64,000 nt of DNA from Victivallales bacterium. Lineage in GTDB: Bacteria; Verrucomicrobiota; Lentisphaeria; Victivallales; GWF2-38-69. A program made the position numbers and the translations under genes. How positions within the stretch are numbered: the stretch's first letter is position 1; each line of letters opens with the position of its first letter. Below are positions 1 through 64,000 of this stretch, one piece after another. The notes under the pieces were generated by a model. The model had not been told where the DNA came from. It saw nothing but the letters and a program-made list of their open reading frames with translations, and made no database searches. The stretch covers positions 1-64,000 of the forward strand of contig JAIPJT010000003.1 of NCBI GenBank assembly GCA_021733985.1. Reading direction: 5' to 3'.

Positions 1-2
1 CC

Positions 3-119
3 ATTCATGAATATATAGATAACTATAACAGGAATCCAAAACCAATGAAGTGGACTAAAACTGCAGACCAGATTTTGAACAAAATCATTGCAATAAAGAA
101 AAATTATAATACTACATAA
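3..119 (+). mobile_element. IS630-type transposase, C-terminal fragment (cut by window edge)
   Basis: An open frame enters from the left edge and stops with TAA at 117-119. Its end reads NPKPMKWTKTADQIL followed by a short basic tail, the usual C-terminus of IS630/Tc1-mariner-type DDE transposases (an N-x-NPKPF-x-WT-x-TADxIL pattern). Only about 38 residues are visible, so whether the element outside the window is intact cannot be judged. The next ORF starts 2 bases after the stop. That leaves no room for a normal IS right end unless the end lies inside that ORF or has been lost. Confidence 0.75.
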
Positions 120-121
120 TT

Positions 122-499
122 ATGAAACATTACACTAGTCCAGCAGACATAACAGCAGAAAAAGATGATAAGAAATATTATTTTGAAATAAAAATGACAA
201 AACAAGCAAATAGCTATTTTGGTGCTGCTACTATGACAGAATGGAAGGAAGCTATAAGAAATCCAGACACTTTTAAATTTGTCATTGCAAAAACTGATGA
301 GAATGAAGAGAATTTCGAGTTTATTGAATTTACACCTGATGAATTTTTAAAATACTCAACAATTCCTCCATTTAAGGTCTATTTCAATATTGATTTAAAT
401 GATAACAATAAGGTCTCTAAAAGAAGTAAAGCATTACAGGCTACCAAAGAAATCCTAGAGGAATTTATTAGTTTTTTTGAGACATCTAAGGATAAGTGA
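122..499 (+). CDS. PD-(D/E)xK nuclease-like fragment
   Basis: This 125-residue product is not assignable to a named family. Its N-terminal third reads SPADITAEKDDKKYYFEIK, which has the spacing of a restriction-endonuclease-fold core (an Asp, then E-x-K on a beta strand), followed by a helix-rich region and a sheet region FKFVIAKT. Proteins with this layout often form the C-terminal nuclease part of larger defence proteins. The ATG has no Shine-Dalgarno sequence and lies 2 bases after a transposase stop, so the ORF is probably a 5'-truncated remnant. The nuclease reading is an inference from a short motif. Confidence 0.4.
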   Translation: MKHYTSPADITAEKDDKKYYFEIKMTKQANSYFGAATMTEWKEAIRNPDTFKFVIAKTDENEENFEFIEFTPDEFLKYSTIPPFKVYFNIDLNDNNKVSKRSKALQATKEILEEFISFFETSKDK

Positions 500-651
500 T
501 AACATCATATAACACTGGCTATACGGTTCCGCTTCGCTTCACCCATATTGCTATCGCAACATCGCATCCCCATAAGTGCATTCATGAATTATTACCTGAT
601 CAATGGAAAAAAGCTAAAAGCAATAAAATAGTTCCGGTAACCCCGTGAATT

Positions 652-1052
652 TTAATTAAAAGATGGGGCGAAATTGACGCTTACTTTTTTATAAACATTT
701 TCTAGTTTTCTAACTTTTGTAATATTTGATAGAACGGCTCTTAATCCACCAATATCTTGCATTCGGGATAGCTGCATTCCTTTAGAACGTCCTAATTTTT
801 TGATTATAGATATAAACCTTTTTAATCTTTGTGCGACTAAAGCATTACTATCAATAACTTTGACTTTTTGTCTCAGTGTAGATTGAAAGGTATTTATTGG
901 ATAAGCATGGCATGCTCTCCAATTTGAAACTATTCTCAAATAATCAGAAATTTCTCTTTCTGACAAATTTATTTTATTCATAAGATACAAAGCCAAATTA
1001 TTTCCAGCTTTGTTTACTTTTTTTTCGAATATTTGATTTCAGCTTTTACCAT
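652..1052 (-). pseudogene. RelA/SpoT-domain nucleotidyltransferase, frameshifted and truncated
   Basis: The frame 652-996 encodes NWRACHAYPINTFQSTLR, then QRLKRFISIIKKLGR and SRMQDIGGLRAVLS. This is the N-terminal half of a RelA/SpoT-type pyrophosphokinase domain as found in small alarmone synthetase-like toxins and CapRel-type defence proteins. The natural start is probably ATG at 1052 (MVKAEIKYSKKK), joined to the downstream frame (VNKAGNNLALYL) by a one-base shift in the run of eight T at 1018-1025. The C-terminal half of the domain (the usual DYI-x-PK and GYR-x-H region) is missing, and the protein ends in SVNFAPSFN. Two lesions make this a dead gene. It follows the attC-like site at 1061-1120 directly, as the next gene of a cassette array would. 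Confidence 0.7.
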
Positions 1053-1060
1053 TTTTTTAT

Positions 1061-1120
1061 CTCTAACGCTCCGCCTCATGATTTCGAGCGGAGCGAGAAT
1101 ATCATGCAGGCGGTTGTTGG
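1061..1120 (-). other. integron attC-like site
   Basis: An imperfect palindrome lies at the end of the GC-rich gene. CCGCCTCATGAT (1071-1082) pairs with ATCATG-C-AGGCGG (1101-1113), leaving one unpaired base at 1107. The outer AAC (1065-1067) pairs with GTT (1116-1118). The loop is about 18 bases and contains its own GC-rich stem. Read on the minus strand it starts with GGCCAAC and ends with GCGTTAGAG, close to the RYYYAAC ... GTTRRRY frame of attC sites. The extrahelical base is also typical of attC. The stop of the upstream gene lies inside it and the next gene starts 9 bases beyond it, as in cassette arrays. The last base of the core site deviates, and no integrase is visible. Confidence 0.45.
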
Positions 1121-1785
1121 CCGCCGATTCCCATTGCCGCCATTCTTCGCTTGACCTCTTCGATCGGCAGCGGCCCCGCTTTGGGTGCCTCATCCAGACA
1201 GCGCGAGAATTCTGCATCCATCACCTTCAGCAGGAAGTCCGAGAGCGACGTACAGACGCTGGCCATCGCTTCTGGTGCTGCGCCGCCCGCGTGTGGCGTC
1301 AATATCCCATGTGCGAAGACGTGACGCACTCCCGAGATGAAATAGGCGATATTGACGGAACCACCCGCCAAGAAGGTCGAGAGTACGTCCTCATGGGTCT
1401 GATTGACCTTCCCTAGCAAGAACGATGCGACCTTCCCGTCGCGGTCCGTCTTGCGAATTGCCTCCAAAACGGATGAAGCCCCATGTCGCTCGAAGAGCGG
1501 CGCAGTGTCCATCTGTTTCAGTTTCATTGCCCGGAGCAGAATCTCGAATGCGGACCAAACGAGGAAAACCCTGAGCAGTGCAGCATAGGCATTTGACGTG
1601 ACATCCGAGTAGCCGGCAAAGGTGATCGACTGGAATGATTTCGCCAACCGGTAGCGCTGCGTAAAGCGGTTGACGTCCCCGAGGGGCACTGCAAATCCGA
1701 CATTCCGATGCGTGAAGGCACCACAGGACTTCAACTCGTCAATGCGCGCGTTGTAGCGGGCGAGGTCTGTGAGGTCGTATTCCAT
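1102..1785 (-). CDS. HEPN-like protein, GC-rich foreign gene
   Basis: The 227-residue product starts at ATG 1785, which has a GAGG sequence upstream; an upstream in-frame start at 1809 is less likely. I do not recognise the family. The second half contains GVRHVFAHG (R154, H159 from this start), which fits the R-x4-H motif of HEPN RNases and related toxins, within a mainly helical protein. The gene is strikingly GC-rich against an AT-rich surrounding, so it was acquired recently from another genome. It ends inside an attC-like site, which suggests an integron cassette. The RNase role is an inference; the compositional contrast and the motif are direct observations. Confidence 0.55.
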   Translation of the reverse strand: MEYDLTDLARYNARIDELKSCGAFTHRNVGFAVPLGDVNRFTQRYRLAKSFQSITFAGYSDVTSNAYAALLRVFLVWSAFEILLRAMKLKQMDTAPLFERHGASSVLEAIRKTDRDGKVASFLLGKVNQTHEDVLSTFLAGGSVNIAYFISGVRHVFAHGILTPHAGGAAPEAMASVCTSLSDFLLKVMDAEFSRCLDEAPKAGPLPIEEVKRRMAAMGIGGQQPPA

Positions 1786-2073
1786 TATCCTCTGGTCTTT
1801 GACCAACAAGTTATTAGTTTGTTTCTTTATAACCCCGGTCGAAAGCCGTTTTCAGCTTTTGTGATTCTCAACCATCATCCTGCCGGGGGATCGGATTGTT
1901 TGTCATAAAATACCTGAAAACAGGCAAATGTCAAGTGGAACTGCTTGTCTTTATGGGGGTCTGACCGGATTCATTGTCTATAATAAGTTTACTTACAACT
2001 GAAATTACACAAAACGATTTAATTTTCGAAAAGTAGGTTGAGATTTTACTTCAACCTGCTTAAATAAAGAACT
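1786..2073. other. intergenic stretch with one inverted repeat
   Basis: I see no gene here. AAGTAGGTTGA (2031-2041) and TCAACCTGCTT (2051-2061) form an 11-bp stem with one mismatch, just before the transposase remnant. It may be part of an IS end. Confidence 0.4.
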
Positions 2074-2318
2074 TATGAAAAGTTACAAGAATTTCCTATT
2101 CCAGGTAAAGCCAATAGAAAAAAGCAGGAAGAGTTTATCAAAAAGTTTAAGCTCTTTATGGCTAATAAGTCTTCCGAGTGAAAGTTCTTTATTGTAAATA
2201 TTACGAAACTTTTATAGAGTTTAAAAATGAATGTCAAATGTTTTTTGAAAACTTATCGGACTACAAAGATAAACTTAAAAGCTTATTAACATTAAATTTC
2301 CAACTATTTTTGTTTTAA
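2074..2318 (+). pseudogene. IS630-type transposase remnant with internal deletion
   Basis: Frame one (2074-2181) reads YEKLQEFPIPGKANRKKQEE and ends at TGA. This matches the central start of IS630 transposases, where a KL-x-E-x-PxPGKANRKKQ segment precedes the first catalytic Asp. Frame two (2217-2318) reads EFKNECQMFFENLSDYK and then LKSLLTLNFQLF, a typical IS630 C-terminus. The DDE catalytic centre between them is gone, so this is an internally deleted corpse. Its last codons overlap the 3' end of brxL (stop at 2304), so an insertion may have trimmed or replaced the original end of brxL. Confidence 0.65.
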
Positions 2319-4346
2319 ATAGGTCACTTCAAAGGCTTTGCAGGAGCGGTATTTTTGCATCCTGTTGTTTAAAGCAAAGGCATCATTCATGTTGTATTGC
2401 TGAAATATGTCCAACCCTCGGTCAAGAGTGATTTTCCAGCCTGAATCGGTTACAATATGCCTTGCGTGGATTGTGTTGGTTGAGTCAAATTCCCAGGTAA
2501 ATTTCACTCCGGCATAAATAGCTGTTTTCTGAATGCTGCAAAAATATTCTTCCTGTCCTGCTTTATTAAAATCATCTGCGATAGTAACCAGGTGAATTTT
2601 AACCTCTCGGCTATCAGGCTTAGAATCAATCACAACTTCAATTACTTCCATCAGGTTTCTTGCTTGATAAAATTTTCTTATGTAGGGGTCAGTGATTGTT
2701 ATTTGTGATGCAGCTTTTAGGTAATCTCTAAATAATGAGTTAAAGGATATTCCCCTCTGATTTTCCTTTATAGTCAAATGACCTTCTTTAGGACCTTGAT
2801 CTTCTGCTGTTGGAAAACTTGCTTCTTTAGCTGTTTCGGGAACAGACTCAGTATCAAAATCATCAATTTTTTGATTTTTCTTATAATGCTGCGGGTATTC
2901 TATTTCCTCAAGTGTTTCTACATCGACATTTTTATTATCTGAATTATTTTTATATGAAAAATCTGTATCGGGATATGTATTATCGATTCTCATTAATTGA
3001 TCTTTAACACGTTTTCTCCCTTCTATAGCAAATTTTAATATTTCTTCAATTTCATCCTTATCAGCTTCACCTCCCGGGTAAAGTATTTTCATTAAGCCTG
3101 AAAAAGTTTTATTTATACCATCTCTGTCTCTAGTGGAGATATCATTTGAAAGGGTAAAGTGTTCTTTATACTTATTGCTGTAATCTTCATTTCTCAGGCA
3201 GCGTAAAGCTTCTGCAAGATAATCAACAACAAAGCCATAGCCGTTAGTAAACATTTCTCCCCTTATAACATCTACTTCCCAGCCAGGGATATAAAAGTGC
3301 AATCTATCAAGAAAAGCAGAATCATAATATCTTTCAGGTAGCTCACAAAACAGATCAGAGTGCATCAGCATATAAGCCAATGAGTGCTGAGTATTGCCAA
3401 CAAAAACCATCGAAGCCTCAGCCCCAAGTGTTTCAACACCTCTGGAAAAACTCTTATTTGCCATATAGTTTTTCATTATATCAACAAGAGCTTTGTCTAC
3501 TCTTTTCTTTTTTCCTGCAAATTCGTCGAAAGCAACAGCATCCCAATATCCGACCAAACCAACTTTCCCGCTGCTATTGTTGACAAAAAGTTTAGGCACT
3601 GATACTTCGCCTCCTGAAACCAATATACCATGTGGAGAGAATTCAGAATATATATGAGATTTACCGGTTCCTTTCGGGCCTAATTCTATAAGATTATAGT
3701 TTCTTTCACAATAAGGAATTAATCTAATAAGCTGTGTTAATTTGCTTCTTTTGCCGAACATTTCAGGATTAAAACCTATCGTTTGAATTAGAGAATCAAT
3801 CCACTCCTCTGTATTGAAATTTTTTCTATGTTCAACAAAGTCAAAGAAATCAAAATGAGACATCTGAATAGGCTTTATTGAATTAAGTATCCAGGGGCAT
3901 ATTTTTTTATCTTCAGATGGAATATACTCAATTTCTGAAATACACCATACTCCACCTACAAGAAGCTTTTTATGTTTTTTAACAGTATCTGAATCAATAA
4001 GGACTTTCTTAATTTGTAAATTTGCAAAAGCAGCTTCATGACAATCCGTAGCAGGATTGAATTCTACACTGACTCTGTCAATAACCTTCAGTCGACCTTT
4101 CCTTGAGATTTCAGAACGAACAAAGTTAGCTTCGTTTCTATGCACATAGTGTTTTCTTAGAATTTCTTTTACTGTTTCAATGCCTGATTGTATAGTATCT
4201 TCGTCACTTGTTGCGCAGTATTGAGCCAAAAGGTATTCCAGGACATAGGAAGGTACAATTGCATTACCTTTTACTGTTTTCACCAGGTCTTTTCTTACAA
4301 CTGTTCCAGGAAAATATTCATTTATTTTTTTATCAAGTTCATTCAT
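2304..4346 (-). CDS. brxL: BREX Lon-like AAA+ protein BrxL
   Basis: BrxL is the last gene of the type 1 BREX operon, a Lon-like AAA+ protein needed for phage restriction. The 680-residue length is normal. I chose ATG 4346 because it has GGAG at the right distance and gives the typical start MNELDKKINEYFPGTVVRKD; the longer frame from 4391 runs into a hairpin repeat. A Walker A motif GPKGTGKS lies at residues 223-230, and AFDEFAG downstream looks like Walker B. A linker rich in Asp, Asn and Glu is followed by a C-terminal alpha/beta domain (from about residue 540, ISFNSLFRDYLKAASQITI) resembling the MIT-C phospholipase-D-like domain of this family. The last codons overlap an IS630 remnant, but the C-terminus still looks complete. 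Confidence 0.9.
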   Translation of the reverse strand: MNELDKKINEYFPGTVVRKDLVKTVKGNAIVPSYVLEYLLAQYCATSDEDTIQSGIETVKEILRKHYVHRNEANFVRSEISRKGRLKVIDRVSVEFNPATDCHEAAFANLQIKKVLIDSDTVKKHKKLLVGGVWCISEIEYIPSEDKKICPWILNSIKPIQMSHFDFFDFVEHRKNFNTEEWIDSLIQTIGFNPEMFGKRSKLTQLIRLIPYCERNYNLIELGPKGTGKSHIYSEFSPHGILVSGGEVSVPKLFVNNSSGKVGLVGYWDAVAFDEFAGKKKRVDKALVDIMKNYMANKSFSRGVETLGAEASMVFVGNTQHSLAYMLMHSDLFCELPERYYDSAFLDRLHFYIPGWEVDVIRGEMFTNGYGFVVDYLAEALRCLRNEDYSNKYKEHFTLSNDISTRDRDGINKTFSGLMKILYPGGEADKDEIEEILKFAIEGRKRVKDQLMRIDNTYPDTDFSYKNNSDNKNVDVETLEEIEYPQHYKKNQKIDDFDTESVPETAKEASFPTAEDQGPKEGHLTIKENQRGISFNSLFRDYLKAASQITITDPYIRKFYQARNLMEVIEVVIDSKPDSREVKIHLVTIADDFNKAGQEEYFCSIQKTAIYAGVKFTWEFDSTNTIHARHIVTDSGWKITLDRGLDIFQQYNMNDAFALNNRMQKYRSCKAFEVTYLKQK

Positions 4347-4374
4347 ATATCTTCTCCACAGATTAAAACGATTT

Positions 4375-4521
4375 ATAACCACTGAACGCACGGAAACACA
4401 CAGAAATTATTTTTTAACTACTAAAGGCACCCAAAACACTATATTAACTATTTCTTTTCGTAAACTTTCGTGTGTTTAGTGGTTATTTATTTTTCTGTGC
4501 TCTTCCGTTTATTCCGTGTTT
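4375..4521. repeat. CACGGAA-type hairpin repeat
   Basis: ATAACCACT near 4375 is mirrored by AGTGGTTAT near 4479-4487. Inside and beyond lie AACGCACGGAAACACACAG and its approximate complement (CTTTCGTGTG, CTTCCG, TTCCGTGTT). The stem-loop fills the brxL-pglZ gap. Related hairpins occur at 9194-9261 and 20315-20386. Confidence 0.7.
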
Positions 4522-4527
4522 TTTTTA

Positions 4528-7116
4528 TCAAAAATCGAAATCCTGTTCAAAAGTTTTCTGTACAATAAATTTATATTTTTTATAAGTTCTGTATTGGTTA
4601 GAATTCTTTATTTGTTCTTCCAGCCTTAATTCGATTTCCTTGTTGTTATATCTATCAATATCTTTACTGAATATGAAAGTCAGCCTTTTAGTTCTATTAT
4701 CTCCTACCGGGTCAACAGATTCAAATGATACATCTTCTCTGTTTGATATAAGTTTGCTGTCTGGAGAATAAAATCCGATACGTAAGTCTCTTGAAAGACG
4801 CTTCTCTGCAATAGGTTCAAGCTGATAGAATTTAAGAGATAATTGACCGGAAGTAATTCTTTCAGGCTTTCCTAAAATATCAATATCAACCTGATTAACT
4901 TTATCTTTCTTTCTGTATGAAGTTTTAATTACAGGGATTACAATTTCCTGTAAACTCATACCACCGTGAACATATTTTGCACCTGAACCTTTAAGTCTGA
5001 GTCTGTTAATTGATTTAGGAATTAAAACATCTATTGAGCTATCTATTGAAATATACCCAAGGGTATTTCTTTCTATCTCATTTTTCGATTTACCCTGGTC
5101 TTGAGATAAAGCTTTAGTTTTTGATAGCCCAATCGGTTTTAGTATATTAGCTGCTTTAAATTTTTTAAAACTCGACAAAGTTGGAAGATTATTTCCTAAG
5201 ATAAATCTTCTATCATATTTTAAACAGTTTTTCTTCTCTATTATCTGTTCTGCTCCAATAAAGTCACTTTCATCAAGTTCCATATTTTGATATATAAAAC
5301 CATGATCAGCTGTTATCAGTGAATTTGATCCCCCAACATTATAAATATGCCTTAGTAATTTAATAATTTTTTCAAACTCATCTTCTACTGCCTGAAAGAC
5401 ATTACTTTCTGTTTTTTTTGAATCTCCGATAGCATCAATTCCATTATTGTAAATATAAATAAGATCATATTTCTTGGCAAAATCACGCCCTTCAGTTTTT
5501 GAGTTCATACTTAGAAAATCGTCTGCAGTAATAGCACATGACCGACTATGGTTTGCCTGTAAAACTTTAATTCTATTCTCAGTGCCAAGCGTACTCATAT
5601 CATCAGCATAAACCATACTTGCATCATCTTTATAGCTAATAGTTTTATTAGGCAGCAGTGCAGCCATTCCCATTTGAGTATATGAAGGAAGCATTGAGTA
5701 CATATTATCAATATCAGCTACGAGCCTGTCTTCGGAATTAATAATTTCTTTAAGCTCAATACCGCATTCATATCTTAAAGCATCTGATATAATAACAAAA
5801 AGTTTTAAATTTTTATCAAGATAGGGTTTTACGTGCTTTTTATAAAACTTTTTCTGGGAAACTACCCCGTTAATTTGCCATTCTTGTTTAGCTTCAAAAA
5901 GGTTTTGCCAGTTATCATTGAGAGTAAGCAGGTATCGGTTTGAATATAGCTGTTCAACTTTCTTATATATAGGAGATAAAAGATTATTCTGCCCAGCTCT
6001 TGAATGATATAAAATAAACTTTCTGTAGGCCGTATCTAACTTATAAAAATAACTTGTATAATTTAAATAATAATCTTCAATAGAACCCGGCTTTAAGTTG
6101 GTAACATTAAGGCTGTTTATAAACTCAATAGCGCATATTATAGCATTATAAATATCAGCAAACTCACTATACCAGAATTTATTTTTTCGGGTTTCTATTA
6201 CTTCCATCAACTCATCATGTGTATATTTATCATTTGAAATAGAATTGGCAATTTCAAAAATGATTTTTTTATCTATCAACTTGTATAAATCATCGTCTTT
6301 AATTGAGTTAATATCCATATGGTTTAGAATATTACCTATGCAGAGTTCATCCTGAATCTGTTCAGACAACGCTCTTAAGACAGCAGAATTTTTTGTGCTG
6401 TCTTTCCAGCGATTCAGCAATACAAATGCTTCCCTTGAAAGAGCTGCAATATTTTCACCTGTATTAAAACAGGTATTAAACAGGCTGATTATAAAATCCT
6501 TAATTGAAGGATTATCAGAGCAATAATTATAGGTGTTTTTTAATTCCCGCCATAGAAAGTCCGCGAGATTTAATCTTTCAATATCTCTGTATTTCTTATC
6601 AGAATCCTTAACCAATTCATCCGACAAGGAAAAAATAATACTATTTAAGTCAGTGTCACAGGAACAGATAACAGACAGCATTTTGTATGAAATCTCTTTG
6701 ATACTGTCAGATTTGGATATTAACTTCTGTAGTTTTTCTTTTCTTTTGACGCTTTTTGCAAAGAAATCATAATGTTCAGCTATAAAATTTCTTAAAGAAA
6801 TATCCAATCCTAAAGACTGCAGCAGTAATGCAGATTTATCGGTATAGAATTTCTTCCCTGATAGGAGAAGATCCAGTAACCAGTTATCTTCATTTTTAGG
6901 TTGCTTATGCTTAAAGTAAAGCAGGAACTTTGTTTCAGGAAACTCTTTTACAACTTTGTATTTTATTGAAAACTCGTTGTTGACTACATGGACTTTTTGG
7001 ACATCTTGAAGTGAAGCATTTTGAAAATCTTCTTCCATATCCCCGGTTTCATCGTACCAGAAAATCAGACGATAATCTTTGAACAAATTCTCAAGCTGTT
7101 TTTCAATTTCTGTCAT
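4528..7116 (-). CDS. pglZ: BREX phosphatase-fold protein PglZ
   Basis: PglZ is an alkaline-phosphatase-superfamily protein and a hallmark of BREX systems; this one is 862 residues, the usual size for type 1. The PglZ domain occupies roughly residues 440-680. It begins with KLFVIISDALRYECGIEL, where the Asp of SDALRYE is the expected metal-binding residue, followed by MYSMLPSYTQMGMAALLP and later ITADHGFIYQ, another metal-ligand element. The N-terminal half is helical with no recognisable catalytic motif. It starts 5 bases downstream of the RloB-like gene and shares its transcript. Established work shows PglZ is required for BREX methylation and defence; its exact chemistry is unsettled. Confidence 0.92.
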   Translation of the reverse strand: MTEIEKQLENLFKDYRLIFWYDETGDMEEDFQNASLQDVQKVHVVNNEFSIKYKVVKEFPETKFLLYFKHKQPKNEDNWLLDLLLSGKKFYTDKSALLLQSLGLDISLRNFIAEHYDFFAKSVKRKEKLQKLISKSDSIKEISYKMLSVICSCDTDLNSIIFSLSDELVKDSDKKYRDIERLNLADFLWRELKNTYNYCSDNPSIKDFIISLFNTCFNTGENIAALSREAFVLLNRWKDSTKNSAVLRALSEQIQDELCIGNILNHMDINSIKDDDLYKLIDKKIIFEIANSISNDKYTHDELMEVIETRKNKFWYSEFADIYNAIICAIEFINSLNVTNLKPGSIEDYYLNYTSYFYKLDTAYRKFILYHSRAGQNNLLSPIYKKVEQLYSNRYLLTLNDNWQNLFEAKQEWQINGVVSQKKFYKKHVKPYLDKNLKLFVIISDALRYECGIELKEIINSEDRLVADIDNMYSMLPSYTQMGMAALLPNKTISYKDDASMVYADDMSTLGTENRIKVLQANHSRSCAITADDFLSMNSKTEGRDFAKKYDLIYIYNNGIDAIGDSKKTESNVFQAVEDEFEKIIKLLRHIYNVGGSNSLITADHGFIYQNMELDESDFIGAEQIIEKKNCLKYDRRFILGNNLPTLSSFKKFKAANILKPIGLSKTKALSQDQGKSKNEIERNTLGYISIDSSIDVLIPKSINRLRLKGSGAKYVHGGMSLQEIVIPVIKTSYRKKDKVNQVDIDILGKPERITSGQLSLKFYQLEPIAEKRLSRDLRIGFYSPDSKLISNREDVSFESVDPVGDNRTKRLTFIFSKDIDRYNNKEIELRLEEQIKNSNQYRTYKKYKFIVQKTFEQDFDF

Positions 7117-7121
7117 ATTAT

Positions 7122-7727
7122 TTATTCCTGATAGATTTCTTTTACTAATCGGTAAACTGTTGTTCCTACTTTTCTTGGCCAGTCATCACATTTAGGACTA
7201 TCTTTTGCTTCTGCATTATCAATAGCGTTATTTATTTCCGGTTTAAGTTTTGATACCTCTATATGGCACTTTTGATAGTTTGGTAGAAATTTTTTAAGTC
7301 TATTTCGGCATTTCCTTGCGGTGTCAACATCTTTCGAAGAAGGACTTTCAAAATGAAATAATAGCCAAAGCTCAAAACATGGATTACTTAATGCAAAATT
7401 ATATTTCTTTATTCCACACTCTTCAAAAACTTGATTCAGTTGCTCTTCACTTCTATCACCGGAATCTCTATCTACAACAATCCATGCTTTGAGATATTTT
7501 GATGGTTTTGCACCATTTTCTGATAAATGTTTCTTAAGTTTATCAAGAACATGTTTAGGATGTGATTTTGATTTATTATTTACAATTTGTACATCGATAG
7601 TTGAATTATCACTCTTAAATATATTGAAGTATTCTTTCTCTGTAGCTCTGCCTTCTACGCATATATAATAAGTAGTATATTTAGGTCTAAAACCACTTCT
7701 TCTTTTAAATATTCTTCTCCTATTCTT
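7122..7727 (-). CDS. rloB: RloB-like protein (TOPRIM-type partner of AAA ATPase)
   Basis: This is an RloB-family protein, 201 residues from ATG 7727. That start has AAGGTGAAG upstream and overlaps the ATPase gene by only 8 bases; longer starts up to 7769 are possible. Key elements are CVEGRATEKEYF near the N-terminus, the acidic IVVDRDSGDRSEEQ in the middle, and SNPCFELWLLFHFE. These are the Glu and Asp positions expected of a TOPRIM-like nuclease fold. RloA/RloB-type pairs are found as passengers in restriction and BREX loci, and an AAA ATPase with a TOPRIM effector resembles the PARIS and OLD-type defence arrangement. The role here, an effector triggered by its ATPase partner, is inferred. 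Confidence 0.75.
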   Translation of the reverse strand, partial: KNRRRIFKRRSGFRPKYTTYYICVEGRATEKEYFNIFKSDNSTIDVQIVNNKSKSHPKHVLDKLKKHLSENGAKPSKYLKAWIVVDRDSGDRSEEQLNQVFEECGIKKYNFALSNPCFELWLLFHFESPSSKDVDTARKCRNRLKKFLPNYQKCHIEVSKLKPEINNAIDNAEAKDSPKCDDWPRKVGTTVYRLVKEIYQE

Positions 7728-9075
7728 CATTGTTGCCATCTTCACCTTTTTCATTCCAAAGCGAGTCAATGCTGAAAGAATCTACAAGTAATATTCTTGG
7801 AACACCTCCAAATCTTCCCTGAATATAACTTTTCCTGATATCTTTATCATTTCTTACATCTTTGTAGTCGCTAATAGAATATAATTTTGATGCTTCTTCT
7901 TTGTCTCTTTCCATCACCCACATTTCATCTCTGCGAAGTAAATTCTGGTCAATAAGCATCAGGTCATGGGTTGTAAAAATAAGCTGAGACCTGGAATCCT
8001 TAGAGCAGGAATTTAGGTAGGTCTGCAAAAGCCTTTTAACTAAAAGTGAATGAAGGCTTCTATCAAGCTCGTCAATAATGTAGACTTTCCCCGAGTCGGC
8101 CTGAGATGATTCAATAAAGGCCGGAAGCAGATCTATAACTCTTTTTGTCCCGTCTGATTCTTTAGTAAAGTCAAACTTCTTTTCAACTCCACTGGAATTT
8201 GAGTGGTAAGAAACAATTTTAACAGCTTCAATATCCTCACCATTCTTATTATAGAGAACATATTTTTCGCCATTTGGTAAATCGAGATTGGTTACAGATT
8301 TAGCAGGTATTTTTTCAATTTCTTCTTTAATCTTAGAGTAATGGGGAACAGAATCTAAAGGTATGCTCTCTTCTCCTATCCTCTGTACGCCGGTGTCCAA
8401 ACCCTGCAATGCACTGTTTACAAGGTCTTTAAGAGGAGCTTTTTCAGCAGTGAATTCATTATAGGCATGAAATTTAGTGTGAGGTTCGAGTATGACAAGC
8501 CTGTTTTTAAACCAGTAATAGATATTCTCAAAATCTTTAATATTCTGAGAAACTGTATTTGTTAAAAAGAGCTGGTTTTTTCTTGTGCCTTCTGCCGCAT
8601 ATTTTAATCTTTGAGAAGATGAGTATTTTGAATTAAAATTTACTACGTTATTATGATTTCGTCTGAATACTTCGCTTTCCGTAGTTTTCAAAATTTTTAT
8701 CAGCCACTCTTCTACGATAGAATGTTTATTAATCTTAAAGCCGTACTCATATATATGGTCATCAACTGAAATGACAAAAACAAACTCACTGGACTTGCTT
8801 GAAAGACCATCTAATAAAAATGGCTCTACAGGTATCAATTCATCGATCTGCATCCCTCTGACAATTATATTTTGTGCAAACCTCAATGCCTTTACAAAAT
8901 TTGACTTACCTGATGCATTTCCACCGTAAATCGATGCTATTGGTAAGAGATTAATGTCATAGCTTTCTATATAAGGCAGACGGGGTTTCTTTTGACGTTC
9001 TGCCGTCTTCTCCATTGAAAACACTGTTTTATCTTTAAAAGAAAGAAAATTCGTAACTGAAAAACTAACTAACAT
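7720..9075 (-). CDS. AAA ATPase, RloA-like, SMC/ABC-type
   Basis: A 451-residue ATPase of the AAA_15/AAA_21 (OLD-like, SMC-type) group. The N-terminus MLVSFSVTNFLSF is the family's typical first strand. Walker A is GGNASGKS at residues 51-58. The C-terminal lobe has FTKESDGTKR (signature-like), VYIIDELDRSLH (Walker B with catalytic Glu) and LIFTTHDLMLID (switch His). It overlaps the RloB-like gene by translational coupling, so the two form a module. The module is inserted between pglX and pglZ of the BREX operon. Likely a phage-sensing ATPase that controls the RloB partner; this is inferred from related two-gene systems. Confidence 0.8.
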   Translation of the reverse strand: MLVSFSVTNFLSFKDKTVFSMEKTAERQKKPRLPYIESYDINLLPIASIYGGNASGKSNFVKALRFAQNIIVRGMQIDELIPVEPFLLDGLSSKSSEFVFVISVDDHIYEYGFKINKHSIVEEWLIKILKTTESEVFRRNHNNVVNFNSKYSSSQRLKYAAEGTRKNQLFLTNTVSQNIKDFENIYYWFKNRLVILEPHTKFHAYNEFTAEKAPLKDLVNSALQGLDTGVQRIGEESIPLDSVPHYSKIKEEIEKIPAKSVTNLDLPNGEKYVLYNKNGEDIEAVKIVSYHSNSSGVEKKFDFTKESDGTKRVIDLLPAFIESSQADSGKVYIIDELDRSLHSLLVKRLLQTYLNSCSKDSRSQLIFTTHDLMLIDQNLLRRDEMWVMERDKEEASKLYSISDYKDVRNDKDIRKSYIQGRFGGVPRILLVDSFSIDSLWNEKGEDGNNEE

Positions 9076-9193
9076 ATTGCATTTACTCCGAATTTATCAC
9101 TTATATTATTATAATAAATGTACATTATTTATAATAAATAGCAATATCAAGAGATATTTTCTCTTAATTTAAATATTTTACTTTATTTTTTAT

Positions 9194-9261
9194 AACCACG
9201 GAATGCACGGAAACCACGAAAATTTATTTTATTTTCGTGAACTTTCGCGTCTTCCGTGGTT
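9194..9261. repeat. CACGGAA-type hairpin repeat
   Basis: AACCACGGAA at the left is perfectly mirrored by TTCCGTGGTT at the right, with inner CACGGAAACCACGAAAA and TTTTCGTGAACTTTCGCG nearly complementary. It fills the gap between pglX and the AAA ATPase gene and could act as a partial terminator or RNA-processing site in the operon. Confidence 0.8.
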
Positions 9262-9265
9262 TGGT

Positions 9266-12200
9266 TTAGCTTAGACCTGTTACTTTAGCCAGTGCTTTGC
9301 CGAATTTTTTATAATTGACTTTTACTCCGTCATCGAGATCTATTTCTATCTTTTCTGTTGCCAGTGGATAGATAGTGTTCTTTTCATAGTCTTCAAGGTC
9401 TTTGATGATTTTTACGGTATTATCCAACTCTTTCTGGGCTTTGCGTTTGTCTTTGTCTGAGATAGATTCGCTTATTGTCATCCTGTTCAGATGTTCTTTA
9501 TGCGAATTAAGCTTGTTCTGATATTCTCTGAGATAGTCATTCAGGATCACAGAAACTGTGTCAGGTTTATATCGGTGCATATAAATCAGAGCGTTGAAAT
9601 ACTTTTTAGGACTGCTGAACATCCAGTAAATAGGCCGTTTCTTGTATCTTTTTATGTGGTCAGCATAAAAGTCTTTTACAAAATATTTTCTTATATCTTT
9701 ACCGATTGCGTTTTCTATGAAATTCAGATTTTCTTCAAAGTGTTGCTGACCAAAAGTAACCTTTAAAAACTTTTTAAATCGCTCCACAATATCATCGGAG
9801 AACCATTCACTATCCAGAACAGGAATAACATTATCCTCATCCGGCATGAAGGATAAGTGGCTAGTGCTTAGTGGCCAGTGGCTAGTTTTGACATTAAGGC
9901 TGGAATCATTTTGCTTATTTCCTGATGAATATTCATTAACTGGAGCATTTGTTCCTTCGACAGATAGTTTAAGCGATGAGTTATCAGTAATTGCGTTTCC
10001 AGTTCCGCCAGAGAACCCCTTGCTATTGATAGGAAATTTCTGAATTCCGCTGTTGAATTCCGAGCCTGTCCTTCGGCTATGTTCGATGGTATCGATACCG
10101 CAGCTCTTCGAATCTGACTGGTCAGTCCGTATATCTCCTCTTTCGGAAATTGCCTGGTTGCCTGATAAACCATCTCCACTAAATCCATCGCTTTCTGCCA
10201 TACTATTAGATCTTTGTAACATTTTATCACTGTCTGAATCTCCATTATTATTTTCTGCATAGTTACTAACCACTAGCCCCTGGACACTATGCACTTCCCC
10301 TGTTCCCTCTGCACTAGTCACTAAGCACTGGCCACTAGCCACTTTGCTGATGTAATCAGCAACGGTCTCGCCCTGATTGGCGAGGATTAGCCCGGGTTTG
10401 TCGAGTGAATAACGACCGAACATACAGCCAACTGCATAACTGATAAACTCTTTCATAGTATCAGCTCGAAATCGCTCTTTGAGCTCAGTGTTTAGTGGAT
10501 AGTGGTTAGTGGCTAGATTTTTTTCTTCACTATTGACTAGTCCCTGGTCACTAGCCACTCTATCGCTTTCAGCGTCCACGCTGTAACGATAGTAAGGATT
10601 TCCCGTCAGCGTAATTTCTTTTAGTGGAACATCAGGAGTCAATTCATCCTGCAAACCATAAGCTTCAATGAAAATACGATTGTTTTCTTCTTCCAACTCT
10701 TTCATCTGCATTGTCATGTTCTGATAATAATCGAAATATTGATTGTAAGCATCTGAAAGAGTAGTGTTTAGTGGATAGTGACTAGTGTCTAGTTTTCCTT
10801 CGTTGCTATCCACCGGCCACTGGCCAGTAGCCACTTCTTTTATCTTACTAGCCACTAGCCACTGACCACTAGCCACTTTAAGAAGCGGTAGCTTCGTAAA
10901 GTCCCATGAGGTTTCGAAGTTGTCCCAGTCTTTTTTTGATAGATTTAACAATGAGCTGCAAAAATTATTACTTTTAATTTTCTCTAATATTGGCAGGACT
11001 GCCATATTACCCGGTTGAATATTCAATGTAGGGTTAATTGCAAGAATATAATAACGACCTACTTTACTACATAAAAATGATAATAAAATAAAAATATAAT
11101 CATTGTCCTTTACTGCACAAAGACCAGATGCATCATCAAATAAAAATCCTTTGGGTGAATATCTAAAGTCTGGTATTGCAGATGTTATTTTTGACCAAAT
11201 AATGGCAGGTTTAAATATATAATTTAAATTGTGATTAGTGGAATTCCCATGCCAACCCAATTCTTTCATATGCAGTAATTTAAATCCGTCTTTTTCCCAA
11301 TCAACTACGCTTAAATGATTGCCATACCACTGCCTAAAATCTCCACCCTTTTGATAGGGGAACCACTTTTTTGTTGAAGTTTTAGCTTCCGCTCTTGAAC
11401 TAAAATTAAACCCAAGTTTATTAATATTTAATTCAAACCAAAACCTTACAAAATAGTCATTATCTCTTGTACACATGCCTTTTCTTGGATTAGCAACTTC
11501 ATTTAAAAGTTTACAATTGTCGAGAATAACTAACGCCATTTCAGGAATCCCATAAGCAATAGGCGAACCTGGTATTTTTTTGAAGTCTGAAGCTGAAGCG
11601 GTGAAGAACCACCCGCAGTCATGATTATTAATTGCCTCAAGGGTTTTAGGTGCTTGATTTCTATGGCCTTTAAACTCTGAGAGCTTAATATATCCCCCTT
11701 TAAAATCTGGATTGTATGAATTTTCTAAAGTATATGTACAAATAGGAACTGTAGCACCATCAAAACCTGAATATTCTAATTGAACAAGAGATGTTATAGT
11801 TTTATTATCAAGAATGTAATTTCTTAGTTTTTCATAAGATGAAATGAACATCCAGACAAATGGGGACATAATACCAAGTTGCCCACCTTTTAAAGAAAGT
11901 TCAAAATTTCTTACAATAAAAGCAGAGAATAAATCTGACTTTACATCTGGATAATTATCTTTTGCCCATTTAGCTAATCTTGGATTCATTCCTTTCCCTC
12001 CCATATACGGAGGATTTGCGATAACGCAATGATATTTCTGAGATAGATAATCTGCCTGCTTTATTACATCTAAAACTTTTTGATGTATCTGATACAGAAA
12101 TAAATCATCTTCAGGTATTCTATCTTTAAGGTTTTCAAAGGCTTCTTTTGGATTTTGTAATGCTGGAATGATCAGAGATCCAAAATTATCAGCTTCTGCA

Positions 12201-13813
12201 AATTGGAGAAGAGTTTTTCTTAAGTCAATAGTAAACAGATCTTCGCCTACTTTATCCATATAGGATGACATTTCATCATCGCTAAACTCAATATTTTGCA
12301 GTATACAGATATTTGGTGCAACTGGTCGTCTGAAGAAGCGTCTGTCGTATTCCCTTGCTTTCATTGTCAAAGCAAAAGCTGCCAAAGCTCCCGCTCTGGC
12401 ATCTATTTCTATACCATGAAGATTCTTTTCAAGTATTAGTTTCGGAATATCTTTCTTTTCATAAAAACACTCTTCATAAATCTTAGTCAATAGGTCAAAT
12501 GCATACACAAGAATATGACCGCTTCCACAGGCCGGATCACAGATTCGGATTTCTTCCGGGGAAGAAACCCTCAAGTGGTTAGTGGTTAGTGGCTGGTGGC
12601 TGGTTTTGACATTAGAGCCGGCAGCATTTTGCTGATTTGGCAATGAGTTTCCATAATCCATGCTACTTGATCCTGATTTATATAATTCAGGCGATGTGCA
12701 ATTAACACTTGGGTCTCTACTTCCGCAAGAGATCCTCTCGCTATTGATAGGAAGTTTTTGAATTCTGCTGTTGAGCTCCTTGCCTGTCCTTCTGCTATGT
12801 TCGATGGAACTGATACTGCAGCTCTTAGAATCTGTGATGTCAGCCCGTAAATCTCTTCTCTCGGAAAGTTTTTGGTCACCTGATAGATTTGTTCCGTCAA
12901 GTCCATTGCTTTCTGCCACACAATCAGTTCTCTGTAGTTTTTCACTGTCATTATAGTTCTCCCTATTCTTCTTACTATCCACTAGCCCCTGGCCACTAGC
13001 CACGTCCTCAGGCTCTATAAAGTATTCCATGTGGTTTTTAAGTTTGGAATCTGGATTATTCAGCATCCATAGCCTGCCTAAAGAGTTTTCAACCATATAT
13101 TTCACAATCCAGTGAGGTGTAAAGAGCTGTGTGGCTGCTGGAATATTTTCAGGATTAATCTTTCTGTTTTTCTTTAAGTTTTCAAAAACCTCATCTTTCT
13201 TCTCTGATATATAGAACTGATACATCCAACCAATGCTTTCTACTTCACCTATATTCTTACTGGAAAGCTGCATGAAATCAGATATTATTGACTTTTCACT
13301 AAGCAGGTCATCAGGCATAAGAAGTTCTGTGTAATCATCAAGCTTTTCAAACATAAACGGCATCAATTCGTAATAAGTATGACAAACCGCAAGCAGTAAC
13401 AGTTTATAAGCTTCATTTTGGGGATTAGACACATTGATTTTGCCGGTTAAAAGTCTGGCAATGTAACTCCTGTCAAGTTTCAGCTTTTCATCAATTATGC
13501 CTTTTTTAGCATCATCAAGTATTTCGGGTTGAGTATAGCCATCAATAGCGGAAACAACTTTTACATCTGTATAGTTGTTTGCATCCATAAAGCGTAAAGC
13601 CATAAAACGGTTAAACCAGGTATAAGCTATTCTCCTGCAAAAGAGGTTTTCGCCCAGCTTATCTACTTCTTTTTTTATGTTTTTCACCTGACTGGATTTT
13701 TCACGAAGTTCCGGTGTATCTCTGTTTAAAACATAGTTGAGTCTGGCTCTGACCTGCTCTAAAAGTTTTCGCCTGGCTGACTGAGCGAATGTTTTTAACT
13801 TATTTGTATCCAT
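9266..13813 (-). CDS. pglX: BREX adenine-specific DNA methyltransferase PglX, with four in-frame insertions
   Basis: PglX is the BREX N6-adenine methyltransferase that marks host DNA. The N-terminal helical region is followed by MTase motif I DPACGSG at residues 426-432 and motif IV NPPY at 600-603, then a target-recognition region and a helical C-terminus ending in KKFGKALAKVTGLS. At 1515 residues it is about 350 longer than the usual ~1150-1200. The excess sits in four insertions at residues about 271-413, 979-1018, 1086-1109 and 1158-1319, all low-complexity Ser/Asn-rich peptide flanked by phrases such as VASGQWLVAS and PLNT. Each matches a DNA element made of octamer arrays, and two hide a second ORF. 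The first insert lies just before motif I. The frame stays open throughout, so the protein may still be made; whether it is active is unknown. Confidence 0.92.
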   Translation of the reverse strand: MDTNKLKTFAQSARRKLLEQVRARLNYVLNRDTPELREKSSQVKNIKKEVDKLGENLFCRRIAYTWFNRFMALRFMDANNYTDVKVVSAIDGYTQPEILDDAKKGIIDEKLKLDRSYIARLLTGKINVSNPQNEAYKLLLLAVCHTYYELMPFMFEKLDDYTELLMPDDLLSEKSIISDFMQLSSKNIGEVESIGWMYQFYISEKKDEVFENLKKNRKINPENIPAATQLFTPHWIVKYMVENSLGRLWMLNNPDSKLKNHMEYFIEPEDVASGQGLVDSKKNRENYNDSEKLQRTDCVAESNGLDGTNLSGDQKLSERRDLRADITDSKSCSISSIEHSRRTGKELNSRIQKLPINSERISCGSRDPSVNCTSPELYKSGSSSMDYGNSLPNQQNAAGSNVKTSHQPLTTNHLRVSSPEEIRICDPACGSGHILVYAFDLLTKIYEECFYEKKDIPKLILEKNLHGIEIDARAGALAAFALTMKAREYDRRFFRRPVAPNICILQNIEFSDDEMSSYMDKVGEDLFTIDLRKTLLQFAEADNFGSLIIPALQNPKEAFENLKDRIPEDDLFLYQIHQKVLDVIKQADYLSQKYHCVIANPPYMGGKGMNPRLAKWAKDNYPDVKSDLFSAFIVRNFELSLKGGQLGIMSPFVWMFISSYEKLRNYILDNKTITSLVQLEYSGFDGATVPICTYTLENSYNPDFKGGYIKLSEFKGHRNQAPKTLEAINNHDCGWFFTASASDFKKIPGSPIAYGIPEMALVILDNCKLLNEVANPRKGMCTRDNDYFVRFWFELNINKLGFNFSSRAEAKTSTKKWFPYQKGGDFRQWYGNHLSVVDWEKDGFKLLHMKELGWHGNSTNHNLNYIFKPAIIWSKITSAIPDFRYSPKGFLFDDASGLCAVKDNDYIFILLSFLCSKVGRYYILAINPTLNIQPGNMAVLPILEKIKSNNFCSSLLNLSKKDWDNFETSWDFTKLPLLKVASGQWLVASKIKEVATGQWPVDSNEGKLDTSHYPLNTTLSDAYNQYFDYYQNMTMQMKELEEENNRIFIEAYGLQDELTPDVPLKEITLTGNPYYRYSVDAESDRVASDQGLVNSEEKNLATNHYPLNTELKERFRADTMKEFISYAVGCMFGRYSLDKPGLILANQGETVADYISKVASGQCLVTSAEGTGEVHSVQGLVVSNYAENNNGDSDSDKMLQRSNSMAESDGFSGDGLSGNQAISERGDIRTDQSDSKSCGIDTIEHSRRTGSEFNSGIQKFPINSKGFSGGTGNAITDNSSLKLSVEGTNAPVNEYSSGNKQNDSSLNVKTSHWPLSTSHLSFMPDEDNVIPVLDSEWFSDDIVERFKKFLKVTFGQQHFEENLNFIENAIGKDIRKYFVKDFYADHIKRYKKRPIYWMFSSPKKYFNALIYMHRYKPDTVSVILNDYLREYQNKLNSHKEHLNRMTISESISDKDKRKAQKELDNTVKIIKDLEDYEKNTIYPLATEKIEIDLDDGVKVNYKKFGKALAKVTGLS
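9857..10342 (-). mobile_element. S23-type intervening element B inside pglX
   Basis: A ~486-bp insertion bounded by degenerate octamer arrays: GTGGCTAGTGCTTAGTGG at the left (9857-9885) and the inverted counterpart with ACTAGCCCCTGG and CTGGCCACTAGCCAC at the right (10270-10342). It carries one four-helix-bundle ORF. The length is divisible by three with these boundaries, and the pglX frame reads straight through. It closely resembles element A at 12575-13003 in order, flanks and coding content. Confidence 0.8.
9868..10245 (-). CDS. four-helix-bundle (S23/IVP-family) protein nested in pglX, copy B
   Basis: This 125-residue protein belongs to the four-helix-bundle family first known from intervening sequences of 23S rRNA genes. 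Diagnostic phrases are DLIVWQKAMDL, IYGLTSQIRRAAVSIP, SNIAEGQARNS and FLSIARGSLAELETQL. ATG 10245 matches the start of copy A best, although an upstream ATG at 10260 is in frame. It lies on the same strand as pglX in another frame, so it would need internal initiation on the BREX mRNA. Its last codons (SKLATGH) are encoded by the flanking octamer array. The protein function is unknown; relatives are thought to bind nucleic acid. Confidence 0.8.
   Translation of the reverse strand: MEIQTVIKCYKDLIVWQKAMDLVEMVYQATRQFPKEEIYGLTSQIRRAAVSIPSNIAEGQARNSTAEFRNFLSIARGSLAELETQLLITHRLNYLSKEQMLQLMNIHQEISKMIPALMSKLATGH
10487..10558 (-). repeat. miniature octamer-array insertion C in pglX
   Basis: A ~72-bp insertion with a left array AGTGTTTAGTGGATAGTGG (from 10487) and an inverted right array ACTAGTCCCTGGTCACTAG (from 10536), with no ORF between them. 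It is read as about 24 extra PglX residues (VASDQGLVNS ... TNHYPLNT). It is an empty or miniature form of elements A and B. Confidence 0.75.
10762..10877 (-). repeat. miniature octamer-array insertion D in pglX
   Basis: A ~116-bp stretch of octamer arrays: TAGTGTTTAGTGGATAGTG at the left, then two inverted blocks CCACTGGCCAGTAGCCAC and CTAGCCACTAGCCACTG. It is read in frame as about 39 extra PglX residues (VASGQWLVAS, VATGQWPVDS, TSHYPLNT). The doubled right block suggests array expansion or two nested insertions. Confidence 0.7.
12575..13003 (-). mobile_element. S23-type intervening element A inside pglX
   Basis: A ~429-bp insertion flanked by octamer arrays in inverted orientation: GTGGTTAGTGGTTAGTGG at the left (12575-12603) and CCACTAGCCCCTGGCCACTA at the right (12979-13003). 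The two arrays are complementary at about 20 of 25 positions. The length is a multiple of three, and pglX reads through as Ser-rich peptide between EYFIEPED and SPEEIRICDPACGSG. It holds one four-helix-bundle ORF in the same relative phase as element B. Confidence 0.8.
12586..12951 (-). CDS. four-helix-bundle (S23/IVP-family) protein nested in pglX, copy A
   Basis: A 121-residue four-helix-bundle protein: YRELIVWQKAMDLTEQIY, then IYGLTSQILRAAVSVP, SNIAEGQARSS and ARGSLAEVETQVLIAHRL. It is roughly 70% identical by eye to copy B. ATG 12951 is preceded by GGGAGAACTATA, a credible ribosome-binding site, so independent translation from the BREX transcript is plausible. The stop codon lies inside the left octamer array. 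The phase relative to pglX is the same as for copy B: both starts are offset by 1 modulo 3 from the pglX start. Function unknown. Confidence 0.82.
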   Translation of the reverse strand: MTVKNYRELIVWQKAMDLTEQIYQVTKNFPREEIYGLTSQILRAAVSVPSNIAEGQARSSTAEFKNFLSIARGSLAEVETQVLIAHRLNYINQDQVAWIMETHCQISKMLPALMSKPATSH

Positions 13814-13846
13814 ATAAATCCTTATCTTTAACCACTAAAGGTTCTT

Positions 13847-14473
13847 CTATCTTTTGCTCTGTCTTATTTTATAAAGCCTTTCTGTAAATCCACCATTATC
13901 TTCAAAATCTTTTGCCAACCTCTCAATCTGCTTTGACAAAAGACTGCACGCAACATGGATATACACTAAAGCAGAGTTAGCAGCTATCCCCTGAAAAGTC
14001 ATCCTCTTTGACAACCTGGACCGGTTGGACAACTTGTTTGGTGAGTTAGAATGTCCATTGTGTCCATCATGTCCAAGTTGTCTATCATGTACTTCATGCA
14101 CCCATAAAACCACTTCTTCCAGAGAAGAAAATCTTCTATCTATCAACTCCCTGCAAAGTATGTGGTCTCTGTCCCAAAGCTCCAGGCTTTTCTGTCGCAA
14201 AAAATCTTCATAATCCAGTTTCAATTCTTCAAGACTTGCTCTTGCAACATTTGTAAGCTTTAGCTCAGTTTTCCTGGAAGTTGCCGATGCCTGACTTCCT
14301 TCCGCTATATTCTGAACTCCGCTTCTTGCAGCCTGAACCATCTGATCTTTGGTTCTGCTGAACTTATCGATATAGCGGTCACAAAACTTTACTGTTAAAT
14401 CGTAAGCCAACTGAGCAATCTGAAAACTTTTCAGATTTCTGTATCCTCCATGTTTTTGGATTAAATCACTCAA
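13847..14473 (-). CDS. four-helix-bundle protein with C-terminal suffix domain
   Basis: A 208-residue protein between brxC and pglX. Residues 1-125 form the four-helix bundle (LKSFQIAQLAYDLTVKF, KDQMVQAARSGVQNIAEGSQ, ARASLEELKLDYEDFL). Residues about 127-155 are a low-complexity spacer (LGHDGHNGHSNSPN), and the rest is a helical suffix (TFQGIAANSALVYIHVACSL). The start is TTG at 14473, with AAGGAAAAACC upstream. The spacer is encoded by another octamer array (14007-14091), so this gene has also taken up the repeat type. Unlike the nested copies it occupies its own slot in the operon. Its role in BREX, if any, is unknown. Confidence 0.75.
   Translation of the reverse strand: MSDLIQKHGGYRNLKSFQIAQLAYDLTVKFCDRYIDKFSRTKDQMVQAARSGVQNIAEGSQASATSRKTELKLTNVARASLEELKLDYEDFLRQKSLELWDRDHILCRELIDRRFSSLEEVVLWVHEVHDRQLGHDGHNGHSNSPNKLSNRSRLSKRMTFQGIAANSALVYIHVACSLLSKQIERLAKDFEDNGGFTERLYKIRQSKR
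14007..14091 (-). repeat. GGACA-type octamer array inside the four-helix suffix gene
   Basis: Left block TTGACAACCTGGACCGGTTG then GACAACTTG; right block TGTCCATTGTGTCCATCATG then TCCAAGTTGTC in inverted orientation. Same design as the arrays in pglX (degenerate octamers facing each other) but with a different octamer. Read in frame as a His/Gly/Asn-rich spacer. Confidence 0.6.
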
Positions 14474-14577
14474 AGGTTTTTCCTTTTTCCTTATATTGTT
14501 TTTGTTTCTTTGTCAACTTGGAATTGTTGGACGTCTTATTTTGAGAAATAAATCGTCCAATCTATCTATTATGCACT

Positions 14578-17500
14578 TCATATTATTATATTTTTGCCTT
14601 GGTTCACGGCTTCGATATATTGCTGTTTCAGTCTGTTTATATATTCTTCAACATCTTCTACTGTTGAAAGGTGTGTTTTATTGTAATGTACTCTTATTTT
14701 AGAAGATTGAATAAATTCAGTTGTTTTTGCCGGAGGAGTTTCCGGCTTTTCTTTGCCATCTACAATTTCTGGTTGAACTGGCTTGGGTTTTGTCAACTGA
14801 TGTAAAAGAGCCAGTTGGTTCTGATATAGGTCTGTGCAGCAGTAAGTGCAGGAATTTTTTATAACATCAATGAGTTTTTCACCATGCAGCTTTTCCATTT
14901 GACGCTCAAAAGGCTTTTTAATTTCAATTTTCTGCTTATCTGTCAGTTTTGAATATTCATCTGTTTCTTCGATTCTATTTATAATGGAGAGAATCTGCTT
15001 TTCAGCATCCAGCTTTTGCTTTTCAATTTCGTTGTTCAGCTTTTTATTAACAGCTTTGTATGTTTCATGTGCGCTTCTAATAAAGCCGCTTTTATATGGT
15101 GAAGGTTCATCCATTACATTCAGAACACTTTCTGTAAGGGAGTTGTCATTTATATAAGTAAAGTTTGACCTGTTTTGCCCAATAAACTTCTGGATTTCAT
15201 CATAAGCCTCTCTCTGGTTTCCTTTCATAAAGCCAAGTATGGGGTCAATAACATCCTCAAAAGCGTCAAGAACATCGTCTTCAAAATCACCAAGACTTTT
15301 AAGGAAGTATTTATAATCTCTGTCACATATTTTCTTCAGTTTATTTCTTTCTCTTTCAAGTTTTTCCAGGAATGGGTAGGTTTTCTTTTGGGAAAGGATA
15401 TCATCAAGTTCCTGAATTTTGTAACTCAGTTTATCTTTCAAATTTGATGCAACTTCCTTAGCATCCTTACCACTGTTTGGTTCATGAAAAACTTCCAGGT
15501 AAAACTCTTTAAGTTTTTTAACCTGCCGCTCATTAAATTCTTCCTGTAAATCAACAACTGTATTAGCAAAAAATGAACTGTTTTGAAGGTTTCTTGAAAA
15601 TGAATTTTTATCGAGAGAAGTTGAATCCTGTTTACATTCAATTTTGTTTTTTAAATAAAGTTCTGCGAGAATACATTGTACAGCAATTAGAGGCCAACCG
15701 TATGTATTTGATGTGAAATGACTGATAATAGATTTAATAGTTGTTCTTTCAGCGGAAAGCCTGTTGCCTGTTATGAAGTTTATTATTTCATTTCCAGCTT
15801 CTGTTATAGTATCATTCTTTTCAAGTAAAAGATCATCATTGCTCTGTGTTAAAATCCTGTTAATATCGGTTAGTTTGTAGGCTCTTTTTAACATTTTTAT
15901 ATTCGGATATGCAGCTTTAACAAGTTCCTGAAACGCTTTGTAAATTTTTGTTTTTGGATCAGTTGCCTGTATATCTGTGAAAGTTCCGTTTATATAGATA
16001 TCAGACTCAGAAATAAGAGAAGCTACTTTCTCTGTTAAACGCTGTTCTCTTTCTAAATTCTGCTGTCCTTTAAGGCCAAGCAGTTTGTATTCCTCATCGG
16101 TTAGAGTAGAGGAATGGTTTATCTTTATATATTTTTTTGTCTGAAGATATTTTCTAATTTCATCAGTAAATGCTTTTTCGTCTTTCAGGACAACAATCAT
16201 TTCTCCCTTTTTCATGGACTTAGCCGAAAGCATCTCTTTTGAGTCACGTGCTTCATGTTCACCTGTAATGATATTAATACTTAAGTCTGATTCTCTGCCC
16301 GAGATTATGTCATTATATTTTTTGGAAAATTCATAACTTTCTTTATTGGCTTCAAAAACGATTTTATTATCTCTTATTGTGTTTTTAAAAATAGCTTCGA
16401 CCATAAATTTATTGATATCGCCCGAGTCTGTTTCGGTATTTTTAATTTCATTTTCAATGCTTTTTTCCTTATCGGTCAGATATTCGTAAAGATTCCCGTT
16501 TCTCTGGATATAGCTCTGTGCTTCAAGTTCATTCAGTACTTCTTTCACAGTTTTTTCATGCTCTGCTATATTCATTCTGAATTTATCCTGTAGCAGGATA
16601 GATATATTTTTTACTGTCGGTTTGAACTCCTTCACAAACTTAACAAGAAACATTGCTTTAAGAACTTTTAATGTAAAAAGACTAAGGTCACTTCTTGCAG
16701 CCTGCAGTATTGAATTTTGAATCTCGCTTTTTAAAGAGTGTTTAATTCCGTCAAACATTAGGTCGAAAGTAGATATAGTTCCTAATTCAGAATCAGATAT
16801 GCTTTTAGTCACATCCTGAAATACACTTAGCATAGATCTTTCGCCTACTGACCTGTAATGTCCTTCGAAACCATTATTCTTGGATATTCCCATTATAGAG
16901 GACTGAAAAAGTTCAAACTGATAAGGGATAAAAGGATAACTGTAATAGAAATCTTCTTTCCCGGTGAAGAGTTTATATCTTCTGGAATTTTCATTAAACT
17001 CAAATATTGTTCTGAAATTGTTTTTTTCTACTTCGTAAATAGAACTCAAATCCGGGATTACTTCTTCTTTTTTAGCTAAAAGTCTTTTCTTAATCACTTC
17101 AGCTACATCTGCACTGTTTAAAGAAATAGTATTACTGAACCTGTCTTTAATCTTGGAAAAGTCATTACCCTGTGCTGAGGACATATCCCCGATTATTGCC
17201 TGCATATCCTGTTGTGAAGTTACAAATATCCATGCCTGTCCTTTACATTTTACAGCCAGACTTTCTGCAATTGTCTGAAGATTGGTCATCAGCTTAACAT
17301 TATCGGCAATGTACTGACCTACTTCGTCAACAAAAAAATTAAGCCTGAAACCTTTATCCTGTTTATCAATGTATTCTTTGATAATGTCTGTGAAGTTATC
17401 AATTGAAACACTGAAACTGTCTTTGTAGCGATCAAGAGTTTTTAGAGCTTCTTCGTATGAAATATTATCTATTTCAGAAAGAACCTGTGCAAAAATCTGA

Positions 17501-18108
17501 TTTTTTCTAGTGTGGACTCTTATACGGTCCTTTTCCCATGGTTTTCCAGTTTTTTCATAGTAAAGCTTTTGAAATTTTTCATATTTGCCGTCGTTGTCCA
17601 GCTGTCTTTCAAATTCTGCAAGATAATCAGCTTTTGGATTATATCCCATCATTTCGTTAAAAACCTGAAGAAATACTGATAGAACCGCATCCACCTGTGT
17701 TTTAGATATAACAACGGCTTTTTCATCAATGTTAAACAGAATGCTTTTTGAAGGGATCTTAACAGCCTTCTGAATATCAGCTTTCAATAGAGGATCATCT
17801 ATTACATTCGGTTTTTCCAAAAAAACATCTGAAACAGGAAGAGCACTGTCAAGAGTTTTATTTTCAAGCAGATAAGAAAGCATTTTCAGTAAGTGAGATT
17901 TACCTGATCCGAAAAATCCGGAAATCCATACTCCGTTAGCACCGTGATAATTATTATAAGCCTGAAAAAAATCAGAAAGTTTTGAAGCTATTTCATTAGT
18001 AATAACATACTCATAAACTTCGTCAAAAATGTGTTCATCATCCGATGCTTTTATTACCCCTTCAATATTCCTGTCGATAGGTTTAAGAAAAAGCCCTTTG
18101 ATTTTCAT
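14578..18108 (-). CDS. brxC: BREX P-loop ATPase BrxC
   Basis: BrxC is the large P-loop NTPase of BREX, 1176 residues here, which fits the family. Walker A is GFFGSGKS at residues 64-71, preceded by the characteristic NYHGANGVWISG. An ATPase sensor-like stretch FFVDEVGQYIADN lies near residue 250, with WIFVTSQQDMQAI shortly after. The remainder is long, helical and lysine-rich, and includes a coiled-coil stretch around residues 920-1080. The ATG at 18108 has AGGAG upstream. BrxC is essential for BREX defence and host methylation in characterised systems and is thought to act in a complex with BrxB, PglX and PglZ. Confidence 0.92.
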   Translation of the reverse strand: MKIKGLFLKPIDRNIEGVIKASDDEHIFDEVYEYVITNEIASKLSDFFQAYNNYHGANGVWISGFFGSGKSHLLKMLSYLLENKTLDSALPVSDVFLEKPNVIDDPLLKADIQKAVKIPSKSILFNIDEKAVVISKTQVDAVLSVFLQVFNEMMGYNPKADYLAEFERQLDNDGKYEKFQKLYYEKTGKPWEKDRIRVHTRKNQIFAQVLSEIDNISYEEALKTLDRYKDSFSVSIDNFTDIIKEYIDKQDKGFRLNFFVDEVGQYIADNVKLMTNLQTIAESLAVKCKGQAWIFVTSQQDMQAIIGDMSSAQGNDFSKIKDRFSNTISLNSADVAEVIKKRLLAKKEEVIPDLSSIYEVEKNNFRTIFEFNENSRRYKLFTGKEDFYYSYPFIPYQFELFQSSIMGISKNNGFEGHYRSVGERSMLSVFQDVTKSISDSELGTISTFDLMFDGIKHSLKSEIQNSILQAARSDLSLFTLKVLKAMFLVKFVKEFKPTVKNISILLQDKFRMNIAEHEKTVKEVLNELEAQSYIQRNGNLYEYLTDKEKSIENEIKNTETDSGDINKFMVEAIFKNTIRDNKIVFEANKESYEFSKKYNDIISGRESDLSINIITGEHEARDSKEMLSAKSMKKGEMIVVLKDEKAFTDEIRKYLQTKKYIKINHSSTLTDEEYKLLGLKGQQNLEREQRLTEKVASLISESDIYINGTFTDIQATDPKTKIYKAFQELVKAAYPNIKMLKRAYKLTDINRILTQSNDDLLLEKNDTITEAGNEIINFITGNRLSAERTTIKSIISHFTSNTYGWPLIAVQCILAELYLKNKIECKQDSTSLDKNSFSRNLQNSSFFANTVVDLQEEFNERQVKKLKEFYLEVFHEPNSGKDAKEVASNLKDKLSYKIQELDDILSQKKTYPFLEKLERERNKLKKICDRDYKYFLKSLGDFEDDVLDAFEDVIDPILGFMKGNQREAYDEIQKFIGQNRSNFTYINDNSLTESVLNVMDEPSPYKSGFIRSAHETYKAVNKKLNNEIEKQKLDAEKQILSIINRIEETDEYSKLTDKQKIEIKKPFERQMEKLHGEKLIDVIKNSCTYCCTDLYQNQLALLHQLTKPKPVQPEIVDGKEKPETPPAKTTEFIQSSKIRVHYNKTHLSTVEDVEEYINRLKQQYIEAVNQGKNIII

Positions 18109-18186
18109 AACTCATATTCTCCTGCTGCTATATATAAAAATTTTTAAAAAGTATTTTTTAAAAAAGCCCAAAAAGGTGATTTCCCC

Positions 18187-18792
18187 TTAGGCTTTGTATA
18201 AATCCTCCAGGTCTTTTGCTCTATAATATCTGTCATCCATTAACTTTCCAAAAAGGTTCAAAGAAGATCCCGTACTTCCATGATGTATATATTTGCCCGG
18301 GAAAAACATAACAGTAGGCTTCTTTGATACTTTCTGAAGATTGTTAAGTATATTATGTGAGCGGATAAATGGAAAAACTAATCCGACACCTGTTATAAAA
18401 ACTATATTATGATTTTCAGAAGAAATCTTTTCAGCAATAGCCGGAATTACAACATCATGAATATCAAGATATTTCTGAATCTCATCAAGTAAATCTTTTT
18501 TGTTTGTAAAGCTTTGTTCATTTTCCAGTATGTATTCGAGGTCTTCTTCGACTTTTAACAGCTCAATACTTAAGTCATAAAGATTAATTTCAAGGACTTC
18601 TATACCATCACTAAACAGTCTCTTTTTTAGATTATTTACTGCTTTATCAACTTCATTTTGTAAATCAGGCTCAAAGTCAGATATATAAAACGGTACTTCT
18701 CCGGCAAGACCTTTACTGTTTAAAAAATTATCACTGGTAAATATATTAAACAGTTTCTCAAACTTCTTATTTACAACTAAATATTTCTTCAT
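18187..18792 (-). CDS. brxB: BREX protein BrxB (DUF1788)
   Basis: BrxB is a small conserved BREX protein of about 200 residues (201 here). Visible family features are DKAVNNLKKRLFSDGIEVLEINLYDL, cited here only in part as KKRLFSDGIEVLEIN, then IVFITGVGLVFPFIRSH and the C-terminal VMFFPGKYIHHGSTGSSLNL. It lies between brxA and brxC in the standard type 1 order with short spacers. It has no catalytic motif that I can name; in known systems it is needed for defence and probably bridges other components. Confidence 0.88.
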   Translation of the reverse strand: MKKYLVVNKKFEKLFNIFTSDNFLNSKGLAGEVPFYISDFEPDLQNEVDKAVNNLKKRLFSDGIEVLEINLYDLSIELLKVEEDLEYILENEQSFTNKKDLLDEIQKYLDIHDVVIPAIAEKISSENHNIVFITGVGLVFPFIRSHNILNNLQKVSKKPTVMFFPGKYIHHGSTGSSLNLFGKLMDDRYYRAKDLEDLYKA

Positions 18793-18813
18793 AACTAAAT
18801 TAACCTATCGTTT

Positions 18814-19464
18814 TTATCGCCCTGCTTTTACAATTTTACTAATTTCTCCATCTGACAGTAGATATATTTTTAAAAATTCAGGATTACTTTTGAGTAATAA
18901 CTCTTTTACTTCTTTGTTCAGTAATACAGGAGTTATTATTCTTGATTTTTTATCAGTAATAAATCCTGCTTCATCTAAAATTTTAAAAACTACATTTCTA
19001 AGCTTAACCTTAGTACTATCCTTAAGCCTTTCTATTTCCGGGTGGCTGTAACTTTTATCTTCTAAAAATATTTCAAAATCGGTTTCTTTGAGCAAATTAT
19101 TAAACTCTAAATATTTATTTCTTACAACCTCTAAAGTAAAGTCCTTTATAAATGAATATGCTTTGCAAATTGCTAAAAAATTCATCTGTTTCTGTATTTC
19201 ATAAGAACCATTAATAAAAAGTTCGAGCTCATGCATATCTAAAGCCTGTACCCTTAACTTGAACTCCTTAAACATTCTTTTAGCTGTAGAAAGTGTTTTT
19301 TTCTGCAAAACATTATTTTCAAGAATAAAACTTTCTGCAGTGTTCCAGTCTTTTAGCTCTCTGTATTTTTCAGCAACTTTCAAAGTTTCATTCATCATAA
19401 AAGATGCTGCTGTAAACGATAATTTGTAATTTTTTGAAACCATATTTTTAGCTTTTAACATCAT
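18814..19464 (-). CDS. brxA: BREX protein BrxA (DUF1819)
   Basis: BrxA is a small all-helical DNA-binding protein, about 200 residues in the family and 216 here. Recognisable parts are YKLSFTAASFMMNETLKVAE at the start and LSTAKRMFKEFKLRVQAL in the middle, followed by a winged-helix-like C-terminus with SEISKIVKAGR-type ending (GEISKIVKAGR). It overlaps the brxR gene by 17 bases, so the two are translationally coupled. An alternative start at 19443 (MVSKNYKL) would remove the overlap and may be the true one. Confidence 0.87.
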   Translation of the reverse strand: MMLKAKNMVSKNYKLSFTAASFMMNETLKVAEKYRELKDWNTAESFILENNVLQKKTLSTAKRMFKEFKLRVQALDMHELELFINGSYEIQKQMNFLAICKAYSFIKDFTLEVVRNKYLEFNNLLKETDFEIFLEDKSYSHPEIERLKDSTKVKLRNVVFKILDEAGFITDKKSRIITPVLLNKEVKELLLKSNPEFLKIYLLSDGEISKIVKAGR

Positions 19465-20278
19465 TATTTTTTATTATTATATCCTCTCTATTTAACAATT
19501 CTAATGCTGTGTATGGAGGTTCCAGTTCCGGATAAACAAGATTAAGTTCATCCAGTAAATACATTAATTTATGTTTTTCTACTGTTATGCATGCAAAACC
19601 GTCTTTCATACCATATTCGAGTGCGATACATTTTTTCTGTGTTTCAGATAGTTTGCTGTGAGGTTTTATTATTGCTGCAACTGTTGAGTGAGCATCAATA
19701 TCAACAGGAACTTTTTTATTAACTTTATCTTTGTATTCAACTGAGATAATTCTGCTTAAAACAAAGTCTCTGTATTCTTGTCTTGAAAAACAGTACGCTC
19801 TTATGTGGTAACGGCCTTTGAAATAGCCGAAAGATGTTGGATAGATTGTTCTTATTTCCGGTTCGGAAAACTGTAAAGATTGATATTCAATTTTTAAGAA
19901 TATATTTTTCTGAAGTACTCCCCGGGTAATTTTAGTTAAAATTTCAGGATTAAATTTTTTGATATAGGGTTTTAGCCTAAACACGCAGCCTTTTTTATCT
20001 TTGTCAGTGTCGCTGCCGGTAAGAATATTTAAAATGTTTTCGGGCCTGTTTTCTTTGAATTTAAATTCAAAAGTTTTTTCGACAGGGAGATAGGCTCTTG
20101 CTTTTTTATCGTATAAAATGTTTTCCGGGGCAAGCTTAATGTAGTTCCTAAAGTCCTGTGTCGCCTGCGGTACTGATATTTCATATTTACTCCGTAAATC
20201 TATACGATTTACGCTGCCTTTCCAGTAAAGGCATAGCTCAAGGTAAGACAGCCGTTCTTTAACAGTTTTTGAAAACAT
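19448..20278 (-). CDS. brxR: WYL-domain transcriptional regulator BrxR
   Basis: First gene of the BREX operon and its likely autoregulator. The N-terminus is a winged helix (SVNRIDLRSKYEISVPQATQ), the middle is a WYL domain (residues about 145-200, with IYPTSFGYFKGRYHIRAY and RDFVLSRIISVE), and a C-terminal dimerisation extension follows, as in BrxR/CapW-type repressors. ATG 20278 has GGAG seven bases upstream and is preferred over ATG 20290. Such proteins bind operators upstream of their own operon and are thought to respond to nucleic acid or a ligand through the WYL domain. The likely operator region is 20279-20520, which holds a hairpin repeat. Confidence 0.85.
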   Translation of the reverse strand: MFSKTVKERLSYLELCLYWKGSVNRIDLRSKYEISVPQATQDFRNYIKLAPENILYDKKARAYLPVEKTFEFKFKENRPENILNILTGSDTDKDKKGCVFRLKPYIKKFNPEILTKITRGVLQKNIFLKIEYQSLQFSEPEIRTIYPTSFGYFKGRYHIRAYCFSRQEYRDFVLSRIISVEYKDKVNKKVPVDIDAHSTVAAIIKPHSKLSETQKKCIALEYGMKDGFACITVEKHKLMYLLDELNLVYPELEPPYTALELLNREDIIIKNNDVKS

Positions 20279-20314
20279 AATCAGCTCCAAACATATTCAA
20301 ATATAATATTTCTA

Positions 20315-20386
20315 CCACGAAGATCGCAGAGACCTCGAAGATTTTAAAAAAATTATTTCTTCGTGAACTTCTTATCTTCGTAGTGG
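20315..20386. repeat. CACGAAGA-type hairpin upstream of brxR
   Basis: CCACGAAGAT at the left is mirrored by ATCTTCGTAGTGG at the right with an AT-rich centre. It is related in design to the hairpins at 4375 and 9194. It lies in the probable promoter and operator region of the BREX operon; whether BrxR uses it is unknown. The rest of 20279-20520 is AT-rich with no gene. Confidence 0.65.
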
Positions 20387-20520
20387 AGGTTAACCTTCTC
20401 ATACCATTTTAGTGGTAAACTATAAGTTAAACAAGCATATTTTTTACGCTTATATGAAACCGCAAATACTATATAGAGTAAAAAAATAGTATTTAATCGC
20501 ATCATGTTACAAAGTATTTA

Positions 20521-20655
20521 TAATAATGCTGTATTTACGGGGCGCTAAGCCGTCGCACCGGAGTAGCGGGGCAATGGCTTACACGGTCGGAGTTTGCGCC
20601 TACCAAATTGTTTAAAATAGGTTTAAACTTCGTCAGGCGAAGATCAATGCTAAAT
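20521..20655 (-). repeat. GC-core dispersed repeat, copy 1 (inverted, divergent core)
   Basis: Read on the minus strand it has the family's ends (TTTAGCATTGATCTTCG, a short spacer, CGAAGTTTA at one side; AATACAGCATTAT at the other). Its GC-rich core differs from copies 2 and 3, with arms GGTAGGCGCAAACTCC and GGCTTAGCGCCCCG. Its edge overlaps the cyuP stop codon at 20650-20652. Confidence 0.65.
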
Positions 20656-21897
20656 AAAAGCAAGAAGCGGCGATATAAACAGCAGGATACCTGTTATTAT
20701 TATAATATAAGCTTCAGCACCTCTATATTTTTTCAGTCTGTCAGATCTGTAAACAAGCAAAACCGGTATAAAGCAACCGATTATTGCAAAGACCGGGCTG
20801 CATATACTTGTAAAATAAAGTATGGGAAAATTTATTATAGTGGAAATCCATGCAACAAGTATTATAAAAACTGTAATAAGTAAAGATAGCTTTTTTATAT
20901 TGATTTCTTTTCTAGGTTTATTAGCAAAAAATGTATTAATAGTTAATCCTACGCAGGCTTCATGAAACCCCAGCATTACTCCAAAAAAAGATGTCATGAC
21001 AGCACATAAATCAAGAGCAATTCCCATTACTGGAACCAATATTCCTGGAATTACCTTTGCAATAATTGCCAAAAAAGAGGTATTTAGTTTAAAAGCCATA
21101 ATTGACTCCTGATGGCTTACAGCCATTGTACATGAGAGTGCAAAGAAAAACACTATTACGGCAAGGATCATGAATGCAGTATTCATTATTTTTAAAGATT
21201 TATACCTCGCTTCTTCAACTGTAGCATTTCTTGATCTGGTAGAAATGACCATTGGACTTAACGACTGTAAAAAGAGTATTGATGTCATTGCAAACGGTAG
21301 AGTAATAATGACATTTTTTGTTAATATCCAAAAGGAAGGCAATGCCATAATATTACGCGTATCCCAATACGGAATAATCATGAAGCTTAAAACAACAAGA
21401 ATCAGAAGAATGAGCACAACCAGAAGTTTGGATATATTTAGGAGCAGTTTTCTGCTTTTAAAAGCAATAAAAACCAGTACAATAAGTATTGAAAGGCTAT
21501 ATAACGGGTCTTCCGATAAAATACCTTTCGAAAACCCTGCTGTATGAATATAAGACGCACTGTCATTCGTAATTGTTTCACTGTAGACAAAAACCCATAT
21601 AATAAGCATAATAAAGTAAATTGCTCCAAGTATAATTCCCCACTTTTTTCCAAGATAATTTGCTATAACGGTAGGATAATCATCAGATGTTTCAGCTTCA
21701 ACAAGGGTATTAATAAATAATCTCTGAAATAAATATAATGCAGGATAGGCAACTAAAACGGTTATTAGAAATGTCCATAACCCCACAATCCCGGCCTGTA
21801 CCGGCAGAAAAACAATTCCGGCTCCAATACCCATCCCGATATTAATTGCAACATATCCCCAATCCCTGGAATCAAGCCTCTTTGATTTATCTTTCAT
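20650..21897 (-). CDS. cyuP: HAAAP-family cysteine/serine transporter, CyuP-like
   Basis: An integral membrane amino-acid transporter of the HAAAP family (serine permease SdaC, CyuP/YhaO), about 415 residues with roughly 11 hydrophobic segments. The N-terminal signature is DWGYVAINIGMGIGAGIVFL, and SLSPMVISTRSRN and GFHEACVGLTIN are typical of the SdaC/YhaO group. I prefer ATG 21897 (MKDKSKRLD) to the TTG at 21915. It is divergent from a cysteine desulfidase gene, the same pairing as cyuP and cyuA in enterobacteria, so the substrate is probably cysteine, with serine as the alternative. The last codon and stop lie in the edge of a dispersed repeat. Confidence 0.82.
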   Translation of the reverse strand: MKDKSKRLDSRDWGYVAINIGMGIGAGIVFLPVQAGIVGLWTFLITVLVAYPALYLFQRLFINTLVEAETSDDYPTVIANYLGKKWGIILGAIYFIMLIIWVFVYSETITNDSASYIHTAGFSKGILSEDPLYSLSILIVLVFIAFKSRKLLLNISKLLVVLILLILVVLSFMIIPYWDTRNIMALPSFWILTKNVIITLPFAMTSILFLQSLSPMVISTRSRNATVEEARYKSLKIMNTAFMILAVIVFFFALSCTMAVSHQESIMAFKLNTSFLAIIAKVIPGILVPVMGIALDLCAVMTSFFGVMLGFHEACVGLTINTFFANKPRKEINIKKLSLLITVFIILVAWISTIINFPILYFTSICSPVFAIIGCFIPVLLVYRSDRLKKYRGAEAYIIIITGILLFISPLLAFI

Positions 21898-22170
21898 GCC
21901 TCTTTCCCCTTTCAAAGTTCTGTTATTTATTATTTAACAATTGCATATTTGTCATTTAGCAGTATAGAGCAACAGCTGTTTATAATCTATATACTTCGTT
22001 AAATTTTTTACTGATATTATTATTTTTAATGAATTGCTCTAAGGAGTACCGGAAATCCTGCTCTTTATTATTTTAATAAGGATTTATATAAACAAATTGA
22101 TGATTTTTTAAAATGTAATATTAAAATTAGTATTATTTAAAAATGAAAAAAATTTATTAGAGGTATGGTC

Positions 22171-23463
22171 ATGGTTCAAGATGAGAAGACAGTTAATAAA
22201 GTTATGGAAATTCTTAAAGAGGAAATTGTTCCTGCAGAAGGGTGCACAGAGCCGATCGCAATAGCGCTGGTTGCTGCGAAAGTTAAAGAAGTATTAGGGG
22301 AAATTCCGGATAAAGTCCAAATATATACATCTGGTAATATTATCAAAAATGTAAAAAGCGTTATTGTTCCGAATAGCGGTGGGATGGTGGGAATAGAGAC
22401 TTCTGCCGCTATGGGGATTATTGCCGGGGACTGTAAAAAAGATATGATGGTTATCAGTGAAGTGACAGAAAAGGATATGGAAAAAGTAAGAAAGTATTTG
22501 AATGAAACCAAAATTGAAGTTATCCATGAAAAAACTCCGATTAACCTGTATGTCAGAATAGAAGCATTTCATAAAAATGAAAGCGCTTTGGTAGAAATAC
22601 AGTATCTTCATACAAATGTTACAAGGATAGAAAAAAACGGTAAAGTTCTTATTAATAGAGGAAGCAGTGAAGAAAGCTTTAAAACACCGCATTCAGATAG
22701 AAAAGTTCTGACAATAGACCTGATTTACAATTTAGCTAAAACGATTGATATAAAACGTATAGAACCTCTATTTGATAGAGTAATCAAAATGAATAGTGCT
22801 ATTGCGGAAGAAGGTCTTAAGGGGAAGTATGGAGTCAATATCGGAAGTTCAATACAGAAAAATATCGGGATTGGGGTTTATGGCAATGACAGAAGAAACA
22901 ACTGTGCAAGCTATGCTGCTGCAGGCAGTGATGCCCGTATGAGCGGATGCCCGCTTCCTGTTATGACTACAAGCGGGAGCGGAAATCAGGGAATGACTGC
23001 TTCTTTACCGATAATTAAATACTGTAAAATGAGAGGCTTTAAAAAAGAAAAACTTATAAGAGCGCTTTTCCTGTCGCATCTTTCAACTATACATATTAAA
23101 ACACAGGTCGGAAGACTTTCAGCATACTGCGGTGCTATGTGTGCTGCAGCAGGAGCCAGCGGAGCAATCTCATTTCTGATAGGCGGAGACTATCAGGATG
23201 TGTCTCATGCGATAGTAAATACCCTTGCTAATGTTTCCGGTATAATATGTGACGGTGCTAAACCTTCATGCGCAATGAAAATAGCAACAGGGATATATGC
23301 TTCATTTGATTCTGCTACACTGGCATTCTATCATAATGACTTACATGGAGGTGAAGGTATTGTAGGAGAAGATGTTGAAGCTACTATCAGGAATATTGGC
23401 GAACTGGCCAAACTGGGAATGAAGCAGACAGACGAAACAATCCTGGAAATAATGACAAAATAA
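22171..23463 (+). CDS. cyuA: L-cysteine desulfidase, CyuA-type (UPF0597)
   Basis: An iron-sulfur enzyme that splits L-cysteine into pyruvate, sulfide and ammonia. About 430 residues, the family's usual size, related to the alpha part of Fe-S serine dehydratases. Expected cluster cysteines are visible in PAEGCTEP, in SAYCGAMCAAAG and in IICDGAKPSCAMK. The glycine-rich catalytic stretch is SGCPLPVMTTSGSGNQGM. ATG 22171 fits AGAGG upstream better than ATG 22165, which is too close. The 250-base divergent region shared with cyuP should hold both promoters. The product pyruvate could feed the pyruvate:ferredoxin oxidoreductase encoded at 39.5 kb. Confidence 0.88.
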   Translation: MVQDEKTVNKVMEILKEEIVPAEGCTEPIAIALVAAKVKEVLGEIPDKVQIYTSGNIIKNVKSVIVPNSGGMVGIETSAAMGIIAGDCKKDMMVISEVTEKDMEKVRKYLNETKIEVIHEKTPINLYVRIEAFHKNESALVEIQYLHTNVTRIEKNGKVLINRGSSEESFKTPHSDRKVLTIDLIYNLAKTIDIKRIEPLFDRVIKMNSAIAEEGLKGKYGVNIGSSIQKNIGIGVYGNDRRNNCASYAAAGSDARMSGCPLPVMTTSGSGNQGMTASLPIIKYCKMRGFKKEKLIRALFLSHLSTIHIKTQVGRLSAYCGAMCAAAGASGAISFLIGGDYQDVSHAIVNTLANVSGIICDGAKPSCAMKIATGIYASFDSATLAFYHNDLHGGEGIVGEDVEATIRNIGELAKLGMKQTDETILEIMTK

Positions 23464-23496
23464 CAGCTGTGTAATAAATTTTACCTGTAGCGTTGA

Positions 23497-23538
23497 GCTC
23501 TCCTGCCGGATCGAGTGAATTGAAATCCGGTCAGGAGC
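23497..23538. terminator. hairpin between convergent genes
   Basis: GCTCTCCTGCCGGAT pairs with ATCCGGTCAGGAGC with one bulge, an 11-12 bp GC-rich stem between the ends of cyuA and the lipoprotein gene. There is no clean T-run, so it may act as a bidirectional or weak terminator. Confidence 0.6.
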
Positions 23539-23559
23539 AAAGCTGCCGCTTTAATTTCA

Positions 23560-24057
23560 TTACTTCACTTTCTGAAAAACCATTGCGTCACGGAAAAGGT
23601 TTGGGTTTTCCTTGTTATCAGCGATAGCTTTGGCCAGGGCCTTAGCTGAAGACACATCCTTTGGTATAACTTGCGGGTTTAGCAGTCGGACTGTAATAGA
23701 GTCTTTGTCAACCGCATAGGCGGCATACTGAAATGTCCGGGTGTCTTCTGTAAGTTTACCCCGGGCTGTTCCAAACCAATCGAGCTGGACAAGAACCATT
23801 CCCGAACCGCGCCAGAGACAGGCTCTTGCAAATATTGCATTTTTTGTGCCTGCAGGAAACGATACCATGTACTCCTGTCCGCTAAGTGGTAAAATCAACA
23901 GCTGCTCGGTTTGACCGCTGCTCTTTGTTCTTTGCCATAGACCAATCACTGATTTGTCGATGTCAATATTTGGATTGTCAACCAGCGATACTTTGTAGTC
24001 ACACCCGGCGATCAGCAAACTCAATATTCCTATGAGCATTATTTTCTTCATTTTCAA
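23560..24057 (-). CDS. hypothetical lipoprotein
   Basis: A 165-residue secreted lipoprotein of unknown function. The signal peptide MKMKKIMLIGILSLL is followed by the lipobox LIAGC, with Cys19 as the predicted lipidation site. The mature part starts DYKVSLVDNP and contains GLWQRTKSSGQTEQL and a beta-rich body, a layout seen in small lipocalin-like or DUF-type lipoproteins. There is no catalytic motif. It is a single gene, convergent with cyuA; nothing nearby indicates a partner. Confidence 0.7.
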   Translation of the reverse strand: MKMKKIMLIGILSLLIAGCDYKVSLVDNPNIDIDKSVIGLWQRTKSSGQTEQLLILPLSGQEYMVSFPAGTKNAIFARACLWRGSGMVLVQLDWFGTARGKLTEDTRTFQYAAYAVDKDSITVRLLNPQVIPKDVSSAKALAKAIADNKENPNLFRDAMVFQKVK

Positions 24058-24425
24058 TTGCCCCCACTATCTATTGTTTATAATTCAACGGCATTGATCA
24101 TAATATTATAATTATTATTGTATTATATTGCAAGATGTTGTTTTGAATGAGTTTTTCACTTCAATACAAACCGGGGGACGCTTATCTGAAAAAAAGCAGT
24201 CTGTACGCAATACTTGATAAACAACTGAGGAAGCGGGGCGATAGCAAAACACTTAAAACAATCCTGTTTTGCTCAAAATTTTTTTTGTATTCATTTTCGT
24301 AGCACTAACTTTGGTGAAACTCATCCTGCCTTCTCATCAACTCTATGCCAGGCTTTTAATTGCGCAAGATACGGTTTGAGTTGAATCGGTAGAATAAATA
24401 TTGTCTTCATATTTGTCTTTTAATT
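24058..24425. other. intergenic stretch, possible gene debris
   Basis: No supported gene. A 31-codon frame on the minus strand (24311-24409, starting MKTIFILPIQLKPYLAQL) looks like a gene start cut short, but I cannot name it. GCAAAACA (24246 region) and TGTTTTGC followed by a T-run form a terminator-like hairpin without an obvious gene before it. Confidence 0.35.
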
Positions 24426-25022
24426 TTACGACATTCTTCCAACCGTCTCAGCAACGTATTTCCCTTGAAATTGTGCCATTGATAACTCGATTTCAGATGC
24501 TTGTCTTAAGCCATCTCTGCCTGCAAGCATTCCGGCACCCAATGGAGAACCGCCTTTTACTTGCGATATATCCAGTAATTCCTGACAGGAGTATGGCAGC
24601 CCGACCACTATCATGCCATGGTGAAAAAGCGTGGTATGAAATGACTGAATTGTTGTTTCATTTCCACCGCCCGTGCCGGTACTTGTAAAAACACTGCCGA
24701 CTTTGCCAACCAATGCGCCTTTCATCCATAAACTGCCCGTTTGATCTAAAAAGTTGCGCATTTGAGAAGCCATATTGCCGAATCTTGTAGGAGTGCCAAA
24801 TATAATCGCATCATATCGGTCCAGTTCTTTTGGATCGGCTATCGGCGCATCCTGGTCTATTTTTGCACCAGCTTTAAGTGCAGCTTCTTCAGACATTATT
24901 TCCGGTACTCTTTTTATTGTTACATCAATACCCTCAACGGAACGTGCTCCATTAGCGACAGCGTTTGCCATTGTCTCAACATGACCATACATTGAGTAAT
25001 ATAAAACCAATATTCTTTTCAT
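24426..25022 (-). CDS. wrbA: NAD(P)H:quinone oxidoreductase WrbA
   Basis: An FMN-dependent flavodoxin-like quinone reductase that performs two-electron quinone reduction and limits redox cycling. 198 residues from ATG 25022, which has GGAGAAATTA upstream; a longer frame from 25070 lacks support. Motifs are [14 protein letters not shown] (phosphate loop), [19 protein letters not shown] and [14 protein letters not shown], all characteristic of WrbA. It stands alone between intergenic gaps. Its GC content is somewhat higher than its neighbours, as with the lipoprotein gene beside it. Confidence 0.92.
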
Positions 25023-25552
25023 TAATTTCTCCTCGGCTGATCCTTGAAAACTCATATTACTTCTGCACATATTAAAATAATCTTGAAAATCGGAATTTAA
25101 AGGATTACTTTGTCTTTTAATTTAATGTATAATTGTAAATTACTAATTTTGCCTTAATTCAATGATATTGAATTAAAAATAGTACACCGGCGAAACAACA
25201 GTCACGTGCAGTAGCGATCAGGCTATTAATTGCAAGTAAACCCTCTTTTTTTATTTCCTTCACCTCCTCTTTGTCCAATGGGGTTGTTTAAGAGAAAAAA
25301 ATTGTATTCGCGTCCTATTTTAAATTTATTTTATTGTCCGGGTCAAGGAATGTTTTATCAATTAATGTCGTATGCACGCATAAATGGCTGATTTTACGAA
25401 AAACTCGAAAAATCAATCGTAGTGTGTATATTAGTAGATACAGTAGTATGAATTTTCTTCTTGAGAAGCAATAGTGCTAACTTGAAGTTTTTTATTTCGG
25501 ATTTATTTTTACCCTTTTGGAATTAAATATTTTTTAAATATAGAGTGATTTC
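25023..25552. other. intergenic stretch with a repeated hairpin
   Basis: No gene seen. At 25390-25419, GATTTTACGAAAAACTCG then AAAAATCAATCG repeats the sequence of the ilvC terminator hairpin (30762-30796) almost base for base, although no gene ends here. The last ~100 bases should hold the promoter for the protease gene. Confidence 0.55.
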
Positions 25553-27211
25553 ATGATTTATACTTTTTTACATTATCTTTTTGTTGCTTTTTTTGTCCTG
25601 TTTTTTTTCGGTTTCTGTATTTTTATTCATGAGCTTGGCCATTTTTTAGCGGCAAAATGGAGAAAAATGCATATTGTAGCTTTTTCTATTGGGTTTAAAA
25701 CCATATGGAGTTTTAAACGTAATGGAATTGAATACAGAATTGGATGTCTGCCTTTCGGCGGCTATGTAGACATTCCTCAGCTTGAATCCAATGAAAAGGT
25801 TAAAGTTAAAAATGGTAAAGTACTTCCTCCCGTTTCTCCAGTAAGCAGAATGATTGTAGCTTTTGCCGGCCCTTTTTTTAATATCCTATTCGGACTGGTA
25901 CTTGCAAGTTTTTTATGGATTCACGGTATCCCTGAAAGTACTCCCAAAATGAGCACTATTGAGGTTGCACGAATTAATAAAGAAAGCCCTGAATACAAAG
26001 CAGGATTGAGAAATGGAGACAAAATTGTAAAAATTAACGGTGAAAATTTTTATAAACCCTGGAGTAAAATTGTCCAAAAATTTATTTTTTCTACGGATTC
26101 GGTAAAACTTGGAGTTAAGCAAGAGGATGGAAGTATAAAAACCGTAAAGTATGAGCCTGCTGTAAATAGAACTTCTATACAGGGAAAAGCCTACGCTAAA
26201 GAAGGACTCCCATACCCGTTTTTTTCACCGGTAATTCCGTTAATAATTAAGGTTGAACCCGGTTCTCCCGCCTATAAGGCCGGTCTCAGGTCCGGAGACC
26301 GAATTCTGAAGCTTGATAACTATCGACCTCTTGATTTTATGGAGTATGCAAGTTTTATCTCCAAAACAAATGGAGCTCCTTTTGATTTAAAAATAAAAAG
26401 AAACAATAAATTTATTGAGCTCAACGATATTAAGCCCAAAAAGTATACAGAAAAGAAAAAAAGATATTTAATAGGTATCTACACAAAAAATACTCCTCAA
26501 GGTGTGCAAATAACAAGGACAGTTAAAAATTCAGCAGCCTTTGAGGCAGGATTAATAAAAGGGGATATTATTCTCTCTGTTAACAGCACTCCAGTAAAAG
26601 AACCTGCTTCAATTTCAAAAATTATACAGAAAACAAAAGGCAAACCTGTCAGTATAAAAATTAAAAGAAATGATCGCATTATTTTAAAAAAACTTACACC
26701 CCGTTTATCTAATGAGCGTATTTTTTATTTACCCGGAGTTTCTGTAGTTTTCTATAATCACATCAATCCTTTTGTACAGTTTTATAACGTGATTGAAATG
26801 AGTTATAAATCAATTAAGGGTATTTTTTCAACAGGCAGTAAAATAAAAGCAAAACATCTCAGCGGGCCGGTAGGGATCATTTCTATTATCGGGAAAGCTG
26901 TGTATATGGGGATGATTATTCAGGCTTTAAATATTATTACAATCATAACTTTCTGCCTTGCACTTATGAACCTGCTTCCACTGCCTGTTCTGGACGGTGG
27001 ACATATTCTTATTTCTTTCTTGGAAATTATATTTAGAAGGCATTTGCCTACAAGGCTGATGCAGCCAATATGTATGTTGTTTGCAATACTGCTTATTGCA
27101 CTTATGATTTTTGTTACTTATAATGATGTAAATCGTTTAGTTAACTTTAAAAACCTTTTCTCGACAGGTAAAAAAGATTCTAAAAGTACACAAAAGACGC
27201 ATACCCCATAG
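25553..27211 (+). CDS. rseP: RseP-like site-2 metalloprotease with three PDZ-like regions
   Basis: An intramembrane zinc protease of the M50 family, which cuts membrane-bound regulators or signal peptides. HELGH at residues 26-30 gives the two His ligands and catalytic Glu. The C-terminal NLLPLPVLDGGH (Asp near residue 480) gives the third ligand. Between them are three PDZ-like stretches, each with an SPAYKAGLRSGDRILKL-type loop: about 125-195 (SPEYKAGLRNGDKIVKI), 215-290 and 305-385 (AAFEAGLIKGDIILSV). E. coli RseP has two PDZ domains and about 450 residues, so 552 residues and three PDZs is an extended form. It is a single gene, with no dxr or bamA beside it. Confidence 0.88.
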   Translation: MIYTFLHYLFVAFFVLFFFGFCIFIHELGHFLAAKWRKMHIVAFSIGFKTIWSFKRNGIEYRIGCLPFGGYVDIPQLESNEKVKVKNGKVLPPVSPVSRMIVAFAGPFFNILFGLVLASFLWIHGIPESTPKMSTIEVARINKESPEYKAGLRNGDKIVKINGENFYKPWSKIVQKFIFSTDSVKLGVKQEDGSIKTVKYEPAVNRTSIQGKAYAKEGLPYPFFSPVIPLIIKVEPGSPAYKAGLRSGDRILKLDNYRPLDFMEYASFISKTNGAPFDLKIKRNNKFIELNDIKPKKYTEKKKRYLIGIYTKNTPQGVQITRTVKNSAAFEAGLIKGDIILSVNSTPVKEPASISKIIQKTKGKPVSIKIKRNDRIILKKLTPRLSNERIFYLPGVSVVFYNHINPFVQFYNVIEMSYKSIKGIFSTGSKIKAKHLSGPVGIISIIGKAVYMGMIIQALNIITIITFCLALMNLLPLPVLDGGHILISFLEIIFRRHLPTRLMQPICMLFAILLIALMIFVTYNDVNRLVNFKNLFSTGKKDSKSTQKTHTP

Positions 27212-27376
27212 CAGTATGTCAGACTTTATTTGACATCACTCTAAATTTTTAAAATAATATTTAATTACAGATAAAGTTTGTTTCAATATTAAAATTCAGA
27301 ATAGTAAAAACTATTTCTTCTTTTATAATTAAGTATAAGTTTTTTGTGTTATTATAATTTAATACAGGTAATATTT

Positions 27377-27883
27377 ATGTGGAAAAAGATTTCCGGTTCG
27401 ACCTGGTCTCCATGGTTCACAGGAATAATCATAGCTTTTCTATTTGTAATAAGCCTATATCTTCTTGATGCGCCTCTGGGGACTGTTAATTCTTATTCAA
27501 AATTGCTCGACAAGGGGATTGAAGCTTGTAACGGGCAGATGCCGGTATTTACGTGGGATATTTTTTTTCTTATCGGAGTTCTGGCCGGAGCATTTGTAGC
27601 AGCCCTTGCCGGTAAGGACTTTAAGCTTCAGCTTTTCCCGGAAGACCATCTATCAAAAGGGCCTGCTTTTTATCTTACTTTAGGTCCGGTTTATTCCTTT
27701 ATAGGCGGTTTATTTGTTATGGGAGGTTTGGTAATCGCCGGAGATACGTTTATAAAACTCTGGACAGACTGGATGGCCCTTTATATGATAACCGGGCTTT
27801 TCCTGATAATTATGTTTATAGAAGCCGTTGTAGTAGGGACAATGATGACTATTAGAATCGAAGACAAAAAAGATAAAAGGTAG
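27377..27883 (+). CDS. YeeE/YedE-family membrane protein, first half
   Basis: A membrane protein of the YeeE/YedE (sulfur-compound transport) family, about 168 residues with four hydrophobic segments. ATG 27377 (MWKKISG) is preferred to the upstream 27344 frame start. WDIFFLIGVLAGAFVAALAG is the family-typical stretch with the conserved GxxxGAFxxAL pattern. It lies 11 bases upstream of a second YeeE/YedE gene. Full-length TsuA/YeeE proteins contain two such halves, so the two products probably assemble into one transporter for thiosulfate or a related sulfur compound. Substrate is inferred from the family. Confidence 0.78.
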   Translation: MWKKISGSTWSPWFTGIIIAFLFVISLYLLDAPLGTVNSYSKLLDKGIEACNGQMPVFTWDIFFLIGVLAGAFVAALAGKDFKLQLFPEDHLSKGPAFYLTLGPVYSFIGGLFVMGGLVIAGDTFIKLWTDWMALYMITGLFLIIMFIEAVVVGTMMTIRIEDKKDKR

Positions 27884-27894
27884 GAGTATTTTAT

Positions 27895-28464
27895 ATGCAT
27901 CCTTTATATATAACAGGAATTCCCAGAATAATTATAGCTTTGCTTATAGGTTTTATTCTGGGATTTGTTCTTCTCCGTTCAAAACTTGCTTTAAGAAAAA
28001 CATTAGTTGACCAGTTCTGTTTTAAGGACAATACTTTTGCTATAACAGTTCTTGTTTCTATGGTTATCGGCGTTCCGCTTTTCTATTTTTTTGCAAAGTA
28101 TAATTTAATTAGGTTAGATTTCAATAACTACCAGTTCTGGGCCGTTGTGGTCGGAGCTATTGTTACCGGGCTTGGAGTTTCCTTCTGCGGGCATATTCCG
28201 ATGACGGCAATTGCATCATTAGGTTCAGGCAAAATTTATTCATTATGGATTTTTTTAGGTATGCTGGCAGCCTTCCCGGTACTTAAACTGATAAAACCTA
28301 TAGTAAACGATTATGTTTTCGGGAAGAAAGCACCAATGGATGTAAATGTACTTGCTCAGAATTCAGTTTTTTATGACGGTAAGACAACAATGCTCTATAC
28401 AATTCCTGCAGTATGCCTGATATTAGCTCTATTTTTAAGACTTATACAACCAAAAGGAAAATAA
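27895..28464 (+). CDS. YeeE/YedE-family membrane protein, second half
   Basis: A 189-residue partner of the preceding gene with five or so hydrophobic segments. It contains GFILGFVLLRSKLALRKT near the start and TGLGVSFCGHIPMTAIASLG in the middle, where the Gly-Phe-Cys-Gly element corresponds to the conserved Cys of the YeeE family that relays sulfur. The neighbours upstream and downstream are on the same strand with 11- and 16-base gaps, making an operon with pepT and the aldose epimerase gene. The link with the cysteine desulfidase locus upstream is thematic only. Confidence 0.78.
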   Translation: MHPLYITGIPRIIIALLIGFILGFVLLRSKLALRKTLVDQFCFKDNTFAITVLVSMVIGVPLFYFFAKYNLIRLDFNNYQFWAVVVGAIVTGLGVSFCGHIPMTAIASLGSGKIYSLWIFLGMLAAFPVLKLIKPIVNDYVFGKKAPMDVNVLAQNSVFYDGKTTMLYTIPAVCLILALFLRLIQPKGK

Positions 28465-28480
28465 ACAGGAATAATGATAT

Positions 28481-29713
28481 ATGGACAGTAAATTGCTGGA
28501 TAAATTTCTTAAGTATGTAAAAGTTGACACTCAGTCTTCGGATGATTCAAAAAGTTTTCCAAGCACTGATAAACAGTTTGACCTTGCCGAACTACTTGTA
28601 GAAGAGCTTAAAACGCAGGGGCTTAAAGATGCAGAAGTTGATAAAAACTGTTATGTTACTGCAACTCTAAAATCCAATACTGTCAACAAGGATATTCCTG
28701 CTGTCGGTTTTATTGCACATCTTGATACAGCTCCTAACGCTCCGGGTAAAAATGTAAAGCCTCAGATTTATCAAAACTATAAAGGCGATTTAATTACATT
28801 TCCCGAGAATCCCGATATAACATTGTCCCCTGAAGATACACCTTATCTAAAAAAATGTGTCGGTGATACAATTGTTACTGCAGACGGAACAACTCTGTTA
28901 GGTGGAGATGATAAAGCCGGCATTGCTATTATTATGACCGCCGTAGAGTATCTGATTAATCACCCTGAAATATCTCACGGTGATATAAAAGTATGCTTTA
29001 CTCCCGATGAAGAAATCGGACAGGGTACAGAACATTTTGATATTGATAAATTCAATACCGACTTTGCTTATACTGTCGACGGGCATATGCCGGGCAAAAT
29101 TAATAAAGAAACTTTTTCCGCTGATATGATTACGATTAAAATTAAAGGGAAAGATATACATCCCGGGGAAGCAAAAAATGTTATGGTAAATTCTATAAGA
29201 ATTGCATCCGACATTATTGCTGAACTTCCTAAAAATGTGGCACCGGAAACAACAGAAGGTTATGAACCCTATATCCATCCTTTTGAAATAAACGGTACAG
29301 TAGAATTAACTAAAATAAAAATTTTACTTAGATCTTTTAAGTTAGAAGATCTTGAGCTGTTTAAAGCTAAAATAGAAAAGTCAGTAAATTGTGTTCATAA
29401 AAATTATCCAAGTTCTGAAATTAATATTGAGGTTAAGCATCAGTATAAAAATATGTTCGAATACTTAAAAGAGAGGCCTGAAGCACTCGACATTTTATGG
29501 AAATCCGTAAAAGAGACGGGTATTACTCCGGAATGGAAACCTGTCAGAGGCGGTACTGACGGTTCAAGGCTTTCAGAAAAAGGTCTCCCGACCCCTAATA
29601 TTTTCGCCGGCTGTGAAAATTCACACAGCTTGAAAGAATATGCTTCACTCAATGCAATGGAGAATGGAGTAAAAACCCTTGTAAATATTGCCCAAAACTG
29701 CTGTAAGGATTAA
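28481..29713 (+). CDS. pepT: tripeptide aminopeptidase (peptidase T)
   Basis: A di-zinc M20 peptidase that removes the N-terminal residue of tripeptides in the cytoplasm; 410 residues, the normal size. Metal and catalytic elements are IAHLDTAP (first His and Asp), LLGGDDKAGIA (bridging Asp), FTPDEEIGQG (catalytic Glu pair), YTVDGHMPG and the C-terminal FAGCENSHSLKEYAS (last His). The dimerisation domain lies at about 210-320. It is the third gene of the YeeE-pepT-epimerase operon. Confidence 0.93.
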   Translation: MDSKLLDKFLKYVKVDTQSSDDSKSFPSTDKQFDLAELLVEELKTQGLKDAEVDKNCYVTATLKSNTVNKDIPAVGFIAHLDTAPNAPGKNVKPQIYQNYKGDLITFPENPDITLSPEDTPYLKKCVGDTIVTADGTTLLGGDDKAGIAIIMTAVEYLINHPEISHGDIKVCFTPDEEIGQGTEHFDIDKFNTDFAYTVDGHMPGKINKETFSADMITIKIKGKDIHPGEAKNVMVNSIRIASDIIAELPKNVAPETTEGYEPYIHPFEINGTVELTKIKILLRSFKLEDLELFKAKIEKSVNCVHKNYPSSEINIEVKHQYKNMFEYLKERPEALDILWKSVKETGITPEWKPVRGGTDGSRLSEKGLPTPNIFAGCENSHSLKEYASLNAMENGVKTLVNIAQNCCKD

Positions 29714-29718
29714 CTACT

Positions 29719-30615
29719 ATGTCAAGTTTAAAATTAATTTCAAATAACCTTTTGGAAGTCGCGATAGATCCGGTAAACGGGACCGGCATTAAGTCGCTGT
29801 ACTTCAAAAAAAATAATCGATGGTTTGAAGTCATGCCGGATACAAGAAAAAACGAACCTTTACTCGATGCCTGCAGTTTTTTAATGATACCGTATTCAAA
29901 CAGAATTAAAAACGGGACTTTCTTTTTCGAAGATAAAAAATATTATCTGAATTATCCTGAAAGACATTCCATCCATGGAGATGTCAGAAAAAGACAGTGG
30001 GAAATTGAAACTGAAACAGAAGATAAGTTAAGGTTCTCTTTCAATTCCAGTGATTATGATAATATTAACTGGCCGTGGCCTTTTCATGCGGCAGCACAGT
30101 ACAGTCTTGAAAAAAATAGATTTATATCTGTTATAGAAATTAAAAATTTAGGCAGTAAGAATATGCCTGCCGGTTGCGGCTGGCACCCTTTCTTTAACAG
30201 GAAACTTACTGATGGCGACAGTGTATACATGAAAATGCAGGTTGAAAGCGTTTATCCTGATACAGACGGTGACTGTATCCCGTGCGCACCACCGGTCGAG
30301 CCTGAACCGGAACAGGATTTCACTCAGGGGAAATTCATTGATCCGGAGGAATACATCGACAGCTGCTTTTCAGGTTACAATGGAAACGGATATATCCACT
30401 GGACCGAAAGTAATATAAAGTTAAATTACAGCTGTTCAGAAAACTGCAGCCATTTAATTATTTTTAATCCTGATAAGCCTTTCTTTGCAGTAGAACCTGT
30501 TACAAATGCCAATGACGGCGTAAACCTTTTTAATAAAAAAGGATACAATTCAGGAATAAAAGTTCTTGCCCCCGGAAAAAAATTAACAGCAAAATTTATT
30601 ATGGAATTTGTATAA
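29719..30615 (+). CDS. aldose 1-epimerase family protein
   Basis: A 298-residue galactose-mutarotase-fold protein. Typical features are MIPYSNRIKNGTFFFEDKKY near the N-terminus, NYPERHSIHGDVRKRQW with the expected His, and GCGWHPFFNR with the second His, followed by FFAVEPVTNANDGVN. Members interconvert alpha and beta anomers of sugars or sugar phosphates. Substrate cannot be told from sequence. It starts 5 bases after pepT and ends the operon, with a terminator-like structure downstream at 30672-30747. Confidence 0.85.
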   Translation: MSSLKLISNNLLEVAIDPVNGTGIKSLYFKKNNRWFEVMPDTRKNEPLLDACSFLMIPYSNRIKNGTFFFEDKKYYLNYPERHSIHGDVRKRQWEIETETEDKLRFSFNSSDYDNINWPWPFHAAAQYSLEKNRFISVIEIKNLGSKNMPAGCGWHPFFNRKLTDGDSVYMKMQVESVYPDTDGDCIPCAPPVEPEPEQDFTQGKFIDPEEYIDSCFSGYNGNGYIHWTESNIKLNYSCSENCSHLIIFNPDKPFFAVEPVTNANDGVNLFNKKGYNSGIKVLAPGKKLTAKFIMEFV

Positions 30616-30671
30616 AAATATTAGCATTTTTATATGCAAAAAAAGGTTTAACGGATATGCCGTAATTGGTG

Positions 30672-30747
30672 TGCCTGCATTATTTTAAACATTACACGGA
30701 ATTTTTCCTGAAAACTGTCAGATATATCAGGAACACAGGCTTTTTTT
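30672..30747 (+). terminator. probable terminator of the pepT operon
   Basis: GCCTG (30672-30676) pairs with CAGGC (30736-30740). Inside lies a second stem, TTCCTGA (30705-30711) with TCAGGAA (30727-30733), and seven T follow directly. The inner stem plus T-run is convincing; the outer pairing is less sure. Confidence 0.55.
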
Positions 30748-30752
30748 ATACA

Positions 30753-30796
30753 TAAAAAAAACGATTGATTTTACGAAAATTTCGAAAAATCAATCG
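30753..30796 (-). terminator. ilvC terminator
   Basis: Read on the minus strand, CGATTGATTT pairs with AAATCAATCG around a loop that is itself palindromic (CGAAATTTTCG), followed by eight T. It stands 30 bases after the ilvC stop. The same sequence recurs at 25390-25419. Confidence 0.8.
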
Positions 30797-30827
30797 CCTT
30801 AGGGATATTATTGTCTAATAATGGAAA

Positions 30828-31814
30828 TTATTTTTTGAATTCGAACATATCACGAATTCTTTTACCGGTTTTTTCCATCAGGTGTTCGCCAAGAGCTTTT
30901 CTTTTTGCAAGAAGGTTTGGAGCACCGTTTTTACATTCTTTCATCCATTCTTTCGCAAAAGAACCATCTTCAATTGCCTTTAGGGATTGTTTCATTCTTT
31001 CTTTTACACCGGCGTCAATAATTTTCGGTCCGTTAACATATTCTCCCCATTCAGCAGTATTGGAGATATCAGCATTCATTCTCTGAACTCCGCCCTTGAA
31101 AATAAGGTCTACAATCAGTTTTAATTCATGGACACACTCAAAATAGGCCATTTCAGGTGGATAACCTGCTTCAGTCAAAACCTCAAAACCTGCAGTCATC
31201 AAATCTACAACTCCACCGCATAAAACATTCTGTTCACCAAAAAGGTCTTCATATGTTTCCTGTTCAAATGTACATTCTATACATCCTGCACGAGTAAATC
31301 CCATGGCTTTAGCCATCGCAAAAGCTATATCTTTAGCATCACCGTTCGGATTCTGTTCCACAGCTACAAGGCCGGGGACTCCAAACCCTTCTACGAACGC
31401 ATTTCTTTCTTCGGTAGCCGGAGCCTTAGGCGCAACCATTATTACATTTACATCCTCAGGAGGAACGATCTGATTGTAAACTATATTAAATCCGTGGGAA
31501 CATGAAAGTGTTTTCCCGTCTTTCATATGTTTTTCAATTTCATTACTATATACCGGTGCATGGTATTCATCGGGGAGAAGCATATGTATTACATCAGCTT
31601 TTTCAGCAGCTTCAGAAATACTCATTACTTCAAAGCCGTCTTCTTTGGCTTGGTCAAAAGAGGCATCTTTAATTGAACCGATTATTACATTTACACCTGA
31701 GTCACGCATACATTTAGCCTGAGTAGAGCCCTGACTGCCGTATCCTATAACAGCAACTGTTTTACCTTCAAGATGGGCAATATCCGCATCTTTATCATGA
31801 TAAATTTTCATCAT
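30828..31814 (-). CDS. ilvC: ketol-acid reductoisomerase
   Basis: Catalyses the second common step of valine, leucine and isoleucine synthesis: isomerisation and reduction of acetolactate or acetohydroxybutyrate. 328 residues, the short class I form. The NADPH-binding loop is VIGYGSQGSTQAKCMRDSG; HMLLPDEYH and SHGFNIVY follow; the metal-binding Asp/Glu cluster is in EQETYEDLFGEQNVLCGG and YFECVHELKLIVDLIF. No other ilv gene is adjacent, but cimA, which supplies the isoleucine precursor, is 5 kb away. Start is ATG 31814 or 31811; GGTGG lies upstream. Confidence 0.95.
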   Translation of the reverse strand: MMKIYHDKDADIAHLEGKTVAVIGYGSQGSTQAKCMRDSGVNVIIGSIKDASFDQAKEDGFEVMSISEAAEKADVIHMLLPDEYHAPVYSNEIEKHMKDGKTLSCSHGFNIVYNQIVPPEDVNVIMVAPKAPATEERNAFVEGFGVPGLVAVEQNPNGDAKDIAFAMAKAMGFTRAGCIECTFEQETYEDLFGEQNVLCGGVVDLMTAGFEVLTEAGYPPEMAYFECVHELKLIVDLIFKGGVQRMNADISNTAEWGEYVNGPKIIDAGVKERMKQSLKAIEDGSFAKEWMKECKNGAPNLLAKRKALGEHLMEKTGKRIRDMFEFKK

Positions 31815-31848
31815 AATTAACCACCTTTTTTTTAAATTAAACTTCGTA

Positions 31849-31877
31849 TACGAAGATCAACGCTAATCAATAGATAT
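31849..31877 (-). repeat. short copy of the GC-core repeat end
   Basis: AAACTTCGTATACGAAGATC followed by AACGCTAAT is the reverse complement of the first 29-30 bases of the repeat at 32097. The two face each other across about 220 bases as long inverted repeats. The space between (31878-32096) is AT-rich; short frames on both strands there are not convincing genes. Confidence 0.75.
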
Positions 31878-32096
31878 AAACTTTAAAGATAATTCAAATG
31901 TGAACTTTTTCAACATTTATTATATTTAAATATGGAGAGATTATTTGGTAGAAACTTTTATAAATTTATCGAGACAGGAAATCTCAAGCACCCTGGAGTT
32001 AAATTTACATTAATAATTTCGGAATTGACTTTACCGACAACTTTAATAGCTTCAAGACACAATCTTATAAATACTGAAGCAACAAACTCAACATTT

Positions 32097-32256
32097 ATTA
32101 GCGTTGATCTTCGCACGACGAAGTTTAATCTTTTCTGAAACAAAACGGTAGGGCGCGATCTCCGAGCGCGCCGCAATACAGCATTATTGTTAAATGTATA
32201 ATAAAATTATACGATTTAATGCAATATTTTACTGTATAGTAATTTTTGTTTCAGGG
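32097..32256 (+). repeat. GC-core dispersed repeat, copy 2
   Basis: About 160 bp nearly identical to 43480-43638. It begins ATTAGCGTTGATCTTCG, has a small CTTCG/CGAAG hairpin, then a GC-rich hairpin GGCGCG ... CGCGCC in an otherwise AT-rich unit, and ends GTATAGTAATTTTTGTTTCA. Differences from copy 3 are a handful of substitutions. Non-coding. Confidence 0.9.
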
Positions 32257-32345
32257 GAGAGACAAAAGACGGTACTTACTTTAAAAAGGTTACTTGTGTC
32301 CGGGATGATTTCAATATATGAATGCGGATGTTTGTAAGTTTGACT

Positions 32346-32378
32346 AAAAAAGCCTATATATCTTGCGATATATAGGCT
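32346..32378 (-). terminator. terminator after the 68-aa gene
   Basis: AGCCTATATATC and GATATATAGGCT form a perfect 12-bp stem with a 4-base loop. On the minus strand it is followed by six T, so it ends the transcript of the small gene and glgC. Confidence 0.85.
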
Positions 32379-32410
32379 AATAAAAATTAAAACAATTAGA
32401 TAACGATCAA

Positions 32411-32617
32411 TTATTTTTTCGCTAAATAGGTTTCTTTTTTGGTTTCAAGAAGTTTTCCTACTTTTTCATAATCAATAGGGGTATAACCTCTATCTTCAAG
32501 GCTGGCGCAAAGCTCAAGCCAGGTTTGATGATCCCAGCATCCCTTATTCTTTTTCACGAAGTTCATAAGAATAGGAGTGCGGGATAATTTTTTTAGGTTT
32601 TTATCTTTATCATCCAT
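32411..32617 (-). CDS. small hypothetical protein
   Basis: A 68-residue charged protein with no recognised family. ATG 32617 has AAAGGAGTT upstream at good spacing, and a strong terminator follows its stop, which supports it as a real gene. It contains GCWDHQTWLELCASLEDRGY in the middle, with two Trp and two Cys, and a lysine-rich tail. It lies 36 bases after glgC on the same strand and is probably co-transcribed with it. A glycogen-related role would be guesswork. Confidence 0.65.
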   Translation of the reverse strand: MDDKDKNLKKLSRTPILMNFVKKNKGCWDHQTWLELCASLEDRGYTPIDYEKVGKLLETKKETYLAKK

Positions 32618-32652
32618 TGTTTTTTTTTAACTCCTTTCGCTGTTTTAATTAA

Positions 32653-33942
32653 CTACATTGTTTTAGGAAGATTGAATTTAGTAAAACTTTTTACTTTTGA
32701 TACAACAGTCAACCAGGTTCCCTTTTCCTTGTCAAGGTCTACAACAAAATAACGCTTTTCATCTTCTTTTCTGTCATAACCTATCTTGGTATTTTTGGGA
32801 ATATTGTTATGTTTGTCGATAATTGCATTCATAATCTTGCAGTTTTCGCCTATATTTACATTATCTATCAAAATGGAATTTTTAACAGTTGAGTAGCTGT
32901 GCACCTTTACAGAATTAAACAGCAGTGAGTCAATTACTGTACCGCCTGATAAAATACAGCCGTCGCAAACTACAGAATTAATTGCCTTTCCCACTCTCGG
33001 AGCTCCCTCGGCGCCTAATTCCTCATTATGAACAAATTTAGCCGGAGGTAGACTTGTGTTATAATTGTAAATAGGCCATTTTGAATTATACAGATCAAGA
33101 TGAGGACTTGTTTTTCTTAAATCCATATTCGCTTCAAAGTATGCCTTTAATCCCCCTACATCCTTCCAGTAAGGTTCCCCCTTCTGGCCTGATATTTCAT
33201 TATTATGGAAATTGTAGGCGAAAAGCCTCTTTGTGTCTACCAGGGAAGGAAGGATATTTTTTCCGAAATCGTGCTTGCTGTCTTTGTTTTCAGCATCTTC
33301 GTTCAGAAGGGTGATAAGATCTCCGGAATTAAACACGTAATTCCCCATTGAAACAAGAGCTTTTGTATCATCTCCGGGTATAGTTATCGGGTTATCCGGT
33401 TTTTCCTGGAACCCAATAATTCTCCATTCTTCATCAACCTGAATCACTCCGAACTCTTTTGCCTCTTCAACAGGCACAGGAAGTGCAGCAACAGAAACAA
33501 TTGCATTTTTACTTTCATGATATTTTGCCATCTGACTAATATCCATTCTGTAAATATGGTCTCCTCCAAAGATAGCTACGAGGTCCGGATTAAAATCTTC
33601 AATAAGATGTATATTCTGATAAATGGCATCTGCTGTTCCTGAATACCAGTGTCTGTCATCAGTCTGCATTTGAGCCGGAACTGGAATGACAAACTGGCTT
33701 TTACCGTGTACACTTGAAGAATTCCAGCCGTTGATTATATGTTCAGTTAGACTTTGCGACTTGAACTGAGTAAGTACAAAAATACTTTCAATACCACTGT
33801 TAATAAAATTGCTTAAAACAAAATCAATAATTCTAAATTTGCCGCCAAAAGGCACAGCCGGTTTTGCCCTCTGTTCGGTAAGTGGATAAAGTCTTGTTCC
33901 TTCGCCTCCTGCCAGAATCATTCCTAGAATCGATTTACGCAT
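32653..33942 (-). CDS. glgC: glucose-1-phosphate adenylyltransferase
   Basis: Makes ADP-glucose from glucose 1-phosphate and ATP, the committed step of bacterial glycogen synthesis. 429 residues, normal length. LAGGEGTRLYPLTEQRAKPA is the nucleotide-binding and activation region, GGDHIYRMD the catalytic loop, and GFQEKPDNP the sugar-phosphate-binding Lys region. The C-terminal left-handed beta helix is visible from about residue 300 (VVCDGCILSGGTVIDSLLF). With the debranching enzyme at 46.6 kb it indicates glycogen storage; glgA and glgB are not in the window. Confidence 0.95.
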   Translation of the reverse strand: MRKSILGMILAGGEGTRLYPLTEQRAKPAVPFGGKFRIIDFVLSNFINSGIESIFVLTQFKSQSLTEHIINGWNSSSVHGKSQFVIPVPAQMQTDDRHWYSGTADAIYQNIHLIEDFNPDLVAIFGGDHIYRMDISQMAKYHESKNAIVSVAALPVPVEEAKEFGVIQVDEEWRIIGFQEKPDNPITIPGDDTKALVSMGNYVFNSGDLITLLNEDAENKDSKHDFGKNILPSLVDTKRLFAYNFHNNEISGQKGEPYWKDVGGLKAYFEANMDLRKTSPHLDLYNSKWPIYNYNTSLPPAKFVHNEELGAEGAPRVGKAINSVVCDGCILSGGTVIDSLLFNSVKVHSYSTVKNSILIDNVNIGENCKIMNAIIDKHNNIPKNTKIGYDRKEDEKRYFVVDLDKEKGTWLTVVSKVKSFTKFNLPKTM

Positions 33943-34074
33943 TTAAAATCTCCTGTATTTATGTTTATATTAAAAAAAATGACAATAATCTTTTCCTCCT
34001 AATTCAAATATATAATAAAAACTGTACTATTTCAACTTTTATTATTTATTTAGAAACTCTAATATCTTTAAAAT

Positions 34075-35451
34075 CTAAACGTGGGTCAACGGCGCCATAC
34101 CAAGTGGATATACATTGAAGCCGATATTGTAAAGTTTTTTATGATCCAAAATATTTCTGCCGTCAAAGACAAATGCAGGCTTTTTCATTTTTTCAAATAG
34201 TTTCTTATAATCATAGTCCCTGAATTCATTCCATTCAGTCATTATAAGAATTGCATGAGCATTTTCGACCGCTGTATAAGGGGAACTGCAATAATCAATA
34301 TCTGCATCCAGGCCAGCTAAGTCAAACTTTGCATTTTCAATTGCTTTAGGGTCATAAATAGCAATTTCGGCTTTTTCTTCTGCCAGCAGTTCAGAAATAT
34401 AAATAGCGGGTGATTCCCGGGTATCGCCTGTATCGGCCTTAAATGCAAAACCGAATAGGGCAATCCTTTTTTCAGTTATGGAATTAAACATATTTACCAG
34501 GACTTTTTGAACAAATCTTCGTTCCTGGAATTCATTCATTAATACAACCTGCTCCCAGTATTTTGCAACTTCCGGAAGATTATAATATTCACAGAGATAA
34601 ACAAGATTTAAAATATCTTTTTTAAAGCATGAACCGCCGAATCCGACACTTGCATTCAAAAACTTTGACCCGATCCTCGAATCCATTCCGACTGCCTTGG
34701 AAACTTCTTTGATATTAGCATCTGTTTTCTCACAAAAAGCAGAAATACTGTTAATAGAAGAAATTCTTTGAGCAAGCATAGCATTTGCAACAAGCTTTGA
34801 AAGCTCGCTGCTCCATACATTAGTTGTAACAATCTTTTCTCTTGGCACCCAAGATGCATACAAGTCGACAATCTTCTGTATCGCCTTCTCTCCCTCCGGG
34901 GTTCCCATTCCGCCAATTAAAACCCTGTCCGGATCTTGCAGGTCTTTAACGGCAGTGCCTTCAGCCAGAAATTCAGGATTCGAAAGAACCTCAAACTTCA
35001 AGCCTTTTTGGTTAGAGCTTAATATTCTATGCATTGCTTCGGCCGTTCTTACCGGCAGTGTGCTTTTTTCGACAACAATTTTATCGCTTTCAGCCTGCTC
35101 AACAATGTTTCTGGCTGTTTTTTCCCAGAATTGGAGATTGGAAGCTTTGCCGGCTCCCGTTCCAAATGTTTTTGTCGGCGTATTCACACTTACAAAAATA
35201 ATTGAAGCTTCTTTTATTGCTGAATTAACGTCTGTTGTAAAAAACAAATTGCGCCCTCTGGCGCGTTTTACAACTTCTAAAAGTCCCGGTTCGTAAATAG
35301 GTAATTCATCAGTCTGCCAGCTGTTAATTTTTTCTTCATTTATATCTGCAATTATAATTTTATAGTCATGGCATTTATCTGCAATTACTGCCATAGTCGG
35401 GCCGCCGACATACCCTGCTCCGATACAGAGTACAGTTTTTTCAGAAGGCAT
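34075..35451 (-). CDS. ugd: UDP-glucose 6-dehydrogenase, eukaryotic type
   Basis: Oxidises UDP-glucose to UDP-glucuronate using two NAD+, for polysaccharide synthesis. The 458 residues follow the animal/plant UGDH pattern rather than the usual shorter bacterial one: CIGAGYVGGPTMAVIA at the start, LPIYEPGLLEVV, NTPTKTFGTGAGKASNLQFW, and GFGGSCFKKDILNLVYLCEY with catalytic Cys at residue 275. FGFAFKADTGDTRESPAIYI is the C-terminal signature. Sequence as remembered for human UGDH matches many of these stretches closely. It is a single gene upstream of glgC on the same strand, and both use glucose 1-phosphate-derived sugar nucleotides. Confidence 0.93.
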   Translation of the reverse strand: MPSEKTVLCIGAGYVGGPTMAVIADKCHDYKIIIADINEEKINSWQTDELPIYEPGLLEVVKRARGRNLFFTTDVNSAIKEASIIFVSVNTPTKTFGTGAGKASNLQFWEKTARNIVEQAESDKIVVEKSTLPVRTAEAMHRILSSNQKGLKFEVLSNPEFLAEGTAVKDLQDPDRVLIGGMGTPEGEKAIQKIVDLYASWVPREKIVTTNVWSSELSKLVANAMLAQRISSINSISAFCEKTDANIKEVSKAVGMDSRIGSKFLNASVGFGGSCFKKDILNLVYLCEYYNLPEVAKYWEQVVLMNEFQERRFVQKVLVNMFNSITEKRIALFGFAFKADTGDTRESPAIYISELLAEEKAEIAIYDPKAIENAKFDLAGLDADIDYCSSPYTAVENAHAILIMTEWNEFRDYDYKKLFEKMKKPAFVFDGRNILDHKKLYNIGFNVYPLGMAPLTHV

Positions 35452-35670
35452 TATATTATCTCCTTTTGCGGTTTATGAAAAATAATGGAATTTTGGATTG
35501 AGTGTTTAAATATTTATATATTAGAATAATAATTTCACATAACCATATTAATGCTGTTTACGGCAAAATCCATAAAATTTCCCAATTTTTTTTGAACAGT
35601 ATTATAAATAGTCATATTTTATACATAAATTATATAAGATTTAAAAATTAAATTAAAAAAAGCAGAATAC

Positions 35671-36465
35671 ATGCCAGAAATAAAACATAAAAACATTGAC
35701 AGACTTGTTGAGATTTTAAGACATTTAAGGTCTCCGGAAGGATGTCCATGGGATAGAAAACAGTCTCATGAATCCTTGAAGCCCCTTATGATAGATGAAG
35801 CAGCGGAACTTCTTGACGCTATCGATAATCATGATGCTGCTAATTTAAAAGAGGAGCTTGGCGACCTTCTTATGCATATTGTCTTTCATTCACTGATAGC
35901 GGAAGAAAATAATGAGTTTGATTTTGATGATGTAGCCGCCGAGGTTTCTGAAAAAATGTTGAGGCGGCATCCACATATTTTCAGTGATCACCATAAGCCT
36001 GATACTGCTGAAGAGGTAGTTTCACTTTGGAAAGAAATAAAAGCAGAAGAAAACAAGGATAAAAAGAGAAAAACGGAGTTTGACAGAATACCTGCAAATC
36101 TTCCGCCATTAAAAAGAGCTGAGAAAGTTCAGAAAAAAGCCGCGGAATTAGGTTTTGACTGGAGAAATATTGATGAAGTAATTGATAAACTTGAAGAAGA
36201 AATAGCCGAACTTAAAGAAGCACTTGCCAAAAATAACAATAAAGAAGTTGAAGATGAGTTAGGAGATGTTCTTTTTTCTGTAGTCAATATATGTAGATTC
36301 AGACAAAAAACAGAAGCAGATGAGATTTTGCATAAAACAATTGACAAATTTATCAGGCGATTCAAGTATATAGAAGAAGAAATAGCCGGGCAGTATAAAA
36401 AATTTCATGATTATGATATAGAACAACTGGAAGAAATATGGCAGAAAGCAAAAAAGAATGTATAA
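35671..36465 (+). CDS. mazG: nucleoside triphosphate pyrophosphohydrolase MazG
   Basis: Hydrolyses NTPs and dNTPs to monophosphates; house-cleaning role. 264 residues with two tandem MazG domains. The first has CPWDRKQSHESLKPLMIDEA and EELGDLLMHIVFHS (E-x-x-D metal site); the second has AAELGFDWRNIDEV and EDELGDVLFSVVNI. Both E-E/D pairs look intact. It is separated from ugd by a divergent gap and followed by cimA on the same strand after 66 bases. Confidence 0.92.
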   Translation: MPEIKHKNIDRLVEILRHLRSPEGCPWDRKQSHESLKPLMIDEAAELLDAIDNHDAANLKEELGDLLMHIVFHSLIAEENNEFDFDDVAAEVSEKMLRRHPHIFSDHHKPDTAEEVVSLWKEIKAEENKDKKRKTEFDRIPANLPPLKRAEKVQKKAAELGFDWRNIDEVIDKLEEEIAELKEALAKNNNKEVEDELGDVLFSVVNICRFRQKTEADEILHKTIDKFIRRFKYIEEEIAGQYKKFHDYDIEQLEEIWQKAKKNV

Positions 36466-36531
36466 TTAATTGTTCCCTTTCGGGATGATTTTAAAGCAAC
36501 CAGCAAAAAATTAAAATATCAGGAAAAAAAT

Positions 36532-38130
36532 ATGAATAACGGAAATTTTATAAAGATATATGATACAACATTAAGGGACGGTTCACAGGCTGCAGGAGTT
36601 AATTTTTCAAAAATAGACAAAGTTAGGATTGCAGACATTCTGGATGATTTTGGAGTTTCATATATTGAAGGAGGTTGGCCGGGGTCAAACCCGAAGGATA
36701 TTTCATTTTTTGAAGCCGTTAAACGGAAGAAATTCAAACACGCAAAAATTGCAGCTTTCGGCAGTACAAGAAGGCATTCAAACAGAGTAGAAAATGATGA
36801 TAATATCGTTAAACTGCTCGAGTCAGAGGCCCCTGTAATAACGATTTTCGGCAAATCCTGGGAACTTCACAGTAGGGAGGTCCTTAAAATTACCCCTGAT
36901 CAGAACCTGGAAATTATAGCGGATTCATGCAGATATCTGGCAGACAAGAAAAGGGAGGTTATTTTTGATGCAGAACATTTTTTTGACGGTTATAAAGACA
37001 ATCCTGAATATGCATTGCAGGTTTTGAAAACAGCTGCAGCCAACGGTGCTTCTTCGATAGTTCTCTGTGACACAAACGGCGGAATTATAACTTCTGAAAT
37101 AACCGCTATATGCAAAAAAGTTGTCGCTATGCTTCCACAGGATATATGCGTAGGAATACACTGCCATAACGATTCAGGCCTTGCCGTGGCTAATTCACTG
37201 GCGGCAGTGGAAACAGGCATAACACATATACAGGGAACAGTAAACGGTTTTGGAGAAAGATGCGGAAACGCTGATTTATGTTCAATAATCCCTACTTTAG
37301 AATTGAAAATGGGAAAAAAATGCCTTCTTGAAGACAACCTTAAAAAGCTTAAAAGTTTAAATTTGGCAATAAACGAAACAGCCAATATTAATGCTAACCC
37401 GAATCTGCCCTTTGTCGGTAGCAGTGCTTTTGCGCATAAAGGCGGTATGCATGTTAACGCTGTCAATAAAAATCCTGCGACTTTTGAGCATATCCCCCCT
37501 GAAACAGTCGGCAACAAACGAAGGATACTTGTTTCGGATCTATCCGGTAAAACAAACATTTTAATGAAGGCTGCAGAGCATAATATTGAAAACCTCACAG
37601 ACAGTGATATTAAGGAAATTCTTTCAGAGCTGAAAAAGGTTGAAGACAGCGGATATGAATTTGAATCCGCCAATGCTTCCTTCACGTTATTCGTAAAAAA
37701 AGTAATGAAAACTTATGAACCTTTTTTTCAGCTTGAAGGGTATAGAGTCATCGTAGAAAAGAGAGGCCACAATGAACCGCCTCTTTCTGAAGCAACTGTA
37801 AAAGTAAGCGTCGGCGGGAAACAGGAACTTACCGCAGCGGAAGGGGACGGACCTGTCAATGCACTTGATAAAGCGTTTAGAAAATCATTAAGCAAGTTTT
37901 ATCCGCAAATCAACGATTTTTACCTTATTGATTATAAAGTTAGAATTTTTCAGGGCGCGGAAGGCACTGCAGCTAAAACAAGGGTTCTTATTGAATCCGG
38001 GAATACTAAAGAAAGCTGGGTTACTGTAGGTGTAAGTGAAAACATAATTGAAGCCTCCTGGGAAGCGCTTGTTGATTCTGTTGAATATGCTCTTTTGTTA
38101 AAAAATTCAAAAAACAATCAGGCAAAATGA
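36532..38130 (+). CDS. cimA: (R)-citramalate synthase
   Basis: Condenses pyruvate and acetyl-CoA to citramalate, the threonine-independent entry into isoleucine synthesis. 532 residues: TIM-barrel N-terminus with YDTTLRDGSQAAGVNFS and YIEGGWPGSNPKD, GIHCHNDSGLAVANS with the metal His pair, and GTVNGFGERCGNADL; the C-terminal regulatory domain (from about 400) contains ATVKVSVGGKQELTAAEGDG. These motifs separate it from leuA and homocitrate synthases. It complements ilvC in the same window, and its acetyl-CoA and pyruvate substrates meet at the nifJ reaction. Confidence 0.93.
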   Translation: MNNGNFIKIYDTTLRDGSQAAGVNFSKIDKVRIADILDDFGVSYIEGGWPGSNPKDISFFEAVKRKKFKHAKIAAFGSTRRHSNRVENDDNIVKLLESEAPVITIFGKSWELHSREVLKITPDQNLEIIADSCRYLADKKREVIFDAEHFFDGYKDNPEYALQVLKTAAANGASSIVLCDTNGGIITSEITAICKKVVAMLPQDICVGIHCHNDSGLAVANSLAAVETGITHIQGTVNGFGERCGNADLCSIIPTLELKMGKKCLLEDNLKKLKSLNLAINETANINANPNLPFVGSSAFAHKGGMHVNAVNKNPATFEHIPPETVGNKRRILVSDLSGKTNILMKAAEHNIENLTDSDIKEILSELKKVEDSGYEFESANASFTLFVKKVMKTYEPFFQLEGYRVIVEKRGHNEPPLSEATVKVSVGGKQELTAAEGDGPVNALDKAFRKSLSKFYPQINDFYLIDYKVRIFQGAEGTAAKTRVLIESGNTKESWVTVGVSENIIEASWEALVDSVEYALLLKNSKNNQAK

Positions 38131-38158
38131 TAAATATTTGAGCCGGGAATAAAAACTG

Positions 38159-38542
38159 ATGTGTATTGCTCTAAAAAGAACTTTAGTAATTGGACTTTGC
38201 ACAGGTTTTCTTTATACGACTTATCCGGTTCCAAGAGCAAAAGCGATGGATCCGGCCACCATTGCTATACTGGCTCCTATAGTTCTGCCTTATGCTAAGG
38301 CTGCTGCAGCATATGCAATTAAGGGGACTGTAAGATCTGCTCCCGGTCTCCTTAATGCAGGTATGGAAGTTTTAAATATCTTACGCCTTCCGCTCGGAGT
38401 ACTTCAGGTATTCTTAGGATGGCCTTTCGGTCTTATGGGTACAGGATTTCATAATATTGTACGGGGCTTTGCCGCTCCGTTTTTATTTATAAAGGAAATA
38501 CTGTCTATGCCTTTGTATTTTTTCGGATTTTCAAAACCATAA
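38159..38542 (+). CDS. hypothetical hydrophobic exported protein
   Basis: A 127-residue protein of unknown function. The N-terminus MCIALKRTLVIGLCTGFLYT and a following AKAMDP look like a signal peptide with possible cleavage after AKA. The mature part is small, Ala/Gly/Pro-rich and hydrophobic (ATIAILAPIVLPYAKAAAAY, LGWPFGLMGTGFHNIVRGF) without charged catalytic residues. It starts 28 bases after cimA. A hairpin follows its stop. A membrane-associated or surface role is possible. Confidence 0.55.
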   Translation: MCIALKRTLVIGLCTGFLYTTYPVPRAKAMDPATIAILAPIVLPYAKAAAAYAIKGTVRSAPGLLNAGMEVLNILRLPLGVLQVFLGWPFGLMGTGFHNIVRGFAAPFLFIKEILSMPLYFFGFSKP

Positions 38543-38646
38543 TAAATGAAGCAATGCCGTTGAATTAAAACAAAATTATTGATTTTGCTTAGTCTACGGA
38601 ACCATCTGTCTTCGCTTGAAGCTACGCCTAGACAGCGGAGGACTGG

Positions 38647-38683
38647 TTCCCTCCACCACGAATTCTGTATTTTGTGGAGGGAA
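38647..38683. terminator. strong hairpin, possible terminator
   Basis: TTCCCTCCAC and GTGGAGGGAA form a perfect 10-bp stem with a 17-base loop. GAATCAATCCTTTGATTC directly after forms a second small stem. No long T-run, so it may be an RNA-stability or repeat structure instead. Confidence 0.5.
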
Positions 38684-38743
38684 TCAATCCTTTGATTCCG
38701 AAAGCATAATCCTTAATTCAATGACATTGATAAATAAACAGCA

Positions 38744-39181
38744 ATGAATTTTGACAGTGATGAAAACTTTTATCGACGTATCGTTAACCGTAAAAGGAAA
38801 AAGTTCCGGAAAATGGAATATATCCTGAAGGAATGGTACGGCTATGAAAAAGGGGCTTCAGAGTTGCCTCAGTATTTGCCCAAAGAAGAGAAAATTCAGG
38901 ATGTAGTTGATAAAATAATAAACAAAAATATGGGGCCGAAAGAAAAAAAATTTATGGAGCTGAAAAAGGAATGGGGGAAATTAATGGGGACACAGATTGA
39001 AAGAATATCCTCTCCTGTTAGCCTAAAAAATAACATCCTGACCATAGAAGTTGAAAACAGTGCATGGCTTATGGAATTAAAAAATTTTCACGGGCGACTG
39101 ATTGAAAAGAAAATTAAAAATTTCAGCGGGAAAAATTTTTGTTATAAGATTATTTACGTTTTAAAAGGGTATAAAAAATAA
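38744..39181 (+). CDS. DUF721 / DciA-like protein
   Basis: A 145-residue protein whose C-terminal half (about 70-140) matches the DUF721 domain: KKEWGKLMGTQIERISSPVS, then NNILTIEVENSAWLMELKNF. DciA-type members load the replicative helicase DnaB in bacteria without DnaC. The N-terminal 60 residues are basic and poorly conserved (NRKRKKFRKMEYILKEWYGY). It has no replication neighbours here, so helicase loading is a family-based inference. Confidence 0.75.
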   Translation: MNFDSDENFYRRIVNRKRKKFRKMEYILKEWYGYEKGASELPQYLPKEEKIQDVVDKIINKNMGPKEKKFMELKKEWGKLMGTQIERISSPVSLKNNILTIEVENSAWLMELKNFHGRLIEKKIKNFSGKNFCYKIIYVLKGYKK

Positions 39182-39512
39182 TTAGATTTTGCAGGAAAGA
39201 CTGTTTAAGGCAGCTGAAGGACTTTATAGCGGTAAATATTTATCTACCTGATTTTTTTATAAGTTCAAATTATAACAGGATATTCAGCCTCTAAATAATG
39301 CATTTCTGCAGAAAATTCACTATTTTCTGAGTAGTTTATTTTGCAGTAGCATAAAAACCTTTGGGTAGCGGTATTGAAAATTATATAAATCTGTTATATA
39401 CTTATATTCCACGGCTAATATTATTTTTAATATCGGGTTACAGTATAACATTATAAAAAACTGAACATAAGTACTTTAATTCTCGAATATAAACTTTATT
39501 TAGGAGGAAAAA
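39182..39512. other. intergenic stretch upstream of nifJ
   Basis: No gene or clear structure seen apart from a good ribosome-binding site (AGGAGG at 39502) for nifJ. AT-rich; presumably holds the nifJ promoter. Confidence 0.5.
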
Positions 39513-42500
39513 ATGGCTAAAAAAGTTACTATCAATGGTAACACTGCAGCATCGCATGCAGCGTACGCATTTAGCGAAGTTGCCTCAATTTACCCAATCA
39601 CACCGTCTTCTGATATGGGTGAATATGTTGACGCATGGGCAGCCCAGGGACGTAAGAACATTTTCGGTACTAAAATCGAAGTTACTGAAATGCAGTCTGA
39701 AGCTGGAGCTGCAGGAGCAGTTCACGGTTCTTTAAGTGCAGGATCGCTTACTACCACATTTACTGCTTCACAGGGACTTCTTCTAATGATTCCCAACATG
39801 CATAAAATCGCCGGTGAAATGCTTCCGACCGTTTTTCATGTTTCCGCCCGCTCGCTGGCATGCCAGTCATTATCTATTTTCGGTGACCACTCTGATGTAA
39901 TGAGCTGCCGTAATACAGGGTTTGCCATGATGGCTGCAGGCTCTATACAGGAAGAAATGGATCTTGCTACAGTCTCTCATTTGGCTACTTTGAAAGCTCA
40001 GATCCCGTTCCTTTCATTCTTTGACGGTTTTAGAACCTCACATGAAATTCAGAAAGTCGAAGAAATTGATTATGCTACAATGAAAGAGCTCTGCGACATG
40101 GAATATGTAGAGCGTTTCCGTAAAAGAGCAATGCGTCCTGAAGACCCTATAGTAAAGGTTGCGGCACAGAATCCTGATGTTTACTTCCAGGGTAGAGAAA
40201 CGGTCAACAAATACTATGATGCAGTACCGGAAATCGTACAGGAATATATGGATAAACTCGCGGCTAAGATTGGCCGTCAGTACCATCTTTTTGATTATGT
40301 AGGAGCACCGGATGCAGAAAAAGTTATAATCGCAATGGGTTCTTCATGTGATACAATAGAAGAAACTGTTAATTACCTGACTGCACGCGGAGAAAAAGTA
40401 GGAGCCATCAAGGTTAGACTTTACAGACCGTTCTCAGCAAAAGCTTTTCTTGATTCTCTTCCATCAACCGTTAAAAAAATTGCAGTGCTTGACAGAACTA
40501 AAGAGCCGGGTGCGCTTGGTGAACCGCTTTACATGGATGTTGCTACTGTACTTGCAGGAAAAGATATTAAAGTTATCGGCGGACGCTACGGCCTTTCAAG
40601 TAAGGAATTTACTCCTTCAATGGTTAAAGCTGTTTATGATCATCTTGAAGGAGAGGCTTTCCACAGCTTTACAGTTGGTATCGAAGATGATGTTACAAAT
40701 CTTTCAATCCCGGTCAATGAGCATATTAATACAGAGCCTGAAGGCGTAATGGGATGTATGTTCTGGGGACTTGGCTCTGACGGAACAGTAGGAGCAAACA
40801 AAAACTCAATTAAAATTATCGGTGACAATACAGATATGAACGCCCAGGGTTACTTTGTTTATGACTCAAAGAAATCTTATGGCATCACTGTTTCCCACCT
40901 GCGCTTCGGCAAATGCAGAATACAAAGTCCGTATCAGGTTAAAAACCCGGAATTTGTCGCCTGCCATAATGCTTCTTATATTGGACGTTATGATATGCTG
41001 TCCGGTATTAAAGAAGGCGGAATCTTCCTGCTCAATTCAGAATTTGACAGCTCTGAAGTATTTAATCATCTTACCAGAGATATGCAGGAAACCATAATAA
41101 ACAAAAACATTAAATTTTACAATATTGATGCTTTAAAAATCTCTGAAGAAGCAGGGTTAGGCGCTCGTATTAACACTGTGATGATGGCTGCATTCTTTAA
41201 AATTTCAGGTGTTCTCCCTGAAAAAGAAGCTATTGAGCTTATGAAAAATGCCATTAAGAAAGAGTACAGCAGGAAAGGTGAAGATATTGTAAAAATGAAC
41301 TGGGACTGCATTGACAAAGCGGCTGCCGCACTTCAGCAGATTGATGTCCCTGATTCAATTACAGAATCATATGAATTTAAACCAATGATTTCCGATGACG
41401 CTGATGACTTTGCAAAAGAAGTTATCAAACCGACACTTCATCTTGAGGGCGACTCAATACCTGTATCAAAGATGTCTTTTGACGGAACACTGCCTACAGC
41501 AACCTCAAAACTTGAAAAACGCTGTATCGGCCCGAGAATACCAAGGTGGCTTCCTGAAAACTGTATACAGTGTAATCAGTGTGTAAATTCCTGTCCTCAT
41601 GCAGTAATAAGAGCCAAACAGATTGCTCCGGCATATCTTGAAGGCGCTCCTGAAGCATTCAAAACTCTTAAATCAAAAACTAAAAACGATAAAGAATTGC
41701 AGTATAGACTTCAGATTTATGTAGAAGACTGTACAGGGTGCGGTGTCTGCGTTGAAACATGTCCGGCTAAAAAGAAAGCACTCGAATTCAGTACTCTTGA
41801 AAAAGAGCGCGAAGCAGGCGAAATAGAAAACTACAGATACTTTGAAAAGCTTCCTGAAAACGTCCTGGACGGTGTTTCTGATACCACACTTAAAGGCGCA
41901 ATGTTCAAACAGCCTCTTTTCGAGTTTTCAGGTGCATGCGCAGGTTGCGGAGAAACTCCATATGTAAGAATGGTTACTCAGCTGTTTGGAAACAGAATGT
42001 TAGCTGCCAACGCTACAGGCTGTTCCTCAATCTATGGCGGTACTTTCCCGACTGTACCATACTGTAAAGACTCAAAAGGCTACGGCCCGGCCTGGGGCAA
42101 CTCGCTTTTTGAAGACAATGCTGAATATGCGTTTGGTATGCGTCTGGCGGTAGACAGTAACAGAGAACAGCTTAAAATGAATGTTGAAAAACTGCTTTCA
42201 GAAGGCTTAAAAAATAAAGAACTGCAGGCTGCCCTCGAAAAATGTCTCAGCATTTGGGACAAAACGGATGATGAAGCTGTGGATGCACAGGAGGCAGCTA
42301 AAATAGAAATAAATAAAGCAGTTAAAACCTGTAAGTGTGAGTGTAAAGAAGTTCTATTAAAAGTTGCTGAACTTCAGGATTACTTCATTGATAAGAGTGT
42401 CTGGGCTATCGGCGGTGACGGCTGGGCAAACGATATTGGATACGGCGGCCTTGATCATGTAGTTGCTTCCGGCAAAGATGTTAATCTTCTTGTGCTTGAC

Positions 42501-43025
42501 ACTGAAGTATATTCTAATACCGGCGGCCAGGCTTCAAAGGCAACTCCGATAGGTGCTGTTGCTAAATTTGCTAATGCCGGTATGCGTAAACCCAAGAAGA
42601 ACTTAGGATTTATGTGTATGACTTACGGGGATGTATATGTAGCTTCAATATCTTTAGGTGCAAACCGTAATCAGGCACTGAAAGCCATCAGAGAAGCAGG
42701 AGAACATAAAGGCCCGTCCGTTATAATAGCATATGCTCCATGTATCGCTCATGGTATAAATATGATGAAAACTCAGATTGAGCAGAAACGTGCTGTCGAT
42801 TGCGGTTATTATCAGCTATTCCGCTATAACCCGAACTTAGACAAGCCGTTCATTTGGGAAACAAAAGAACCAAAAGAAAGTTACCAGGAGTTCATTAGAA
42901 GTGAACGCCGCTATACAGCATTGAAGAAAACAGCTCCGGAAGAAGCAGAAAAACTGTTTGCTGAGTCTGAAAAAGATGCGAAGAGGCGTAATGAATTCTT
43001 CAGAAAAATGGGCGATATAATGTAA
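39513..43025 (+). CDS. nifJ: pyruvate:ferredoxin (flavodoxin) oxidoreductase
   Basis: Oxidatively decarboxylates pyruvate to acetyl-CoA and CO2 with reduction of ferredoxin or flavodoxin; oxygen-sensitive, a hallmark of anaerobic metabolism. The single chain of 1170 residues has the full domain order: N-terminal TPP pyrimidine-type domain (SEVASIYPITPSSDMGEYVD), domain II, CoA and gamma domains, ferredoxin domain with CIQCNQCVNSCPHAVIRAK and CTGCGVCVETCPAKKKALEF, and C-terminal TPP domain with SGACAGCGETPYV, GGDGWANDIGYGGLDHV and DTEVYSNTGGQASKATP. Preceded by AGGAGG and followed by a strong terminator, so monocistronic. Codon use looks biased, as expected of a highly expressed gene. Confidence 0.96.
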   Translation: MAKKVTINGNTAASHAAYAFSEVASIYPITPSSDMGEYVDAWAAQGRKNIFGTKIEVTEMQSEAGAAGAVHGSLSAGSLTTTFTASQGLLLMIPNMHKIAGEMLPTVFHVSARSLACQSLSIFGDHSDVMSCRNTGFAMMAAGSIQEEMDLATVSHLATLKAQIPFLSFFDGFRTSHEIQKVEEIDYATMKELCDMEYVERFRKRAMRPEDPIVKVAAQNPDVYFQGRETVNKYYDAVPEIVQEYMDKLAAKIGRQYHLFDYVGAPDAEKVIIAMGSSCDTIEETVNYLTARGEKVGAIKVRLYRPFSAKAFLDSLPSTVKKIAVLDRTKEPGALGEPLYMDVATVLAGKDIKVIGGRYGLSSKEFTPSMVKAVYDHLEGEAFHSFTVGIEDDVTNLSIPVNEHINTEPEGVMGCMFWGLGSDGTVGANKNSIKIIGDNTDMNAQGYFVYDSKKSYGITVSHLRFGKCRIQSPYQVKNPEFVACHNASYIGRYDMLSGIKEGGIFLLNSEFDSSEVFNHLTRDMQETIINKNIKFYNIDALKISEEAGLGARINTVMMAAFFKISGVLPEKEAIELMKNAIKKEYSRKGEDIVKMNWDCIDKAAAALQQIDVPDSITESYEFKPMISDDADDFAKEVIKPTLHLEGDSIPVSKMSFDGTLPTATSKLEKRCIGPRIPRWLPENCIQCNQCVNSCPHAVIRAKQIAPAYLEGAPEAFKTLKSKTKNDKELQYRLQIYVEDCTGCGVCVETCPAKKKALEFSTLEKEREAGEIENYRYFEKLPENVLDGVSDTTLKGAMFKQPLFEFSGACAGCGETPYVRMVTQLFGNRMLAANATGCSSIYGGTFPTVPYCKDSKGYGPAWGNSLFEDNAEYAFGMRLAVDSNREQLKMNVEKLLSEGLKNKELQAALEKCLSIWDKTDDEAVDAQEAAKIEINKAVKTCKCECKEVLLKVAELQDYFIDKSVWAIGGDGWANDIGYGGLDHVVASGKDVNLLVLDTEVYSNTGGQASKATPIGAVAKFANAGMRKPKKNLGFMCMTYGDVYVASISLGANRNQALKAIREAGEHKGPSVIIAYAPCIAHGINMMKTQIEQKRAVDCGYYQLFRYNPNLDKPFIWETKEPKESYQEFIRSERRYTALKKTAPEEAEKLFAESEKDAKRRNEFFRKMGDIM

Positions 43026-43046
43026 TATTTTAAAAGTAATAAAATC

Positions 43047-43083
43047 AAAAAAGCTCTTCCTTTTCGGGAAGAGCTTTTTGTTT
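43047..43083 (+). terminator. nifJ rho-independent terminator
   Basis: AAAAAGCTCTTCC and GGGAAGAGCTTTTT form a perfect stem around TTTTC, ending in a T-run, 22 bases after the nifJ stop. Confidence 0.93.
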
Positions 43084-43234
43084 TCAATTGCATCTTATAT
43101 TACTTCATAACCGGTAAATATAAAGCTTCCAACAGCTAATGGTTTGCCTGGACGCAGCAGCACACTGAGTAGTAGCGTACTGTACTCATACTAATTATTT
43201 ACGCCGAATACATTTCGGCAAATAAACTAACTGC

Positions 43235-43332
43235 AATTAGACGGTCCACGAAAAAGGGTTTCATAGCTCTGATTTTTCTTTTGCTATGATAATCATATCA
43301 CAAGATTTATGATTTTTCACAGCCGTCTAATT
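43235..43332. mobile_element. 98-bp MITE-like element, simple copy
   Basis: AATTAGACGG at the left and CCGTCTAATT at the right are perfect 10-bp terminal inverted repeats of a non-coding unit. A homologous unit at 46235-46477 shares both ends and the inner sequences TTTCATAGCT and ACAGCCGTCTAATT. AAATTTTACTTT/AAAGTAAAATTT directly beyond the right end (43340-43367) forms a further hairpin, partly conserved at the second copy. Confidence 0.75.
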
Positions 43333-43479
43333 AAAAGTTAAATTTTACTTTAACTAAAGTAAAATTTGGAAAAAAATCTATAAAAAACAGGACAAAATGA
43401 TTACATTGTATCACACTCTATGTTTCTATAATGTTTATATGGCTTTTCAGGCCGCTTTTCTACTGAAAATTTGATAATA

Positions 43480-43638
43480 ATTAGCGTTGATCTTCGTTCG
43501 ACGAAGTTTAATCATTTCTGAAACAAAACGGTAGGGCGCGATCTCCGAGCGCGCCGCAATACAGCATTATTGTTAAATGTATAATAAAATTATACGATTT
43601 AATGCAATATTTTACTGTATAGTAATTTTGTCTCAGGG
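43480..43638 (+). repeat. GC-core dispersed repeat, copy 3
   Basis: Nearly identical to 32097-32256 over its whole length, including the GC-rich hairpin GGTAGGGCGCGATCTCCGAG. Its right edge runs into the 3' end of purA and includes that gene's stop codon (43633-43635). The remaining parts of 43084-43479 are AT-rich and non-coding. Confidence 0.9.
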
Positions 43639-44913
43639 AAAGACTGTGAAAGTCTGAGAGCGTTTCGGCCCTACAGATATTATACCTATATCAGCATTTA
43701 CAAGTTCTGCAATCCATTTTAAATAATTCTGAGCCTGCAAAGGCAGTTCATCAAAAGATTTAGCCTTACTTGTATCAGACTGCCACCCTGCCATCTCTTC
43801 GTATATAGGTTTTGCCTTTTCCATAAGTTCTGTATCAGAGGGCATAGCTTTATATTGAATACCGTCTATTTCGTAAGCTGTACATACCTTCAGTGTTTTT
43901 AATTTATCGAGTACATCAAGCTTTGTTATTGCGAGTTTATCGGTCCCGTTAACCATACATGAATATTTAGCAGAAACAGCATCAAACCAGCCGCATCTTC
44001 TCGGGCGTCCGGTTGTAGCCCCAAACTCACTGCCGATTTTTCTTATAGTTTCTCCTTCTTCATTGAAAAGTTCCGTTGGAAACGGCCCCTCGCCGACCCT
44101 TGTGCAGTATGCTTTCATAACACCGTAAATTTCTGTAATATATTTTGGAGACAGTCCGGAGCCTGTACAAGCAGCGCCTGTGGTTGTATTGCTGCTTGTA
44201 ACATAGGGATAAGTTCCGTAGTCCACATCAAGGAGCATCCCCTGAGCTCCTTCAAATAATATTTTTTTTCCACTGGATGCTGCTTTATTAACAGTCAATA
44301 CAGTATCTTTTATATAAGGAGCAAGAAACTCAGCTGCTTCTTTTAATTTTCTCCATTCTGTTTCAACATCTACTTTTTCAAAATCAAAACCTTCCAGGAT
44401 AGTATTATAATATTCCGCTTCTTCACGAAAACGGGATTCAAACCTTTTGATATCAAGCATTTCAAGTGCTCTAATGCCCCGTCTTGCGGCTTTATCGCCG
44501 TATGTCGGTCCGATTCCTCTTTTTGTAGTACCGATTTTTTTTTCAGGGTTTCGCTGCTGCTCTTTTAAGCCGTCTATTAGACAATGATATTGAAATATGA
44601 GATGGGAGCGTGTACTGATTTCAAACCTGTTTTTAAAACTTACTCCGGACTGTGAAAGAGCTTCCATTTCTTCTTTAAGGATTACAGGATTTACTACAAC
44701 CCCGTTACCTATAATGTTTTTTGTTTTTTTTCGAAAAATTCCTGAAGGTATAAGGTGAAGGACATATTTATCATTTCCGATTTCTACAGTATGGCCGGCA
44801 TTATTACCCCCTTGAAACCGGACGACCATACCAACATCTTTTGTTAATACATCTATTATTTTGCCTTTCCCTTCATCACCCCACTGTAGTCCTACAAGAA
44901 TTGTTGTACTCAT
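43633..44913 (-). CDS. purA: adenylosuccinate synthetase
   Basis: Joins IMP and aspartate using GTP, the first step to AMP. 426 residues, standard length. VGLQWGDEGKGKIIDVLTK is the phosphate loop with catalytic Asp, NNAGHTVEIG gives the catalytic His, TTKRGIGPTYGDKAARRGIR is the IMP loop, and EFGATTGRPRRCGW a later signature. The C-terminus SVGPKRSQTFTVFP is slightly unusual at the last residues because the final codons and stop lie in the edge of a dispersed repeat. ATG 44913 is the natural start. Confidence 0.95.
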   Translation of the reverse strand: MSTTILVGLQWGDEGKGKIIDVLTKDVGMVVRFQGGNNAGHTVEIGNDKYVLHLIPSGIFRKKTKNIIGNGVVVNPVILKEEMEALSQSGVSFKNRFEISTRSHLIFQYHCLIDGLKEQQRNPEKKIGTTKRGIGPTYGDKAARRGIRALEMLDIKRFESRFREEAEYYNTILEGFDFEKVDVETEWRKLKEAAEFLAPYIKDTVLTVNKAASSGKKILFEGAQGMLLDVDYGTYPYVTSSNTTTGAACTGSGLSPKYITEIYGVMKAYCTRVGEGPFPTELFNEEGETIRKIGSEFGATTGRPRRCGWFDAVSAKYSCMVNGTDKLAITKLDVLDKLKTLKVCTAYEIDGIQYKAMPSDTELMEKAKPIYEEMAGWQSDTSKAKSFDELPLQAQNYLKWIAELVNADIGIISVGPKRSQTFTVFP

Positions 44914-44998
44914 TGCTGGCTTTCCTGTTGTTATAAACTTTTAAGATTGTATATATTTATTAAAAAATGCATAAATGCATAAAAAAAAGAAAATTTTT

Positions 44999-45457
44999 TT
45001 AAAAAAATTCGTGCAGTTTAATTATAAGTTTTCGCCCAAATCCTACTTCTTTTGTTAAATAATTTGCAAGCTTCAAATCATCATTAAGTGTTTGATTAGA
45101 AAACCATTCAATTAAAAAATAGGCAAACTTTAAAGTTGAGTCTCTGTCAAGTTCTCTATATTCGGCTCTTATTTTATATTCCATCAGCCTATCGAGAATG
45201 TCGCGATGCTTTTCTCTATGCTCTTTAAAATAAGGATAATTAAACTCGCTCATTAAACTTTCTTCTGAATGAAAATGTTTTACGGCAAAAGTCCTAATCT
45301 TTGAAATCCGTTTTCTGGTATTGTCGGGGTCAATTTCTCTACTGGCTAAACATTCGTCAAGAAGGTGATTAACAAATTTGTAAAAAATTTTATGTTGTTT
45401 GTCAATTTCTTTTATGCCTACTTTAAGCTTGTCCGTCCAGACTATATTTCTTTCCAT
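44999..45457 (-). CDS. bacteriohemerythrin-like protein with one iron ligand replaced
   Basis: A 152-residue four-helix hemerythrin-family protein, which normally binds oxygen at a di-iron centre. Expected ligands are present at H22 (IDKQH), H61 and E65 (KHFHSEE), H80 and H84 (EHREKH) and D127. The last expected His, in the WLxNHxLxxD pattern, is Gln122 (WFSNQTLNDD). The di-iron site would therefore lack one nitrogen ligand, so oxygen binding may be altered. The gene lies 19 bases downstream of ruvA on the same strand and upstream of purA. Role is likely oxygen sensing or storage by family, uncertain here. Confidence 0.82.
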   Translation of the reverse strand: MERNIVWTDKLKVGIKEIDKQHKIFYKFVNHLLDECLASREIDPDNTRKRISKIRTFAVKHFHSEESLMSEFNYPYFKEHREKHRDILDRLMEYKIRAEYRELDRDSTLKFAYFLIEWFSNQTLNDDLKLANYLTKEVGFGRKLIIKLHEFF

Positions 45458-45476
45458 TCTTTAATCTTCCTGAAAT

Positions 45477-46082
45477 TTATGAACTTAGATTCTGAAGAGC
45501 AAGTCTTATTAAACATTCACTGTCAGTTGCTTCATCGCTTTTTGAAGCAGCTTTTTTCACTGCTTTTTTAGCCGTTTCGTATTTAAAACCAAGCTGAACA
45601 AGTGCAAGTGCCGCTTCCTCTGCCTGTCTTGACAGAGCTGCTTCTTCAGAGTTTTGATCATACAGGGTTTCCGGTGCAAAATCAATTATTTTTTCTCTGA
45701 GCTCTATAACAAGGCGTTCAGATGTTTTTTTCCCAAGTCCATTAATTTTGCTTAAACTCTTAGTATCAGCATTAGTTACATATTCACAAAAATTATGTAC
45801 AGAAATACTGCTCAGTATCTTAATTCCAAGTTTTGGACCGATTCCCGATGCAGAAATGAGAATTTTATACAGTCCTTTTTCAAATAAAGAGGCAAAACCG
45901 TAGAGAGTCATTTCGTCTTCTCTTACATACAAGTACGTGAATAATTCGACATTTTCACCTTCTCTCGGCAACTTATCATACGTACTCAGCGGAATTATAA
46001 TTTCATAATAGACTCCGTTTACATCAACGAGTACTTCAGCAAGTGAAACTGTATCAAGTTTTCCTGTTATTTTACCAATCAT
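45477..46082 (-). CDS. ruvA: Holliday junction DNA helicase subunit RuvA
   Basis: RuvA binds Holliday junctions and directs RuvB in branch migration. 201 residues with the standard three domains: N-terminal OB fold (MIGKITGKLDTVSLAEVLVD), helix-hairpin-helix region (LISASGIGPKLGIKILSSIS and SKINGLGKKTSERLVIEL), a flexible acidic linker, and a C-terminal three-helix RuvB-binding domain (AALALVQLGFKYETAKKAVK). ruvB and ruvC are not adjacent in the window. Confidence 0.95.
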   Translation of the reverse strand: MIGKITGKLDTVSLAEVLVDVNGVYYEIIIPLSTYDKLPREGENVELFTYLYVREDEMTLYGFASLFEKGLYKILISASGIGPKLGIKILSSISVHNFCEYVTNADTKSLSKINGLGKKTSERLVIELREKIIDFAPETLYDQNSEEAALSRQAEEAALALVQLGFKYETAKKAVKKAASKSDEATDSECLIRLALQNLSS

Positions 46083-46234
46083 TATAAAATTCCTTGAAAA
46101 TAATTATTGAGTGACTTAAAACCTTTGTAAAGTTCAAATGCATAATTTGGGTTAAAATTTGCTTTTATTAATAATAGCATATAAAATAGTTTCAGACTTT
46201 TTTTTCAAAAACATTTTTGAATGTAATTTTAAAT

Positions 46235-46477
46235 AATTAGCCGGTCAATGCGAAGGAGTAGTTATTTCATAGCTTTGATTTCTCTTTAGTTATACCCAAA
46301 ACGATTTGGTTTATTTATCCAACACACCATACGGTATGACCTGTATCGCATGATAAGGTCGAAAAATAAAGTGTATGTCCAAGTTCATTCACGAAAGACA
46401 AAAGCCATAAAATCGTATACACTTGTGTTTAGCATAATAATATCACATAATTTGTAATTTTTTACAGCCGTCTAATT
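46235..46477. mobile_element. MITE-like element with a second repeat inserted
   Basis: Shares the ends AATTAGCCGG and CCGTCTAATT and flanking inner sequence with the 98-bp element at 43235. The middle is occupied by an extra ~143 bp (46290-46432) absent there. That insert is the inverted homologue of 52851-52992, so one repeat has jumped into another. The rest of 46083-46571 has no gene. Confidence 0.75.
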
Positions 46478-46571
46478 ATTTTCCTTTAACTGAAGTAAAA
46501 TTTCGAGAAAAATCATTGAATTCAATTAATAAATTAAAAACTAATATTACTGAAAAACGAAAGAAGGTATA

Positions 46572-49500
46572 ATGGTAAAACTAACTCAGACTCCCGGTAT
46601 TGGAGAACATAAATTATTTTTCTGCGGTGATATTATAAAATTTAAACTTGAGCTGGATACTCCTGTAAAAGGACGGGCATTCCTGCGGACTAATCTTGAA
46701 AAAGGGTACGTTCTCCGCAGAGAAGTTATAGCCAGAACACTTGAAAACAGAGTCGGAAGTGCCCAGGACTGGCACGATATTCCAATGTTTAAAGTAAATG
46801 AAAAAGTTTATACTGTAGATATTGCGTTAACTGAAGTGGGGCATTATGAAGCAATGTGCTGTTTTTTTGCCGAAACCAAAAATGAACCATACTGGCCCGG
46901 AAGTAAAAATATCGCAATAAATGTTGAACCTGCAGAATACAGCTGCGCCAACTCAATTTACTGTGCTTTTCCCAGACAGTTCGGGCCGAACAAATATAAT
47001 TCTGAGTCAAAGCCTATTGCAGGGCTGACAAACAGTAAAATGATAAAATTTGATAAAGAGGGTTTCACTGTAATCCCACCCTCGGGAACCTTTAGAGATT
47101 TAAAAAAAGAACTTGACCATATAATAAACGATCTTAACTGCAGGATCATCCACCTTCTGCCAGTTAATCCGACACCTACGGTCTATGCAAGAATGGGACG
47201 CTACGGAAGTCCCTATGCTTCACTTGATTTTACCAATATAGACCCCTCTCTTGCAGAATTTGACAAACGAGCCACCCCCCTTGAACAGTTTTTGGAATTA
47301 GTTGATGAGATACATCATAAAAATGCAAAGCTGATTATTGATGTAGCTATAAACCATACCGGCTGGGCATCAAAAGTTCATGAAGAACACCCTGAGTGGC
47401 TCCTTCGAGAAGAAGACGGTAAAATCATATCCCCCGGGGCCTGGGGAGTCACCTGGGGAGATCTGACAGAACTTGATCATAAAAATCTTGAACTCAGAGA
47501 ATATCTTGCCGAAATGTTTCTTATCTGGTGTGAGAGAGGGGTTGACGGTTTCAGATGCGATGCAGGTTATATGATACCGTTCGATGTATGGGAATATATT
47601 ATTGCAAATGTCAAACAACAGTATCCGGATACTATTTTTCTGCTCGAAGGACTTGGCGGCGATATTAAAATTACCCTTAATCTGCTTGATAAAGCTAACA
47701 TGAACTGGGCTTACTCAGAACTTTTCCAGAATTATACTAAAAAAGAGATAACTGAATATGTAGAATTTGCCCATAAAATAAGCGGTGAAGACGGACTCAT
47801 GGTAAATTATGCAGAAACCCATGACAATAATAGACTCGCAGCAACCTCCAAAGAGTATTCTATGATGAGAACCGGACTTTGCGCTCTGCTTTCAAGTTCA
47901 GGGGCTTTCGGCTTTACAAACGGTGTAGAATGGTTTGCTACTGAAAAAATTGATGTACATCAGGCCAGAGCCCTAAACTGGGGCAGCGAAACAAACCAGG
48001 TTGATTATTTATCTAAAATAAATACAATCCTAATAAATCATCCTGCTTTTCACAGATGTTCTAAAATTAAGTTCGTTGATACTAAAAATGATAATATTAT
48101 AGGTGCCGTTAGAACCTGCAAAAATAATGAGTTCAAGGCTCTTATTTTAATCAACCTTGATTATAAGAATCCCAGTAAATTTAAATATAGTGATCTGGAT
48201 CTGGGTGATTTCAGTGATATCCCATTTTACGACTTACTGAACGATCTTGATCTCACCAAAGAATACAAAGAAGATATTGCTGTTAAGCTTAAACCCGGAC
48301 AAATTTTGTGCCTTGAGCAGTCACCCTCAACAATAACCAACCTTATGGCTGAAAAAGTTGTCAGGCCTGATATTATTGATGTCCAGCGCGCAAGAGCTTT
48401 GGCTCTTGAAATCATCTGCTGGAAAAACAGTTCAAATGTCGTTAATGAAATAGACAGTAGTTCTGCTGCAGAAAAATTAATAGCTGATCCACTTAAATTT
48501 TGCAGTAATTTATATACTGAAAACACACCTGTACCTATTGTACATTTTTCCTGGCCGGAAGATACAAGAAGAAAAATAATGATACCTCCGAACCATATGC
48601 TTTTTGTAACCGCCCCCCACAGGTTCAGGGTAAGCCTTAAGTACAATAATGAAATTGTTGTTCAGCATTATAGCCTGTACTGTAAACAGGGTAAATATTT
48701 TACCTTTCTGAAATACAGCGAAAAGGCCAACTTATTCGGGTATGCAACAATAAGTATTCATGTTTATACTGAAAAAAAATGTGTCAAAACCGACTCTGAT
48801 CTATTACTGTTAGGCTATGATTTCAATTCTCCCAACCACTATTTAAGTGCAAAAGAGATAAGAAAATTTTCCGGCACTTTCCTGGATACCAACGGTCGTG
48901 GCGGAATGATGCGTCCATGCCTGAATTGGGGAGAAATTAATGATGGATATAATGCCGTTCTCGCAGCTAATACGAATACAGATTATCCTGTAGACAGACA
49001 GATAATGTTCAATCGCGCCAGGGCATGGATTCTTAGACAGGGCAGATCAGAAGAACTCAATATTAACACAACCAGGGATTTTTTCATTAACTCTGAAGGA
49101 GGGGGGACCTGGACCTTCCATGTTCCGGTCGGGAACGGTTTATATGCTGACTGCAGTATAGCAATGATTATGGTTGACAACTGCAATGCTTTAAAAATGA
49201 GTATTTACAGACATCCTTCTCATGGTAAGAAACATTATATGCAGGATGATGATATAATCCATTTTATTATGAGACCAGATATTGAAGACAGAAGCTTTCA
49301 TGAAGAGACAAAAGCAAATGATGAATTAAAACAGAAGTTTGAGAAAGCTGTTTCGGGCTTTGAAAAAGGTTTCAGTTTTTCTCCGACTTCAGAAAGAACG
49401 CTCAGGGTTATTTCTTCAAAAGGATTTTTTGGAGTGGAACCGGAGTGGAAAACTTCAATTTCAAGAAAAACTGAAGCTGAAAGAGGTTTTGAAGAATTTT

Positions 49501-50873
49501 CCGATCTGTACAGTCCCGGATATTATAAGATAGATTTGGCCGGAGGTGAACATGCTGAAATATTAGCTCAGGTTTTAACAGATAAAGAAAAAGCGGAAAT
49601 AGAACCTATGGATTATGTAGACTATAAATATCTTTTTAAGCCGTCTCATAACAACTTAGAAAAAGTGTTACTGCGCGCAATGAATAAATTTATAGTTAAA
49701 AGAGATCATTTAAAGACTGTTATTGCCGGATATCCATGGTTTTTAGACTGGGGCCGTGACACCCTGATATGCGCTAGAGGCCTTATTGCAGCAGGTAATC
49801 TTGAAGAGGTAAAAAAAATACTTCTGCAGTTTGCTAAATTTTCCAAAAACGGCACACTTCCGAATATTATTCATGGTGACACGGTCGGGAACCGAGACAC
49901 TTCAGATGCCCCGTTATGGCTGATTATTGCAACTGAAGACTATTGCAGCGCAGTAGATAACTATGATATTTTAAATGAAAAACTTGATAAAGAAAGGACA
50001 ATGCTTGAAAGTTTAACTTCAATTATTGAAAATTATATTAAAGGCACTTCAAACGGTATTGTTTTAGATAAGGAAAGCAAACTTGTTTACAGTCCTTCGC
50101 ATTTTACATGGATGGATACAAACTATCCGGCCGGCACTCCCCGGGAAGGCTATCCTGTAGAAATTCAGGCTTTATGGTATGCCTCTTTAGAATTTATAGG
50201 TAAAATATCAGGGAATGCTACTTATACCAAACTTTCACGAAAGGTAAAAAATTCTATTTATAAATTTTTTAGATATGAAGAACATGATAAAAACGGAAAA
50301 CCTACAGGCAATATTTGGCTATCAGACTGTCTCCATACTTCAAAATCCGGTTCTGCTGAAAAAGCTAAGGCTGATGATCATATACGGCCAAACCAGTTGT
50401 GGGCTATAACTCTTGGAGCTGTTGACAACATTGAATTGTCGAAATCGATAATACAAACCTGTTCGAAGCTGCTGGTTCCGGGGGCCATACGCTCAATCGC
50501 TGATAGAGAAAACAGCTATAAACTTCCGGTATATAACAATGACAAAACAAAACTTCTGAATAACCCGGAAAATCCATATTTCAGCAAATATGAAGGAAAT
50601 GAAGATACTTCAAGAAAACCGGCATATCATAACGGTACCGCCTGGACTTTCCAGTTTCCATTATACAGTGAAGCCTACTATAAAGTATTCGGTGTTTTAG
50701 GAAAGGAACATGCTTTAAGTATACTATCTTCAAGCGAAATTTTGTTCAGACAGGGCTCATTTTATCAGATACCCGAAATCGTTGATGGCGACCTTCCTCA
50801 CAGAGAAAGAGGCTGTGATGCACAGGCCTGGGGTGTAACCGAACTCTACAGGGTCTGGAAAATGTTAAAATAA
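46572..50873 (+). CDS. GH13-GH133 glycogen debranching fusion
   Basis: A 1433-residue cytoplasmic enzyme. Residues about 1-600 form an alpha-amylase-type GH13 module: [24 protein letters not shown] (nucleophile Asp), FLLEGLGG (acid/base Glu) and [10 protein letters not shown] (third Asp region). Residues about 1000-1433 match the amylo-alpha-1,6-glucosidase (GH133) module: [33 protein letters not shown], and RPNQLWAI with catalytic acids nearby. The two activities, glucan transfer and 1,6-hydrolysis, together debranch glycogen, as in the eukaryotic bifunctional enzyme. It starts at ATG 46572 after AAGAAGG. It complements glgC and supports a glycogen cycle. The 600-1000 linker is beta-rich and unassigned. 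Confidence 0.88.
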
Positions 50874-50988
50874 CAAAAAAAATCCGCTGCGGTCTTTATT
50901 AAAATTTATACCATTTAATACTAAAAAAAAATATGTTTACATTTATATTATATATTGTTTTAACAATAAAAAATTGTGGAGATCTATT

Positions 50989-52707
50989 ATGAAAAAAATC
51001 AATGATTGGTATGACAATTTCGGAGAAGTTTTAATTGCCTCTGACCACGGCGGACTTGAAATGAAAAAAATCATCCGCAATACCCTGCAGGAAAAAGGAA
51101 CAGAAACACTTGACCTGGGTCCGGATAAATATGTATCCACAGATGATTACTCGGATTATGCAGCAGAACTTTCTTCAAGAATATCTAAAGGGAAAAATAA
51201 ATGTGGAATTTTAATATGCCGCAGCGGTGCGGGTATGGTCATAAATGCAAACAGATTTCACTATGTAAGAGCATTTGTTGCATTGAACCAGGAAAGCGCA
51301 AGAGTCAGTAGATCGCATAACTGCTCAAATGTACTGGTCTTACCTGCAGATTTTATTGATGCTGAAGAAGCAGTGAAAATTATTGAAACATGGCTCTCTA
51401 CACCTTTCAGCAATGAGGATAGACACCTCAGACGTATTGAAAAAGTTGAATTAAATTCTTATGACGAAGTAGCAACTATTAGAACGGTTGACCCGGAAAT
51501 TGCAGAATATATTGAAGAAGAAGGAAACCGCCAGGAAGACGGGCTTGAACTTATAGCATCCGAAAACTTTGCCAGTACTGCTGTGCAGGCAGCCCAGGGC
51601 AGCATATTAACTAATAAATACGCAGAAGGATACCCGGGCAAAAGATATTACGGAGGATGTGAAGTCGTTGATAAAGTGGAATTGCTGGGTATTGAAAGAG
51701 CCTGCAAAATTTTTGATGCTGAAGCCGCAAATGTCCAGCCGCATTCCGGCAGCCAGGCAAACATGGCAGCATATTTTGCTCTTATTAAACCGGGTGATAC
51801 TATTTTAGCAATGGACCTTGCACACGGAGGACATTTAACTCACGGACATCCGCTGAACTTCAGCGGAATGATGTATAATGTTATTCCTTACGGAGTGAAA
51901 AAAGATACTGAAACTATAGATTATGACCACCTGGAGGAACTCGCAGTCGAAAATAAGCCAAACTTGATCGTGGCCGGTGCAAGTGCATATTCAAGAGTTA
52001 TAGATTTTGAAAGGCTTAAAAAAATAGCGGATAAAATAGATGCTAAGTTAATGGTTGATATGGCTCATATTGCAGGGTTGGTCGCAGCCGGACTTCACCC
52101 AAACCCAGTCCCCTACTGTGATATTGTTACTACTACAACTCATAAATCACTGAGAGGCCCTCGCGGGGGACTTATACTCTGTAAAAAAGAATACTTGAAA
52201 GCTGTTAACTCAAAAGTATTCCCCGGTATTCAGGGCGGCCCTTTAATGCATGTTATCGCAGCAAAAGCAGTATGCTTTAAAGAGGCTATGACTGAAGAGT
52301 TTAAAGGATATCAGAAACAGCTTATTGCCAATGCAGCCAAACTTGCTGAAGAACTTGTTAACTGCGGTTTCAGGATTGTATCAGGCGGAACAGATAACCA
52401 CCTTATGCTTGTTGACCTGCAGCCGAAAAAAACTACTGGAAAAGCTGTACAGAACGGACTTGAAAAAGCAGGAATAACCGTTAATAAAAATATGATTCCT
52501 TTTGATCCGGCTAAACCGTTTATAACAAGCGGAATAAGGATAGGTACGCCGGCGGTGACAACACGCGGCCTAAAAGAAAAGGATATGCATAACATAGCAT
52601 TATGGATAAGCAGGGTTGTCGATAATTTAAATAATGATGAAGTATTGGCTGAAATTAAAGAGGAAGTAAAAGCTTTCGCTGAGAAGCATCCAATGCCCTC
52701 TTTTTAA
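50989..52707 (+). CDS. glyA: ribose-5-phosphate isomerase B - serine hydroxymethyltransferase fusion
   Basis: A single 572-residue frame. Residues 1-150 are an RpiB/LacAB module with D19-H20 (IASDHGG), Cys77 ([10 protein letters not shown]) and H110 ([10 protein letters not shown]) at the positions used in catalysis. Residues 155-572 are a complete Gly[42 protein letters not shown], and the PLP Lys386 in [14 protein letters not shown]. The first makes ribulose 5-phosphate from ribose 5-phosphate; the second transfers a one-carbon unit between serine and folate. Both serve nucleotide synthesis. rpiB and glyA are neighbours in many genomes, so fusion is a natural step. RpiB normally reads CGTG where this has CRSG, which may affect activity. 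Start is ATG 50989 with GTGGAG upstream. Confidence 0.92.
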
Positions 52708-52726
52708 AATCTGTTGATTTTATCAA

Positions 52727-52752
52727 ATACCTCCGGCAGTAGTCGGGGGTAT
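52727..52752 (+). terminator. hairpin after glyA fusion
   Basis: ATACCTCCG pairs with CGGGGGTAT around GCAGTAGT (one G-T pair), 20 bases after the stop. No T-run follows, so its strength is uncertain. Confidence 0.5.
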
Positions 52753-52850
52753 CTAATAATGCCTCCTCCTGTTCAGAAAAAGGGGGGACTCTTCTGGTTT
52801 TCAAATGTATTTGCTTAAAAACAAAGTAAAAATCTTTTACTTGTCCCTTG

Positions 52851-52992
52851 ATATACACAAGAGTATGCGGTTTCATGGTTTTTGTCCTTCGTAACTGAAC
52901 CTGGCCATACATTTTATTTTTCGACCTTATCATTCGATACAGTTTATACCGTATGGTGTGATGGATAAAAAAACCAAAACGTTTTGGGTATA
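52851..52992 (-). repeat. ~140-bp dispersed repeat, copy upstream of the permease gene
   Basis: The minus strand here (TATACCCAAAACGTTTTGG ... CACCATACGGTATAAACTG ... CATACTCTTGTGTATA) matches the insert at 46290-46432 at most positions. It ends 3 bases before the permease start codon and so provides its 5' region. The frame YPKRFG-x-FIxHTIRY-x-LYRMIRSKNK is open in one copy and largely conserved in the other. Confidence 0.75.
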
Positions 52993-52994
52993 CT

Positions 52995-53753
52995 ATGAAA
53001 TATTCGACAATAGCTGTATTTGTTTTAACATTTTTTATAATAGCAGTAATTGCGGTAGGTTGTTTCAGTATTACTATAGACTCAGCTGTAGCTATATTCA
53101 GAGATAAAAATTTTTTAACTGCAGTACTGTTTTCTCTGGAAACTTCTATATGCGCTGTAATTCTTGCAATAATTATAGGGGTGCCGGCAGGCTTGTATTT
53201 GTCAAAACGCAATAACTACATGGTTTACATAATCGATTCTGTACTCGATATACCTATTGTTGTACCGCCCCTTATTGTAGGCGTGCTGATGCTTAACTTT
53301 TTAAACATAGCTGCTTTAAGGAGTATATACAATTTTATATTCACATTCTGGGGCGCTGTAATAGCCCAGTTTTTCGTATCAATACCTTTAACCGTTAAAT
53401 CAGCCAGGAATTCCTTTGCGATGGTCCCCCCCGTGTATGAAATGATAGCTATTACTTTAGGGAAAAAACCCTTTAAGGCATTTTGGGACACTACTTTAAA
53501 AATTGCTCTTCCAGGTATCTCATCCGGACTTATTTTAACTTGGATGAGGTGTTTAGGTGAATTTGGCGCGACTCTCATGGTTGGGGGCGGAATTCCGGGA
53601 AAAACCGAAAATATCCCTGTCAACATTTATATTAATATAACTTCGGGTAATTATGAGAAAGGGCTGTCGGCGAGTATAATCACCATAATTATAGCTTTTA
53701 CTTGCATATTGTTTATGAGGATATTATATTTTTTTAGAAAGAACGAAAAATAA
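52995..53753 (+). CDS. ABC transporter permease, molybdate/tungstate type
   Basis: An inner-membrane permease of 252 residues with about six hydrophobic segments. The EAA-type loop is EMIAITLGKKPFKAFWDTTL, followed by LPGISSGLILTWMRCLGEFG, which is the ModB/CysT signature, and GGIPGKTENIPVNIYINI as in ModB and TupB. Substrate is probably molybdate or tungstate; sulfate is less likely. No ATPase or binding protein gene is adjacent, so its partners must be elsewhere. The next gene is a small CQLGCF protein 12 bases away. Its 5' flank is a dispersed repeat, and no good ribosome-binding site is visible before ATG 52995. Confidence 0.82.
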   Translation: MKYSTIAVFVLTFFIIAVIAVGCFSITIDSAVAIFRDKNFLTAVLFSLETSICAVILAIIIGVPAGLYLSKRNNYMVYIIDSVLDIPIVVPPLIVGVLMLNFLNIAALRSIYNFIFTFWGAVIAQFFVSIPLTVKSARNSFAMVPPVYEMIAITLGKKPFKAFWDTTLKIALPGISSGLILTWMRCLGEFGATLMVGGGIPGKTENIPVNIYINITSGNYEKGLSASIITIIIAFTCILFMRILYFFRKNEK

Positions 53754-53765
53754 GAGGTTTCAGTT

Positions 53766-53957
53766 ATGGAAGACAGAACAAATAGATTAAAAAGTGCTAT
53801 AAAAGAAGGGATTAATGAAGAAGAAGGTAAAAAATATTTAACCTGCGGTAAAGCTCACCAAATTTCAAAAAAGCAGAATATTACCTTAAAAGAGTTAGGC
53901 AATTATTGTAATCAGAATGGAATAAAAATTATAAAATGCCAATTGGGATGCTTTTAA
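53766..53957 (+). CDS. small conserved protein with CQLGCF terminus
   Basis: A 63-residue protein: a charged N-terminus, then KYLTCGKAHQISKKQNITLK and the C-terminal GIKIIKCQLGCF. It looks like a small helix-turn-helix-type fold with three cysteines, two near the end. I recall similar small proteins near molybdenum- or formate-dehydrogenase-related genes, but I cannot name the family with confidence. It is coupled to the permease gene upstream and is followed by pncB after 12 bases. A role in molybdate or tungstate handling is suggested only by position. Confidence 0.6.
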   Translation: MEDRTNRLKSAIKEGINEEEGKKYLTCGKAHQISKKQNITLKELGNYCNQNGIKIIKCQLGCF

Positions 53958-53969
53958 TATAATACTGTT

Positions 53970-55142
53970 ATGGAACCTGTAATAAAAAGCTTACTTGACA
54001 ATGATTTATATAAATTTACTATGCTGCAGGCGTTTTATAATTTTGAGAGGCAGCTTGACGCCGAGTACAGGTTTACCTGCAGAACTGAAAATATTGATTT
54101 TTCAGATTGTATAAAAAAAATAAAAGAACAGTTGGATCTGTTAAGTAAGCTGTCTTTCAAAAGGGAAGAACTCGAATATTTAAATGCTATCCCTTATTTT
54201 AAAACTGAATTCATTGATTTTCTAAGTAAATTCAGGTTCGATACTAAGTATATAGTTAAATGTGAAACTGACAAAAAGGGACAACTTCAAATAATTATTA
54301 AAGGTCCCGTTATCTATACAAGTCTGTTTGAGGTACCTATTCTTGCGATTGTCAATCAATTGTATTTTAATAAAAGAGTTTTAAATTCTAAGGCATGGGA
54401 ATGCGGAGAACTGAAACTAAAAAATAAAATAAATTTTTTGAATAATGCCGGGAAAAATATTTTTTTTGCAGATTTTGGTACAAGAAGAAGATATTCATTA
54501 ACGTGGCATGAGCATGTAATAGATGAAATCATAAAATCCGGATATAAAGGTTTTATTGGTACGAGCAATGTTTATTTTGCTAAGAAATACAATATAAAAC
54601 CAGTCGGAACAATGGCTCATGAATGGATAATGGCTCATGCCGGCACAGTTCCGGTACAGGAAAGTACAGAGCTTGCATTAAAACGCTGGATTGACTTTTA
54701 TGAAGGTGAACTTGGTATAGCGCTGACTGATACTTATACTACAGATCATTATCTTACGGTTTTTAACGAAAACCTTGCCAAAGCATATACTGGTGTCAGG
54801 CATGATTCCGGAGACTGGAAAAAATGGGGGCTTAAAATGATCAATCATTATAATAAACTGGGTATAAATCCAAAAGATAAAATCCTTGTTTTCAGTGATA
54901 ATCTAAATTTTAAAAGAGCCGAAGAAATTTATGAAGTTTTTCATGAACGGGCAAAAACTTTGTTTGGAATTGGGACAAACCTTACAAACGATGTAGGTAT
55001 AAAACCTATTCAGATTGTAATAAAACTTGTTGAGTCTAATGGAAATCCCGTAATAAAAATCTCTGATTCTCCCGGGAAACTTATCTGTAAAGATGAGAAA
55101 TATAAGAATTCGGTCATTAAATATTTTAATAAATTTATCTGA
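53970..55142 (+). CDS. pncB: nicotinate phosphoribosyltransferase
   Basis: Converts nicotinate and PRPP to nicotinate mononucleotide in NAD salvage. 390 residues, PncB-type. Family motifs: LLDNDLYKFTMLQAFYNFE at the start, FADFGTRRRYSLTWHEHV with the phosphorylatable-type His region, FIGTSNVYFAKKY, GTMAHEWIMAHAG, and RHDSGDWKKWG near the C-terminus. It lies directly before pncA (13-base gap); the two carry out consecutive steps from nicotinamide to NaMN. Confidence 0.94.
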   Translation: MEPVIKSLLDNDLYKFTMLQAFYNFERQLDAEYRFTCRTENIDFSDCIKKIKEQLDLLSKLSFKREELEYLNAIPYFKTEFIDFLSKFRFDTKYIVKCETDKKGQLQIIIKGPVIYTSLFEVPILAIVNQLYFNKRVLNSKAWECGELKLKNKINFLNNAGKNIFFADFGTRRRYSLTWHEHVIDEIIKSGYKGFIGTSNVYFAKKYNIKPVGTMAHEWIMAHAGTVPVQESTELALKRWIDFYEGELGIALTDTYTTDHYLTVFNENLAKAYTGVRHDSGDWKKWGLKMINHYNKLGINPKDKILVFSDNLNFKRAEEIYEVFHERAKTLFGIGTNLTNDVGIKPIQIVIKLVESNGNPVIKISDSPGKLICKDEKYKNSVIKYFNKFI

Positions 55143-55155
55143 AAAAGAGAAGAAT

Positions 55156-55767
55156 ATGAAAGCTCTGATATTAGTCGATATACAGAATGACTTTATGCCG
55201 GGTGGTAATCTTGCTGTCCCGGAAGGGGATAAAATAGTTCCTATTATAAATGAACTCATGGATAAGTTTGACTTAGTAATTGCAGCAATGGACTGGCATC
55301 CAAGAGGTCACAAAAGTTTTGCAAGTTCGCACTACGGAAAAAAACCAGGAGATGTCATTGAGTTAAACGGCTGTAGGCAGATATTATGGCCTGAACACTG
55401 TATTCAAAACACAATAGGCAGCCAGATTCATAATGATATAGTTACAAAAAAAATTACTAAAATTATTTATAAAGGAACTAACATAAACATAGACAGCTAC
55501 AGTGCCTTTCTTGAAAATGACAAAAAACATACAACTGGACTGGATATATATCTTAAAAATAATAGAATAAGAGATATATACATTGCAGGGCTTGCTACAG
55601 ATTACTGTGTAAAATATACAGCCATCGACGGCAGTGAAGCAGGTTTTAATGTTTTTTTAATTAAAGAAGCATGCAGAGGTGTTGAGCTAAACAATGGTGA
55701 TATCACAAAGGCTGTTAATGAAATGTCAAAATATGATATAAAATTTATTTCTAAAAACGAATTTTAA
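55156..55767 (+). CDS. pncA: nicotinamidase
   Basis: Hydrolyses nicotinamide to nicotinate and ammonia, supplying PncB. 203 residues from ATG 55156, which has AGAGAAG upstream; the longer frame from 55093 overlaps pncB and is unlikely. The catalytic triad of the isochorismatase-like fold is visible: Asp8 in LVDIQNDFMPGG, Lys in IIYKGTNINIDSYS, and Cys in LATDYCVKYTAID. The metal-binding DWHPRGHKSFAS is intact. It forms an operon with pncB. Confidence 0.93.
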   Translation: MKALILVDIQNDFMPGGNLAVPEGDKIVPIINELMDKFDLVIAAMDWHPRGHKSFASSHYGKKPGDVIELNGCRQILWPEHCIQNTIGSQIHNDIVTKKITKIIYKGTNINIDSYSAFLENDKKHTTGLDIYLKNNRIRDIYIAGLATDYCVKYTAIDGSEAGFNVFLIKEACRGVELNNGDITKAVNEMSKYDIKFISKNEF

Positions 55768-55806
55768 CAATAACTTATATCAAGATTAAAAATAGGAGAT
55801 CATAGT

Positions 55807-56286
55807 ATGATTAAAAATTCAGGAAAAATTGTTTTCTTAATTTCTTTCTTTATTATTTGTATGATTGGCAGTAATGTTGTTAATGCTTTCAGTACCGAGT
55901 ATTCATCCACTGAAGTAGAGTACCTGGAAATGCTTGACAAGGCAGATGTTGTAGTGGATTTATGCGTACATGATGATACTATTAAGTTAAAAAATCACCG
56001 GGAAAAAAAATATATAAAGGATGTATTAATTATATCACCCAGAACAGAGGAAATTCTTAACAGGAAAATACTGAAGATAAAACATCACCCGGATATAAAA
56101 AAAATTATTGAATATACTATTTCAGCCTGGAAAGCTAATAAAACAAAAAGATTATTTAAAATAGGCAGGTATTATACTACTGTTACAGTAGGGCAGGACA
56201 GGCATATATATATCTTAGCTATACTTGAGCAGAAAAAATTTGACAATATCTTTATTCGTTACAAACCTGCTATTCTGGTAAAATAG
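55807..56286 (+). CDS. hypothetical exported protein
   Basis: A 159-residue protein of unknown function. The N-terminus MIKNSGKIVFLISFFIICMI forms a signal peptide or membrane anchor, likely cleaved near NAFS. The mature part is small, basic and mixed alpha/beta (EMLDKADVVVDLCVHDD, HHPDIKKIIEYTISAW). There is no recognisable domain. It has AGGAG upstream and follows pncA by 39 bases on the same strand, so co-transcription is possible, and it is convergent with guaA. Confidence 0.6.
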   Translation: MIKNSGKIVFLISFFIICMIGSNVVNAFSTEYSSTEVEYLEMLDKADVVVDLCVHDDTIKLKNHREKKYIKDVLIISPRTEEILNRKILKIKHHPDIKKIIEYTISAWKANKTKRLFKIGRYYTTVTVGQDRHIYILAILEQKKFDNIFIRYKPAILVK

Positions 56287-56353
56287 TATAACTGCCTTTT
56301 GAAATATAATCATTATTTTTAAATTATAAATTTCGAATTCCGGGTCCCTGGAT

Positions 56354-57898
56354 TTACTCCCATTCGATGGTTCCCGGTGGTTTTGAAGTAATATCCAGAA
56401 CAACTCTGTTTATGCCTCTAACTTCGCTGATTATTCTGCTGGAAATTTTTTCCAGAATATCATGAGGGATTCTAGCCCAGTCAGCAGTCATTGCATCATC
56501 GCTTTCTACAATTCTTAAAGCTGCAACGTTTTCGTAGCTTCTTTCGTCCCCCATTACGCCGACTGATTTTACAGGCAGTAAAACTGCAAAGGCCTGCCAA
56601 ACTTTATAATAAAGGTTGGCTTTTTTTATTTCATCTACAACAATATAATCTGCTTCACGCAGAATATCTAATTTTTTCTTTGTCAAATTACCCAGCAGTC
56701 TGACAGCAAGGCCCGGCCCCGGAAAGGGCTGCCTGAAAACAACTTCTTTGGGTAATCCCAGTTCAAGACCGAGTTTTCTAACTTCATCTTTAAATAAACA
56801 GCGAATGGGTTCTAAAAGTCTTAAATTCATTATATCAGGGAGTCCGCCGACATTGTGGTGGCTTTTTATCATTGAACTAGGATTATCGCCGATAGGGACA
56901 CTTTCAATTACGTCAGGATAAGTTGTACCCTGAGCTAAAAATTCAGCTTCTTTAATTTCGAGAGCCGCATTATCAAAAACCTCTATAAACTTATTACCGA
57001 TAACTTTTCTTTTTTTCTCGGGATCAGTTATACCGCGCAAGCTTTTAAGAAACTCTTTTTCTGCATCAACATATTTTAAGTTTATTTTAAAATGCTTTGC
57101 ATAAAGTTTCTTTACTGCCTCAGCTTCGTTTTTCCTTAGTAATCCATTATTAACAAAAATGCAAATAAGCTGCTCCCCGATAGCCTTATTTATCAATGCT
57201 GCAGTTACGGACGAATCTACACCTCCGCTTAAAGCGAGAATAACAGTTTTATTTTTTACTTTTTCTCTGATTTCCTTTACTGCAATATCAATATAAGAAC
57301 TCATAGTCCACTGGTCTTTAATACTGCATATGTTTCTGCAGAAATTTTCTAAAATCTTCATTCCAAATTCTGTATGAACAACTTCCGGATGAAACTGTAT
57401 TCCATATAATTTTTTCCGGGGGTTAGCGATTGCAGCAAATTCTGTATTGTCAGTACAGGCAATAGCAGAAAAGCCGCCGGGCAGCTTTTCAACCTTATCT
57501 CCATGACTCATCCATGCTGTAATCTGTTCCGCAGGTATGTCATGGAATAAATCTTCCTTAGACTGAATAAAAAGTTCTGTTCTTCCATATTCCCTTGCAT
57601 TGCATGGTGTAATTTTTCCATTCAGTCCATAAACCATTAACTGTTCTCCGTAACAGATACCTAACACAGGAATTTTAAGTTTAAAAATTTCTGTGCTGCA
57701 TTTAGGGGATTCTTCAGTTAATACACTTGAAGGGCCGCCACTCAAAATTATCCCTTCAGGTTTTTCTTCCTTTATCTTATCTATTGGTGTATTAAACGGA
57801 AGAATTTTGCTGTAAATATTGATCTCTCGTATACGTCTTGCTATCAACTGACTGTACTGAGATCCAAAATCCAGTATGATAACTGTTTCTTTTTTCAT
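56354..57898 (-). CDS. guaA: GMP synthase (glutamine-hydrolysing)
   Basis: Converts XMP to GMP with glutamine and ATP. 514 residues, standard. The N-terminal class I amidotransferase has the nucleophile Cys in VLGICYGEQLM and the His-Glu pair in GIQFHPEVVHTEFG. The ATP pyrophosphatase domain has the PP-loop ALSGGVDSSVTAALI, and the dimerisation domain ends RGINRVVLDITSKPPGTIEWE (last 20 or so residues), typical of GuaA. It is the last gene of a minus-strand run from recA. Its start is 23 bases after the zinc-ribbon gene, so co-transcription is likely. Confidence 0.95.
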   Translation of the reverse strand: MKKETVIILDFGSQYSQLIARRIREINIYSKILPFNTPIDKIKEEKPEGIILSGGPSSVLTEESPKCSTEIFKLKIPVLGICYGEQLMVYGLNGKITPCNAREYGRTELFIQSKEDLFHDIPAEQITAWMSHGDKVEKLPGGFSAIACTDNTEFAAIANPRKKLYGIQFHPEVVHTEFGMKILENFCRNICSIKDQWTMSSYIDIAVKEIREKVKNKTVILALSGGVDSSVTAALINKAIGEQLICIFVNNGLLRKNEAEAVKKLYAKHFKINLKYVDAEKEFLKSLRGITDPEKKRKVIGNKFIEVFDNAALEIKEAEFLAQGTTYPDVIESVPIGDNPSSMIKSHHNVGGLPDIMNLRLLEPIRCLFKDEVRKLGLELGLPKEVVFRQPFPGPGLAVRLLGNLTKKKLDILREADYIVVDEIKKANLYYKVWQAFAVLLPVKSVGVMGDERSYENVAALRIVESDDAMTADWARIPHDILEKISSRIISEVRGINRVVLDITSKPPGTIEWE

Positions 57899-57920
57899 TA
57901 TAATTCATTTCTGTTATAGG

Positions 57921-58160
57921 TTAAAATCTATGCTTTTTTAAAAAACATAAAGAGCTACATTTAGGGCATTTACGTGAAGATTCACCTGTTTTAATTAAAA
58001 ATATATAGCCGCAGTCCTCGCATACACAGAGCTTGCCCTCTGAAAGCGACCAGTCATTTATATTAGTTCGCCATGACTCTCGTGCCCAAAGTATAGTTAA
58101 ATATATAAACCAGCCAAGGATATAGATAAAAAAAGCGTATTCATAATTTATAGGTATCAT
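57921..58160 (-). CDS. small membrane protein with zinc ribbon
   Basis: A 79-residue protein with an N-terminal hydrophobic segment (AFFIYILGWFIYLTILW) and a C-terminal zinc ribbon (CVCEDCGYIFLI then KCPKCSSLC). It overlaps the tonB-like gene by 4 bases (ATGA), so it is translationally coupled to it. Function is unknown; the context suggests membrane-linked assembly with the energy-transducing complex, but that is a guess. Confidence 0.7.
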   Translation of the reverse strand: MIPINYEYAFFIYILGWFIYLTILWARESWRTNINDWSLSEGKLCVCEDCGYIFLIKTGESSRKCPKCSSLCFLKKHRF

Positions 58161-58912
58161 AAGCTCTCCTTTTGCCAGACAACTTCAATTTTAAGGTATT
58201 TATTTGGAGAAAAGTATTTAGAATCAATAAAAGATGATTGTGTTATAATAGTGTTTCTTGCCATATTATCCAAATTTATACTTCCTGAAGATTTTAAGAT
58301 TTTTACATCCGGAAAAAAATCGGGATTTTCTGTACATTTGACTTGAATAAGGGTGCTGCTTTGGGGTGGGTATTTTTTTATTATATGCTTCATCTCCATA
58401 GAAGCTGGAAATTTTAAAGGAATTGTCTCTCCAGAGTAATAATCCCTGAAAAGCGGATATTCTAATTTTAACTTAGGCAATTCAAAAGAAACTTCGGGCA
58501 GTGCAGGATAAGTATAAAGATTATATATCGAATAATTGTTTTCAAGGGATCTGTATGGGAGAAAGATTTTATCTATTTTTAAAGGTTTAATCTGTCTGTT
58601 AAATGATAAAAGTGAAGGTTGCCGGTTTATTAATTTAAATTTATATTTGCCGTTTAAAATTCTACTGTAATTGTATTTACTGTTTGGCAGTATAACTAAA
58701 GTTGGATCATTTATAACCAACCAGTCATGGATATTCCTTTCCATATCGGTTTTATTTTCTCCAAGAGGGATCATAGTAATTTTGTTGTGTCTGCTGTGGT
58801 TAGTATAAACCTTGAGTTTTATAGGAGTAAATAAAATCAACAGTAAAACATAAACAGCTGATGCTGTGAAAATCGCAAAAAACCAATGTATATTTTTATT
58901 ACTCAGGTTCAT
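58157..58912 (-). CDS. TonB-like energy transducer
   Basis: A 251-residue protein with one N-terminal membrane segment (WFFAIFTASAVYVLLLILF) followed by a periplasmic region. The C-terminal ~80 residues resemble a TonB C-terminal fold: TLIQVKCTENPDFFPDVKIL, then GSINLDNMARNTI and LKIEVVW. The usual proline-rich linker is weak or absent. It lies just downstream of exbD, the position of tonB in many clusters. The TonB assignment rests on topology and context. Confidence 0.6.
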   Translation of the reverse strand: MNLSNKNIHWFFAIFTASAVYVLLLILFTPIKLKVYTNHSRHNKITMIPLGENKTDMERNIHDWLVINDPTLVILPNSKYNYSRILNGKYKFKLINRQPSLLSFNRQIKPLKIDKIFLPYRSLENNYSIYNLYTYPALPEVSFELPKLKLEYPLFRDYYSGETIPLKFPASMEMKHIIKKYPPQSSTLIQVKCTENPDFFPDVKILKSSGSINLDNMARNTIITQSSFIDSKYFSPNKYLKIEVVWQKESL

Positions 58913-58927
58913 ACTAATAATAAATTT

Positions 58928-59359
58928 TTAATTATTTTTTTCAAACGGTATCTGTGAATAAGATTTTTCAGAAGCAACAGCAAAGTATACATTTAAATTT
59001 AGAGAATTAGCCAGCGACAGTACTTCGGAAACTGTGCCGTGAGGAGTATCTTTGTCTGCCCTTATTATAATACTGTCTATCTGATTTTTTGAAGCAATAT
59101 GAGCAAGGTCCTCCTTTAGTCTTCGCAGACTCATAAGCTGGTCATTGAAATAAACTTTATCATTCTTTGATATAGTAACAACCAGTTTTTCTGCGTTAGT
59201 AGTTTGTGCTCTTACAGTAGGCAGTGTAATATCAATAGCGGATACCTGAACAAATGAACTGCTTAACATGAAAAAGATTAGCAGTAAAAAAATAACATCA
59301 ATCAGCGGAACTACATTGAAGTTTCCTTTAATTATAACCAGATTAGTTTTTATCTTCAC
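58928..59359 (-). CDS. exbD: biopolymer transport protein ExbD
   Basis: A 143-residue ExbD/TolR-family protein: short cytoplasmic N-terminus, one membrane helix VPLIDVIFLLLIFFMLSSSF with the proton-conducting Asp, and a periplasmic domain (ITLPTVRAQTT ... IIRADKDTPHGTVSEVLSLA). It works with ExbB to harvest the proton motive force for outer-membrane transport. Gap to exbB is 10 bases. Confidence 0.93.
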   Translation of the reverse strand: MKIKTNLVIIKGNFNVVPLIDVIFLLLIFFMLSSSFVQVSAIDITLPTVRAQTTNAEKLVVTISKNDKVYFNDQLMSLRRLKEDLAHIASKNQIDSIIIRADKDTPHGTVSEVLSLANSLNLNVYFAVASEKSYSQIPFEKNN

Positions 59360-59369
59360 TTTTTTTCAC

Positions 59370-60014
59370 CTATGCTGAATTCTTTTCATCCCAGGTCTTG
59401 ATATGATGAGAATTAAAAAAATATATAATTTCTGATGATGCCTTGTCTATTTCTGTAGAAATAGTCTGTATCCTTGAAACAAGATAATTATATGCTATTG
59501 TACACGGTATAGAGACACATAGCCCTGCGGCAGTAGTTAAAAGTGCCTGCCAAATAGCTTCAGACAGTCCGACAGCATTAACAAATGCACCCTTTGCCTG
59601 TATAACCTGAAATGCATCAATCATCCCCAGTACTGTGCCTAATAGGCCTAATAAAGGGGCTATATAAGCAATAGTTGCAATTATATTCATTCTTCTCTCC
59701 AGTCTCGGGATTTCATCGAGCGAGGCATTTATTGCAACCTGTTTTAGATCTCTGTCCTTTTGCCCGTATCTTAAAATCACCGCTCTTAACACGTGTGATA
59801 CAGGACCGGGAGTATCTTCACACAAACTTACTGCTTCGATAAGATTTTCTCTTTTTAATACATTAAAGATGCCGTTAAGCAGTTCCCCGACGTTGATTTG
59901 GGCCCTGTGAAGGTGGAACCAGCGCTCCAGTATAATTATCAGTGCAATAAAACTGCAGAACACGATAAGCCACATTACCGGCCCGCCGGATTTGATAATA
60001 TCTGCAAAAACCAT
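59370..60014 (-). CDS. exbB: ExbB/TolQ-family proton channel
   Basis: A 214-residue MotA/TolQ/ExbB-family membrane protein: N-terminal helix (VMWLIVFCSFIALIIILER), a cytoplasmic loop, and two C-terminal helices (IAYIAPLLGLLGTVLGMIDA and LLTTAAGLCVSIPCTIAYN) with the conserved Thr and Gly. Together with ExbD and the TonB-like protein it forms the inner-membrane motor. It is preceded 16 bases upstream by the TPR gene in transcription order. Confidence 0.93.
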   Translation of the reverse strand: MVFADIIKSGGPVMWLIVFCSFIALIIILERWFHLHRAQINVGELLNGIFNVLKRENLIEAVSLCEDTPGPVSHVLRAVILRYGQKDRDLKQVAINASLDEIPRLERRMNIIATIAYIAPLLGLLGTVLGMIDAFQVIQAKGAFVNAVGLSEAIWQALLTTAAGLCVSIPCTIAYNYLVSRIQTISTEIDKASSEIIYFFNSHHIKTWDEKNSA

Positions 60015-60030
60015 AAGCTTTCTCCTTAAT

Positions 60031-62610
60031 TTATCTTTTTTGTAAAATCTTGATTTTATTTCTGAAACTTGAAACAGGCTCTATATTATATTTTATTAAG
60101 GTTTTATAAATATTAATAGCCGCCTTATCGGATTTTTCTGTATTATCCTTTTGCAGTAAATTTGAAAGGGCAATACCTGCTTTAGCCATCCATTCTTTTT
60201 CCGCATCAGTATTGCAGTCGAGTCCTAAAGCATTTCCATATAGTGCTTCATAATAATATTGTTCAGCTGCAGCTTTGTTTTTTAACAGTTCACAGCACTT
60301 TCCTAATTTATAATAAGTTTGTGACTTGATAAAAGAGGATAAACTTGGACGTTTCAGCAGTTCCTTATATGCTCTAACAGCCATATTGATTGTTTCGTCT
60401 TTGTCATCTGAAAAATTAATTACTGCAAAATAGCAGTCTCCAATTCTTCCCTGTGCAGCAATGGCTAGGTCATTCTGGTTTTTAAAATTTAAGACCTTTT
60501 TATAGGATTCTATAGCATTATCAAAGTTTTTATTTTCTGAGTAGATATCACCTTCAAGATAAAAAGCCTCGGCCAGCAAATCTGAATCTTTTGTTACTGA
60601 TTTAATAGAATCTATAATTTTAAAAGCTTTCGCATATTTCTGCATTGAAAAATATATTTCAGCTTTTTTCAGTAATATTTTATTTAAAAGCCTTTTATTA
60701 TCAGCATTTTTTTTGTATAGCCTATCCAGTTGGTCCAGAGCAGCTTCAATTTTTTTATTTTCAAGGTAATAATTAATAAGCCAGAAAGAGGCTTGAACAG
60801 CATAGTCGCTTTCTGGGTATTTTTTATTAAGTTCATCCACTGCCTTTATTGCTTTATTATAGCCTCCGGAAAGATAATATGAATAGAGCAGTTTGTAAAG
60901 AGACTCAGCAGAAACTTTAGACTCAGGATATAAATTTACAATTTTTTTATAGCATTTGATAGCACTTTCAAAATTCTGGAGTCTTAAATTTAAATCACCG
61001 GCTCTTCTGTATGCCTTTGGTGCAAGTTTGCTATTTTTATTGGATTCTGCAAAGATAATAAATTTTTCAACTGCTAAACTCAATTCGTTATTTCCGGCCA
61101 GTGCCTCTGCATAAACGTATAATGGAGGAGGGTTTAGCTGTTTTCCCGGATAATTTTTCAACAAAGTTTTAAGTACTTCTATAGCTTCTCTGTAATGATT
61201 TCGATGAATAAAAATAAGAGCTGTCTCCAGCATAGCCTTATATTCCCATTCAGGAATTTTTGAATCTATGCTTTTAAACTGTTCTAAAGCTTTATTCTCT
61301 TTGCCCAGTTCTATATAACATTTCCCTGTCCAGTATATCCCTTTTCCGCACTGGTTTCGGCTTATGCTGTTTTTATAAACATAGCTGAAAAATTTTAGAG
61401 CAGACTGATATTTTTTTATCTGAAATAATATTTTTCCGATACGGGCTGCAATATTTATATGTTCTTCACCAGGATTTTTTTCAAATTTATAGTTTTCATT
61501 TATAAGACTTATTACCTTTTCAGGTTTTGCCTCAAGTTTGACCAAAATTTTGATATTCAAAAGCAGAATTCTATCCCTTAATATTGAGTTTGGGAAGAAG
61601 TCCAGAAAGAGTTTTGAAGACGCCTCCGCTTTTCTATATTTATTAGCTTCTATAAGGGTGTTTAATGTTGAAATTGCAATTAATTCTTTTTCATAAAGAC
61701 TGGGTGCTTTCTCAAAGGCTAACTGAAATTTATTTAAGGCAGGGCTGTATTCTTTATTCTGTCTATATTTTTCTGCAAATTCTAAAAGAACTAAAAAGGC
61801 TATCGGGTTATCAGCTTCTGAAATTTTATTCGAAACTTTTTTATATTCTGTTTCAGCTTCAGCCATTTTATTCTGTTCGATAAGAGTATAAACCCGTAAT
61901 AACTGAATGGATGGGGTATCCGGATAATTTTCCGCTTCTTTTTTCAGCAGTTTTTCAGCAGTTTTTATGTCTCCTGATACTGTATTGATTATAATTAGCT
62001 GCTCTGCAGCCTTTTTTCTGTCAGACTTTTGGGGCGCATTCTCCTTGACTTTCCGGAAAATTGATTCGGCCTTTTCCCAGTTTTTTAACCTGATTTCAGT
62101 AATACCCTGTGAAATAAGAGCAGATATATAGGTTTGAGGATCTTTATTTTTTGTATTTTTTGCAATCCTCGAAAAATTTTTCGCGGCTTGGCGGTTTAAT
62201 CCTTTAGCTAATAAAATTTGATTGTGCCAATAATTAAGTTTTTCCTTTTTTACCAATTCTCTGCTGTAAAAGTCTGCACCTAATTTTTTAATTTTGTTAT
62301 AAAAATATTCTGCTTCTTTTATATTATCGGCCTTCAGGCATGTTGAAATTAAGCAGTAATAAGCGTTTCTGACAGCGGAAGTATCTCCTCCTGCATTTTT
62401 AAGATACTGTTTATAGTATTTTATTGCTACATCGTAAAGTCCGTCATTGAAGGCTTTGTCGCCCAGAAGCCTTCTTTTATAGATTTTATCTATTTTACTA
62501 GCTTCACTATTTATAGTTTTATCACTGCCTGTTTCAGCAAAAGAAAACATTGCAAGGAAGAAAAGAAAAGTGATAAAAGCTGTTTTTTTATAACTGAATG
62601 CCAAAATCAT
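60031..62610 (-). CDS. large TPR-repeat protein, exported
   Basis: An 859-residue protein with a signal peptide (KKTAFITFLFFLAMFSFAET) and many tetratricopeptide repeats over almost the whole length, for instance SALKFFSYVYKN, AIEVLKTLLKNYPG, AIKCYKKIVNLYPESKVSAE and AIESYKKVLNFKN. It resembles YbgF/CpoB- and BamD-like TPR proteins that accompany Tol/Exb systems, but is far larger. Probably periplasmic scaffolding for the Exb/TonB-like complex, by context. It is co-directional with exbB, gap 16 bases; recA is 69 bases upstream. Confidence 0.8.
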   Translation of the reverse strand: MILAFSYKKTAFITFLFFLAMFSFAETGSDKTINSEASKIDKIYKRRLLGDKAFNDGLYDVAIKYYKQYLKNAGGDTSAVRNAYYCLISTCLKADNIKEAEYFYNKIKKLGADFYSRELVKKEKLNYWHNQILLAKGLNRQAAKNFSRIAKNTKNKDPQTYISALISQGITEIRLKNWEKAESIFRKVKENAPQKSDRKKAAEQLIIINTVSGDIKTAEKLLKKEAENYPDTPSIQLLRVYTLIEQNKMAEAETEYKKVSNKISEADNPIAFLVLLEFAEKYRQNKEYSPALNKFQLAFEKAPSLYEKELIAISTLNTLIEANKYRKAEASSKLFLDFFPNSILRDRILLLNIKILVKLEAKPEKVISLINENYKFEKNPGEEHINIAARIGKILFQIKKYQSALKFFSYVYKNSISRNQCGKGIYWTGKCYIELGKENKALEQFKSIDSKIPEWEYKAMLETALIFIHRNHYREAIEVLKTLLKNYPGKQLNPPPLYVYAEALAGNNELSLAVEKFIIFAESNKNSKLAPKAYRRAGDLNLRLQNFESAIKCYKKIVNLYPESKVSAESLYKLLYSYYLSGGYNKAIKAVDELNKKYPESDYAVQASFWLINYYLENKKIEAALDQLDRLYKKNADNKRLLNKILLKKAEIYFSMQKYAKAFKIIDSIKSVTKDSDLLAEAFYLEGDIYSENKNFDNAIESYKKVLNFKNQNDLAIAAQGRIGDCYFAVINFSDDKDETINMAVRAYKELLKRPSLSSFIKSQTYYKLGKCCELLKNKAAAEQYYYEALYGNALGLDCNTDAEKEWMAKAGIALSNLLQKDNTEKSDKAAINIYKTLIKYNIEPVSSFRNKIKILQKR

Positions 62611-62679
62611 TTTTTTTAAACTATAAGAGTTTTATTATTAAAAATTTAAACTGAATTATTAATATTTAAAGTGAAATCA

Positions 62680-63744
62680 TTATTTTTTCGAATTTAGCTC
62701 CTGTTTTTCTTTTTCAGCAGAACCATAAATTTTCTGCTTGATATCTTCTAAGAGCTTTTTCTGCATGTTTGAATCATTTTGTATATATTTTTTGACAGCT
62801 TCACGTCCCTGTCCTAACTGCTCGCTGTTAAATGAGAACCATGAGCCCCTTTTGCTGATAACGCCTGTATCAATAGCCACATCAAGTATTGAACCGGCTC
62901 TTGATATTCCTTCGGCAAACTGAATATCAAATTCAGCAGTTTTAAAAGGCGGAGCCAGTTTGTTTTTTACTATTTTTACTTTTGTTCTGTTACCAACAGC
63001 ATCGCCTTTATTATCTTTAATTGTTGCAATTCTGCGAATATCCATTCTGACAGAAGCATAAAACTTTAGAGCATTACCTCCGGTGGTTGTTTCCGGGCTT
63101 CCGAACATTACTCCAATTTTTGAACGGATCTGATTAGTAAAGATAACACATGTTTTGCTCTTATTAATTGCACCGGCAATTTTCCTCAGGGCCTGAGACA
63201 TCAACCTCGCCTGAAGTCCCATATGCGAATCTCCCATTTGCCCTTCTATCTCAGCTTTTGGTACTAAAGCGGCGACAGAGTCTATGACCAGAACATCGAT
63301 AGCATTGCTTCTTATCAGTGTTTCAGCGATACTTAATGCATCCTCTCCGCAGTCAGGCTGCGATATTAGCAAATTATCTACATTCACCCCAATTTGTTTC
63401 GCGTATACCGGATCAAGCGCATGCTCTGCATCAATTATTGCGCATTTCCCATTTGCTTTCTGAGCATTGGCAATAACATGGAGGCATACAGTTGTTTTAC
63501 CGGAGGATTCCGGCCCGTATACTTCAATCACTCTGCCGCGGGGAACTCCTCCAATGCCTAACGCTATATCAAGAGAAAGCGCCCCGGTACTGATTGTGGG
63601 AACATCTGCCTGGATAGCTTTATCTCCAAGCTTCATTATTGAGCCTTTCCCGTATTCTTTTTCTATCTGGCCGATCGCTATAGACAGATTTTTTTCTTTT
63701 GTATCTTTTTCCTTTTTATCCAACTGTTGAGCTTCGACGTTCAT
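62680..63744 (-). CDS. recA: recombinase RecA
   Basis: The DNA strand-exchange recombinase and SOS coprotease, 354 residues. [17 protein letters not shown] is Walker [20 protein letters not shown] Walker B, and [18 protein letters not shown] with [14 protein letters not shown]-type loops L1 and L2 ([18 protein letters not shown]) are intact. The C-terminus is acidic/lysine-rich as usual. ATG 63744 has GAGAGGATA upstream. I saw no clear LexA box of either common type in 63745-64000. Confidence 0.97.
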
Positions 63745-63977
63745 CTTTGAATATCCTCTCTTTTTATCAAAAATATGTTTTTAAAAAATTGTCTTTGTCC
63801 TAAAATTATTTTAATTATATTATCTGCTGCAGCTTTTCGGCTTACTGTGGTCATAAAGCTGTATACATAAAATAAAAAAAAAGATAAATTAGAATACTGC
63901 AAATAAACTTCGTATGACCTTCTGCAAAGTATATGAAGCGGTTTTGGAAACTGAATATTTTTTAAAGCAAATGCACA

Positions 63978-63999
63978 TATACTATTATATAATAGTATA
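63978..63999. repeat. perfect 22-bp palindrome upstream of recA
   Basis: TATACTATTAT and its exact reverse complement ATAATAGTATA meet without a spacer. It lies about 235 bases upstream of recA at the window edge. It could be an operator or the terminator of a gene outside the window; the rest of 63745-63977 shows no gene. Confidence 0.55.
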
Positions 64000-64000
64000 A

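Follow-up and report, generated by a model that had tools for sequence, protein, structure and literature searches.

An IVS/S23-type mobile cassette probably persists inside DNA methyltransferase genes by dual coding, the same bases serving its own S23 gene and the uninterrupted reading frame of its host. The case considered here lies in the window, the whole 64,000-nt stretch of Victivallales bacterium DNA that was analysed, where the adenine methyltransferase gene pglX of a type 1 BREX locus carries four insertions, each in frame, two of them with an S23 ORF (A and B) and two of them bare hairpins (C and D). According to the proposed mechanism, the cassette would consist of a single ORF of the S23 family, bounded on both sides by inverted arrays of a 7-nt unit, and a subset of copies would reside in protein-coding genes, nearly always those for DNA methyltransferases of phage-defence systems. 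Dual coding would be maintained by an invariable sense orientation, by a fixed offset of the host frame relative to S23, and by the absence of host-frame stops from the ORF and the arrays alike. The element would stay in the mRNA and ribosomes would read across it, PglX gaining disordered surface linkers, and S23 would be translated from its own internal start; hairpins C and D would be derivatives that have lost the ORF.

The pglX gene and its four insertions

The host gene, the four elements and their parts are located in the window as follows.

9266..13813, minus strand: pglX, BREX-1 adenine methyltransferase gene, 1515 aa, of which inserted linkers make up about 354 aa
12575..13003, minus strand: element A, an S23 ORF flanked by inverted heptamer arrays, in the linker upstream of methyltransferase motif I; 429 nt, about 138 aa extra
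12586..12951, minus strand: S23 (23S_rRNA_IVP) ORF of element A, 121 aa, with a PF05635 match
12974..13003, minus strand: 5′ heptamer array of element A (in the pglX sense)
12574..12604, minus strand: 3′ heptamer array of element A, complementary to the one at its 5′ end
9851..10342, minus strand: element B, the other S23 element, located in the C-terminal linker ahead of FMPDEDNVIP; about 159 aa extra
9868..10260, minus strand: S23 ORF of element B, sharing 72% identity with the S23 of A over 119 aa
10766..10876, minus strand: element C, an in-frame inverted heptamer hairpin that has no ORF; adds about 32 aa; z = -5.2 for the RNA fold
10490..10561, minus strand: element D, an in-frame inverted heptamer hairpin that has no ORF; adds about 25 aa; z = -1.7 for the RNA fold

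The BREX locus is complete, with a WYL-domain regulator, BrxA, BrxB, BrxC, PglX, PglZ and BrxL, and its PglX is recognized in a profile search by the BREX-1 PglX model NF033452 (1321 bits, cut-off 500). The top structural matches to the AlphaFold model of PglX are solved PglX/BrxX proteins, which are about 1200 aa long against 1515 aa for the protein of the window, and the solved PglX structure lacks the inserts. The added lengths listed above are relative to homologues without inserts.

The original prediction had described element A alone, so that B, C and D lie beyond it. It placed an intact S23/IVP-family ORF in an insertion before motif I, on the pglX strand but in another frame and with its own ribosome-binding site, and this description was borne out. 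The S23 ORFs of A and B score 145.6 and 151 bits against PF05635 (cut-off 33.8) and 135 and 139 bits against TIGR02436 (cut-off 24), an SD-like GGGAG lies 7 nt upstream of the ATG of the S23 of element A, and the host codons of pglX begin at the third codon position of that S23. The pglX frame stays open across the insert, as had also been claimed. The terminal arrays, described as inverted octamers, are indeed inverted, with 23-nt arms of 78% complementarity, but their tandem unit is 7 nt. Alignment with homologues lacking the insert, proposed as a way of finding the exact borders and any target duplication, gave the 138 extra residues at the site of A (relative, for example, to the PglX of locus L033), and a few host residues seem to be replaced at the insertions. 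The search for near-identical empty sites in close relatives, by which exact borders could be set, yielded none, the closest plasmid PglX being 59% identical, and no target duplication was seen at the pglX insertions in comparison with homologues without inserts, none of which is a close relative. In the AlphaFold model, PglX residues 270-412 (nt 12578-13006) have a pLDDT of about 25 and no secondary structure, and the host-frame peptide of insert A is accordingly predicted to be disordered; outside insert A, the modelled part, and with it most of the methyltransferase core, mostly has a pLDDT above 70.

A scan of the 2.46-Mb genome for the heptamer pattern gave 16 matches, all 16 inside pglX, and two more S23 ORFs, one of them a fragment, are found on other contigs of the same genome. 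The gene appears to have arrived already carrying its elements. Between brxC and pglX is a 208-aa gene (13847-14473, minus strand) with an S23-like N-terminus and a TIGR04258 'four helix bundle suffix' domain, the linker of which holds a 9-nt tandem array at 14051-14098. Immediately 3′ of pglX, at 9194-9262, inverted 9-nt arrays (AACCACGGA ... TCCGTGGTT) form a period-9 counterpart of the heptamer hairpins, and their weak Rfam miRNA matches are surely spurious. An AbiLi/AbiLii-like pair (an ATPase and a small partner, 7122-9075) is located within the BREX locus between pglX and pglZ, and a second, partial PglX-like methyltransferase, 33% identical, is encoded elsewhere in the same genome (G000 contig C50:4-1692).

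S23 elements inside and outside coding genes

A scan of GTDB genomes with S23 proteins provided 80 loci from many phyla. Period-7 arrays are present on both S23 flanks at 60 of 70 testable loci as compared with none of 55 control pairs placed 1.5 kb off, and 7 is the best period among 4-13 at 67 of the 70. The sequence of the unit varies by element (AGTGGCT, AGTGGGG, AGACCTT, GCTAGAT and others), and the arms pair better within one element (mean -75 kcal/mol) than between elements (-57 kcal/mol). Taken with the heptamer repeats that precede the S23 ORF in the RNase III-cut 23S rRNA IVS of Coxiella burnetii (PMC4990558), these arrays around S23 identify the family as an IVS kind of element. The family is mostly intergenic, and most S23 elements of the same clades as nested ones sit between unrelated genes; the intergenic copies are co-directional with the upstream gene in 37 of 55 cases (p = 0.014). 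No S23 match was found in an annotated phage collection, and plasmid S23 matches are less than 60% identical.

Some further occurrences were observed. Three IMG/VR loci (L259, L260, L262) have S23 elements between phage head-protein genes, outside long ORFs. Two genomes of the same class, G165 and G076, hold 540 and 137 heptamer-pattern matches, and some relatives are thus heavily populated. Heptamer arrays or hairpins lie in frame in RHS-like, helicase-like and small protein genes (L237, L241 and L232), examples showing that bare hairpins occur beyond methyltransferases. At L050:1-200, a pglX with an S23 element has, upstream of that element, a long in-frame heptamer array that encodes GSGQWGV repeats.

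The search of genomes for coding genes interrupted by an S23 ORF with arrays, which the original prediction had called for, yielded 29 S23 elements that lie within long ORFs, spread over about ten phyla. These comprise 19 of the 80 GTDB loci, one locus cut by a contig end (L046), the two elements of the window, one in G080, five nested copies among the 115 S23 regions of an in-phylum survey, and one on an IMG/VR contig (L258). An assembly error, named at the outset as a possible refutation, is excluded by the recurrence of the arrangement in many independent genomes. All 29 copies are on the host strand and in the same relative frame (+2), and their restriction to the sense orientation is consistent with S23 having to be produced from the host transcript. 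The hosts are 22 BREX PglX genes, four N6_N4_Mtase (Mod-type) genes, two MmeI-type genes and one Mfd gene; DNA methyltransferases thus make up 28 of 29, a share that is biased upward by the seeding of the main search with pglX-resident S23. The in-phylum sample, obtained with the same profile, reached more distant S23 copies, and four of its five nested copies are in methyltransferases. Among the loci surveyed, no S23 element was found that separates two methyltransferase halves with a broken frame.

Nested copies recur in particular linkers, namely before motif I (site A), before PDEDNVIP (site B), after motif I, and in the RIRRAG region of Mod proteins. Distant lineages carry elements in the same linkers, and insertion points inside one linker lie several codons apart. 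In the S23 tree, which is limited by few columns and open forks, nested and intergenic copies are interleaved, with at least 16 changes. The possibility that the inserted segment is an ancestral PglX domain, which the original prediction had set against its own reading, is ruled out for site B by homologues that lack the segment and by rejection of the site-B S23 copies as a single clade (AU p = 1e-10); for site A the corresponding value is p = 0.069, and a single insertion there is possible. Several methyltransferase linkers have been hit repeatedly, and independently at least at site B.

This spread suggests that the element is mobile, and the heptamer arrays are presumably the ends that move. 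Mobilisation by a reverse transcriptase of the same genome is ruled out, as no match to RVT_1 (PF00078) was found in the 96%-complete genome. Y1 transposases are present, none of them near S23 copies.

Two frames over the same bases

A host stop inside S23 requires a T at the third codon position of S23 with AA, AG or GA after it. Nested copies have T before these dinucleotides at 0 of 639 third positions as compared with 241 of 1461 in intergenic copies, and T makes up 20% of third positions elsewhere. The nested set was recognized partly by its open frame, so the contrast between no host-relative stop per nested copy and about 4.6 per intergenic copy, like that between no in-phase stop in nested array arms and an average of 1.4 in intergenic arms, describes the constraint more than it proves it. 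Support that is independent of the open frame comes from homology, with methyltransferase sequence on both sides of the nested copies. A chance overlap of frames is rejected by synonymous-codon shuffles, in which 2.9 host-frame stops are expected per nested copy and none is observed in 22 of 22.

Between nested pairs, the dN/dS of S23 is 0.04-0.15, and that of the same bases read in the host frame is 1.9-5, an excess over 1 that is partly mechanical and due to overlap with conserved S23. The S23 protein is under strong purifying selection in nested copies. Given this conservation and the values for the same bases in the host frame, the host-frame peptide seems to be constrained solely to lack stops. 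The stop-free host frame of every methyltransferase-nested copy also implies that ribosomes read through the element, and both frames would, to judge from the sequence, be translated.

A rather unlikely reading, though one deserving of consideration, is that S23 works together with DNA methyltransferases or regulates them, and that it is no passenger but lies within the very gene it serves; it might, for example, bind its own mRNA hairpin and tune PglX synthesis. The strong conservation of S23 and the predominance of DNA methyltransferases among nested hosts (28 of 29) are consistent with such a role, as are the intergenic S23 genes located immediately upstream of pglX at L077, L079 and L121 and the other S23-like gene ahead of pglX in the window. 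However, S23 elements of the same clades mostly lie between unrelated genes, many PglX homologues, solved functional ones among them, have no S23 element, and bare hairpins are also found in genes for proteins other than methyltransferases.

Cutting of the mRNA at the arrays, on which the original prediction had sought evidence, would make them the two sides of a stem cleaved by RNase III as in the 23S rRNA IVS, with the mRNA fragmented and PglX made in pieces or down-regulated. The ORF family and inverted ends are those of rRNA IVS elements, the Coxiella IVS with heptamers before its S23 ORF is cut by this enzyme (PMC4990558), and element C forms a strong hairpin (z = -5.2). The fold of element A, by comparison, is no stronger than that of shuffled sequence (z = -1.1), and the stop-free host frame of all methyltransferase-nested copies would be needless if the mRNA were cut, so this reading is improbable. 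Obligatory RNase III cutting or splicing is disfavoured in general, because the open frame would then be pointless.

Phase variation, whereby gain or loss of one 7-nt unit would shift the frame and toggle the methyltransferase, is suggested by a unit length that is no multiple of three within methyltransferase genes and by the known repeat-tract switching of type III mod genes such as ModA (PMC4525171). It is still less probable, as the purity of nested arrays is lower than that of intergenic ones (median 0.76/0.71 against 0.81/0.86), the few units per nested array should limit slippage, and S23 would be left without a role. Removal as a self-splicing intron or in the manner of an intein, for which an ORF-bearing insert at recurrent sites of a conserved gene might speak, is scarcely credible, since no Rfam intron family matches at E <= 1, Pfam finds methyltransferase families only and no intein domain in PglX, and the insert is in frame and stop-free throughout. 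There is no rRNA match at element A, which is inside pglX and not a 23S rRNA gene.

Relation to known elements and significance

Element A is like the IVS of Coxiella burnetii (PMC4990558) in length (429 nt as compared with 428 nt), in its single S23-family ORF, in its inverted ends and in the heptamer repeats that adjoin the ORF. Unlike 23S rRNA IVS elements, element A has a protein-coding gene as host, its DNA is dual-coding, with the host frame open over ORF and arrays, and excision from the RNA is not expected to be a requirement. Rickettsia palindromic elements (RPEs) are palindromic in-frame insertions in protein-coding genes, a description that also applies to elements C and D and, as regards form, to A and B. 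RPEs differ in having other sequences and other hosts, and they are not known to carry an ORF of their own, as A and B do. The S23 protein belongs to the same four-helix-bundle superfamily as the Avd protein of DGRs (bAvd; NF033474, PF22296), with weak profile similarity: the two S23 ORFs reach 31.9 and 34.2 bits against the Avd equivalog NF033474 (below its cut-off of 80), and 34.8 bits against PF22296 is likewise below the cut-off of 40. The genome of the window, unlike a DGR Avd system, has no reverse transcriptase match. The TAACTGA heptanucleotide repeats of Beggiatoaceae (PMC4679880) are also tandem 7-nt units, mostly intergenic and suspected to be mobile, but they are direct and not inverted around an S23 ORF, S23 is not mentioned for them, and TAACTGA in forward orientation places stops in all frames.

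Each of the three components, S23 IVS elements, palindromic insertions that keep the frame and heptamer repeats, is already known. The view that no description existed held up in the open-access literature searched, where neither an S23 element in a coding gene, pglX included, nor a gene-carrying element that lives in coding genes through dual coding was found. The preference for methyltransferases may reflect protection from deletion together with horizontal spread, or a working relation between S23 and the enzyme. The best guess is that copies in methyltransferase genes resist deletion and spread because the host is harmed when the methyltransferase is lost and because defence islands undergo horizontal transfer. 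It is possible, and is proposed here tentatively, that these copies belong to a selfish S23 heptamer family specialized for defence DNA-methyltransferase genes, held to a two-frame constraint, repeatedly invading linkers and protected from deletion.

Mobile elements in bacterial genes usually break the gene or need to be removed from the RNA or protein. Here, an element with a conserved gene seems able to endure within coding sequence by meeting the demands of two frames, in about ten phyla, which extends the rRNA IVS class and offers a clear example from nature of overlapping frames under selection. It also makes the function of the S23 protein testable, and at such loci standard annotation may treat the host gene or the nested one incorrectly. 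The selfish family, if it is real, would be an equivalent, in protein-coding genes, of the rRNA IVS, with no need for splicing or excision.
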